Of a stretch of DNA of 38,074 nucleotides, positions 1 through 38,074 are shown in pieces. Source of the DNA: a virus. The notes beneath the pieces are model-generated. The model did not search any database. It was given only the letters and a program-made list of their open reading frames with translations, and was not told the DNA's origin. The stretch lies in the IMG/VR virus record IMGVR_UViG_3300000327_000004, positions 1 through 38,074 of that record; one strand, 5' to 3'. How positions within the stretch are numbered: position 1 is the stretch's first letter; the number at the start of each line of letters is the position of its first letter. A program made the translations under genes and the position numbers.

Positions 1-1
1 G

Positions 2-259
2 CTGCGAGTCGTCATGGCCGACCTGCTCACGGCCGACCTGAACGCTTCGGGCGTCTACGACGGCGTCACGACCTCGAAGACCGGGCTCGTCATCGTCAAC
101 ACGGCCCGATTCCGCATCTGGCAGCGGCGCGGCCCGGCCGTCGAGGTCGACCGCGACATCACCCGCGGCATCCGGCACCTGGTCGTGACGCAGCGGCTCG
201 CGTTCCGGTCCATCGACTCGGGCACGACCAAGAACGTCTGGTACGGCTACAACCTGTAG
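2..259 (+). CDS. Major capsid protein, carboxy-terminal part (5' truncated by insert end)
   Basis: Open from the first bases of the window (frame starts at base 2, LRVVMADLL...) to a TAG stop. The segment DLNASGVYDGVTTSKTG followed by VNTARFRIWQRRG is typical of the end of HK97-fold capsid proteins, where the last part of the A-domain and P-domain strands lie. There is no start codon or ribosome site before it, so it is the tail of a gene. The matching amino-terminal part is at 36,754-37,888 at the other end of the insert; together they make one capsid gene with roughly 40 residues missing. Confidence rests on the family-like motif and on the following decoration and connector genes. Confidence 0.85.
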   Translation: MRVVMADLLTADLNASGVYDGVTTSKTGLVIVNTARFRIWQRRGPAVEVDRDITRGIRHLVVTQRLAFRSIDSGTTKNVWYGYNL

Positions 260-269
260 GGAGGCCACG

Positions 270-650
270 ATGGCCCTGAGCGCCCCGATTCCCGTCGAGA
301 TCAACGTGGCCGCCGGTGCGGCCGGCGAGTGGTACGCCGCCGTCCCGTTCGACGGCGAGTGGAAGATCGAGAAGGCGTACTTCGTGCCGGACGCCGACAC
401 GCCCGCGAACGGCACCGACTACACGACCCTCGCGCTCGACGTCGGCGGGACCACCATCGGCAGCGTCGACACGAGCGCCACCGGCATGACGAAGGGCACG
501 CCGCGGGAGATCTCGCTCTCCGGCGGCGCCGCGCTGGAGCTCACCGGCGGAACCGACGTGGTCAAGATCACGAAGACCGAGTCGGGCCTCGGCGCGGCCG
601 TGCAGGGTCGGCTCGTGCTCGGCATCGAGCGCCTGTACCCCGCGAGCTGA
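270..650 (+). CDS. Putative capsid decoration / head structural protein
   Basis: A 126-residue protein starting 10 bases after the capsid stop, with GGGAGG ahead of the ATG. It is rich in beta-prone, Gly/Thr-rich segments (YFVPDADTPANGTDYTTLAL, GGTTIGSVDTSATG). This pattern occurs in small phage virion proteins that coat or stabilise the capsid or form head fibres. Position directly behind the major capsid gene is the usual place for a decoration protein. No enzyme motif is visible. The exact family is not certain; a head-fibre role is an alternative. Confidence 0.6.
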   Translation: MALSAPIPVEINVAAGAAGEWYAAVPFDGEWKIEKAYFVPDADTPANGTDYTTLALDVGGTTIGSVDTSATGMTKGTPREISLSGGAALELTGGTDVVKITKTESGLGAAVQGRLVLGIERLYPAS

Positions 651-652
651 CG

Positions 653-916
653 ATGCGGCTGCGCTGGACGGGCCTCCCGCACCTTCGCGTCTACCGGCGA
701 TTCGGCATGGAGCCGTGGTCGGTGGGCGAGGTGCGGGAGGTTCCCGTCGAGGTGGGGCGCGGGCTGCTGGAGCACGGGGGCTTCGAGGTCGTCGAGTCGG
801 CGCCCGAGGCTCCCGCGCCGGACCCGGAGGCGGGCCCGCCCGCGCACCGTGCGATCCGGGGCCGGGGACGGGTCCAGGCTCGCGCGAAGCGCCGCGCCCG
901 GGGTAAGGGGGCGTGA
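653..916 (+). CDS. Small head-region protein, unknown function
   Basis: An 87-residue protein; its ATG comes two bases after the preceding TGA. The amino half (RVYRRFGMEPWSVGEVREVP) is a compact domain of the kind often found between capsid and connector genes. The carboxy half is low-complexity, first Pro/Ala/Glu-rich and then strongly basic (RARGKGA end), which could contact DNA. The next gene begins within its stop codon (TGATG). No specific function can be assigned; a head-completion accessory role is inferred from position only. Confidence 0.6.
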   Translation: MRLRWTGLPHLRVYRRFGMEPWSVGEVREVPVEVGRGLLEHGGFEVVESAPEAPAPDPEAGPPAHRAIRGRGRVQARAKRRARGKGA

Positions 917-1122
917 TGCCCCGCCGGGCCAGCACGCGGCGATTCAGGGCCCGCGCTCGCGGGGAATGGCCCGAGGGCGTTCACTGGTCCCCTGGCGAGG
1001 AGCGGGACGTGCCCGCCGACTGGCCGGGGGCGGACGGCACGCCGCCCGCGTGGCTGGAGGAGGTGCCGAGTCGTCGCAGGCGGCGCCGGGAGGTGAAGAA
1101 TGGCGCTGCTCACGGCGGCTGA
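916..1122 (+). CDS. Small basic head-region protein, unknown function
   Basis: A 68-residue protein from an ATG overlapping the previous TGA; a GTG three bases upstream (913) is an alternative start. It is Arg-rich at both ends. Its middle (GVHWSPGEERDVP, then LEEVPS) resembles the WSVGEVREVP segment of the preceding protein, so the two may share a small domain. It overlaps the connector gene by 23 bases, which supports translational coupling. Function unknown. Confidence 0.55.
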   Translation: MPRRASTRRFRARARGEWPEGVHWSPGEERDVPADWPGADGTPPAWLEEVPSRRRRRREVKNGAAHGG

Positions 1123-1714
1123 GGCACGGTTCTACATCCGCGGGCTGGCGGGGACGGCCGAAGACACGGCGCTCGACGCGCTCATCTCGCGTGTGGGCGC
1201 CGCGTTCGCGCGCTGGTGCGGCTACCCGGCGCCCGACTCGACGTCGGACCCCACCCTCGAAACGGCGGCCTACACCCGGTACTACGACGGGCCCGACCCC
1301 GCAGACTCGCGGGTGCTCCGACTCGGCATCTGGCCGGTGCAGTCGGTGGCGAGCATCTACGACGACCCCACGTGGGACTACGGGGCGTCGCACCTCGTCG
1401 ATTCGGCGGACTACGACCTCGACGCCGAAGGCGGGCTCGTGCTGCTGAAGCCCGACTCGTCGCATGGGCGATGGTCGCGCGGCTACCGCGCCATCAAGGC
1501 GACGTTCACGGCGGGCTACTCGACGGTCCCGAGCGACCTGAAGCACGCGTGCGGGCTCCAGGTGGCGCACATCTGGAAGGGCCGCGACTCCATCGGCGTC
1601 AAGTCGGTATCCGAAGCTGGCGTGTCCATCTCGCCGCTCTCGATGCGGCTGCTCCCCGAGGTGCGCCAGCTCCTCGCTCCCTACCGGCTGCCGGGGGTGT
1701 TCGGTGCCGGTTGA
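1100..1714 (+). CDS. Head-tail connector (HK97 gp6-like adaptor)
   Basis: A 204-residue protein beginning MALLTAAEARFYIRGL, with a helical amino end. The middle carries the connector-type pattern of IWPVQSVASIYDD, a Tyr/Asp-rich stretch, and FTAGYSTVPSDLKHACGLQ before a final long helix. In HK97-like phages such proteins form the ring between portal and tail and help retain DNA. Its place after the small head genes and before a gp10-like joining protein fits this order. The GAGGTGAAGA ahead of the ATG is a good ribosome site. Confidence 0.75.
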   Translation: MALLTAAEARFYIRGLAGTAEDTALDALISRVGAAFARWCGYPAPDSTSDPTLETAAYTRYYDGPDPADSRVLRLGIWPVQSVASIYDDPTWDYGASHLVDSADYDLDAEGGLVLLKPDSSHGRWSRGYRAIKATFTAGYSTVPSDLKHACGLQVAHIWKGRDSIGVKSVSEAGVSISPLSMRLLPEVRQLLAPYRLPGVFGAG

Positions 1715-2312
1715 CGTCGAGACGTTCGCCGAGCAGCTCGCGCAGGTGGCGCGCGAGCGCATCCGCGCGTTGTTGCGCGAGCAGGGGACCCGTTTCGCGC
1801 TGGAGGGCGAGGCGCACGCGAAGGCGCTGGCGACGACTCGGCTTCGTGTGCGGACGGGGCGGCTGCGGAACAGCATCGCGGGCGCCGTGCGTGGCGACGA
1901 GGGCTCCGGTACGGTGGACGTCGTCGTCTCGGCGGGCGGGCGCGTCCGAGGCGGCCAGCCCGTCCGTTACGCCGCCATGCAGGAGTACGGCGGCATCCAG
2001 CGGCCACGGCGGGCGAAGTACCTCCGCATCCCCCTCCCGCCCGCGCAGACGGCCGCGGGCGTCGACAAGTTCCTGTTTCCCCCGAGCCTCTACGAGTCGG
2101 GCGCAGGGCTGTTCGTGCTCGTGCGGACTCGGACGGGCAAGCTGCTGCTGAAGCACCGCGAGAAGAACGAGTTCTGGTACGTGCTGAAGCGCAGCGTCCG
2201 CATCACGCCGCATCGGTACATGCGCGACACCCTCGCCCACCTGGAGCAGCGGGCCCCCGAGGTGCTCCGGCGCGCTCTCGGGCTGGAGCTGGAGGTGTCG
2301 AGTGGGACGTGA
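1704..2312 (+). CDS. Head-tail joining / minor tail protein (HK97 gp10-like)
   Basis: A 202-residue protein from a GTG that overlaps the connector gene. It shows the family layout: an amino helix, RVRTGRLRNSI, then a YAAMQEYGG...RPRRAKYLRIP segment, and a final ITPHRYMRDTL helix. Members sit at the neck between head completion proteins and the tail terminator. An insertion between the YGG part and the last helix (about residues 115-165) makes it longer than the usual 120-150 residues. The neighbours on both sides are connector and tail terminator, which supports the call. Confidence 0.75.
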   Translation: MPVDVETFAEQLAQVARERIRALLREQGTRFALEGEAHAKALATTRLRVRTGRLRNSIAGAVRGDEGSGTVDVVVSAGGRVRGGQPVRYAAMQEYGGIQRPRRAKYLRIPLPPAQTAAGVDKFLFPPSLYESGAGLFVLVRTRTGKLLLKHREKNEFWYVLKRSVRITPHRYMRDTLAHLEQRAPEVLRRALGLELEVSSGT

Positions 2313-2769
2313 ACGTTCCATCCTCGAGGCCGTCGTCTCGGCGCTGAAGACCATCGACGGGACGGGCTCGTTCACCTACGACCTCTCCGGCGACGACCAG
2401 GTGCTCGTCGGGCGCGGGTCGCGTCCTGCGCGCGTTCCGGCGGCCTTCGTGGCCGTGGAGGGGCTCGATACGGCGCAGGTGCCCGGGCAGACGCCGCTCA
2501 CGCGGTACGACCGCACCTTGACGCTCACCGTCGTTGCGTTCGCGCAGGCGAGCGACGACAAGCCCGGCTCCGTCCACGCCGCCTCGCTCGACCTCCAGGA
2601 CGACGTCATGCGGGCCCTGGAAGCCGACCGTTCCCTCGGGGGGCTCGTCTACGACCTCGAGATCGTCTCGCAGCTCTACGACGGGGCGGAACTCGACGCG
2701 CGGGCGTCGGGGCTCGGCATCGTTGCGCTCGCGGTGCGGTGCCGGTACGCTGAGACGGGAGGCGCATAG
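2302..2769 (+). CDS. Tail terminator / tail completion protein
   Basis: A 155-residue protein from a GTG with an upstream GGAGCTGGAGG and an 11-base overlap with the previous gene. The layout is short amino helix, FVAVEG strand, RYDRTLTLTVVAFA, helix LQDDVMRALEAD, and a final repeat of beta strands ending IVALAVRCRY. This matches tail terminator or tail-to-head joining proteins of siphoviruses that cap the tail tube. It lies just before the tail tube region. Assignment is by fold-like pattern and gene order. Confidence 0.65.
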   Translation: MGRERSILEAVVSALKTIDGTGSFTYDLSGDDQVLVGRGSRPARVPAAFVAVEGLDTAQVPGQTPLTRYDRTLTLTVVAFAQASDDKPGSVHAASLDLQDDVMRALEADRSLGGLVYDLEIVSQLYDGAELDARASGLGIVALAVRCRYAETGGA

Positions 2770-3533
2770 TGGCCTGGTACGACTCGGCATGGCAGCACCG
2801 GGCGCCCATCGCCGTGGACCTCGGCGTGGGGGTGACCCCGCCTGTCGACGTGACCATCGCGCTCCCTGACGACTGGGACGAGTTCTGGGACAACGTGCTC
2901 GCGTCGGGCAACGACGTGCGCGTCACGGACTCCGACGGCGACACGCTCCTCACCTACGACCTCGACGCGTTCGACGCCATCAACCGCACGGGCGCGGTCG
3001 AGGTGCAGGCGTGGACGCCCGCCGTCTCGACGGCCGGCGTCGCGGTGCTCTGGCTCTACTGGGGGAACCCCTCGGCTGCCGATGCGCGCACGGCGTTCGC
3101 CCCGTCGACGCCGAAGACCGGCTACGTCGAGACGGCGCGCCCGTCGTGGCCGACGTTCCTCGCCGCGCCCGAGCAGCCCGGGGCCGCGAAGCCCCGGCAG
3201 GTGCTCCAGAAGGGCTCTGGCGAAACCGTCGACACGTGGTGGCTGCTCGACCCGGTGCTCCCTCGCTACTGCCGCCCGTCGCGCGGGTGGCATCGGCGCG
3301 GTGAGCCCGCCCACATCGGGCTTGTGGGCTACGACGCGGGCCAGGCTGCCACGGACATCGTCGACCCGGTGGCGACTCGACTCGTCGAGTGCCGCGGGCG
3401 GCTGTGGGCGAGGGCCCGCGTGAAGGCGGGTGTGAACGGATCGGACTACACGGTTGAGCTCGCGATCACCGGCACTGACGGGCAGGTCCGCAAGCCGCGG
3501 ATGCTGCTCCGGGTGGTCGACGCGACGGACTAG
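2769..3533 (+). CDS. DUF2341-like virion-associated protein
   Basis: A 254-residue protein from a GTG overlapping the previous TAG by one base. The first 110 residues (MAWYDSAWQHRAPIAVDL, then DDWDEFW, VRVTDSDGDTLLTYDL and VLWLYWGNPSA) match the pattern of DUF2341, a beta-sandwich domain found in surface and phage tail proteins. The carboxy half is beta-rich and ends without a membrane anchor. Placement inside the tail gene set suggests a tail surface or carbohydrate-contacting part. The substrate is unknown. Confidence 0.6.
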   Translation: MAWYDSAWQHRAPIAVDLGVGVTPPVDVTIALPDDWDEFWDNVLASGNDVRVTDSDGDTLLTYDLDAFDAINRTGAVEVQAWTPAVSTAGVAVLWLYWGNPSAADARTAFAPSTPKTGYVETARPSWPTFLAAPEQPGAAKPRQVLQKGSGETVDTWWLLDPVLPRYCRPSRGWHRRGEPAHIGLVGYDAGQAATDIVDPVATRLVECRGRLWARARVKAGVNGSDYTVELAITGTDGQVRKPRMLLRVVDATD

Positions 3534-3542
3534 GAGGCGAAC

Positions 3543-4484
3543 ATGGCGGTTCCGGCTCTCGGACGCGGCGCGGCAATCGGGTTCGGCGAGGAGTCGACCT
3601 GGGGGACCGCAGTCGCGCGCACGAACTGGCGCCCCCTCGTCTCGGCGGGGATCATCCGCAACGTCGAGAAGGTGGCGGTGCCCGACCTGAAGGCGGGCGG
3701 GGCGGCGACTCGGCGCCGGCACGTGACGCTGAGCGACGACGCCGGCGGGCGGTTCCGACTCGTCGCGACCTACGAGAACCTCGGAATGCTGCTGAAGCAC
3801 CTGCTCGGCGCCGTGACGACCACCGGGGCGGCCGCGCCCTACACGCACGACTTCACCCTCGCGGCCGACCTTCCCGAGGGCCTCACGATGGAGATCGTGC
3901 GCGGCACCTCGCCGACGAGCGAGGTGTTCGAGGGGTGCCTGCTCAACGAGGGAACGTTCCGGTGCGACGCCCGTGGGGTCGCGCAGTGGGACTTCGACGT
4001 CATCGCCGAGACGTCGGCGACCCGCAGCACGCCGGGCACGCCCAGCTACGGCGCCGCCGAGACGCCCATCGTCGGGCACCACGCGGGGCAGCTCTCGTTC
4101 AACTCCGCGAACTACGACCTCGTCGGGGTCGAGCTGCGAGTGCGCAACAACCTCGCCCGCCGGCCGCGACTCGGCAGCAAGCTCACGCAGCGGCCGTCCC
4201 GCGACTGGACGGCCATCGAGCTACAGGTGCAGCTCGAAGCGCAGGATGCCCTCTACAACGCGCTCCTCGCCGACACGACGGGCGACGTGACGTTCGGGTT
4301 CCAGAGCGGCACGAACCAGTTCAACATCACCCTGCACAACGCCTACCTCGTCGAGGCGAGCGACCCCATCGAGAACGCCGGGCGCATCATGCAGACCGTG
4401 CGGTTCGTCGGCGAGTCGGACGGGACGAACGAGGGCCTCGCGCTCCAGCTCGTCAACGACAACGCGAGCGCCATCGCCAACTAG
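3543..4484 (+). CDS. Major tail tube protein
   Basis: A 313-residue protein with an excellent start site (CTAGGAGGCGAACATG). It begins GRGAAIGFGEESTWGT, a common opening of phage tail tube subunits, and carries YENLGMLLKHLLGAVTTTG, YTHDFTLAADLPEGLTMEI and FRCDARGVAQWDFDVIAE, all in the order seen in long-tailed phage tube proteins. It would polymerise into the tail tube through which DNA passes. The two chaperone-like genes and the tape measure gene follow, the standard order. Confidence 0.8.
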   Translation: MAVPALGRGAAIGFGEESTWGTAVARTNWRPLVSAGIIRNVEKVAVPDLKAGGAATRRRHVTLSDDAGGRFRLVATYENLGMLLKHLLGAVTTTGAAAPYTHDFTLAADLPEGLTMEIVRGTSPTSEVFEGCLLNEGTFRCDARGVAQWDFDVIAETSATRSTPGTPSYGAAETPIVGHHAGQLSFNSANYDLVGVELRVRNNLARRPRLGSKLTQRPSRDWTAIELQVQLEAQDALYNALLADTTGDVTFGFQSGTNQFNITLHNAYLVEASDPIENAGRIMQTVRFVGESDGTNEGLALQLVNDNASAIAN

Positions 4485-4493
4485 GGAGGGAAC

Positions 4494-4916
4494 GTGCCGA
4501 GCATCGCCGAGACGCTGGCCGCAGAGTCGGTGGCCGAGGTCGAGGCCGGGGGGCTGCACTGGCGGGTGCGGCGCGTTCGCACGTCGCACCTGCTCGCGTC
4601 CGGGTTCCCGGCCCTCGCCGCGCCGGACCTCCAGCGGCTGCGCGAGTCGCCGCAGGCGGCGAACCCGAAGCTGCTGGCCGACATGGCGCGGTACAACGAG
4701 GCGCTCGTGTGCGCGGGCGTCGTCGCCGCGTCCCGGGACGGCGCCGACTGGGAGGACGTGCGCTTCGTCCTCGACGAGTCGCGGGCCGACCCGGAGAAGG
4801 GCGTGCTCCCCGTCGACTCGCTCCCGGCGGCCGTGGTCGGCCGTCTCGGCGCCGAGGTCGCCAAGCTCTCGTTCGGGGGCGAGGAGGTCGAGGTCGCCCG
4901 CACCTTTCGCGGGTGA
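4494..4916 (+). CDS. Tail assembly chaperone, first frame (gpG-like)
   Basis: A 140-residue protein from a GTG behind GGGAGGGAAC. Between the tail tube and tape measure genes nearly all long-tailed phages encode a chaperone and a longer frameshifted form that bind the tape measure protein. This protein is mostly helical with an acidic middle and ends ARTFRG-stop. The next frame is open across this stop, so a +1 (or -2) shift near GGG TGA C could join it to the following reading frame. Identity is mainly by position. Confidence 0.7.
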   Translation: MPSIAETLAAESVAEVEAGGLHWRVRRVRTSHLLASGFPALAAPDLQRLRESPQAANPKLLADMARYNEALVCAGVVAASRDGADWEDVRFVLDESRADPEKGVLPVDSLPAAVVGRLGAEVAKLSFGGEEVEVARTFRG

Positions 4917-4926
4917 CCCGGGGCTC

Positions 4927-5118
4927 GTGGCGATGGTCGACCGGGTGGCGAGACGCTACGGAACGGACCCCTGGACGGTGCTCCACTGGGAACCGGCCCG
5001 TCTCGCCGTCGCCATCGAGTGCGTCGCGGCGGCCGACGCCGAGTCGGCGCAGCGCATCGAGCGCACGAACGCGGCGGGTGGCATCGTGTGGCCCGTCGTC
5101 GTGGTCGGCGGGGGGTGA
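4927..5118 (+). CDS. Tail assembly chaperone, second frame (gpT-like extension)
   Basis: Sixty-three residues from a GTG at 4927, with no good ribosome site ahead of it. The frame is open upstream through the end of the previous gene, as expected if it is made as a frameshift extension rather than alone. The content (VARRYGTDPWTVLHWEPARLA) resembles the T part of G-T chaperones, where a YG.(D/S)P...(L/V).W pattern recurs. The tape measure gene starts three bases after its stop. Confidence 0.6.
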   Translation: MAMVDRVARRYGTDPWTVLHWEPARLAVAIECVAAADAESAQRIERTNAAGGIVWPVVVVGGG

Positions 5119-5121
5119 GCC

Positions 5122-7329
5122 GTGCCGGGCGAGGTGGTCGAGGTCATCCTCCGGCTCCGCGACCAGGCGTCGCAGCCGTTGGAGGGCGCGGCCGAGTCGG
5201 CGCGGAAGCTCGCCGACGAGTCGACGCGCGCTGCGGGTGCGCTGAACGATGCCGACGACGCGGCAAAGAACGCGGCGGTCGCGCTGTCCGACCTCGACGA
5301 CTCGGCGAAGGCGGCCGAACGTTCGGTGCGCGCCGAGGCGGTGGCGGCCGTGCAGGCTGTCGATGCGCTGGAGGCGCACGCCGAGGCGACGGCCATCGCG
5401 GCGCGGAGCACGGGCCGCATGTCGCAGGCGCTCGCGGCGGTCGCGTTGCAGGTCCCGGACGTGATCACGCAGCTCTCGATGGGGGCGGACCCCCTGCGTG
5501 TCTTCGCGATCCAGGGCTTGCAGGTCGTCCAGCAGACGAACGCGATGGCGTCGGCGTTCTCGGCGCTCGCGTCGAAGGGCCCCATCCTTGCCGTCGCGCT
5601 CGCCGCCGTCGCGACGGTGGCCGTGTCGGTGGCGAACGCCGTCTCGAAGATGCGCGAGGAGGTGGGCAGCCTCGACGACATCATCGACGACACGCGCGAG
5701 AACATCGCGCGGTGGGATCAAACGTTCGCCGACGCCGGGCAGGGGATCGCGAACACCGACACGCTGCTCGACGAGCTACGCACGCGCGTTCTGCTCGCGC
5801 GGGGCGAGATCGACGAGTTCGACGCGATGATGAAGCGGAGCGCCGACGCCATCGAGGCGTTCTACGGCCCCGCGATCCAGCGCATGGCCGCGCACGTCGA
5901 GGAGCTGCGAGCGGCCCGGGCGCGTCTCAACAGGTTCATCCGGGCGAACAAGGCCTCCACGGAGGAGATGACCCGGGCCCACCTGGAGCTCGACCGCGTC
6001 AACCGCGAACTCGCCGACGCCGAGAAGCGACTCGCCGACCTCCAGTCGGAACGGAACGCGAAGATCAACGAGGCCATTGGCCTCGTCGAGCAGCTCCGGG
6101 ACGCGGAGCAGCAGGGGGCCGACGCGGGCGCAACGTTCGCCGCGTCCGTGGAGGCGCAGGCCGAGGCGCTCGGAACGTTCGAGGAGCGCCTCCAGCAGGC
6201 GGCGGCAGAGTGGGAGGCGTGGGCCGACGAGGTGGTCGGCGCGACGACGGGTGCCGCCACGGGCGCAGAGGAGCTGGCGCGGATCCTCCAGTCGGTCGGT
6301 GCGGCCCCGACCCTGTCGGCGCTCGACGAAGTGCGACTCCGCATGATCGACGTCGACGAGCTGCTACGGCAGGGGAAGATCACCGCCGAGGAGCACGCCG
6401 AGGCCATCGACCTGCTCCGGGCGCGCTACGAGGCCCTCCAGGCGGCCGCTGAGGGCGCCGGGGAGGCGACCCGGGGGGTTACCCCTCCGGCGGGCGCAAC
6501 GGCGGCTGTACGGGCCGCTGGGGCCCTGTTTGGGGGTGCTCCGCTGGGGGCCGCGCAGACCCTCCTCGGCGTGGCGGGGCCCTACGGGGCGCTCGCCGGG
6601 GCGGCGCTCGGGGGGCTCGCGGCGCTCGGGGAGACGGGCGCGCAGGGCGTCATCGACGCCATCGAGGCCCTGGGCGACCAGCTCCAGGCGGGGCTCGAGG
6701 CGCTGCCCGACCTGCTCGAAGCACTGGCCGAGCGGCTCCCCGACCTCGTGCCCGCCCTCGTGGGCGCCCTCGTCGATGCAGCGCCGGACATCCTCGTCGC
6801 TGTCGTCGAGGCGGTTGTCGCGCTGTCGCGCGAGTTGACGATGTTGCCGCTCACGTTGGCTAAGGCGTTGTGGCAGGCGTTGCGCGACTGGTGGAAGGAA
6901 ATCGGTGGCTTCGGCGGGCTCGTCAAGGCGTTGCTGGAGGCGCTCGCCCGACTCGCCAAGAACATCGGCGAGTCGGTGGGCAACGCCGTCTCGACGGTCG
7001 TGGACATCCTTATTCCGGGCGGCGAACGCGGCCTGTTCTCCAAGGAGGGCCTGTTCGGGCTGAAGAACGTGCCCATCCTCCAGGAGGGTCGCACGTTCGT
7101 CGAGCGCACCGGGCTCGCGCTGATTCACCAGGGCGAGCAGATCGTGCCGAGAGGGGGGCGCGCAACGCAGGCGGCGGAGGTGCGGTCCCCGTTCGCGCCG
7201 GCGGGCGGGCCCACGGTGGTCATCCAGACCGCGGCCGTCTCGCCGGATATCGTGCCGGCGCTTGTGCGCGAGATGGAGCGGGTGTTCGGGCAGTTCGGCA
7301 GGGCGCAGTCGCCCCTGTTCTCGGTGTAG
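5122..7329 (+). CDS. Tail tape measure protein
   Basis: At 735 residues this is among the longest genes of the structural region. It starts with GTG. The amino third is Ala/Asp/Glu-rich helix with heptad-like spacing, followed by a hydrophobic part (GPILAVALAAVATVAVSVANAV, about residues 154-175). Next come long coiled-coil segments (residues 240-330), a Gly/Ala-rich hydrophobic region near 480-520, and a carboxy domain ending in GLALIHQGEQIVPRGG, common in tape measure proteins. The protein sets tail length; by the usual 0.15 nm per residue the tail would be near 110 nm, an inference only. Confidence 0.85.
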   Translation: MPGEVVEVILRLRDQASQPLEGAAESARKLADESTRAAGALNDADDAAKNAAVALSDLDDSAKAAERSVRAEAVAAVQAVDALEAHAEATAIAARSTGRMSQALAAVALQVPDVITQLSMGADPLRVFAIQGLQVVQQTNAMASAFSALASKGPILAVALAAVATVAVSVANAVSKMREEVGSLDDIIDDTRENIARWDQTFADAGQGIANTDTLLDELRTRVLLARGEIDEFDAMMKRSADAIEAFYGPAIQRMAAHVEELRAARARLNRFIRANKASTEEMTRAHLELDRVNRELADAEKRLADLQSERNAKINEAIGLVEQLRDAEQQGADAGATFAASVEAQAEALGTFEERLQQAAAEWEAWADEVVGATTGAATGAEELARILQSVGAAPTLSALDEVRLRMIDVDELLRQGKITAEEHAEAIDLLRARYEALQAAAEGAGEATRGVTPPAGATAAVRAAGALFGGAPLGAAQTLLGVAGPYGALAGAALGGLAALGETGAQGVIDAIEALGDQLQAGLEALPDLLEALAERLPDLVPALVGALVDAAPDILVAVVEAVVALSRELTMLPLTLAKALWQALRDWWKEIGGFGGLVKALLEALARLAKNIGESVGNAVSTVVDILIPGGERGLFSKEGLFGLKNVPILQEGRTFVERTGLALIHQGEQIVPRGGRATQAAEVRSPFAPAGGPTVVIQTAAVSPDIVPALVREMERVFGQFGRAQSPLFSV

Positions 7330-7338
7330 GGTGGGGGC

Positions 7339-8148
7339 ATGGCGAACGCGAAGCTCTGGTACTACCCGGACCCGGAGGGCACGGTCGAGGAGGTGGACCT
7401 CGGCGGGCCCCTGTCCGACCTCCAGGAGCTGCCCGGCCGGCAGCTCGTCGAGGCGCGGGCGCTGGATGGGTCCGTGTCCGTCGCGTCGTGGGACCCGCGC
7501 TTGCGCGTGCGGGTGGTCCTCGAACGCTTCGCCGACCGCGCGCTCGCGCGGGCCCTCGCGTCCCTGTCGTCGCACCTGGAACGCGGGGGGCTCGTGGGAC
7601 TTGCCGCCGACTCGGACAAGGCATGGGCGAGCACGGCGCGGTTTCCGTCCGCGTTGCGGCGCGGGACGACGACGGTTCTGTGCCGCGTCAACCTGTTCGA
7701 TTCGTGGGCGCCGACGGCGGCGCTCTCGGGGGACGAAGCTTGGGTCGAGGGCTACGCGGACGGCCAGCGCGAGATCGTGACGGCCACCGTGTCGGCGTCG
7801 AGTGGGACCGTCGCCCTCGGCGAGTCGCTCCGGTACTCCTACACGGAGCACCCCGTCTGGGTTCGCCACCGTGACTTCTACCCGGCGTTGCGGCTTGCCG
7901 CCGAACAGGTCGGAAGGCCGATCCTCACGCACGACCACCGCGTGACCTGGACGTTCGACGCGGTCTTTGAGGTCGACGTCGAGGCGATGCGGGCGCTGGC
8001 GGGTGCGGAGGGCGAGCTGCTGACGGGCTCGACCGAGTCGGGTCGCAGCACGTCGCTCGACTGGGCCGTGTCGCGGCTGCGCGAAACGTTCGGTCGTGCC
8101 GTTCGCGAGTCGTGGCGCCGGGACCCCTGGGAGACGGGCTGGTTCTGA
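7339..8148 (+). CDS. Distal tail protein-like
   Basis: A 269-residue protein starting 10 bases after the tape measure stop with GGGTGGGGGC ahead of the ATG. Genes directly behind the tape measure usually encode the distal tail ring that joins tube and hub. The beta-rich opening (LWYYPDPEGTVEEVDLGGPL) and the later VTWTFDAVFEVD strands fit such a ring protein, but no diagnostic motif is visible. It ends in a TGATG overlap with the next gene, suggesting coupled translation and equal complex membership. Confidence 0.55.
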   Translation: MANAKLWYYPDPEGTVEEVDLGGPLSDLQELPGRQLVEARALDGSVSVASWDPRLRVRVVLERFADRALARALASLSSHLERGGLVGLAADSDKAWASTARFPSALRRGTTTVLCRVNLFDSWAPTAALSGDEAWVEGYADGQREIVTATVSASSGTVALGESLRYSYTEHPVWVRHRDFYPALRLAAEQVGRPILTHDHRVTWTFDAVFEVDVEAMRALAGAEGELLTGSTESGRSTSLDWAVSRLRETFGRAVRESWRRDPWETGWF

Positions 8149-9722
8149 TGGGCGGCTGGAGCGACGAGTTCCTCGCGTTCCTCGCCGGCCGCGCCGCCGA
8201 GCCGGCGTTCCTGCTCCGTGTCGTCGGGTCGGACGAGATTGCGGACGCGCCGGGGGACGCCACCCTGGAGCTTGCCTCGCACGCGCGCTACGGGCCGGCG
8301 CTCATCGCGGGCCCGCCGCGCATGGGGGAGGCGCGCGTCTCGCCGGTTTCGTGGTCCGCCACCATCGCCGCCTGGTCGCTTCCCCTCCGCGTGCCGGACG
8401 AGTACCACGAGGCCATCGTCGAGGGGCTACCGCGGGGAACGGTGGTCGAGCTGCTCGCCGGGAAGCTGGGGTGGGATGCCGACTCGTTCCAGCGCATCGC
8501 CATCGGGCAGGTGCAGGACGTCGAGGGATGGGGGCCCGGGCTCGTGCTCCGGTGCGTGGACGCGCAGGGTTTGCTCGCAAAGCGCGTCTCGACGGTCGCG
8601 AGCGACGTTGACCTGTTCAAGAACACCGGCAACTCGACGACGCTCGCGTCGGCCTACACCCCCGGCGATTCGACGCTAGACGTGAGCGTCGCCGCCACGT
8701 TCGAGCGCGAGTCGTCGGGCGTGGGCGTCGTGAAGGTGCAGGGCGACTCGGGGTCGCTGTTCTACCTGACCTACACGGGCGTCTCGGGGAACACCCTGAC
8801 GGGCGTCTCGGCGACTGGGCAGTACGGCACCACCGCCGAGGCGGCGTCGGTCGGCAACCTCGTCTACAACGTCGCCTTGCTGCGCGGGCATCCGTTGACC
8901 ATCGCCGGGCGGGCGCTCCTCTCCGGCGGAACGGCGGGCACGCCCTGGAACGTCTACCCGGCGACGTGGGGCTACGGCCTGCCGGAACGTCTCGTCGACC
9001 TCGACGACCTCGTCGACTGGCGCACGGCGCTCGCCGTCGCGTCGGGAACCTACCTGTGGGAGCTCCTCGTCGACGCGCCGAAGGGCGACGCGTGGCGCGA
9101 GTTCTGGAGCGACGCGTTCGCCCGCGGGGGGGTCTGGCTCGTCACCCGGCAGGGGCAGCTTGCGTTCCGGGCCGCGCAGACGCCCGAGGACGCGGCGATC
9201 TGGTCGGGGTGGACCATCGACGAGTCGGCGGTAGTGGCCGTGCAGTCGCTCCAGCGGTGGGACCAGTCGCGGGCGGCGTCGGCGCGCGAGGTGAAGATCC
9301 GCACCTACGACGCGGCGGCGGGCGCCGAGTCGACGTTGTCGTGGCTCATCTCGTCGACGCTCGACCGCAGCGGCCTACCGGCGGAACGCCTGCTCGAGTA
9401 CGACCTCTCGGACGTCGTCTGGACGAACAACGACGCCGTTGAGGACGAGGTTGCGGCCCGACTCGCCCGGTGGGTTCACGTCATCCCGGAGCGGCTGCGA
9501 CTCGTCCTCCGTGGGCTGCACTGGGCCGGCCTGGTCCCCGGGGACGTGGTCGCACTTGACCTCCCCCGGCTGCGCGGGCGGGTCGAGGGGAAGACGGCGG
9601 GCGGGTTCGCCGGGGTGCGGGCGCTCGTTACGGCCGTGGCCCCCGACTGGGAACGCTGGACGACTGGGGTCGAGCTGCTCGTCGTCGCCGAGTCGCCCTC
9701 GGTGAGCATCGGGAGGACGTGA
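8148..9722 (+). CDS. Tail hub / baseplate protein
   Basis: A 524-residue protein; the ATG overlaps the previous TGA. An in-frame GTG at 8112 would add 12 residues but lies inside the previous gene, so the coupled ATG is chosen. Residues 1-150 form beta-rich domains with the pattern FLLRVVGSDEIADAPGD; a Gly/Ser/Thr-rich insertion lies near residues 165-250, and the carboxy half carries EVKIRTYDAAAGAES and LRLVLRGLHWAGLVPGDVVAL, as seen in hub proteins that organise phage tail tips. Position between distal tail and fibre genes supports this. Confidence 0.6.
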   Translation: MGGWSDEFLAFLAGRAAEPAFLLRVVGSDEIADAPGDATLELASHARYGPALIAGPPRMGEARVSPVSWSATIAAWSLPLRVPDEYHEAIVEGLPRGTVVELLAGKLGWDADSFQRIAIGQVQDVEGWGPGLVLRCVDAQGLLAKRVSTVASDVDLFKNTGNSTTLASAYTPGDSTLDVSVAATFERESSGVGVVKVQGDSGSLFYLTYTGVSGNTLTGVSATGQYGTTAEAASVGNLVYNVALLRGHPLTIAGRALLSGGTAGTPWNVYPATWGYGLPERLVDLDDLVDWRTALAVASGTYLWELLVDAPKGDAWREFWSDAFARGGVWLVTRQGQLAFRAAQTPEDAAIWSGWTIDESAVVAVQSLQRWDQSRAASAREVKIRTYDAAAGAESTLSWLISSTLDRSGLPAERLLEYDLSDVVWTNNDAVEDEVAARLARWVHVIPERLRLVLRGLHWAGLVPGDVVALDLPRLRGRVEGKTAGGFAGVRALVTAVAPDWERWTTGVELLVVAESPSVSIGRT

Positions 9723-10660
9723 TGAAGGTGCCGAGACGGCGCAGGGCTCCGGGCATCGCTGCGCGCGCCGAGTCGGAAGTCTACGTCGACGCGCGCACCG
9801 GGCGGCTGCACGTCGCGCACCCGGACGGGCAGGTGTTCGACCTGGAGACGCTCGCCCACCTGGGCGTGACGAAGGGCGACTTGCTCGTCTACGACGGGTC
9901 GAGGTGGCGCTTCATGCCCGCCGGCGCCTCCGGCGAGGTGCTGACCGTCGACCCGACGGCGCCGATGGGCGTCGCGTGGGCGCCGACTGGAAGCGGCGCT
10001 GGCGGGGCCGCCGACTCGGTCCCCGTCCCGGACACGCGCCGGGTGGTCTTCTGGACGGCGGACCACCGCACCAACAACCTGGAGGGCGCGGGCGGCCCGA
10101 ATCTGCCGACCGAGGGCTTGTTCGACTCGCACGTCATCGCCGCCGACGGAGCGTTCCTGCGCCGGCGTTCCTCGACGACCGCCGGCTACAAGGGCGGGTG
10201 GAAGTGGCAAGGGTCGGCAACGCAGCTCGCGACTCGGCGCGACTGGGCGCCGGAGTTCCGCTGCCGGTTCCGAACGGGGCCGTCGAACGCCGGGGTGACC
10301 TACTGGGTCGGGCTGTGGCGGATCGACCTCCTGCCGACTCAGGCGGCGGCGCAGACGACGTACCACCTCGCCCTCCGCGCCGCCGACGGCACGGACACCA
10401 ACTGGCAGCTCTCGGGGGCCGACGGCACGTCGCAGGCGGTCGTAGACACGGGCGTTCCGGTCGCCGCCGACACGACCTACCGGCTGCGGCTGAAGCTCGA
10501 CTCGTCGGGCGCGCAGGCGTGGCTCGATGGAACGGCGCTGTCGGTTCCGTCGGTTCTGCCTGGAACATCGGACGCGCTCGGCTTCGTCGTCCTCGCCTAC
10601 ACGCAGGGCGGGGTCGCGGCGAAGATCGCGTGCGCCTCGGTGTACCTGGAGACGGAGTGA
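9722..10660 (+). CDS. Tail fibre / receptor-binding protein
   Basis: A 312-residue protein starting at an ATG overlapping the TGA of the hub gene (GGGAGG just upstream). It has a short basic amino end, then the segment TKGDLLVYDGSRWRFMPAG with GEVLTVDPTAPMGVAWAPTG, a repeat-like pattern common in phage fibres before a Gly-rich hinge (residues 95-103). The carboxy 200 residues are a beta-rich module with a lectin or jelly-roll look (YRLRLKLDSSGAQAWLDGT). It probably contacts the host cell surface. The receptor cannot be read from sequence. Confidence 0.65.
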   Translation: MKVPRRRRAPGIAARAESEVYVDARTGRLHVAHPDGQVFDLETLAHLGVTKGDLLVYDGSRWRFMPAGASGEVLTVDPTAPMGVAWAPTGSGAGGAADSVPVPDTRRVVFWTADHRTNNLEGAGGPNLPTEGLFDSHVIAADGAFLRRRSSTTAGYKGGWKWQGSATQLATRRDWAPEFRCRFRTGPSNAGVTYWVGLWRIDLLPTQAAAQTTYHLALRAADGTDTNWQLSGADGTSQAVVDTGVPVAADTTYRLRLKLDSSGAQAWLDGTALSVPSVLPGTSDALGFVVLAYTQGGVAAKIACASVYLETE

Positions 10661-10685
10661 CGGGCGTGGCGCCGGGCGCTACGAT
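10657..10685 (+). promoter_or_regulatory. Candidate sigma-70-type promoter before the endolysin gene
   Basis: GTGACG at 10,657-10,662 and TACGAT at 10,680-10,685, 17 bases apart, overlap the end of the fibre gene. The endolysin ATG is only 10 bases past the -10 box, so the transcript would have almost no leader. Confidence 0.45.
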
Positions 10686-10694
10686 GGGGACGGC

Positions 10695-11168
10695 ATGAGG
10701 GCGCTTCACCAGGTCGAGCGGATCATCGTCCACCACGCCGCCATTCCGGCCGGCGAGGCGACGCTGGAGCGCATCCGGCGCGAACACGTAGAGGGACGCG
10801 GCTGGCGCGACATCGGCTATCACTTCGTCGTCGAGCTGGGGCCCGGCGGCGTGTGGCGCGTGCGGGCGGGCCGCCCCACCTGGGCGGAGGGGGCGCACTG
10901 CCGGGCGAGCGGCATGAACCGGCGCTCCCTCGGCGTCTGCCTCGCCGGGTACTGGTCGCCGGGGCACGACGGCGCGCCGCCGCCGGAAGCGTGGCGCCTG
11001 CTCGTGTCGCTTCTGGCCGCGCTGTGCCACGACCGGGGGCTCGTCGCCGCCAACATCCTCGGCCACCGCGAGGTGCCGGGGGCGAAGACGGAGTGCCCCG
11101 GACGGAGCTTCGGCCTGGACGCACTGCGCCGAGACGTGGGAAAGCTTCTTCGGAACGGGAGGAACTGA
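10695..11168 (+). CDS. Endolysin, N-acetylmuramoyl-L-alanine amidase (amidase_2/PGRP type)
   Basis: A 157-residue zinc amidase that would cut the bond between muramic acid and the peptide stem of peptidoglycan for lysis. Zinc ligands of the T7-lysozyme family are visible: His13/His14 in IIVHHAA, His124 in GHREVPG and Cys134 in TECPG. The YHFVVELGPGGVWRVR strand pair and GMNRRSLGVCLAG loop are also family features. It has no signal peptide or extra wall-binding domain, so a holin is needed; a candidate lies two genes on. Its length equals a single catalytic domain. Confidence 0.9.
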   Translation: MRALHQVERIIVHHAAIPAGEATLERIRREHVEGRGWRDIGYHFVVELGPGGVWRVRAGRPTWAEGAHCRASGMNRRSLGVCLAGYWSPGHDGAPPPEAWRLLVSLLAALCHDRGLVAANILGHREVPGAKTECPGRSFGLDALRRDVGKLLRNGRN

Positions 11169-11407
11169 TGCGAGCGAGCGGACTGCTGCGGGTACGGACG
11201 CACCGAGTCGACCTCGACGCCCTCGCTGGCGCCGCGCTGGCCGGCGACCTGGAGCGCGTGGCGGCCATCCTTGACGACGCGCTGGAGTTCCGGGGGCTCC
11301 TCGGGCCCGTCTTCGAGGCGATCGACGGCCCCCTGTTCGCGGCCACGGCGGAACTCCTCGTCGGCGTCGCCGAGCAGGCGATTCGGCGCGCCAGCTCCGG
11401 GGGCTGA
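11168..11407 (+). CDS. Small protein in the lysis cassette, unknown
   Basis: Seventy-nine residues from an ATG overlapping the endolysin TGA. The sequence is Ala/Leu-rich and helical (LDALAGAALAGDLERVAAIL) with acidic residues throughout, so it is unlikely to span a membrane. Placement between amidase and candidate holin suggests a role in lysis timing or simply an accessory protein. I do not recognise it. Confidence 0.55.
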   Translation: MRASGLLRVRTHRVDLDALAGAALAGDLERVAAILDDALEFRGLLGPVFEAIDGPLFAATAELLVGVAEQAIRRASSGG

Positions 11408-11409
11408 CG

Positions 11410-11850
11410 ATGCGCTGCCGGAACTGGACGTGCGCCGTCCGTACCGCGCTGGGGGCCGTCGCCTACGGGGCGGGCTTCACTGGCGTCGCCCTCGCGGCGG
11501 ACTCGGGGGCGCTCTCGCAGCTCGACCCCCTCCAGCTCGGGGTTGGCGGCGTCGGCCTGGCCCTCGCCTGGCACGCCCTCGGCCTCGCCCGCGACGTGGT
11601 CCGCGCCCGCGCTGCTCGCCGAGAAGGCGCCGGCGCTACCGAGTGCCGGTGGGGCTCGAAGCAGGACCGCAAGCTCGACGCCCTCCACCGCGCCTACATC
11701 GACCCGCGCGGGGGCCCCACGAGCGCCGGCGAGCGCGCCTACGAGCTGCTCGACGAGCTGGCGCCGGCGATTCGGCAGCTCGCGGAGGCCGTACCGCTCC
11801 TCGTCGAGGAGCTGCGCGCGCTGCGGACGGAACGTAGGCGCGCAGTGTAG
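11410..11850 (+). CDS. Candidate holin (two membrane segments)
   Basis: A 146-residue protein with two hydrophobic segments, about residues 10-30 (ALGAVAYGAGFTGVALA) and 42-62 (LGVGGVGLALAWHALGLA), separated by a short polar turn. A long polar, charged carboxy half follows and ends RTERRRAV. Two membrane helices next to an endolysin that lacks a signal peptide make a holin likely. The carboxy half is longer than in most holins and could serve in regulation or bind a partner. Confidence 0.6.
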   Translation: MRCRNWTCAVRTALGAVAYGAGFTGVALAADSGALSQLDPLQLGVGGVGLALAWHALGLARDVVRARAARREGAGATECRWGSKQDRKLDALHRAYIDPRGGPTSAGERAYELLDELAPAIRQLAEAVPLLVEELRALRTERRRAV

Positions 11851-11872
11851 GACCGGACCCCACGCTGCGAGA

Positions 11873-11901
11873 TTGCGCGTCGGCGCCCCATTGGGTACAC
11901 T
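11873..11901 (+). promoter_or_regulatory. Promoter of the csf-cysH cassette
   Basis: TTGCGC at 11,873-11,878 and TACACT at 11,896-11,901 with a 17-base spacer form a good sigma-70 match in the only gap (57 bases) before csf1. The start GTG at 11,908 is where transcription itself would begin, so the message is predicted to be leaderless; no Shine-Dalgarno sequence is present. Confidence 0.65.
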
Positions 11902-11907
11902 CTCGAC

Positions 11908-12936
11908 GTGGTTGGTTCCGCCGCCCGCGCCCGGCACCTCATCGGCGCTGCCCTCGGCGCAGAGTCGGGTTCGTGCCGGTGCGCGGTATGCGGCGAGTCG
12001 CCGTTCGTGCCAGCCGTGCCGACGAAGCGAGCGTTCGGCACGGGCTTCACCGACTATGACCTCCTCCTCGACGGCGACGCCGAGGAGGTCTGCGACGGCT
12101 GCGCGAGAATGTTGCGCGGCCAGCCGGGCAGCGACCCGCCGCCGTTGCGACTCTCGTCGTTCGTTGTCGTCGGCGGCGAGCTGCACCGAGTCGGCATAGA
12201 CGACCTCGTCGCCGTGCTGCGCGAACCGCCCGGCGACATCGAGGTGGTTGGCTGGGCGAAGACGCGGAAGAAGCACGCGTCGTTGCGGTGCGGGGTCTGC
12301 TCGCCCTCTCGACTCGCCGTCGGCTGCGACGACGGAACGATCATCTGGCGCCCCAGCAAGGACGCGACGCTGCTCGACGCTGTGGCCGCCCTTCGATGCG
12401 TCGCCAGCCGAGAGGAGATCCTGACGGGCGAGTACCGGCCGCGTTCCGTGCGCGCCCTCGGTGACGCCTGGCGCGAGCACGAACGCGTGATCGCCTGTTA
12501 CCGGCCGTCCCTCGCGCTCGAGATGGCCGTGGCGGTCGTCCGCAGGCCCGAAAACGCCGACACGCAGGAGGTGGAGATGGAGCTTCCGCGCGAATACCAC
12601 GACGCGGCCGCGCTGCTCGGTCCGCTGGCGTCCGCGAGCGCGTGGCGGGCGCAGGACCCGATCCGCTTCTGGAATGAGTTCCTGCCGCGCCGTCTCGACG
12701 CCGCGTCCACGTGCGGTTCCCTCGCCGAGTGGACGGGCTACGTCATGCAGGCCCTCGACGTGGACTCGTCGCTTCCGTGGGTGACCGACGCGGTGACGGC
12801 CGACATCGAGGACGAGGCGGCGGTACTCCGCGTTCTCCGCTCCGACTACCGGCTCGTCATCGCGCTCGTGCAGGCGCGGAACCGGCGGCGGCACGAGGCG
12901 AAGGACGCGGACCCCCAGGCCGAGATTCCGTTCTAG
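11908..12936 (+). CDS. csf1: Csf1-like protein of a type IV CRISPR-Cas effector (possible Cas11 fusion)
   Basis: A 342-residue protein. Residues 23-70 form a zinc-binding module with C25xxC28 and C62xxC65 around FGTGFTDYDLLL, the arrangement of Csf1, the signature large subunit (Cas8-like) of type IV systems. A second region (GWAKTRKKHASLRCGVC, then a WRPSKD strand) fits the Csf1 core. From about residue 190 on, the chain becomes helical (REYHDAAALLGPLASASAWR to the end), longer than ordinary Csf1 and possibly a fused Cas11 small subunit, which is otherwise missing. It is followed after 8 bases by csf2. Predicted leaderless GTG start. The call is from motifs and neighbours, not from a database search. 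Confidence 0.75.
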   Translation: MVGSAARARHLIGAALGAESGSCRCAVCGESPFVPAVPTKRAFGTGFTDYDLLLDGDAEEVCDGCARMLRGQPGSDPPPLRLSSFVVVGGELHRVGIDDLVAVLREPPGDIEVVGWAKTRKKHASLRCGVCSPSRLAVGCDDGTIIWRPSKDATLLDAVAALRCVASREEILTGEYRPRSVRALGDAWREHERVIACYRPSLALEMAVAVVRRPENADTQEVEMELPREYHDAAALLGPLASASAWRAQDPIRFWNEFLPRRLDAASTCGSLAEWTGYVMQALDVDSSLPWVTDAVTADIEDEAAVLRVLRSDYRLVIALVQARNRRRHEAKDADPQAEIPF

Positions 12937-12944
12937 GAGGCGTC

Positions 12945-13760
12945 ATGATTCGGCACGTCATTCGGCTGCGCGCGCCGCTCTCGCACGGCGATCCCGGGCT
13001 CGCCACCGGGAACGTTCTGCGCTTCCGCCGCATCCCGGCGACGAACCGTGAGCGGCGCTACATGATCCCGGCGATCTCGGCGGGGGCGCTGCGAGGCGTC
13101 GTCCGCCGGCTGCTCTGGCGCGAGGTCTTCGACCTCTGCGACCTGTCGCGCGAGTCGGTCGGGTCGCCGGCCTGGGACCGGCTCTACGCGGCGCTCGCGA
13201 ACGGCGGGCACCTGGAGAAGGCAGAGGCAACGGTCGACCCGAACGCGATCCGGGAGCTTCGCGCGTCGCTTCCCGTGCTCTCGCTGCTCGGGTCGGCGCT
13301 CTACGACCGATTCGTCGCCGGCCGCCTGTCGCTCTCGCATTCGTGGCTGCGGTGCCGCGAGGCCGTCGAGTGCCGTCTCGTCGACTCGGCGGAAATGCCC
13401 ATCCGCGACCTCGTGGCCGACTTCTCGACGGCGCGGCACGTCGACCGCGAGGAGCAGTCGCCCGAAGTGTCCGGCGTGACGCCGATGCCCGCGACCGTCG
13501 AGGTGGTCGTCGCAGGCGCGGAGTTCCAGGGCCGGGGCTACTGCGCGGCAACGCTGGAGGCGTCCGCGTGGGCGCACGGGCTCGACCTCGTGCGCCACCT
13601 TGGCGGCAAGTCCGGGCAGGGGTGCGGCGAGGTGGAGGTCGAGCACGACGGCGACGGCGCCCGCTATGTCGAGTGGCTCGGCGAGAACGTCGAGCCGCTG
13701 CGCGAGAGGCTGCTGCGCCTCGCCGAGGAGATCACGAGCCGGCGCAAGCGGAAGGGTTGA
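12945..13760 (+). CDS. csf2: Csf2, Cas7-like backbone subunit of type IV effector
   Basis: A 271-residue RAMP-type protein with a strong ribosome site (CTAGGAGGCGTCATG). It begins with the RNA-recognition-like strand MIRHVIRLRAPLSHGD, followed by MIPAISAGALRGVVRR, the motif that in Csf2/Cas7 reads P.ISGN.LRG. Further family features are ALANGGHLEKAE, LPVLSLLGSALYDRFVAGRL, the thumb-like STARHVDREEQS, and the closing Gly-rich GGKSGQGCGEVEVE. Cas7 subunits polymerise along guide RNA; in type IV-B they do so without a known array. Overlap in order csf1-csf2-csf3 is diagnostic. This is the clearest member of the cassette. Confidence 0.85.
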   Translation: MIRHVIRLRAPLSHGDPGLATGNVLRFRRIPATNRERRYMIPAISAGALRGVVRRLLWREVFDLCDLSRESVGSPAWDRLYAALANGGHLEKAEATVDPNAIRELRASLPVLSLLGSALYDRFVAGRLSLSHSWLRCREAVECRLVDSAEMPIRDLVADFSTARHVDREEQSPEVSGVTPMPATVEVVVAGAEFQGRGYCAATLEASAWAHGLDLVRHLGGKSGQGCGEVEVEHDGDGARYVEWLGENVEPLRERLLRLAEEITSRRKRKG

Positions 13761-13762
13761 CG

Positions 13763-14551
13763 ATGCCGATTCGCCCCCTCCGTGTCGTCGCCGAGCTTGC
13801 CGGCCCTCTCGCCGACTCGGGCGACCCGCCGCACCTCGACGGGCTGTTGGCGCTCGCGTGGGTGCGCCGACACGCGAAGATGCTGGACCTGCCGCGCCCC
13901 TCGCGCTTCGACGGCGGGGCGAGCCTCGCGCAGGAACCGCACCTTCCGCTCGCCCGCGTCGAGTGGGACGGGCGGTACGTCTGGCTCGCGTCCGCCGCGC
14001 TCTACGACGAGCCGAAGACGCCGGCCGCAATCTGGTCCGTCAAGCGCCGAGACGTAGAGGACTTCGAGCGGCTGGCGCGAAAGGTGAACGTCGTCTCCGG
14101 CCCGGCGAAAAACGCCCGCGTGCGCGCGGATGGGCTCGTTACGCCCCGCGCCGTCTGGTACGCCTGGGGCGACCGCCGAGAGGTGGTTCGCGCGCTCCGG
14201 CTGATCTGGGGCCGCGAGTCGGCGCCGCACGGGCAGGTCGGCTCGCGGCGGCGCACGGGCTCGGGGCAGATCCTCCGGTGGCGAGTCGAGGAGGTGCCCG
14301 AACTGGCCCCGGAATCGCCGCTGGTTCGCTCCGGCGTCGCGGCCCGCAATCTACCCCTGCCGTGGGCTGCGGGGGCGGCTGGGGCCAAATACGGCGGCGT
14401 GCGGCCGCCCTACTGGCACCCGGCCACGATGGAGCAGGTCGTCCCGCCGGGGATACCCGTCGAGCTCCTACCGGAAGTGGTCGCCGCCTGCACCTGGGCG
14501 GCCGGAGGCGGACGTGGCCCTCGTCCAGTGCCCTCGGCTGACGGACGCTGA
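13763..14551 (+). CDS. csf3: Csf3, Cas5-like subunit of type IV effector
   Basis: A 262-residue protein starting two bases after csf2. The opening PLRVVAELAGPLADSG...HLDGLLALAW matches the Csf3/Cas5 pattern (a first RAMP strand followed by LDGLLA). The later elements IWSVKRRD, VTPRAVWYAWGDRREVVRAL and GSRRRTGSGQILRW, a Gly-rich loop, also fit. Cas5-type proteins cap the 5' end of the guide RNA. The last 38 bases overlap the cysH start. The carboxy end past residue 245 is low-complexity and probably not conserved. Confidence 0.8.
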   Translation: MPIRPLRVVAELAGPLADSGDPPHLDGLLALAWVRRHAKMLDLPRPSRFDGGASLAQEPHLPLARVEWDGRYVWLASAALYDEPKTPAAIWSVKRRDVEDFERLARKVNVVSGPAKNARVRADGLVTPRAVWYAWGDRREVVRALRLIWGRESAPHGQVGSRRRTGSGQILRWRVEEVPELAPESPLVRSGVAARNLPLPWAAGAAGAKYGGVRPPYWHPATMEQVVPPGIPVELLPEVVAACTWAAGGGRGPRPVPSADGR

Positions 14552-15293
14552 CCTCGAGGTCTGGCGCAGAAACGAGGCCGCCGACCGGCTCTACGCCGTG
14601 CGGTTTCGGCGCCGTCTCGACCGTCTCGCCGCGCAGGCACGCAGCGTCATCCGCGACGCGCTGAATCGCGGCCCCGCCTACGTGTCGATCTCGTGGGGCA
14701 AGGACAGCCTCGTCGTGCTCGACCTCGCCCTCTCCGTGGACCCGAACGTTCTGGTGGTCCACATCGTCCAGGGCGCGGCCGCGAACCCTGACGACATGCT
14801 CGTGCGCGACGAGGCTCTCGCCAGGTGGCCGCTCAACTACATCGAGGTCGACTGCGACCGCGACGCCGAGTACACGTGGAGCACCTGGGTCGAGCAGACT
14901 CGGGCGGCGTCAGAGTTCGGCCGCCGAATCGTCGGCATTCGAGCCGAGGAGTCGCGCCAGCGGCAGTTGTCCGCCGCAGTGCACGGCTACGCGACCGAGC
15001 ACTCGATCCGCCCGATCCTGCGCTGGCGAGTTGCCGACGTGTGGGCGTGGATCGCCCGGCGCGACCTGCCGGCCCACCCCGTCTATGCAATGACCGGCGG
15101 CGGCGTGTGGCCGCGCGAATGGCTGCGCGTCGGCGGGCTCCTCGACTTCGACCAGGTGCACTCGATGGGCACCGGCCTCGGGCGCGCAGAGTGGGAGCGC
15201 CGTTACTACGGTGGCGTAGCCGTCGAATCGTGGCTACGCTGGAGCAGAAAGGAGGCGAACATGGACCGAGGCAAGGGCAAGGGCGGCGACTAG
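14514..15293 (+). CDS. cysH: CysH-like PP-loop protein (PAPS reductase family) of the type IV-B cassette
   Basis: A 259-residue protein from a GTG, preceded by GGAGGCGGAC and overlapping csf3. It has the PP-loop SISWGKDS (residues 58-65) of the PAPS reductase / adenylate-forming ATPase group, with Trp in place of the first Gly of SGGKDS. GIRAEESRQR and the RPILRWRVADVWAWI segment are typical of CysH/DndC-like enzymes, which bind ATP or PAPS and act in sulfur or phosphorothioate chemistry. CysH-like genes accompany type IV-B CRISPR loci, which this neighbourhood matches. It lacks the Cys pair needed for iron-sulfur-type reductases, so its reaction is open. A stand-alone DNA-modifying role is the alternative. 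Confidence 0.8.
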   Translation: MALVQCPRLTDADLEVWRRNEAADRLYAVRFRRRLDRLAAQARSVIRDALNRGPAYVSISWGKDSLVVLDLALSVDPNVLVVHIVQGAAANPDDMLVRDEALARWPLNYIEVDCDRDAEYTWSTWVEQTRAASEFGRRIVGIRAEESRQRQLSAAVHGYATEHSIRPILRWRVADVWAWIARRDLPAHPVYAMTGGGVWPREWLRVGGLLDFDQVHSMGTGLGRAEWERRYYGGVAVESWLRWSRKEANMDRGKGKGGD

Positions 15294-15316
15294 GCGCGCC
15301 CGCGAAGTAGCCCGCC

Positions 15317-15385
15317 GCTATGGCTCGCCTTTGGCTCGCCGAGCCATAGCCGAGCCATATGCGCGACTATGAGCGCCGCGCATAG
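15317..15385 (+). repeat. Stem-loops and direct repeats after cysH
   Basis: A perfect 11-bp inverted repeat, GCTATGGCTCG (15,317-15,327) and CGAGCCATAGC (15,340-15,350), encloses 12 bases. CGAGCCATA is repeated in tandem at 15,340 and 15,351, and a second smaller stem pairs CTATG (15,367) with CATAG (15,381). It lies between cysH and the terminator, so it would be in the 3' end of the cassette transcript or in its own small RNA. Confidence 0.7.
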
Positions 15386-15399
15386 CCCGCGCATACACG

Positions 15400-15434
15400 A
15401 AGCCCCCGCCAGCTTCGGCTGCTGGCGGGGGCTT
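15400..15434. terminator. Strong convergent terminator hairpin
   Basis: A perfect 14-bp stem, AAGCCCCCGCCAGC and GCTGGCGGGGGCTT, with a 7-base TTCGGCT loop sits between the end of the rightward genes (15,293) and the end of the leftward genes (15,454). It can act in both directions, although neither side has a long T run. Confidence 0.75.
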
Positions 15435-15453
15435 GGTGTGTGGGCGGCGGGGG

Positions 15454-15624
15454 CTACTCCTCTTCGTTCTCGCGGATGAGGGCCTCGAGCCGTGCCCTCA
15501 TCCGCTCGATGTCCTCGAGGATGGCCAGCTCGTAGGGGCTCAGCTCCCGCAGCCGCCCGATGGCGTGGCGGGCTTCGTCGAGGCGCCCCCTGGCGTCTCG
15601 GATGTGGCGGATGACGTTGTGCAT
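15454..15624 (-). CDS. Small coiled-coil protein, unknown
   Basis: A 56-residue protein that the ATG with upstream GGGAGGAAATC defines clearly. It is almost entirely charged helix (RHIRDARGRLDEARHAIGRL, then ILEDIERMRARLEALIRE) with leucine heptads and an acidic end, so a dimerising coiled coil is likely. It is the last gene of the leftward transcription unit and shares the strong promoter at 15,986-16,014 with the gene before it. Small proteins expressed this way in phages often act on host proteins; that is inference only. Confidence 0.7.
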   Translation of the reverse strand: MHNVIRHIRDARGRLDEARHAIGRLRELSPYELAILEDIERMRARLEALIRENEEE

Positions 15625-15695
15625 GATTTCCTCCCTGCGCGGGCCGTTGTCCCCGGCCGGCCCGCCGGTGTCCCCGCCGGGGCGGGGGTGTGGGG

Positions 15696-15941
15696 TCAGT
15701 CGATGGTGGCGATCCAGTCGTTGAGCGCCCGCGCGAAGCGGCGGGCCTCCTCGTTGTTGCCGGCCCAGATCTCGGCCTCCCGGCGGGCGTGGGAGATGAA
15801 GTCGCTCAGCGGCTCCGCCCAGGAGGAGCCGCCGAGGAACGACGCGCGGACCACCCCGCCCTGGGTCAGCTCGGCGACGAAGGTGTCGCCACCCTCGAAC
15901 TCGAACTCGAAGTCGTCGAAGACGATATCCATGGCGGTCAT
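15696..15941 (-). CDS. Small acidic protein under a strong promoter, unknown
   Basis: An 81-residue protein with AAGGAGGGAAGAC just before the ATG; a second in-frame ATG is three codons on. The amino half is very acidic (IVFDDFEFEFEGGDTFVAEL) and beta-prone, the carboxy half is a Trp-containing amphipathic helix (REAEIWAGNNEEARRFARAL). Acidic small phage proteins can mimic DNA or block host enzymes, but no family is recognised. The promoter with an A-tract upstream element suggests early, high expression by the host polymerase. Confidence 0.7.
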   Translation of the reverse strand: MTAMDIVFDDFEFEFEGGDTFVAELTQGGVVRASFLGGSSWAEPLSDFISHARREAEIWAGNNEEARRFARALNDWIATID

Positions 15942-15985
15942 GTCTTCCCTCCTTGCTGCGCGGCCTTCCCCCGCCGCGCACAGAT

Positions 15986-16036
15986 ACCATATGTCCCCCG
16001 GCGGGAGGCGTCAAGGGCCTCGCGCGATTTTTTTTT
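15986..16036 (-). promoter_or_regulatory. Strong leftward promoter with UP-like A-tract
   Basis: Reading leftward, TTGACG (16,014-16,009), 17 bases and TATGGT (15,991-15,986) form a near-consensus promoter. A run of nine A (16,036-16,028 on this strand) would lie about 49-57 bases ahead of the start point, where UP elements bind the polymerase alpha subunit. It drives the two small genes at 15,696-15,941 and 15,454-15,624. Confidence 0.7.
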
Positions 16037-16039
16037 GCG

Positions 16040-16385
16040 CTAGCCCGGAAGGCCCGTCGTCACCGCAACTTCGCACGAGAGCCCGAGCCGCTCCCAGTCC
16101 GCGGCGAGGGCGTCGGCGCTCGACTGCGACGGCATCCAGGCGCGCGCCCAGGGCTCCCGCTCCCCGCGGCGCCAGGCGTCGACGCGCCACCAGAGGCGTC
16201 GGGGCTGCGGGCGCTCCGGGGCGGGCGGCGGTGGGACGGCGAGGAGGGGGAGGATCTCCTCCGGCGGCGCGCAGGGTCGCGCAGGCGTCGGGGTCGCGCT
16301 CGACGAGGGCCAGGTGCCCGATGCCCGCGCGGTGGAGGCCGAGGGCGGCGCCCCCGGCCCCGGCGAACAGCTCGACGGCGCGCAC
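16040..16385 (-). pseudogene. Cytosine-C5 DNA methyltransferase fragment joined out of frame to another coding segment
   Basis: From GTG at 16,385 the frame reads MRAVELFAGAGGAALGLHRA and then VERDPDACATLRAAG. These are motifs I and II (SAM-binding) of C5 methyltransferases. After about 43 residues the frame turns into low-complexity Pro/Arg. The +1 frame instead gives a plausible protein (ILPLLAVPPPPAPERPQP, LWWRVDAWRRGEREPWARAW, ending TTGLPG-stop at 16,040) with high GC at third codon positions and no start codon of its own. The PCQ catalytic motif and target domain are absent in either case. It looks like a deletion remnant; a sequencing indel would restore only a 115-residue fusion, not an enzyme. 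Confidence 0.65.
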
Positions 16386-16387
16386 GG

Positions 16388-16783
16388 CTACTCCTCCTCC
16401 CCGCCCAGATCCCGCGCGACGCCGCGGGCGTACTCGTCGAGCCAGCGGACGCGCCGCCGCACGGGCTCGGCCAGCGCGAGCAGGGGGACTAGCGCGGGGT
16501 CGCCCCACTGCTCGACGGCGCCGATGCCGGCGTCGACGAGGTCGACGGAGTCCGCCGTCAGCGCCGACCGGAGCAACATCTCCCGCGTCCGCCGCGCTCG
16601 GGGCAGCCCGACGCGGACGAGCAGCCGCAGCAGGTCGGCGCGCTCGCCGGGGTCGCGGTCAGGCTCGAGCGCTGCGGCGAAGACGTCCGCGGCCACCCAG
16701 CGGTTCCGCACGAGCGCCTCGGCCGGGTGCTCGTACCCGGCGCGGAGGGGCTCGGCGTCGAGCAGTGCGAGGACGCGGCGCAC
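16388..16783 (-). CDS. Helical protein of unknown function
   Basis: A 131-residue protein from a GTG eight bases downstream of the preceding stop, with a GGGGGGG stretch as ribosome site. It consists of helical segments with a repeated look (PAEALVRNRWVAADVFAAAL, ERADLLRLLVRVGLPRARRT, DPALVPLLALAEPVRRRVRW) and may be a short HEAT-like alpha solenoid. It ends in an acidic GGEEE. The methyltransferase fragment starts two bases after its stop. No family recognised. Confidence 0.6.
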   Translation of the reverse strand: MRRVLALLDAEPLRAGYEHPAEALVRNRWVAADVFAAALEPDRDPGERADLLRLLVRVGLPRARRTREMLLRSALTADSVDLVDAGIGAVEQWGDPALVPLLALAEPVRRRVRWLDEYARGVARDLGGEEE

Positions 16784-16791
16784 GGCCCCCC

Positions 16792-16953
16792 CTACACCGG
16801 CAGCCCGGACCACACGGCCAGGCGCAGCACGAGCCGCTGCGCGAGCCCCCAGAGCCGGGCGCGCCAGCGGTGGCCCATGAGGCCGGCGGTCTGCTCGTAG
16901 ACGTAGAGCCGCGTCCAGAAGCCCCAGAGGTACTGCGAGATCCGGCGGCGCAT
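16792..16953 (-). CDS. Small basic, aromatic protein
   Basis: Fifty-three residues starting MRRRISQYLWGFWTRLYVYE with GGAGGGAGCG before the ATG and ending SGLPV. It is rich in Trp, Arg and Leu, amphipathic and possibly membrane-associated rather than membrane-spanning. It is tightly packed between neighbours (8 and 9 bases), which supports it being real. Function unknown. Confidence 0.6.
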   Translation of the reverse strand: MRRRISQYLWGFWTRLYVYEQTAGLMGHRWRARLWGLAQRLVLRLAVWSGLPV

Positions 16954-16962
16954 CGCTCCCTC

Positions 16963-17352
16963 CTAGCTCCACGGCCCGCGCCCCGGCTCCGCGAGGCCGG
17001 TGGGGGCGCGGGAGTCGGCGTCGTCGTCGTCCTCGGCAGCCACCGCCTCGACCAGCGCGCGCAGGCGCTCCGCGAGCCAGCGGTCGTCGCCGACCTCGTC
17101 GAGGCGGTCGAGGATGCGCGCCAAGAGCGACGGCTCGTGGCGGGAGGGGTCCCCGTCGCCCCACTCCAGCCCGCAGCGGCAGGCGAGCACCCAGCCGCCG
17201 TCGGGCCAGCGCGAGAGGACCGCGCTGGTCGTGGGGACGACGGCGTACCCGTCGTCGTCGGGCACGCGGGCCTCGACGACGGCCGCGCCGCAGCCGGGGC
17301 AGCGCCGGAGCGGCGAGCGCAGCAGCTCGCGGGCGATGTCGCGGGCGGTCAC
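16963..17352 (-). CDS. Zinc-ribbon protein, unknown
   Basis: A 129-residue protein from a GTG overlapping the previous gene's TGA. A four-cysteine ribbon is visible: CPGCG near residues 18-22 and CRCG near 58-61, around a beta segment (GYAVVPTTSAVLSRWPDGGW). The rest is helix (LLARILDRLDEVG, then WLAERLRALVEAVAAE) followed by an acidic DDDDAD stretch. Such small zinc proteins are common in early phage gene blocks and may bind DNA, RNA or host proteins. No precise function. Confidence 0.65.
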   Translation of the reverse strand: MTARDIARELLRSPLRRCPGCGAAVVEARVPDDDGYAVVPTTSAVLSRWPDGGWVLACRCGLEWGDGDPSRHEPSLLARILDRLDEVGDDRWLAERLRALVEAVAAEDDDDADSRAPTGLAEPGRGPWS

Positions 17353-17732
17353 TCCTCACCTCCCTCGGGCATCGTGCCGTAATCGACGGAGACGACCTCC
17401 AGCCGGTGCGCCGCCGCCCATGCGGGCACCTCGCCAGACCGGCCGCGCAGGCCGAGCGCACGGCGCACGGGCTCGGGCGGCTCCGCGTCGAGGAGCACGA
17501 GGCGAGCGCGCGTCGGCAGGCGCCCAGCGCACCACAGGTAGGGCTCGACCGCGCCGCGCAGCTCGTCCTGGAGGCCGTCGAGGTCGAGCGCGCCAACCCA
17601 GCGGGCGAGCATGGGGGCCTCGTCGCCAGCGTCCACGAGGAGCAGGCCCGCGCGGGCACGCGCCAGAGCGTCGCGCAGGTGGCCCTCGTCGTGGGAGAGG
17701 AGGATGGCGTCGACTGGGGTGCGCGCGCTCAT
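17349..17732 (-). CDS. Conserved-looking small protein, unknown (PIN/Toprim-like guess)
   Basis: A 127-residue protein with the alternating strand-helix pattern of a small alpha/beta fold: VDAILLSHDEGHLRDALARA, GLLLVDAGDEAPML, ARLVLLDAEPPEP, RLEVVSVDYG. Several Asp residues end strands, as in PIN or Rossmann-like domains, but no catalytic set is certain. It overlaps both neighbours by four bases, so it belongs to one translationally coupled block. Confidence 0.55.
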   Translation of the reverse strand: MSARTPVDAILLSHDEGHLRDALARARAGLLLVDAGDEAPMLARWVGALDLDGLQDELRGAVEPYLWCAGRLPTRARLVLLDAEPPEPVRRALGLRGRSGEVPAWAAAHRLEVVSVDYGTMPEGGEE

Positions 17733-18670
17733 CGAGCACCCCCGGTCGGCGCGGCCGTTCCGTCGCCGTAGAGGGCGACGACGAACCGGCGCAGCCGCTC
17801 CACCTCCCCGCGCAGTTCGTCGCGCTCGCGCACGAGTTCGCGCACGGCGCGGGGCGCGGCGAGGCTCCAGTCGTCGTCGGCCAGGCCGAGCGCGTGGCCG
17901 ATTTCGCCCAGAGCGGCGGAGTCGGCCTTCAGCTCCTCGACGGCCCTGAAGATCTCGTAGTCGTCGGTGGCGTCATCGAGGCCGAGCACGGCGCGCAGCT
18001 CGTCGCGCTCGCGGACCAGCTCGCGCACATCGGCGCGCAGCTCGTCGCGCTGGCGCTGGAGCCGCCGGACCGCGTCAGGTGTCCGGCCGGGCGCGTCAAA
18101 GCTCACGCTGAGGAGACAGGCGACCTCGTCGAGGGCGGCGGACGCGGCCCGCAGCTCCTCGACGGCCCTGGAGATCTCATAGTCGTCGGCGGCGACATCG
18201 AGGCCGAGCACGGCGCGCAGCTCGCGGCGCAGCCAGGCGAGGCTCCTCGCGCGGCGGACCGTGCGGATGCGGAAACGGAGGCGCGAGTCTGCGTCGTCGC
18301 CGCCGGGCTCGAAGCCAAAGGCCCTAGCGATCCGCCCGAGCGCCCAGGAGTCGGACCACAGCGCCGCGACGACCTTGACGACCTCGTCCTCGTCGTCGGA
18401 CTCGCACTTGTCGCGGAGCACGGCGCGCAGACGGCGGCGCAGGTCGCCGTCGTCGCGGTCGCGGTCGGGCGCGCGGACGACGGCGCAGCGGCCGTCCACG
18501 TACCAGGCGCAGCGGTCGCCGAGGCAGCGCATCTGGCGCTCGGCCCGGTCGCCGCTCGGCGTGCCCTCGTAGTCGTCGAGGACGAATGCGGCGGCATAAC
18601 GTTCGTGCGGGAAGCCGTCCGCTGGCTCGTGCGTGGCGGACATCAGGAAGGGGCAGAACTTCGCGGTCAT
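17729..18670 (-). CDS. Cys-rich protein with three internal repeats, unknown
   Basis: A 313-residue protein; the ATG follows GGAGGCTACCC. The start (MTAKFCPFLMSATHEP, then MRCLGDRCAWYVDGRCAVV) is a cysteine-rich module that could bind metal. The rest contains three related units, each with LRAVL, an acidic turn, a helix and a second helix: DEDEVVKVVAALWSDSWALG, DDYEISRAVEELRAASAALD and DDYEIFRAVEELKADSAALG. Units 2 and 3 are also alike at DNA level, so they arose by recent duplication. Between them are coiled-coil segments (RQRDELRADVRELVRERDEL). Function unknown. Confidence 0.65.
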   Translation of the reverse strand: MTAKFCPFLMSATHEPADGFPHERYAAAFVLDDYEGTPSGDRAERQMRCLGDRCAWYVDGRCAVVRAPDRDRDDGDLRRRLRAVLRDKCESDDEDEVVKVVAALWSDSWALGRIARAFGFEPGGDDADSRLRFRIRTVRRARSLAWLRRELRAVLGLDVAADDYEISRAVEELRAASAALDEVACLLSVSFDAPGRTPDAVRRLQRQRDELRADVRELVRERDELRAVLGLDDATDDYEIFRAVEELKADSAALGEIGHALGLADDDWSLAAPRAVRELVRERDELRGEVERLRRFVVALYGDGTAAPTGGAR

Positions 18671-18828
18671 CGGGTAGCCTCCACGGCCGCGCAGGCGGCC
18701 TTCTCGGGGTGGTTTGCGTACCAGTCGCTCGCGACCGCCGCCGCGAGCCCGAGCAGGCCCGCGCAGGCGAGCGCGATGAGCGCCGTGGGAACGGCGGCGT
18801 CGAGAGCGTTCCAGATCGTCAGTCGCAT
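18667..18828 (-). CDS. Small membrane protein
   Basis: Fifty-three residues from an ATG behind GGGGAGGACCG. One hydrophobic helix (VPTALIALACAGLLGLAAAVA, about residues 13-33) is flanked by a short polar amino end and a polar tail. It overlaps neighbours on both sides (TGA/ATG overlap downstream). It could be an inner-membrane exclusion or regulatory peptide; no family recognised. Confidence 0.6.
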   Translation of the reverse strand: MRLTIWNALDAAVPTALIALACAGLLGLAAAVASDWYANHPEKAACAAVEATR

Positions 18829-19919
18829 CGGTCCTCCCCGCCGTAGGCGCGCTCCATCGCCAGCTCGACCGCCTCGGCCGCCAGCTCGTCGCGCAGCATC
18901 TCCTCCAGTCGCGCGCACTCGTCGCACAGCGGCGGCGGGCAGGGGCCCACGTCCCGGCAGTGGTCGGTCGCCGGCGCGCCGCACTTCTCGCACGGCACGA
19001 TGTACGCGCCCGCGAAGCCCCGCGACGGGTCACCGTAGGGCTTCCAGCGCCCGTCGGCGTGGACGCGGAAGCCGAGGACGGCGCCCTTGCGGGCGACGGC
19101 GAGGAACGCCGCGACGGGCGCCTCGCCAGCGGGCGTACCCGACCCGGCGCCCATGATGGAGACGCGGGCGGGGGCGCCCCGGAGCGCCGGGTGCCCGGCC
19201 GGGAGGAACGAGACGAACGGGACGCCCAGGATCGCCGACGCCTCGGGCGCCTCCTTCGGCGACGGCACCTCGCGGAAGTCGGCGCACTCGACGCCCGCGA
19301 AGCGAACGCGCGGGGCGAGGCGGAACATATCGACGGCGGTGTAGAAGTCGGCGAGGACGGCCTCAACATCGCGGCCCTGGAAGCGCGCCTTCGACTCGGC
19401 CCGCCATGCCTGGAGCCGCTCGGAGGCGACCCCCGGGCATCGGCCCGCGTAGGCCGCCGCCAAGCAGTGGTCGGCGGCGGCGGCCATGACGTGGTCGTCC
19501 GGCGGCGCGGTCAGCCCGAGCAGGCGGTACACCTGCCCGAGCGAGGAGGCCTCCCAGAACTGCGCCGGGGGCGCCCCGTGCCCGGGGTCCCCCGGGTTGT
19601 GGTGGTCCACCCGGACCACGTCGAGGCCGCCCCACTCCGCGCCGGGCACGTCGCACTCGACGAGCACGACCCGCTCGAAGCCGGCCTCGCGGGCGAAGGC
19701 CGGCAGCTCCGCCCCCGGCACGATGTCCTCGTCGCCCTGCGGGTCCGGGCGGTCGCTCACGCCGACCGCCCGGTACGCCGCGAACGGAGCGACCCGCCCC
19801 GGCTTGCCGTCCCTGCCGAGGGCGACGGCGTACAGGACGCGGCCACCCTCCCGGCGGAGGAGGGCCTCGATGGCGTTCATCTCGGGGTCGGCGGCTCCGA
19901 GGATCCAGATGCGCTTCAT
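18819..19919 (-). CDS. DHH-motif phosphoesterase-like protein with zinc ribbon
   Basis: A 366-residue protein that heads a leftward block. It opens with MKRIWILGAADPEMNAIEAL and has an alpha/beta core with RVVLVECDVP and VRVDHHNPGDPGHG, the DHH signature of RecJ-like and nano-RNase phosphoesterases, then ASSLGQVYRLLGL and AAADHCLAAAYAG. A catalytic domain that cuts phosphodiester or nucleotide substrates with metal ions is likely, but only part of the family's motif set is visible. The carboxy end carries CEKCGAP...DHC...CPPPLCDEC, a zinc module. Promoter at 19,938-19,965. Confidence 0.55.
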   Translation of the reverse strand: MKRIWILGAADPEMNAIEALLRREGGRVLYAVALGRDGKPGRVAPFAAYRAVGVSDRPDPQGDEDIVPGAELPAFAREAGFERVVLVECDVPGAEWGGLDVVRVDHHNPGDPGHGAPPAQFWEASSLGQVYRLLGLTAPPDDHVMAAAADHCLAAAYAGRCPGVASERLQAWRAESKARFQGRDVEAVLADFYTAVDMFRLAPRVRFAGVECADFREVPSPKEAPEASAILGVPFVSFLPAGHPALRGAPARVSIMGAGSGTPAGEAPVAAFLAVARKGAVLGFRVHADGRWKPYGDPSRGFAGAYIVPCEKCGAPATDHCRDVGPCPPPLCDECARLEEMLRDELAAEAVELAMERAYGGEDRCD

Positions 19920-19936
19920 GCTTCCCTCCTTGTACT

Positions 19937-19965
19937 GGTAGTAAACCGTACGCGCGCAGGCACAA
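19937..19965 (-). promoter_or_regulatory. Leftward promoter of the repeated family (copy 1)
   Basis: Reading leftward: TTGTGC, 16 bases, TACTAC, then AAGGAGGGAAGC before the ATG at 19,919. The 18 bases CGCGTACGGTTTACTACC are identical in copy 2 at 24,246-24,263 and are placed equally relative to the ribosome site. Confidence 0.65.
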
Positions 19966-19971
19966 TGGCAG

Positions 19972-20307
19972 TCAACCCGCCTGCCACACCAGCGCGCGCG
20001 CGACGGCCTTCTCGGCGCGCCGGAGCCTCCGAGCCTCCGACCAGGCCGCCAGGGCCGCCTCGGCGTAGCGAGCGAGCGCCCGGACCTCCTCGACGCTCGC
20101 AGAGCCCGGACGGCCCCGGCGAAGCGCCGCGAGGGCTTCCGAAGGCCCGCGACCGCGCTCCAGGTCGACGACGGCGCCCGCAAGCGCGTCGCGCAGGCGA
20201 ACGGGGGTACGGTTCCTGTTCGCTGCGGCGAGGGCCTGGCCGACGGCGTACCGCGCCTCGGCGGCGAGCGACCGCTCGATGTCGGCGAGGGGCAGGCGGG
20301 CGGTCAT
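19972..20307 (-). CDS. Helical protein, unknown
   Basis: A 111-residue Ala/Arg/Leu-rich, wholly helical protein (MTARLPLADIERSLAAEARY, later VRALARYAEAALAAWSEARR). It is the last gene of the long recombination/regulatory block; its stop is just before the next promoter. Basic character suggests nucleic acid or protein binding. No motif recognised. Confidence 0.6.
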   Translation of the reverse strand: MTARLPLADIERSLAAEARYAVGQALAAANRNRTPVRLRDALAGAVVDLERGRGPSEALAALRRGRPGSASVEEVRALARYAEAALAAWSEARRLRRAEKAVARALVWQAG

Positions 20308-20498
20308 CGGTCGTCCTCCTCGCAGCGGCAGAGGAAGTAGCCGTCGTCGGCGGGGATCAGCTCCTGGTCCGCCCGCGGGCAGCGCGTGTTCAGCACGCGC
20401 GACAGGTAGGCGTCCCTGCACGGGCCGGCGCTGGGGTCCGGGCGGTACAGGGCGCCCGCGACGACGTCGGCGAGGAAGCGGAGCAGGTCACGGCGCAC
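20304..20498 (-). CDS. Small Cys-containing protein, unknown
   Basis: Sixty-four residues from a GTG that overlaps the end of the preceding gene. The sequence includes RDLLRFLADVVAGALYRPDP and four cysteines (PCRD, TRCPR, FLCRC) that may form one zinc site. It ends in CEEDDR with a four-base overlap to the next gene. Function unknown. Confidence 0.55.
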   Translation of the reverse strand: MRRDLLRFLADVVAGALYRPDPSAGPCRDAYLSRVLNTRCPRADQELIPADDGYFLCRCEEDDR

Positions 20499-20772
20499 GG
20501 CCAGGCCCCCACAGTTCGAGCTGCCCGACCGGCGGCGCCGGCTGGGCGGCCTCGTACAGCCGCTCGGCCTCCTCCCACGCCTCGCCCGCCGGGCAGCCAC
20601 GCCGGGTGTCGCAGCGGGCCCAGTGCTCGCAGTCGGCGCACGGGTCTCCGCCAGAGCACAGGTGGTCGATCACGCCGTGCGGCGAGTCGAGGAGTCGCTC
20701 GCCAGCGTCACCGATGCAGCGGATCGTTATCTGCTCGCCGAATACGGCGATAGCGGCGAAGTGCAGCGCCAT
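20488..20772 (-). CDS. Small Cys-rich protein, unknown
   Basis: Ninety-four residues from an ATG with GAGGAGTG upstream. The amino half is beta-prone (FAAIAVFGEQITIRCIGDAG), followed by a cysteine cluster (CSGGDPCADCEHWARCDTRR plus GCPAG) with six cysteines that could bind one or two zinc ions. The tail VGQLELWGPG is reminiscent of short peptide motifs at phage protein ends. The gene overlaps both neighbours. Confidence 0.6.
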   Translation of the reverse strand: MALHFAAIAVFGEQITIRCIGDAGERLLDSPHGVIDHLCSGGDPCADCEHWARCDTRRGCPAGEAWEEAERLYEAAQPAPPVGQLELWGPGRAP

Positions 20773-21077
20773 CACTCCTCCTCGTTTTCGTCGCTCTCGC
20801 CGAGGGCGGCGAGGAAGGTGCGCAGGTCGTCGACGACCGCGAGCGCGCCGGACGGGTCCTCGACGGCCCGGCGGGCGGCGTCGAGGGCGGAGTGCAGCCC
20901 GTCGACGAGGTCGTCGGGCAGCAGCATCCGGGCCGCGTGCCCGCGGCAGGCGGGGCAGTAGTGACGCTCGACGCCGTCGGCGCGGACGACGCCCCAGTCC
21001 CGGGCGGTGGCCCACTGCGACGCCTCGTCGGCGCCGCAAACGGCGCACTCGTAGCGGACAGTGTTCCCAGCGTTCAT
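20772..21077 (-). CDS. Zinc-finger protein, unknown
   Basis: A 101-residue protein with a treble-clef-like amino domain: CAVCG (residues 10-14) and YCPACRG some 28 residues later. The rest is helix and ends in an acidic ESDENEEE. Probably a DNA- or protein-binding adaptor in the early block. A TGA/ATG overlap couples it to both neighbours. Confidence 0.6.
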   Translation of the reverse strand: MNAGNTVRYECAVCGADEASQWATARDWGVVRADGVERHYCPACRGHAARMLLPDDLVDGLHSALDAARRAVEDPSGALAVVDDLRTFLAALGESDENEEE

Positions 21078-21355
21078 CGGTCCTCCTTGCCCGCAAGCAG
21101 GCGGGCGATCTCGTCCTCGTCGGCGTCGGGCGTCTCGACGAGGTAGCGCAGCGACTCGACGGGCACGCCGGCCCAGTCGGCGAGTTGCTCGAGGTGGTCG
21201 CCGCTGGGGCGGCGGCGGCCGCGCTCCCAGTCTGAGACGGCCGACTGCCAAACATCTAGCAGGTCGGCGAGGTCGACCTGTCCGAGGCCGGCGAGCGCGC
21301 GACGGGCGCGGAGCCAGCGTCCGAATGCGGGGAGACGGGTGCAGGTGCCCGGCAT
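21074..21355 (-). CDS. XRE-family transcriptional regulator 1
   Basis: A 93-residue Cro/C1-type helix-turn-helix protein: FGRWLRARRALAGLGQVDLA, then LLDVWQSAVSDWERGRRRPS, in which the recognition helix and the WERG.R.PS turn are canonical. LADWAGVPVESLRYL completes the domain. It lies next to a paralogue (21,359-21,631) and shares the AGVPV..L..LVE.PDA ending with it. It probably controls phage early genes or a switch, although no repressor-operator set is visible. Confidence 0.8.
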   Translation of the reverse strand: MPGTCTRLPAFGRWLRARRALAGLGQVDLADLLDVWQSAVSDWERGRRRPSGDHLEQLADWAGVPVESLRYLVETPDADEDEIARLLAGKEDR

Positions 21356-21358
21356 CGG

Positions 21359-21631
21359 TCAGTCCTCCAGTGCCTCGCGCACGAGCGCGTCTACGCGCTC
21401 ATCGGGCGCGTCCGGGTTCTCGACCAGCTCGACGAGCCGGTGCACGGGCACGCCCGCCCACCGCGCGAAGCGCCGCAGGCGCGCAGGGCTCGGCGCGTGG
21501 CCCTGCTCCCAGCGATGGAGCGTGAAGTAGTGGACGCCGCTCTGCTTCGCGGCGTCGCGCAGCGAGAGCGCCGTGCGCGTCCGCAGCGCCCGCACGAAGC
21601 GGGCGAAGGCGGGAGCTGGTCCGGTCGTCAT
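21359..21631 (-). CDS. XRE-family transcriptional regulator 2
   Basis: A 90-residue helix-turn-helix protein with SLRDAAKQSGVHYFTLHRWE and QGHAPSPARLRRFARWAGVP. It is a clear paralogue of the preceding-map gene at 21,074-21,355: both end AGVPV..L..LVE.PDA followed by an acidic tail. The stop codon of the resolvase gene overlaps its ATG, so it is co-translated with the recombination genes. Confidence 0.8.
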   Translation of the reverse strand: MTTGPAPAFARFVRALRTRTALSLRDAAKQSGVHYFTLHRWEQGHAPSPARLRRFARWAGVPVHRLVELVENPDAPDERVDALVREALED

Positions 21632-22161
21632 CAGTCCTCCATCTGCGTTGCGGCCCACCGGGCGAGCAGTGCCGCCTCGGCGAGCCCGTCGAGGGGGCGA
21701 CGGCGCTTCCCAGGCCGAAGCGCCTCGGCGCCCCACTGCGGCCACAGCCGCTCCGCCGCCTGCACGAGCGCGGCCTTCAGCGCCGCGCGGTCCCCAGTCG
21801 GAAGCCCGCCCAGGACGGGGCGGACGGAGCCGCGCCACTGCGAGGCGAGCGGTGTCAGGATCGGCAGCTCGGGCGCGACGGCGGCGAAAGCCGCGTGCCA
21901 GGCCGCCGCCTCCGCGACGACGTGCGCCTGGGCGAGCCCCCTCCCCGGCCTCATGCCCTGTCGCTCGATGGCGACGACGGCGGGGCGGTGCAGCCCCGCC
22001 AGCTCGCGCACCACCGCGCCGATGGTCGCGGGGTCGGGGCCGCCGCGCGACGACCGCCAGTCGAGGCCCGTGCGCCAGTAGTCCGGCCGCCCGTCGACGA
22101 GCACCACGAGCCCGCCGGGAGACGCCCGCGACGTGCCAGGGTCGACGCCGACGGCGATCAC
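21631..22161 (-). CDS. RuvC-like Holliday junction resolvase
   Basis: A 176-residue RNase H-fold nuclease. The catalytic acids can be read as Asp7 in AVGVDPGTS, Glu66 in VVAIERQG and Asp158 in PLDGLAEAALLARW, matching the RuvC arrangement, with GRGLAQAHVVAEAAAW as the helix that follows. It would cut four-way junctions made by the exonuclease and annealing protein encoded beside it, or trim branched DNA before packaging. The GTG start with GAGGGGGAGCAA fits better than upstream options, which lie inside the previous gene. Confidence 0.8.
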   Translation of the reverse strand: MIAVGVDPGTSRASPGGLVVLVDGRPDYWRTGLDWRSSRGGPDPATIGAVVRELAGLHRPAVVAIERQGMRPGRGLAQAHVVAEAAAWHAAFAAVAPELPILTPLASQWRGSVRPVLGGLPTGDRAALKAALVQAAERLWPQWGAEALRPGKRRRPLDGLAEAALLARWAATQMED

Positions 22162-22397
22162 TTGCTCCCCCTCGCATGCGCCCGGCAGACCGGGATGTGG
22201 GTGATGATCGTGATGGCGGCGGCGTCCTCGACTTCCAGGACGAGGAGGTAGTCTGCGCTGCCGTGGCAGCCGTCCACGGCGCACAGCCCGGCGAGCTGGA
22301 AGGACAACCCGCGCAGCCGGTGCGGGCCGCCGCCCAGCTCGTCGAGGCGGCGCAGGTGGTCGCGCACGAGCGCGGCGATGTGGTCGGTGTGCTCCAT
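22158..22397 (-). CDS. Small protein, unknown
   Basis: Seventy-nine residues; two consecutive ATGs (22,400 and 22,397) overlap the stop of the annealing-protein gene, and the second is better spaced from GGAGGG. It contains HIAALVRDHLRRLDELGGGP and a C...C pair (LCAVDGCHGS and VCRAH) that may bind zinc. The compact strand-rich middle (YLLVLEVEDAAAITIITHIP) suggests a folded domain. Function unknown. Confidence 0.55.
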   Translation of the reverse strand: MEHTDHIAALVRDHLRRLDELGGGPHRLRGLSFQLAGLCAVDGCHGSADYLLVLEVEDAAAITIITHIPVCRAHARGSK

Positions 22398-23239
22398 CAT
22401 CCCTCCACGTCCACGTCGTCGGCCTGCACGCCCACCAGCTCGCGCTCGGCCTCGACGGCCCAGTCCGCCGCGCCGTCCGCGTCCACGGGCTCCGGCTCCG
22501 GCAGGGCGCGGGGGTCCACGGGCGCGGGCAGCGCGTCGGCGGCTCCGTCCGAGTCCGCAACCACGTCGAAGTCCGCCCGAAGCGCTACTCCGGTGACGCG
22601 GCCGGCCTCGTCGTCGAGCACCACCGAGCCGCGCGACATCAGCGCGTGGATCGCGCTCTTGCGGGCCATCTCGAGGGGCCACTTGTTCCACACCCCTCCG
22701 TTTCCGGCTGCTCGCCGCTGCTCGACCTGCGGGCGCGTCAGCACCTCGATCACCGGCGGGTAGCCGGGACGCGTCGCAACCGCGTAGGCGGCCCGGAGCG
22801 TCGCCCAGCTGCGGTCTGCGTCAAGGGCTGGCGAGTGCCGCAGGTCCGGGCGCACGCCGAGGGCGACCTCGAAGGCGTCGCCGTCGTGGACCGTGCCCGA
22901 GGTGACCTGCCAGCCCGACCGCGCGGCGAGGACCGCGAGGCCGACGTGGCTCGGCATCCACTGGAGCTCCAGCTGCCCCTTGACCCGCCGCGGGACCAGG
23001 TAGACCTGCGGGGGCGTCGTGCCGGGGTAGAGGCGCGTCATCGCGCTCAGGGCCACCGCCCTCGCCACGCTCATCGGCGAGCAGGCGGCGATCTCCGGCG
23101 CCTGCGCGCGGGCGCTCGACAGCGCGAGGCCGATGCGCCCGGCGGCCTCCTGGCTGCCGCCCAGCCGCCGCACGAAGTCGGCGGCGAACCGCTCGATCAT
23201 GGCCTTCCAGCGTGCCTCTGCGTTCGCGGTCGTCGTCAT
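22397..23239 (-). CDS. recT: RecT-family single-strand annealing protein
   Basis: A 280-residue protein with the RecT core: PMSVARAVALSAMTRLYPGT (residues 56-75), VYLVPRR, LQWMPSHVGLAVLAARSGW, a YAVATRPG.PPVIEVLTRPQ segment and WPLEMARKSAIHALM. RecT-type proteins bind single-stranded DNA left by a partner exonuclease and pair it with a complementary strand. The partner is the upstream exonuclease gene, which overlaps by four bases. The acidic carboxy tail (about residue 240 on) is typical of single-strand DNA-binding proteins. Confidence 0.85.
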   Translation of the reverse strand: MTTTANAEARWKAMIERFAADFVRRLGGSQEAAGRIGLALSSARAQAPEIAACSPMSVARAVALSAMTRLYPGTTPPQVYLVPRRVKGQLELQWMPSHVGLAVLAARSGWQVTSGTVHDGDAFEVALGVRPDLRHSPALDADRSWATLRAAYAVATRPGYPPVIEVLTRPQVEQRRAAGNGGVWNKWPLEMARKSAIHALMSRGSVVLDDEAGRVTGVALRADFDVVADSDGAADALPAPVDPRALPEPEPVDADGAADWAVEAERELVGVQADDVDVEG

Positions 23240-24228
23240 CGTGTCCTCCTCATCGACAGGTACACCGTGCCGGGGCTCTCCTTGACCAGCCCCCTCGCCT
23301 CCAGCTGCTCGGCCAGGTCCGGCGCCGCCTTCGCCAGCTCGCGCCACGAGGCGACCCGCCGGTAGCCCTTGCGCTCGGCTAGCTTCGCCAGCCCGCGCAG
23401 CTCCCGCACGCCGTCGCGCAGCATCCGCGCCTGGAGCTGGCCCTTCAGCTGGTCGCGCTCGACCGTGAGGGCCTTGACCTGCTCGTCCAGCTCGGCGATG
23501 CGCTCGGCCACGGCGCGGTCGTCCTCGGTCGGCAGCGCCACGCCCTCCGGGAGCCCGCCGGCGAGCTGGACCGCGACGGAGAGGGGGTCGCGCTCCGTCG
23601 GCGGCGGCGGCACCGGGCCGCCCTCGCCCCACAGGTAGGCGTCGCACCATGCCCGGACCTCGGCGCGGATGCGCTCTGCGCGCTCGCGGACGGCGTCGTC
23701 CCACCAGTGAATGCGGTAGACGCGGGCCTCGCCGCTCACCACGTCGAAGGCGATCACGTCCGCGCCGGCAATGCTCCAGTCCGTGCCGGCGTCGGCCACG
23801 TCGAGCTGCCAGAGCACCTGCGGCTGGTAGTGCTCGGGCAGGCCCTCCAGGCCCTCGCCGTGGTCGCCCCAGCCGCGGAAGTACCGGCAGGTCTTGACCT
23901 CGACGAGCCGCACCCGCCCCTCCGGGTGCCGCTCCATGCGATACCACCCGTCCGGGCGGGCGTGCTGCCACCCTCGGGCGTAGATGGGCTCGACGTTCAG
24001 CCCGCCCGTGCGGACGATCTTCATGCCCAGGCGGCTCCGCTCGTACCAGTCGAGCAACGGCCCCTCCAGGGCCGACCCGACCCACGCCGTCCCGAGGGCG
24101 TCGGGGTCGTGCTCGTAGCGGGGCATGAGCCCCGCAAGCTTCGCCCACGTCTCCTGCGGCCCCTGCCACGGGTTGAGGCCCAGGATGCTGGGCACCTCCG
24201 AAGCGCCGATGTCCTGCGCGACCGGCAT
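23236..24228 (-). CDS. YqaJ / lambda-exonuclease family nuclease
   Basis: A 330-residue protein. The PD-(D/E)XK features are visible: GASEVPSILGLNPWQ (residues 8-22), Glu55 in GSALEGPLLDWYE, Asp93 in RPDG and Glu110-Val-Lys112 in LVEVKT, then a Gln/Leu-rich QPQVLWQLDV segment. Such enzymes digest one strand of duplex ends. Residues 240-265 form a coiled coil (AELDEQVKALTVERDQLKGQ), and a small carboxy domain follows. Adjacent recT and ruvC-like genes make a complete phage recombination set. Promoter copy 2 lies upstream. Confidence 0.85.
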   Translation of the reverse strand: MPVAQDIGASEVPSILGLNPWQGPQETWAKLAGLMPRYEHDPDALGTAWVGSALEGPLLDWYERSRLGMKIVRTGGLNVEPIYARGWQHARPDGWYRMERHPEGRVRLVEVKTCRYFRGWGDHGEGLEGLPEHYQPQVLWQLDVADAGTDWSIAGADVIAFDVVSGEARVYRIHWWDDAVRERAERIRAEVRAWCDAYLWGEGGPVPPPPTERDPLSVAVQLAGGLPEGVALPTEDDRAVAERIAELDEQVKALTVERDQLKGQLQARMLRDGVRELRGLAKLAERKGYRRVASWRELAKAAPDLAEQLEARGLVKESPGTVYLSMRRTR

Positions 24229-24245
24229 GTTTCCTCCTGCGTCCA

Positions 24246-24274
24246 GGTAGTAAACCGTACGCGGCGCGGTACAA
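24246..24274 (-). promoter_or_regulatory. Leftward promoter of the repeated family (copy 2)
   Basis: Reading leftward: TTGTAC, 16 bases, TACTAC, then CAGGAGGAAAC before the ATG at 24,228. It shares CGCGTACGGTTTACTACC with copy 1 at 19,937-19,954. It heads the exonuclease-recT-ruvC-regulator block. Confidence 0.65.
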
Positions 24275-24276
24275 CG

Positions 24277-24909
24277 TCACGCCGCCAGCATCTTCCGTAG
24301 GCGGCGGATCGCCTGCCCGTACACCTGCTGCTGCCGCTGGTAAGTGCACCCCCAGCGCGCGGCCTGCTCGCGCCATGGCACGCCCGCCAGCCGGGCGCGC
24401 ACCGTCTCGCGCTCTCGCTCGGGTAGCCGCTCGATGGCGACGTCCACGCGCTGCCAGTCGAGGGCGCGGTCCAGCACCGGCGCGGGGTCCTCGCCCCCGT
24501 GCGTCTCGCCCCACGTGCGCCCGTCGGGCGCGGGGTCGTCGAAGCCCACGCGGGCAGACGGCTGCGCGGCCCGGTAGGCCGCCACGTCCTTCGGGTTGAC
24601 GCCGGCGCGGCGGGCAGCGCGCTCCACGTCGCCACGCGCCGCGTCCAGCGCCTCCGCGATGCGGCGCGCGTAGGCCACGGCGCGACCCGTCAGCGGCGAC
24701 GCCTCGCGCAGCGCATGGAGCCCGGCGATGCGGGCCCAGCCGCGCAGCCGCGCGGGGGCGTCCACGGGGACCGGCTTGCCCTCGGCCCGCCAGGCGAGCA
24801 GGCGGGTGGTGATTTCCTGGGCCCCGTCCTCCGCCGTCATCGGGTGGGGCCACCACAGCTTGCGCGCCGCAACGCGCGCAGCGTTTAGGATCGCAGTCGT
24901 CTCGTCCAT
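24277..24909 (-). CDS. Sigma-70-family-like sigma factor
   Basis: A 210-residue protein starting MDETTAIL behind AAGGAGGGAACG (an upstream ATG at 24,924 lies within the ribosome site and is less likely). The amino part (TAEDGAQEITTRLLAW...LRGWARIAGLHALRE) resembles sigma region 2. The carboxy part (VAIERLPERERETVRARLAG, then WREQAARWGCTYQRQQQVYG and IRRLRKML) is a region-4 type helix-turn-helix. It may direct host polymerase to the repeated leftward promoters or to late genes. A region-4-only DNA-binding regulator is the alternative. Confidence 0.65.
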   Translation of the reverse strand: MDETTAILNAARVAARKLWWPHPMTAEDGAQEITTRLLAWRAEGKPVPVDAPARLRGWARIAGLHALREASPLTGRAVAYARRIAEALDAARGDVERAARRAGVNPKDVAAYRAAQPSARVGFDDPAPDGRTWGETHGGEDPAPVLDRALDWQRVDVAIERLPERERETVRARLAGVPWREQAARWGCTYQRQQQVYGQAIRRLRKMLAA

Positions 24910-24934
24910 CGTTCCCTCCTTCATTCGTCGAAGT

Positions 24935-25759
24935 CTACGACCCAGGCGGGCCCACGTAGGCGCAGCTCCGCAGGTGCCCGCACCGAAGGTTGCGTCCGCG
25001 CACGGGCATCCAGGCGTCGCGCCGGCCGCACTGCGGGCAACGCACCTTCCGCACGACCGTCCCGTCCGGGCTCAGGACGCCCCCCAGAGCCGCCGCAAGC
25101 TCGTGGGGGTCGTCAGGTAGCCGGACGCGGCTGCGAGAGAACCTAGGCCCGCTCACGGTCGCGCGTTGGCGCTGTTCGCGCGCCGCCTCGGCGCGCTCCC
25201 GCTCCCGGCGCACCTGCTCCGCTAGCTGGCGCAGGTCCAACAGCCGACCGGGCCGGGCACACCACCACGCCGGCCGGCCGTCCTCGGCGCGGCAGGGCAG
25301 GGCGTGAATCCTGGTCGGGTCCGAGCACGCCGGGTCCGCGCCGTCCGCCCAGCGCAGCACCACCGCCGCGTAGACGTCGCGCCAGGCGTCCGCCTCGACG
25401 GGCGCCGCCAGCGGCAGCACCACGCGGGCGCGGTGCGCCCCCGGGCGCGACGAGTACGTCTCGTGCGCCCACAGCCTGTAGCCCGCCCACAGCTCCAGCA
25501 CCTCGGCGGGATGCTTGGCCTCCAGGTGGTCGAAGTCGAGCACGAGCGCCGTCACCGCCTGGACGTCGCCCAGCCGCCGGCGCCCGCCCTCGGCCAGCAC
25601 GTGCGGCGCCCAGCACGGGATGTCCTTCTTGTCCGCAGGGCGCGCCGCCCCGCACCGCCGCCGCGCCAGCGCCTCCACGGCGTCGAGGCTTGGAGCCGCC
25701 CGCCACGGCGTCCGCGACGCGCGGATGCTCCGGTAGAGAACGGCAGGAGCGGAGCGCAT
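24935..25759 (-). CDS. AEP-type primase-like protein with zinc ribbon
   Basis: A 274-residue protein co-translated with the helicase (ATG overlaps its TGA). The pattern ALVLDFDHLE, HETYSSRPGAHRARVVLPLA and ACSDPTRIHALPCR corresponds to the metal-binding and nucleotide-binding segments of archaeo-eukaryotic-type primases in phages and plasmids. The carboxy end holds a zinc ribbon (VRCPQCGRRDAW, then LRCGHLRSC). Together with the helicase and the DUF927 ATPase it would start DNA synthesis; no DNA polymerase gene is visible, so host polymerase is presumably recruited. Confidence 0.7.
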   Translation of the reverse strand: MRSAPAVLYRSIRASRTPWRAAPSLDAVEALARRRCGAARPADKKDIPCWAPHVLAEGGRRRLGDVQAVTALVLDFDHLEAKHPAEVLELWAGYRLWAHETYSSRPGAHRARVVLPLAAPVEADAWRDVYAAVVLRWADGADPACSDPTRIHALPCRAEDGRPAWWCARPGRLLDLRQLAEQVRRERERAEAAREQRQRATVSGPRFSRSRVRLPDDPHELAAALGGVLSPDGTVVRKVRCPQCGRRDAWMPVRGRNLRCGHLRSCAYVGPPGS

Positions 25760-27309
25760 CACTCCTCCCCGTAGAGCCGGTCCGCGAGCAGCCGGAGCAC
25801 CGCCGGCGGCTCCGGCCACCCGTGCGACCGCTTCCAGGTGCGCGCCCGCACGCCGCGAGCCCGCGAGCCCTTCAGCGCGAACAGCACGGTGAGCAGGTCG
25901 CTCGCGGCGCCCTTCGACGGCGGGTCCGCCGCGATCGCCCGCAGCAGCCGCGCCAGCCCCTTCGGGGCCCGCCGGTCGAGAACGCCGACGAGCCAGCGAG
26001 CCCCCAGCATCTCTTGCTGCCGCGCGCTCGGCGGGTCCTGCCGCCACTTGCCCGGCTTGATGTTCGGCTCGTCGAGCACGCCGGCCTCGACCCCGTGCGC
26101 GATGAGCGCCCGGAGCCAGCGCTCGATGGGGCCGACCACCGCCGGGAACCGCTCGGCGTAGAGGTCGGGCAGCTCCTCGGCCAGGTCGTCGGCGCTGTCG
26201 ATGGCCGGCGCCTCCTCGCCCTCCTGCTCGGCGCGGCGGCGCAAGGCCTCCAGCAGCTCCCGCAGCTCCTCGTCCAGGCCGTCGGACCAGCCCAAGGCCG
26301 CGTCCGCGAGCCTCACGAAGCCGGCCAGCTGGTCCAGGGGGTCCAGGACGATGGCCTCGTCCTTGCCGGGGAAGGTGCGGAGCACGCGCCCGACCTCCTG
26401 GACAAGCCCGACCCGGCTGCGGGGGCGCCGGAGGCACAGCCAGCGCAGCCAGGGCAGGTCGACGCCCTCGACCAGGAGGGCGACGTGCACGAGCGCGTCC
26501 AGCTCGCCCCGCCGCAGCCGTTCGAGGAGGGCGGCGCGCTCGGACCGCGACTGCCGGCTGTGAATCGCCGCGGCCCGCCAACCCGCGCGGTTGAGCACGC
26601 CCGCGAACGCCTCGGCGTCGTCGATGGAGAACGCCGACACCACGCCGGGGCCCGCGCCCCGGACGTGCCTGTCCATCAGCTCCAGGCAGGCGCCGTCGAG
26701 GTTCATGTCGGGGTGCTGGCGGGCGTCCTCCTCGCCCCAGACGATGACGCGCGGCCGAACGAGCACCCCGTCGCGCATGGCGTCCGTCGGCGAGTACCTG
26801 TAGACCTCGCACTCCCAGAGGCGCAGGCGCTCGTCCGGGTCGCTCCGGTACGGCGTCGCGGAGCACCCCAGCGCCCGCGCCGGGTTCAAGTCCTCGTAGG
26901 CCCGCAGGACCGTCTCGGACTCGGTGCGGTGCACCTCGTCCGCGATCCAGAGGCCGACCGCGATGCCTCGCGCCCGCAGCGTCCAGGCGATGTCGGGGAG
27001 CGACGGGACGCAGGAGACGGTCACGGACCGCCCCAGCCGCTTCCCGTGCGTGTACCAGTAGCCGACCGCGTCGCCAAGGCGGCGCGCGAAGGTCGCCTTC
27101 ATCTGGTCGACCAGCGCCACCGTGGGCACGGAGACGACCACGTGCTCCCAGCCGCGCTCGATGGCGGCGGCGGCCACTTCCGACAAGAGGATCGACTTTC
27201 CCGCGCCCATCACCGCCGACACGATCCCGCGCCGGCCGGCTTCGAGGGCCTCCAGCGCACGCGGCAGGGCCTCGGCCTGCCACGCGCGGAGCCGCCACGG
27301 GCGCTCCAT
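25759..27309 (-). CDS. SF2 DNA/RNA helicase
   Basis: A 516-residue protein with canonical motifs: Q-like RLRAWQAEALPRAL, Walker A SAVMGAGKSIL (Lys38), Walker B ADEVH (residues 123-127), motif III CSATPYR (149-155), and the second RecA domain with HSRQSRSERAALLERLRRGE, LVEGVDLP and VGLVQEVGRVLR. It resembles phage UvsW/RecG-like or type-restriction-style SF2 helicases used in replication restart or origin unwinding. The carboxy 150 residues are a helical extra domain. Start has GAAGGAGGGAAGG. Confidence 0.85.
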   Translation of the reverse strand: MERPWRLRAWQAEALPRALEALEAGRRGIVSAVMGAGKSILLSEVAAAAIERGWEHVVVSVPTVALVDQMKATFARRLGDAVGYWYTHGKRLGRSVTVSCVPSLPDIAWTLRARGIAVGLWIADEVHRTESETVLRAYEDLNPARALGCSATPYRSDPDERLRLWECEVYRYSPTDAMRDGVLVRPRVIVWGEEDARQHPDMNLDGACLELMDRHVRGAGPGVVSAFSIDDAEAFAGVLNRAGWRAAAIHSRQSRSERAALLERLRRGELDALVHVALLVEGVDLPWLRWLCLRRPRSRVGLVQEVGRVLRTFPGKDEAIVLDPLDQLAGFVRLADAALGWSDGLDEELRELLEALRRRAEQEGEEAPAIDSADDLAEELPDLYAERFPAVVGPIERWLRALIAHGVEAGVLDEPNIKPGKWRQDPPSARQQEMLGARWLVGVLDRRAPKGLARLLRAIAADPPSKGAASDLLTVLFALKGSRARGVRARTWKRSHGWPEPPAVLRLLADRLYGEE

Positions 27310-27328
27310 CCTTCCCTCCTTCGCCACC

Positions 27329-27357
27329 GCTATACGCCGTGTGCGCGGCGCGTACAC
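27329..27357 (-). promoter_or_regulatory. Leftward promoter of the repeated family (copy 3)
   Basis: Reading leftward: GTGTAC, 17 bases, TATAGC, followed by GAAGGAGGGAAGG and the helicase ATG at 27,309. The spacer is CG-rich, as in copies 1, 2 and 4. Confidence 0.55.
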
Positions 27358-27364
27358 CCCCGCG

Positions 27365-29401
27365 CTACCCCTCGGCGTCCAGCGCCGCCCACGCCTCCGG
27401 CAGCAGCCGCACGACGCGCTGGACGCGGCCACCCACTCGCGCCAGCACCGTCGTCCGGTTGCCCTTCGTCGCCAGCCACCCCCGCGCTGCCCACTCCCGG
27501 CGGATCGCCCTCGCGCGCCCCCGACGCCCAGGCGTGCCCCAGCGCTGCTCCAGCAGGGCGTCCAGCTGCTCGGGCAGGAAGTCGATGGCGCCGTCGCCGC
27601 TCTGCCAGCCCAGCCAGCCGTCGCGCGGCAGGTCCCGCGTCGCCTGCATCTCCGCCGACGAGCCCGCGATCCGGTCCGGGTGCGCCGCCAGGTAGTCGCG
27701 CAGCGCCCCGAGCGCGTGCAGCGCCACGTCCGCCTCCGTCTGCCGGCCGACCATGATGCCGCCCAGCAGCTCCGCGACCGCCATCCGACCCCAGTCCTCG
27801 CCGGTCGCCTCCTCCAGCAGGTGGAGGCCGAGGACGACCAGCGCCGACGCCTCCGCCGTCCGCGCCTCGATGCCCGACAGGTGCTCGTGCGCCGCCGCGA
27901 CCAGCTCCGCGTAGAGCGCACGCACCTCGTCGTCGCCGGGCCACGCGCGCAGCACCGCGCGCCCGAGGTGCCCGTGGTGCTCGTCCGTCACCGCCTGCAC
28001 CCGCCGCGCCGCTGCCGCGTCCGGCACCACGCCCTCGGTCGCGTCCAGGTCGAGCACCCGCGCCCGCGCGCCCGAGCGCGACGAGCCAGCGCCCAGCGGC
28101 TCCTCGCCGGTCGAGAGCAGCCAGCACCACCACCGGCCCTCGTGCGCCAGCGAGCCGTCCCGGCGTGCGCGGCCACGGCTCACCCCGGAGACGTGCGCGT
28201 AGACGTACTCCTCGGCCCTCCCCGCGACGCTCAGCTCGTCAAGCACGAGCGGCAGGTCCGCCAGCATCTCCGCCCGCGCCTGCACGCCCCGCCGCGTCGC
28301 GTCCCAGTCCCGGATGATGCCGCGCGGGTCGCCCCACACAGACGCCGCCGCCCGCAGCGCCGTCGTCTTCCCCGTCGAGCTGGTCCCCCAAACGTGGACC
28401 ACGGCGGGCTCGCGACGGACCACGCGCCCGAGGATGCTCGCCACCGACGCGCCCACGAGCGCCGCCAGGATGGGCGCCTGCCGCGCCACCGCCGCCAGCT
28501 CGCGCGCCTGCACCGCGCCGTCGCCGGCCGGACGCAGCGCCTCCGCCAGCGCCTGCGAGCCCCCAGGCAGCGCCGGACGCACGGGCGCGGCCTCCTCCTC
28601 GCCAGGCACCACCGCGTCCGCCAGCACGAGCGCCCGCTGCCCGCCAGGTAGGTCGTGCCAGCCCAGGCGGCGCGCCACCACCTCCCGCCGGAGCTTCCCC
28701 GCCGCCATCTCCTGCGCCTGCGTGCATTCCCGTAGCCACCGCGCAGCCGCCTTCCGCTCGGAGCTGTCCACCCGCACGCCGCACCGGGCCAGCGCCTTCA
28801 CCACCTGCGCGCTGTCGTACGCCTGCTCGGGGCGGACCCATCCCGCGCGGACCACCCCGTCCGTGCCCCGCCAGCGCAGCCCCAGCTCCTCGTCCTCGGG
28901 GCCCGCCTCGAGCCCGCGACGGACCGCCACCACCGCCAACGGCACGTCCAGCGCCCGGACCCACCGCGCCGTCACCTCGCCGTCCAGCCCGCGCTCCTCG
29001 ATGAGCCGGTAGACGCCCCTCGCCGTCAACCGCCAGCCGTCGGGCTCGTGCACGCCCTCCCACTCGCCCTCGCCGGGCAGCGCCAGGTCCGGCTGCGGCA
29101 GCTGCTGGGGGTCGCCAGCGGCAGCCTGCGCCTCGTCGCTGCCGGCCTCGTGCGCCGCCACCTGCGCGACCGCCCTCGCCAGCTCGCGGAGCCCCAGCGC
29201 CCGGAGGCGCTGCGCGAGCCCGATGGCGTGCGGGGCCAGCTCGGCCAGCTCGTCCGGGCCCGCTGCCTGGAGCGCGCCTAGCACCGTCGCGGCCCACGCC
29301 GAACGCGCCAGCCCCTCGGGCTTCCTGCCGGCGGCGATGTCGTCGAGCCCAGCCTGAAGCCGCGCCAGAACCGTCGTCGCGCCTTCCTTCGCTCCGTCCA
29401 C
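27365..29401 (-). CDS. DUF927-type ATPase (replication helicase-like)
   Basis: A 678-residue protein. The centre has VVHVWGTSSTGKTTALRAAA (Walker A, Lys345) followed by SVWGDP, DWDATRRG, LPLVLDELS and WWCWLLSTGEEPL, the pattern of DUF927 proteins, RecA/DnaB-like ATPases of phages and mobile elements that act in replication. The amino 300 residues are variable and helix-rich. The GTG at 29,401 with GTGGAGGGAGG is chosen as start; an in-frame ATG at 29,479 lies in the leader hairpin and has no ribosome site. First gene of the leftward set. Confidence 0.75.
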   Translation of the reverse strand: MDGAKEGATTVLARLQAGLDDIAAGRKPEGLARSAWAATVLGALQAAGPDELAELAPHAIGLAQRLRALGLRELARAVAQVAAHEAGSDEAQAAAGDPQQLPQPDLALPGEGEWEGVHEPDGWRLTARGVYRLIEERGLDGEVTARWVRALDVPLAVVAVRRGLEAGPEDEELGLRWRGTDGVVRAGWVRPEQAYDSAQVVKALARCGVRVDSSERKAAARWLRECTQAQEMAAGKLRREVVARRLGWHDLPGGQRALVLADAVVPGEEEAAPVRPALPGGSQALAEALRPAGDGAVQARELAAVARQAPILAALVGASVASILGRVVRREPAVVHVWGTSSTGKTTALRAAASVWGDPRGIIRDWDATRRGVQARAEMLADLPLVLDELSVAGRAEEYVYAHVSGVSRGRARRDGSLAHEGRWWCWLLSTGEEPLGAGSSRSGARARVLDLDATEGVVPDAAAARRVQAVTDEHHGHLGRAVLRAWPGDDEVRALYAELVAAAHEHLSGIEARTAEASALVVLGLHLLEEATGEDWGRMAVAELLGGIMVGRQTEADVALHALGALRDYLAAHPDRIAGSSAEMQATRDLPRDGWLGWQSGDGAIDFLPEQLDALLEQRWGTPGRRGRARAIRREWAARGWLATKGNRTTVLARVGGRVQRVVRLLPEAWAALDAEG

Positions 29402-29462
29402 GTCGGCCTCCCTCCACGGGGTACGCCCCCTACCTGTACGCCACGCCGGCAGCCCATACAAC

Positions 29463-29491
29463 GACCCCCCGACCAGCAAGGCCGGGGGGTC
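29463..29491. terminator. Leader hairpin upstream of the DUF927 gene (attenuator or terminator)
   Basis: GACCCCCCGACC and GGCCGGGGGGTC pair as a 12-bp stem with one mismatch and a 5-base AGCAA loop. It lies in the leader of the leftward transcript, 60 bases ahead of the GTG; no T run follows on either strand. Confidence 0.55.
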
Positions 29492-29515
29492 AAGGGCGTC
29501 TGGAAGGAGGGAAGG

Positions 29516-29545
29516 ATGTCGACGCCGCCATCACCCTCCTACTAA
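29516..29545 (+). other. Nine-codon open frame with perfect ribosome site
   Basis: On the plus strand GGAAGGAGGGAAGG precedes ATG, and the frame MSTPPSPSY ends in TAA. The initiation region is the same as that of the helicase gene on the other strand. It may be a leader peptide or the stub of a deleted gene. Confidence 0.4.
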
Positions 29546-29567
29546 GCCCCGCGCGCACCGCGCACAA
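29539..29567 (-). promoter_or_regulatory. Leftward promoter of the repeated family (copy 4)
   Basis: Reading leftward: TTGTGC, 17 bases, TAGTAG. The -35 box equals copy 1 and the spacer has the same CG-rich character. It would transcribe through the leader hairpin into the DUF927 gene. Confidence 0.5.
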
Positions 29568-29616
29568 CCGCAACCGACCCGGTGCGTACAGGGCGCGGTC
29601 GCGGCGCGGGCGCAGC

Positions 29617-29879
29617 GTAACCGATCCGGGGCGCGTAACCACGCTGCGCTAGAGACGGTTTCGCGCGATAGTTGGCGTTGTCCGTACGTTATGGCGAAGC
29701 GTAACCGTGTAACCGCACGCCGCGCAGTAAGATTTCATTACCCCCCCGGTGTGTGAGATTTTCCGATCTGCTTCGATCACGCCCCCGTGTAGTAGTAGTA
29801 GTAGAGTAGCGGTTACACCGGTTACACCGGTTACAGGTAGGTAGGTAGGTAGGTAGGAGCGGCGTTTTCGGACGTAACC
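29617..29879. repeat. GTAACC/GGTTAC iteron-like array
   Basis: GTAACC occurs at 29,617, 29,635, 29,701, 29,709 and 29,874; its complement GGTTAC occurs at 29,811, 29,820 and 29,829, where three 9-base units (GGTTACACC twice, then GGTTACAGG) are in tandem. Eight sites in 263 bases of otherwise GC-rich DNA suggest a multi-site binding region for an initiator or regulator. Confidence 0.7.
29790..29855. repeat. Simple repeats (TAG)5 and (GGTA)5 flanking the tandem iterons
   Basis: Five TAG units at 29,790-29,804 and five GGTA units at 29,836-29,855 stand on either side of the three tandem GGTTAC units. Such short tandem repeats are rare in this genome. Confidence 0.8.
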
Positions 29880-29980
29880 GCTCTGGACGTGTCAAGGGGT
29901 AGCGCGCGGTTGCACCGCTCCGGGCGGTATACAGGGGGCGCGGGCTCCCCCTTGTGCAGCGCCGTGCGACGGCGTACAAC

Positions 29981-30040
29981 ATGCACGTGTTCGCCGTCGT
30001 GGAAGTCTTCGGCACCCTGCAAGGCGAGGGGTCGCTCGCT
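29981..30040 (+). pseudogene. queE-like relic (7-carboxy-7-deazaguanine synthase amino end)
   Basis: From ATG at 29,981 the frame reads VVEVFGTLQGEGSLAGTPA, the hallmark opening of QueE, a radical-SAM enzyme in the 7-deazaguanine pathway. Then the similarity stops: the next residues are Pro/Gly-rich and the CxxxCxxC cluster never appears. No ribosome site precedes it, so this looks like the stub of a deleted gene. Confidence 0.55.
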
Positions 30041-30101
30041 GGCACCCCCGCCCCCACGACGCCGGGGGGCGGGGCTTCCTGCATGGAGGGGCCGCGTGGG
30101 C

Positions 30102-30107
30102 TACGAT
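30102..30107 (+). promoter_or_regulatory. Candidate -10 box before the ParB-methyltransferase gene
   Basis: TACGAT lies 15 bases ahead of the start codon, followed by GGGAGGCCGA. It equals the -10 of the endolysin promoter. No good -35 box is visible at the right distance, so this is weak. Confidence 0.3.
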
Positions 30108-30122
30108 TCGGCGGGAGGCCGA

Positions 30123-31304
30123 ATGCGCGACCACGACCACCCCGACGGGCCCGCCGCCGAGTGGGTTCCCGTCGACTCGCTGCGCCCCTGGGACCGAAAC
30201 CCGCGTGTCCACGGCGACACGGTGGACCTCGTCGCCGAGTCGATTCGCCGCTTCGGCTGGGGCGCTCCCATCCTCGCGCGCCGAGACGGCACCATCATCG
30301 CCGGGCACGCGCGCTACCAGGCCGCCCGCAAGCTCGGGCTCGACCGCGTGCCGGTGCGCCGACTCGACCTCGACGACGACGAGGCCGCCGCCCTCGCGCT
30401 CGCCGACAACAAGCTCGTCGAGCGTTCCGCCTGGGACGACGAGGGGCTCGCCGACATCCTGCGCGACCTGGACGAGCACGGCTTCGACGTCGAGTCGCTG
30501 GGGTGGAGCCCCGAGGAGCTGGAGGAGCTGCGCGCCCCCGCGCTCGACCCCGCGGGAGGCGACGAGGACGATGTGCCGGAGCCCGACGAGGGCGAGCCCG
30601 TGAGCCGCCCCGGCGAGCTGTACCAGCTCGGGCCGCACCGGCTCGTGTGCGGGGATGCGACGGAGCCCGCCGACTGGGACCGCGTGCTCGACGGCGAGAC
30701 GCCGACCCTCGTGCTCACCGACCCGCCCTACGGCGTTGAGATCGACTACGACGGATTCGATGACACCGACGAGGCGCTACGCGACCTCGCCCGCAAGTGG
30801 TTCCCCATCGCCCGCAAGCGCGCCAAGCGGATCGTGTTCACTCCTGGTATCGGGAACCTCCACCACTACCCGCCGCCGACGTGGATGCTCGGCTGGTTCT
30901 ACCGTGGGACCGCGATCACACGGTGGGGGTTCAACATGTGGCAACCCGTGCTCGTCTACGGCCCCGACCCGTACCTCGAAGCCCAGCTCGGTGGCAGGCC
31001 GGACATCATCGACTCGCGGGGAAGCAAGGACCCGATACAAGAGCCGAAGCCGGATCATCTGGCGCCCAAGCCGCTCGCGTTCTGGATCGAACTCCTGGAG
31101 CGCGTCTCCGTTGACCGCCGAGACGTGGTCGTCGACCCGTTCGGCGGCTCTGGCACGACGCTCATCGCGTGCGCGCAGACTGGGCGCGTCGCCCATCTCA
31201 TCGAGCAGAGCCCCCGCTACTGCGACGTGATCCGCCGGCGCTGGGCCCGGTGGGCCGTCGAGCACGGGGCGGACGTGGGGGACGGGATCGTCGACGGCGG
31301 CTAA
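30123..31304 (+). CDS. ParB-like / N6- or N4-type DNA methyltransferase fusion
   Basis: A 393-residue protein. Residues 12-110 are a ParB/Srx-type domain (VDSLRPWDRNPRVHGD, then GWGAPILARRDGTIIAGHAR and ALADNKLVERSAWD). The second half is a SAM-dependent methyltransferase with catalytic DPPY (200-203) placed before the SAM motif DPFGGSGTT (338-346), the beta-class order shared with CcrM and HinfI methylases. It would methylate adenine or cytosine in phage DNA, perhaps against host restriction. It opens the rightward genes just before terminase. No cognate nuclease is near. Confidence 0.85.
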   Translation: MRDHDHPDGPAAEWVPVDSLRPWDRNPRVHGDTVDLVAESIRRFGWGAPILARRDGTIIAGHARYQAARKLGLDRVPVRRLDLDDDEAAALALADNKLVERSAWDDEGLADILRDLDEHGFDVESLGWSPEELEELRAPALDPAGGDEDDVPEPDEGEPVSRPGELYQLGPHRLVCGDATEPADWDRVLDGETPTLVLTDPPYGVEIDYDGFDDTDEALRDLARKWFPIARKRAKRIVFTPGIGNLHHYPPPTWMLGWFYRGTAITRWGFNMWQPVLVYGPDPYLEAQLGGRPDIIDSRGSKDPIQEPKPDHLAPKPLAFWIELLERVSVDRRDVVVDPFGGSGTTLIACAQTGRVAHLIEQSPRYCDVIRRRWARWAVEHGADVGDGIVDGG

Positions 31305-31307
31305 GAT
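31279..31307 (+). promoter_or_regulatory. Candidate promoter of the packaging genes
   Basis: GGGACG (31,279-31,284), 17 bases and TAAGAT (31,302-31,307) overlap the end of the methyltransferase gene and lie 20 bases before the small terminase start. Confidence 0.4.
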
Positions 31308-31327
31308 GCCTGCGTAGTGGAGGCGTC

Positions 31328-31849
31328 TTGCCGACTCGCCGGCGTCGCTGCACCAAGGAGGAGCTCGAAGCCCGACTCGCCGAAGTCGAGGCGGTGCTGC
31401 GTTCCGGCGCGTGGTCGATGCAGGCCGCGCGCCAGCTGGCGAAGCGGTACGGCGTCACCTCCAAGCACGTCGAGGAGTACCGGCGCAAGGTGCTCGCGCG
31501 GTGGCGCGCCGACGTCACGGACCAGGACCGCGAGGCGCACCGGGCGCGGCTCCTCGAAGAAATCCGGGAGACTCGGCGGCGTGCGCTGGCGAACGGGGAC
31601 GCCGGCTCCCTCGCCGTCACGTCGCGCCTGCTCGACCTGGAGGCGCGGCTCCTCGGGCTGCACGAGCCCGTGCGCGTCGACGTCGCCGTCGCCGTCCAGC
31701 GCGACCCGCGCGAGCTGGCCCGCGAGGTGCTCGCGGCCGTGCCGGAGGCGTGCAAGGTTCTCGGCCTCCCCCCGCCGGAGCTCCCGGATCCCGACCGCGA
31801 CGTCATCGACGTCGAGGCCGAGGAGGTGCCGAGTGGGAGCGGCGAGTAG
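31328..31849 (+). CDS. Terminase small subunit
   Basis: A 173-residue protein. The start is a TTG placed 4 bases after GTGGAGGC; no ATG or GTG in this frame lies near. Residues 25-55 form a helix-turn-helix (SMQAARQLAKRYGVTSKHVE), then a helical oligomerisation part (RLLEEIRETRRRALANGD, SLAVTSRLLDLEARLLGLHE), as in small terminases that recognise phage DNA ends. It overlaps the large subunit gene by 17 bases. Confidence 0.75.
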   Translation: MPTRRRRCTKEELEARLAEVEAVLRSGAWSMQAARQLAKRYGVTSKHVEEYRRKVLARWRADVTDQDREAHRARLLEEIRETRRRALANGDAGSLAVTSRLLDLEARLLGLHEPVRVDVAVAVQRDPRELAREVLAAVPEACKVLGLPPPELPDPDRDVIDVEAEEVPSGSGE

Positions 31850-33332
31850 CCTCGCGGCGTTCGCCGTTGCGGCGGCGCAGCTCCGCGAGCTCGCCGAGTC
31901 GGCGCCGCTGGCCGTCGAGCGCCTCTGGCACCGCGACCCGCCACGCACGTCGCAGCGCGAGGCGGCCCGCATCGCTCTGCGCCGAGACGGCTTCGCAACG
32001 CTCGTGGTCGGGGGCAACCGGGCCGGCAAGACGCGTCTCGGCGCCGCCATCGCCGTCGCCTGCGCCCTCGGGCGGAACCACCCGATGGTGCGCGCCTGGG
32101 CGCGCTTGAACGGCCTCGACGTCTCGACGATTCCGCGCGGCCCGGGGCGAGTCTGCGTCTCGTCGTTGTCCTGGTCCGAGTCGATCCGCGTCACCCGCCC
32201 CGCCGTGTCGCGGTTGCTGCCGCCCGGCTGCCGTTGGATCGGCGGAGGCCCCGACACGCGCGGCGAGGTGCGAGTCGTCACCCCGAACGGCGGCGCCATC
32301 CTCTTCAAGTGTGAGGAGCAGTACAAGCAGGACAGGCAGGCGTTCGAGGGCGACACGTGGGACCTGCTCTGGATTGACGAGGAGCAGGCTGAGGGGCTGT
32401 ACCTCGCCGGCCTCATGCGCGTCGCGGACCGGCGCGGGCGTGTGCTGCTGACGATGACCCCGCTGAAGGGGCGAACGTGGGTGTGGAAGCGATTCATCGC
32501 CGAGCAGGAGGACGGCACCGCGTACTACCAGGTCCACGGCTTCGACAACCCCTTCGTGCCCCGCGACTTCCTCGAACGGCTGCTACGCAGCTACTCGGCG
32601 GCGGAACGTGCGGCCCGGGAACGCGGCGAGTTCACGGCGCTTGAAGGCCGCGTCTACCCCGCCTTCGAGCGCCGACTCCACGTCGTCGACCCCCGCCCGA
32701 TTCCCGCCGACTGGCCGCGCTTCATGGGCATCGACTTCGGCGCGAGGAACCCGTTCGCCGCCCTCTCGGCGGCAATCGACAACCTCGGGCGGCTGCACGT
32801 CTACCGCGAGCACTACCAGGCGCAGCGGCCGATCTCGTGGCACGCCCTCGCGATGTTGCGCGCCGAGTCGTGCCCGGCGTGCTGGCGAGACGAGGGGTTC
32901 GGGAGCGCCGAATGGTGGGACCGCTACGGCTGGGTCCGCGACGACTCGGGGCGCTGGGCGCCGTGTCGGCGCTGCCGCGGCACCGGGCGCGCGGAGCCGG
33001 AACCCGAGGTGCGCTGGGCCGACTCGGCGGGCAGGCAGGAACGCATCGAGCTCGCGGAATACGGGCTTCCGACCGCCCCGAGCATCAAGGACGTTCGCGC
33101 CGCCATCGGCCTCGTCTCTGCGCTGCTCGACCCGGAGCAACCGGGCGGACCGCACCTGCTGATTCACTCGACGTGTCGGCACCTCGTCGAGGAGCTGGAG
33201 AACTACGTCTGGGCGGACTCGCGGAGCGTGAACGACCCGCCCGAGAAGCCCAGGAAGCGCGACGACCACGCCGTCGACGCGCTGCACTACCTCGTGCTCG
33301 GGGCGCGCCGGTACGGCTACCTCGCCGAGTAG
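31833..33332 (+). CDS. terL: Terminase large subunit with a zinc-finger insertion
   Basis: A 499-residue packaging motor. The ATPase shows GGNRAGKT (residues 60-67, Walker A) and LLWIDEEQ (178-185, Walker B with catalytic Glu). The nuclease part begins FMGIDFGARN (Asp301) and ends RDDHAVDALHYL (Asp482 or neighbours), the RNase H-like metal site. Between these an extra module with C347xxC350 and C378xxC381 would bind zinc; this is not usual in terminases. A GTG behind GAGGAGG is the start. It drives DNA into the prohead through the portal encoded next. Confidence 0.9.
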   Translation: MGAASSLAAFAVAAAQLRELAESAPLAVERLWHRDPPRTSQREAARIALRRDGFATLVVGGNRAGKTRLGAAIAVACALGRNHPMVRAWARLNGLDVSTIPRGPGRVCVSSLSWSESIRVTRPAVSRLLPPGCRWIGGGPDTRGEVRVVTPNGGAILFKCEEQYKQDRQAFEGDTWDLLWIDEEQAEGLYLAGLMRVADRRGRVLLTMTPLKGRTWVWKRFIAEQEDGTAYYQVHGFDNPFVPRDFLERLLRSYSAAERAARERGEFTALEGRVYPAFERRLHVVDPRPIPADWPRFMGIDFGARNPFAALSAAIDNLGRLHVYREHYQAQRPISWHALAMLRAESCPACWRDEGFGSAEWWDRYGWVRDDSGRWAPCRRCRGTGRAEPEPEVRWADSAGRQERIELAEYGLPTAPSIKDVRAAIGLVSALLDPEQPGGPHLLIHSTCRHLVEELENYVWADSRSVNDPPEKPRKRDDHAVDALHYLVLGARRYGYLAE

Positions 33333-33361
33333 GCCGGTGGCGGCTCGGCGCCGCGACGTGC

Positions 33362-33367
33362 TAGCGT
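33362..33367 (+). promoter_or_regulatory. Candidate -10 box and leader before the portal gene
   Basis: CTAGCGT followed by GGGCGGAGGCGACGGATG closely matches the capsid gene leader (CTAGCGT, GGGAGGCGACGAATG) at 36,723-36,756. The -35 side is weak (GTGGCG at 19 bases). Confidence 0.35.
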
Positions 33368-33384
33368 TCGGGCGGAGGCGACGG

Positions 33385-35601
33385 ATGGGCGGACACGACG
33401 AGTCGACGGCGGTCGAGGTTCGGCCCTCGTGGTTCGTTCGCGCCCTCATGAGCGTCGGCCTGGTCCGCCGGGCCCCGCCCCGGGGGGGCGAGCACCGTGT
33501 CGGCGCCGACTGGGCGGCTGGAAACCCGGCCGAGCCCGGCTACGACCTCCGGCGCGCCATGTCCGCCCTCTCGGCGCATCCGTGGCTGTTCGCGGCCGTT
33601 CGCGCCGTCGCTGCGGACCTCGCCGGGCTCCCCCTGCGCGTTCTCGACGAGTCGGGGCAGGACGACGAGGGGCACCCCGTCCACGCGCTGTTCGCCGAGC
33701 CACGAGTCGGCGAGTCGGGGGAGCTGTGGCGCCTGCAGCTCGGCATCGACCTGCTCCTCGCCGGCACGAAGTACGCCCTCGTCGTGCGCGGCGCTCGGGG
33801 CGAACCTTCCTCGCTCGTCCGACTGCACCCCGCCCGCACCCGCCTCGTGCCTGCGCCCGACGGTCGGATCGCCAGCGTCGTCTACGACGCCGGCGGCGTC
33901 ATGCTTCGCTACGACCCTGCGGACGTGCTCATCTGGCGCCTCCCGAGCTGGGAAGACGACCCCAGGGGCATGTACGGAACGGGGCTCGTGCGCGTGCTGG
34001 AACGCGAGCTGCGCGCCGACATCGAGGCGGGCTGGCGCTACGAGGAGTCGGCGAGACGCGGGCGGCCGGCCGCGGTCTTCACGCCGAGTGGCGACACGCC
34101 GAGGTGGTCGCCGAAGCAGGTGTCCGAGATCCGCGCGCAGTTCGATTCGGCACTTCGGCACCACCACGGCGGCGTTCTCGTCCTCGGCGGCGAAGGCAAG
34201 CTCGACGTGCTCGGCTGGTCGCCGCGCGACATGGAGTTCGCTGCCGGACGGGCGTGGGTCCGCGACGCCGTGCTCGCCGCGGTCGGCGTTCCGCCGACTC
34301 GGGTCGGGCTTCCGACCGCCAACTATGCGACGGCCAGGCAGCAGGCGCGCATCTACTGGGAGACGTTGCGGGGCCTGGCACGTCTCATCGACTCGCAGCT
34401 CACCCGACTTGCCAATATGTTCGACCGCGGCCCCCGTCGCGTCGAGCACGACTTCCGGGGCGTCGACGCCCTCCAGGACGCGCGCACGGACAACCTGGAG
34501 CGCGTCACGGCGCACATCCTCAACGGCGTTCCCACCGACGTTGCCTACGAGGTCGAGGGGTTCGCCGACATCGCCGCGGCCCTGCGCGAGCGGCAGGGCG
34601 CCGAGTCGGCGCCGCCCCCCGGGGGGCAGGCGGGCGCGCCGGCGCCCGTTCGGCGCGACTCGGACCCGCTCGACGTGCGCACCGAGGAGGGGCGCGCCGC
34701 CCGATGGCGGGCGTGGGTGGAGCGCGAGCACGGGCCCCGCGAGCGCGAATGGGCGCGCGTGGTCGGCCGGTGGCTCCGCGACTGGGCGCGTCGCATCGGG
34801 GAGCGTCTCGCCGCCGAGCTGGAGCCCGCGGAGTCGGCGCGTGCGGCCGGCCGTGTCGTCGTGCGCCGCCTCACCGAGGAGCAGCTGCGCGCCATCATCG
34901 GCGAGGACGAGGAGGTCGCCCGCCTGCGCGCGCTCATGGGCCCGCGCTTCGAGGAGGCGGTCGTGCGGGCGTTCGAGTTGGCCGCCGAGGACCTCGGGGT
35001 TGACCTTGCCTGGGACCCGACCCTCGACCCGGCGGATAGCCTGCTCGGCGTGATGAGCCGGAACGTTGCGTCGACGACGACGACTCGCGCGGTCGAGGTC
35101 ATCCGCGAGGGGCTCCTGGACGGCGCGACGGTGGGCGAGATCCAGGACGCGCTCATGCGGGACGCAGGGTTCTCGATGACTCGCGCCGTGCGGATCGCCC
35201 GCACCGAGACGACGCGGGCGCTGAACGGGGGCACCGCGACGGCGTACCGGAAGGCGCGGGCCGAGGGCGTCCAGCTCCGGCGGATGTGGCTGAGCGCCCG
35301 AGACGAGGCGGTGCGGCCGGAACATTGGGCGCTCGATGGGCAGGTGCGCGAGGTGGACGAACCGTTCGTCGTGCCGGCGGCCCCGGGCGTCAACCCGCGA
35401 CTCGTCGGCGAGAAGGGCGATGCTCCCGGCGACTTCGGGCCCGCCGCCCTCGTCGTCAACTGCCGCTGCACGCTCGTGCCGGTGCTCGACGACTCGGCGC
35501 CGTCGGAGCCCGAGCCCCCGCCGCCCCCGCCGCCGGCGGACGAGGAGCCCATCGGAGCCCCGCCGGGCTCGTGGCTCGACGGGTACGGAGGTGAACGGTG
35601 A
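33385..35601 (+). CDS. Portal protein fused to a MuF-type head morphogenesis domain
   Basis: A 738-residue protein. Residues 1-400 are an HK97-type portal: SAHPWLFAAVRAVAADLAGL, GTKYALVVRG, the DVLIWRLPSWEDDPRGMYGT segment and GVPPTRVGLPTANYATARQQ. Residues 560-715 form a MuF/SPP1 gp7-like domain (RIARTETTRALNGGTATAYR, WLSARDEAVRPEHWALDGQ, VVNCRCTLVP). The Pro-rich tail follows. These are two separate genes in many phages. The start ATG behind GGCGGAGGCGACGG is preferred over a GTG at 33,337. Confidence 0.85.
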   Translation: MGGHDESTAVEVRPSWFVRALMSVGLVRRAPPRGGEHRVGADWAAGNPAEPGYDLRRAMSALSAHPWLFAAVRAVAADLAGLPLRVLDESGQDDEGHPVHALFAEPRVGESGELWRLQLGIDLLLAGTKYALVVRGARGEPSSLVRLHPARTRLVPAPDGRIASVVYDAGGVMLRYDPADVLIWRLPSWEDDPRGMYGTGLVRVLERELRADIEAGWRYEESARRGRPAAVFTPSGDTPRWSPKQVSEIRAQFDSALRHHHGGVLVLGGEGKLDVLGWSPRDMEFAAGRAWVRDAVLAAVGVPPTRVGLPTANYATARQQARIYWETLRGLARLIDSQLTRLANMFDRGPRRVEHDFRGVDALQDARTDNLERVTAHILNGVPTDVAYEVEGFADIAAALRERQGAESAPPPGGQAGAPAPVRRDSDPLDVRTEEGRAARWRAWVEREHGPREREWARVVGRWLRDWARRIGERLAAELEPAESARAAGRVVVRRLTEEQLRAIIGEDEEVARLRALMGPRFEEAVVRAFELAAEDLGVDLAWDPTLDPADSLLGVMSRNVASTTTTRAVEVIREGLLDGATVGEIQDALMRDAGFSMTRAVRIARTETTRALNGGTATAYRKARAEGVQLRRMWLSARDEAVRPEHWALDGQVREVDEPFVVPAAPGVNPRLVGEKGDAPGDFGPAALVVNCRCTLVPVLDDSAPSEPEPPPPPPPADEEPIGAPPGSWLDGYGGER

Positions 35602-35846
35602 CGACTCGCGAGGCCATCCGCGAGCTGGCCGAGGTGCTCGCGCTGCCGGTGCTCGTCGCGCTGGCGTTCGCCGCGCTCGTGGCGCTGCCCGCATCGTGCG
35701 GTTCGGAGGCACGGGCCGCCATCGAGTGCGAGGACGTCTACGTCGTCGCGAAGACCGACCCGACCGGAACGTGCCCGCTCGCGTGGCAGCGCATCGAGCC
35801 GGTCGAGGGGGTCTACGCCTACGTGTGCCGGTGCCCTGGGAGGTGA
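35598..35846 (+). CDS. Small membrane or secreted protein
   Basis: Eighty-two residues from a GTG overlapping the portal stop, with GGAGGTGAAC ahead. One hydrophobic helix (LALPVLVALAFAALVALPAS) is followed by Cys and a polar part with further cysteines (TCPLAW, YVCRCPGR) that could form disulfides outside the cytoplasm. It is like a lipoprotein, but Pro at the third position before Cys does not fit the lipobox. Position between portal and protease genes is unusual; superinfection exclusion is a guess. Confidence 0.6.
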   Translation: MTTREAIRELAEVLALPVLVALAFAALVALPASCGSEARAAIECEDVYVVAKTDPTGTCPLAWQRIEPVEGVYAYVCRCPGR

Positions 35847-35849
35847 ACC

Positions 35850-36700
35850 GTGGCCGAAGGCAAGGTGACTCGCGCGTTCTGCCGACTCGTCCAGACCCCC
35901 GCCCGCGCCCTGTCGGCGCGACTCCGCATGGCCGCGTCCGTTGAGGGGCCCGCCCGGGCCCTTGACCGCGTCGCATGGGGCGCCGGCCTGAAGCGCCGAG
36001 ACGTGCTCGCGCTCGCCCGGGGCGAGGCCCCGGTCGATGCCGAGGTCGCGGTCGCGCTCGCCGACTCGCTGGGTGTCGAGCTGTTCGCCCTCGCCTACCG
36101 GGCCGCGATGGAACAGCGGCAGGTTGGGGCCGGCGAGACGGTGCCATTCGTGCTCTCCACCGCCGACGAGGACCGCGCCCTTGACGTGGTGGAGCAGAGC
36201 TGGCGACTCGACGCATTCGCCCGGAACCCGGTGGCCGTCTGGGCGCACGACTACACGCTCCCCCCGGTGGGGCGCTGGGTGAACGTGCGCGTGGAGGGCG
36301 AGCCGCCCGTGCTCCGCGGGGAGTTCCAGCCGGTGCCCGCCGACTCGGCCTATGAGCTGGGCCGCGTCGTGCGCGAGCAGGTGCGGGGCGGCTTCATCCG
36401 CGCCGCCTCGGTGGGGTTCCTGCCGCACGACGTGACGCTTCGTTCCCGGCTGCCGAAGGACGACCCGGCCCACGGCGAGCACGGCTTCCTGCTCGGCGAC
36501 AACGAGCTCCTCGAGGTGTCGCTCGTGTCGGTGCCCGCGAACGCGCACGCCATCGCCGAGGCGGGGCTCGACGCGTGGCTCGCCGAGACGATGCGCGAGG
36601 AGCGCGAGAAGCGCGAGCGCGACCCTCTCCTCGCGCACGACGACCCGCGCGATTCTGCACCCCTGGGGCTGCCCTGGCTCGGAACCCGCCGAGTCGGGGG

Positions 36701-36704
<4 letters not shown>
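35850..36704 (+). CDS. Prohead protease with amino-terminal helix-turn-helix-like segment
   Basis: A 284-residue protein from a GTG behind GGGAGGTGAACC. Residues 85-245 are the HK97 prohead protease domain (family S78/U35): EQSWRLDAFARNPVAVWAHD with His133, GGFIRAASVGFLP with Ser187, and ELLEVSLVSVPANAHA. It would trim the capsid scaffold region before expansion. Residues 42-85 (GLKRRDVLALARGEAPVDAE, VALADSLGVELF) look like an XRE-type helix-turn-helix, an uncommon addition. It lies just ahead of the capsid gene, the standard order. Confidence 0.85.

Positions 36705-38074
<1,370 letters not shown>

Follow-up and report, generated by a model that had tools for sequence, protein, structure and literature searches.

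In SaPI origins, an AT-rich stretch is flanked by two iteron sets in inverted orientation, and the alpha protein of phage P4 is a helicase-initiator with type I iteron sets at its origin. In the accessible text of PMC7581432, the C-terminal domain of SaPI Rep acts on iterons beside its own gene, and the usual place of the origin is immediately 3' (downstream) of the helicase gene. The same text describes Cch as a DUF927 protein related to SaPIbov1 Rep, and the C-terminal domain of Cch2 as binding repeats next to its gene. In TcpK of pCW3, according to the available part of PMC6137059, a beta-wing in the major groove binds nine-nucleotide tandem boxes (GGAACTTTA). The iteron-beside-helicase principle is known in the searchable literature for SaPI and SCC elements; a general survey of DUF927 origins, or a recognition code for them, was not found there, and DUF927 helicases are described without iterons in the accessible portions of PMC10061031 and PMC7689252. 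The RepA_N origin in the available part of PMC7145576 was set aside as being of a different kind. Papers retrieved with GGTTACA and terminase (PMC3483164 and PMC7504290, accessible parts) contained ribosome-site and primer strings and were irrelevant.

The GTAACC array and its gene setting

The window analysed here is an IMG/VR record in full (38,074 b). Its last 186 b (37889-38074) are cloning vector, 100% identical to plasmid records, with a polylinker and part of lacZ recognised by eye at the right end; the record is therefore a cloned insert of ~37.9 kb and its ends are not those of the phage. The vector part would mislead an analysis of ends or of GC content. The insert carries a tailed-phage gene set with tail genes, a lysis gene, a leftward replication module and a rightward module. 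The leftward module is made up of a DUF927 self-loading helicase of 678 aa (27365-29401, minus strand; assigned by sequence and model), which is the proposed initiator, followed by a primase/helicase-like open frame (24935-27298, minus strand; phrog_9765 at 2e-8 and phrog_256 at 5.5e-7) and, as the third gene, an open frame with a RecT single-strand annealing domain by profile match (22397-24856, minus strand). The rightward module begins with a ParB-N/DNA methyltransferase fusion (30123-31304, plus strand) and continues with a probable small terminase (31328-31849, plus strand), the large terminase (31833-33332, plus strand), portal, protease and capsid genes. The starts of the helicase (29401) and of the ParB-methyltransferase (30123) were placed by eye from Shine-Dalgarno-like sequence.

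The small-terminase assignment follows from the position before the large terminase and a match to phrog_645; this family is labelled 'Rnase E' and may be a mislabelled terminase family. An apparent TerS-TerL fusion (frame at 31317, giving a 671-aa TerL) was rejected, its first part being an out-of-frame reading over gene 31328-31849. No close relatives of the large terminase were found in genome_contigs, and neither Rfam nor tRNA searches gave any match in the window. The phage also carries a phosphoadenosine phosphosulfate reductase-like gene (14514-15293).

The two modules are separated by an intergenic region of 721 b (29402-30122), for which no DNA similarity was found among phage records. 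A GC-rich hairpin (29463-29491) lies there just before a nine-codon open frame (29516-29545, plus strand; MSTPPSPSY) with a strong ribosome-binding sequence, possibly a leader peptide. The same region contains the GTAACC array (29617-29879), with eight exact copies in 263 b, seven of them reading GTAACCG. The sites start at 29617, 29635, 29701, 29709 and 29874 on the plus strand and at 29811, 29820 and 29829 on the minus strand. The count confirmed what the first-pass annotation had claimed, namely eight copies of GTAACC/GGTTAC with three at exact 9-b steps, and the intergenic position between divergent genes, the helicase on the minus strand and the ParB-methyltransferase on the plus strand, was likewise borne out. 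Equal frequency of the hexamer elsewhere in the genome had been named as the observation that would speak against this reading of the array. It does not hold: GTAACC occurs nine times in the 38,074 b, counting both strands, and the only copy outside the array is at 6477 (minus strand).

The number and clustering of the sites are beyond chance. Dinucleotide shuffles of the whole window gave a mean of 3.8 copies and a maximum of 8, and none of 100 reached nine. In 200 whole-window runs of a first-order Markov model there were never more than two copies per 263 b, and in 2000 simulations of the intergenic 721 b alone never more than four. Ranked by Poisson surprise against composition, the array is the top hexamer cluster of the window (log10 p of -17.4, vs -7.0 for the best unrelated one).

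Five of the sites form two inverted arms. The left arm (29701-29715, plus strand) has two direct sites 8 b apart, and the right arm (29810-29835, minus strand) has three inverted sites in exact 9-b steps, a 2.9-fold repeat of CGGTTACAC. Between them lies a spacer (29716-29809), a putative unwinding element that overlaps the lowest-GC stretch of the insert: the lowest 94-b window starts at 29724 with 50% GC, compared with 58.5% for the lowest elsewhere and a mean of 73.6%. The array thus has the SaPI-type arrangement, in which two inverted iteron sets flank AT-rich DNA. The core geometry can be written as an 8-b step, a 102-b gap, a 9-b step and an extra forward site at +45, the last being the outlying site 45 b beyond the right arm (29874-29879, plus strand); two more forward sites lie outside the left arm (29617-29640, plus strand). 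Microsatellites of GTA and AGGT units directly flank the right arm (29789-29809 and 29835-29857).

The array starts 216 b from the 5' end of the helicase gene, and the 66 b between the 3' end of that gene and the next frame hold no array. This 5' placement is a departure from the known pattern, in which the origin is usually 3'. A GC-skew analysis had been proposed as a check; a turn near 30 kb was indeed present, but the genes change direction at the same place, and the turn carries no weight as evidence.

The DUF927 helicase and arrays beside its relatives

The window helicase matches PF06048 (DUF927) at 2.2e-41. By sequence it matched the SaPIbov1 initiator helicase (8tch_A) at 7.5e-18 and Cch (5dgk_A) at 9.4e-9, and fold alignment of its model (mean pLDDT 74.4) gave Z 30.3 with 8tch_B and Z 29.4 with 5dgk_A. 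The protein is a relative of the self-loading helicases SaPIbov1 Rep and SCCmec Cch. In the model, a C-terminal winged helix occupies approximately residues 598-666, mostly at pLDDT 82-91, and this region aligns with the corresponding domain of the relatives; R649 is in the wing and R662 in the strand that follows. The last 126 residues fold like TcpK (Z 12.4 over 100 residues for the free form and Z 12.3 over 98 for the DNA-bound form). At E 0.1 the window protein gave no match to HTH_56 (PF18662), the C-terminal model of Cch; the homologues in L131 and L141 did match it. A search of IMG/VR with the window helicase alone found no close relatives.

Loci were collected by the repeat and by the helicase. 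An 18-base array pattern yielded 90 IMG/VR stretches, many with dense intergenic GTAACC clusters. A period-9 GGTTAC pattern occurred in 54 contigs vs 20 for the reversed control, an enrichment that was not used alone as evidence since many of the 54 matches fall within open frames. Ten of 102 pattern-selected loci were dropped for long open frames, and 28 representatives of the 92 were compared for the genes beside the array. In the representatives of two large groups (46 and 23 loci) this neighbour was a Terminase_2 gene. Of the 37 records other than the window that were tested (37 of the 90 loci were submitted), 33 matched PF03592, 24 of them over the cut-off, and the ten largest terminase-group records gave no match to DUF927, DUF5906, VapE or D5_N. 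The two-arm geometry, sought in either orientation, was found in 0 of the 69 terminase-type loci. The GTAACC arrays of these groups may serve for packaging or as origins for a different initiator, and since the ten largest records show no such helicase, the hexamer alone does not name its reader. They lie directly upstream of Terminase_2 small-terminase genes (for example L042:3413-3522 and L073:2921-3007). No GTAACC array precedes the small-terminase gene in four named records whose small terminases are distant (L097-L100); in one of them, HTVC023P (L099), repeated CTAGGAAAA boxes were seen by eye before that gene, upstream of 3962. Six loci with relatives of the ParB-methyltransferase had no GTAACC cluster, with at most one site per 300 b.

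Among unrelated loci, the array was found beside DUF927 genes in L131, L137, L141 and the window, beside VapE genes in L030 and L129, and beside D5/DUF5906 genes in L120, L123 and L138. The GTAACC repeat thus goes with several helicase families (VapE-side arrays at L030:3688-3991 and L129:4597-4747; D5/DUF5906-side arrays at L120:1177-1340, L123:4903-5230 and L138:969-1081). In a tally of 16 array groups, which leaves out the two terminase groups and four coding-like groups, nine including the window had a DUF927, VapE or D5/DUF5906 helicase within ~2 kb, two had one only elsewhere in the record, and for five none was found over the cut-off.

Since this set had been chosen by its repeat, we turned the question round and picked loci by the helicase protein. 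Three DUF927 helicases served as queries and the best 80 of 138 qualifying loci were used; four of the 80 had too little downstream DNA and one more had less than 400 b, leaving 75. An array was scored when one hexamer occurred at least six times within the 450 b that follow the stop codon of the helicase, with control windows from the same loci. Within these best 80 of 138, an array followed the helicase gene in 64 of 75 loci vs 1.8% of 2456 control windows and was absent by this threshold from 11 of 75, and GTAACC itself reached at least four copies in 18 of 76 loci vs 0 of 2479 controls. The DUF927 loci are mutually related, so that these counts are not independent trials, and two of them (L174 and L236) are the contigs of query proteins first found by their arrays; without the two, the counts were 62 of 73 and 16 of 74. 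On the upstream side, a hexamer with at least six copies occurred in 2 of 70 loci of the same best 80 of 138 and was not iteron-like.

Across the DUF927 loci the repeats vary on a GTNNCAC theme, and other loci have GTCCCAC, GTTCCAC, GTGCCAC, GTCGCAC, GTCACAC, GTAACAC or GTATCAC. Six of seven named phages or islands have an array after the helicase (THSA-485A, FP_Epona, phiRg507T2_3, PT1028, phiAH14b and Jekyll), that of THSA-485A using GTAACC itself; the seventh, vB_Pae_U10, has no array after its DUF927 helicase. In FP_Epona (L168), PT1028 (L170) and phiAH14b (L171), other repeats (GTTTCA and GGGAAC words) come right after the DUF927 gene. Of the 18 GTAACC-bearing loci among the best 80 of 138, 13 have the two-arm layout and five are without it in strict form, and nine, all within the 13, have an extra site at 43-44 b. 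We concluded that iteron arrays generally occur next to DUF927 helicases. The two-arm layout is common to the window and the helicase-linked loci and absent from the terminase-type ones, which ties the window to the helicase-linked class.

Candidate recognition residues in the wing region

In an alignment of the C-terminal part of the helicases, we compared the residue at the wing tip (p1) and a residue of the following strand (p2) with the repeat beside each gene. Eighteen rows have E at p2, two of them (L191 and L192) identical; N at p1 goes with GTCCCAC in 12 rows, A with GTTCC(A/C)C in four and R with GTGCCAC in two. The helicases of L201 and L211, for example, have N or R at the wing tip and GTCCCAC or GTGCCAC repeats. 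A tree from which the C-terminal part was left out shows five changes at p1 and five at base 3 of the repeat, and all five pairs agree, five independent pairs being too few for p <0.05. The nearly identical helicases of L183 and L184 have H or S at p2, with GTCGCAC and GTCACAC. In a scan of 246 columns over 28 rows, the top-ranked column was p1 for base 3 of the repeat and p2 for base 4. The scanned rows were those in which the GTNNCAC repeat was counted at least five times, after removal of 3 near-identical rows of 31. As p1 and p2 had first been spotted by eye on largely the same rows, the scan is a check on the choice of columns and not independent data.

The window helicase has R649 at p1 and R662 at p2. 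Nine other helicases have R/R and a repeat that was counted five or more times; eight of them have GTTAC, and the exception (L207) has a different repeat. K/R helicases also pair with GTTAC or GTAAC, so that the R/R fit of the window is consistent with the rule and not unique to it. The co-variation suggests, on the sequence comparison, that two wing-region residues of the helicase read the repeat. We lean slightly towards a code in which the wing tip would set base 3 and the next-strand residue base 4 of GTNNCAC, the origin of an unannotated phage replicon could be predicted from its helicase alone, and R649/R662 with GTTAC in the window, where the array is 5' of the gene, would be one readout.

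The array as a probable replication origin, and the alternatives

The explanation that we consider best is that the array is where the phage starts its replication, with the wing domain of the adjacent DUF927 helicase bound there, two groups of subunits on the arms and the spacer opened between them (probability about 0.86). The helicase from the adjacent leftward gene would bind GTNNCAC-type iterons, here GGTTACAC, contacting them with the wing of the C-terminal winged-helix domain. One group of subunits would form on each of the inverted arms, which are separated by 102 b, and the AT-rich DNA of the spacer would be opened; each helicase ring would then load and drive a fork outward. Binding of this array by this helicase, opening of the DNA in the spacer, the two-ring assembly and bidirectional replication are what we infer for the window. 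The first-pass annotation had proposed either initiator binding sites or the operator cluster of a regulator, with the DUF927 protein among the possible binders; the first of these proposals gains support from arrays of the same layout and repeat type beside DUF927 helicases elsewhere, and also from the two wing-region positions that appear to track the repeat sequence.

A packaging-initiation site of the pac or cosB type, at which the small terminase would bind beside the rightward packaging genes, could account for a probable small-terminase gene 1.45 kb to the right of the array and for the adjacency of GTAACC arrays to Terminase_2 genes in 69 IMG/VR loci (46 + 23). However, the geometry shared by the window and the helicase-linked arrays is absent from all of these loci, the first rightward gene of the window is the ParB-methyltransferase and not a small terminase, and the window has no PF03592 match. 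On the geometry and the neighbour genes we set packaging aside for this locus as improbable. An even smaller chance attaches to a plain operator cluster, in which a repressor or activator, for instance an XRE-type regulator, would control divergent promoters and the sites would have no origin function: neither a regulator gene nor a sigma-70-like promoter was found in 29402-30122, and in other phages such arrays follow DUF927 genes at the 3' end, although inverted sites in an intergenic region between divergent genes are what an operator would look like.

The origin might double as an operator through which the helicase represses its own promoter, a reading that would add to the origin function and not compete with it. 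With the array on the 5' side, the iterons separate the helicase gene from any promoter that lies upstream, so that the helicase may act on its own promoter, and autoregulation of initiators at iterons is well known; no promoter was located in 29402-30122, and we regard this double role as possible but rather doubtful.

With the origin reading, an anonymous repeat cluster becomes a concrete candidate origin with a named initiator and with bases and residues that can be tested. Of broader reach, and more surprising, is the likely recognition rule that emerges from the relatives. The comparison points to a large class of phage helicases, with no annotation beyond DUF927, whose origin would lie no more than a few hundred bases from the gene and whose repeat may be specified by two wing-region positions. 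If this is true, the origins of many uncultivated phages and islands could be found from sequence.

The described systems resemble the window in different respects. The alpha protein of P4 differs from the window helicase in architecture and its repeat is different. TcpK shares the fold of the C-terminal domain; unlike the window helicase, it is a stand-alone relaxosome protein that acts at an origin of transfer on boxes three nucleotides apart, with no helicase. SCCmec Cch belongs to the same ATPase family, whereas the Cch/Cch2 systems differ from the window in element type, repeat and placement, and the HTH_56 domain of Cch is unmatched by the window protein. SaPIbov1 Rep is a related DUF927 helicase with short iterons by its gene, and PT1028 has nine copies of GGGAAC in the 450 b after the helicase. 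In SaPIbov1, however, the repeat is GTTCCC and the array lies 3' of the gene, whereas the window has a GTTAC-type repeat 5' of the gene in a tailed-phage genome of 73.6% GC. The Thermoanaerobacterium phage THSA-485A has, like the window, a GTAACC array in two inverted arms beside a DUF927 gene, with 10 copies arranged as a 9-b step, a 106-b gap and a 7-b step and with an extra site at 52; it differs in that its array is directly 3' of the helicase gene and its helicase is annotated with a CHC2-type zinc finger.
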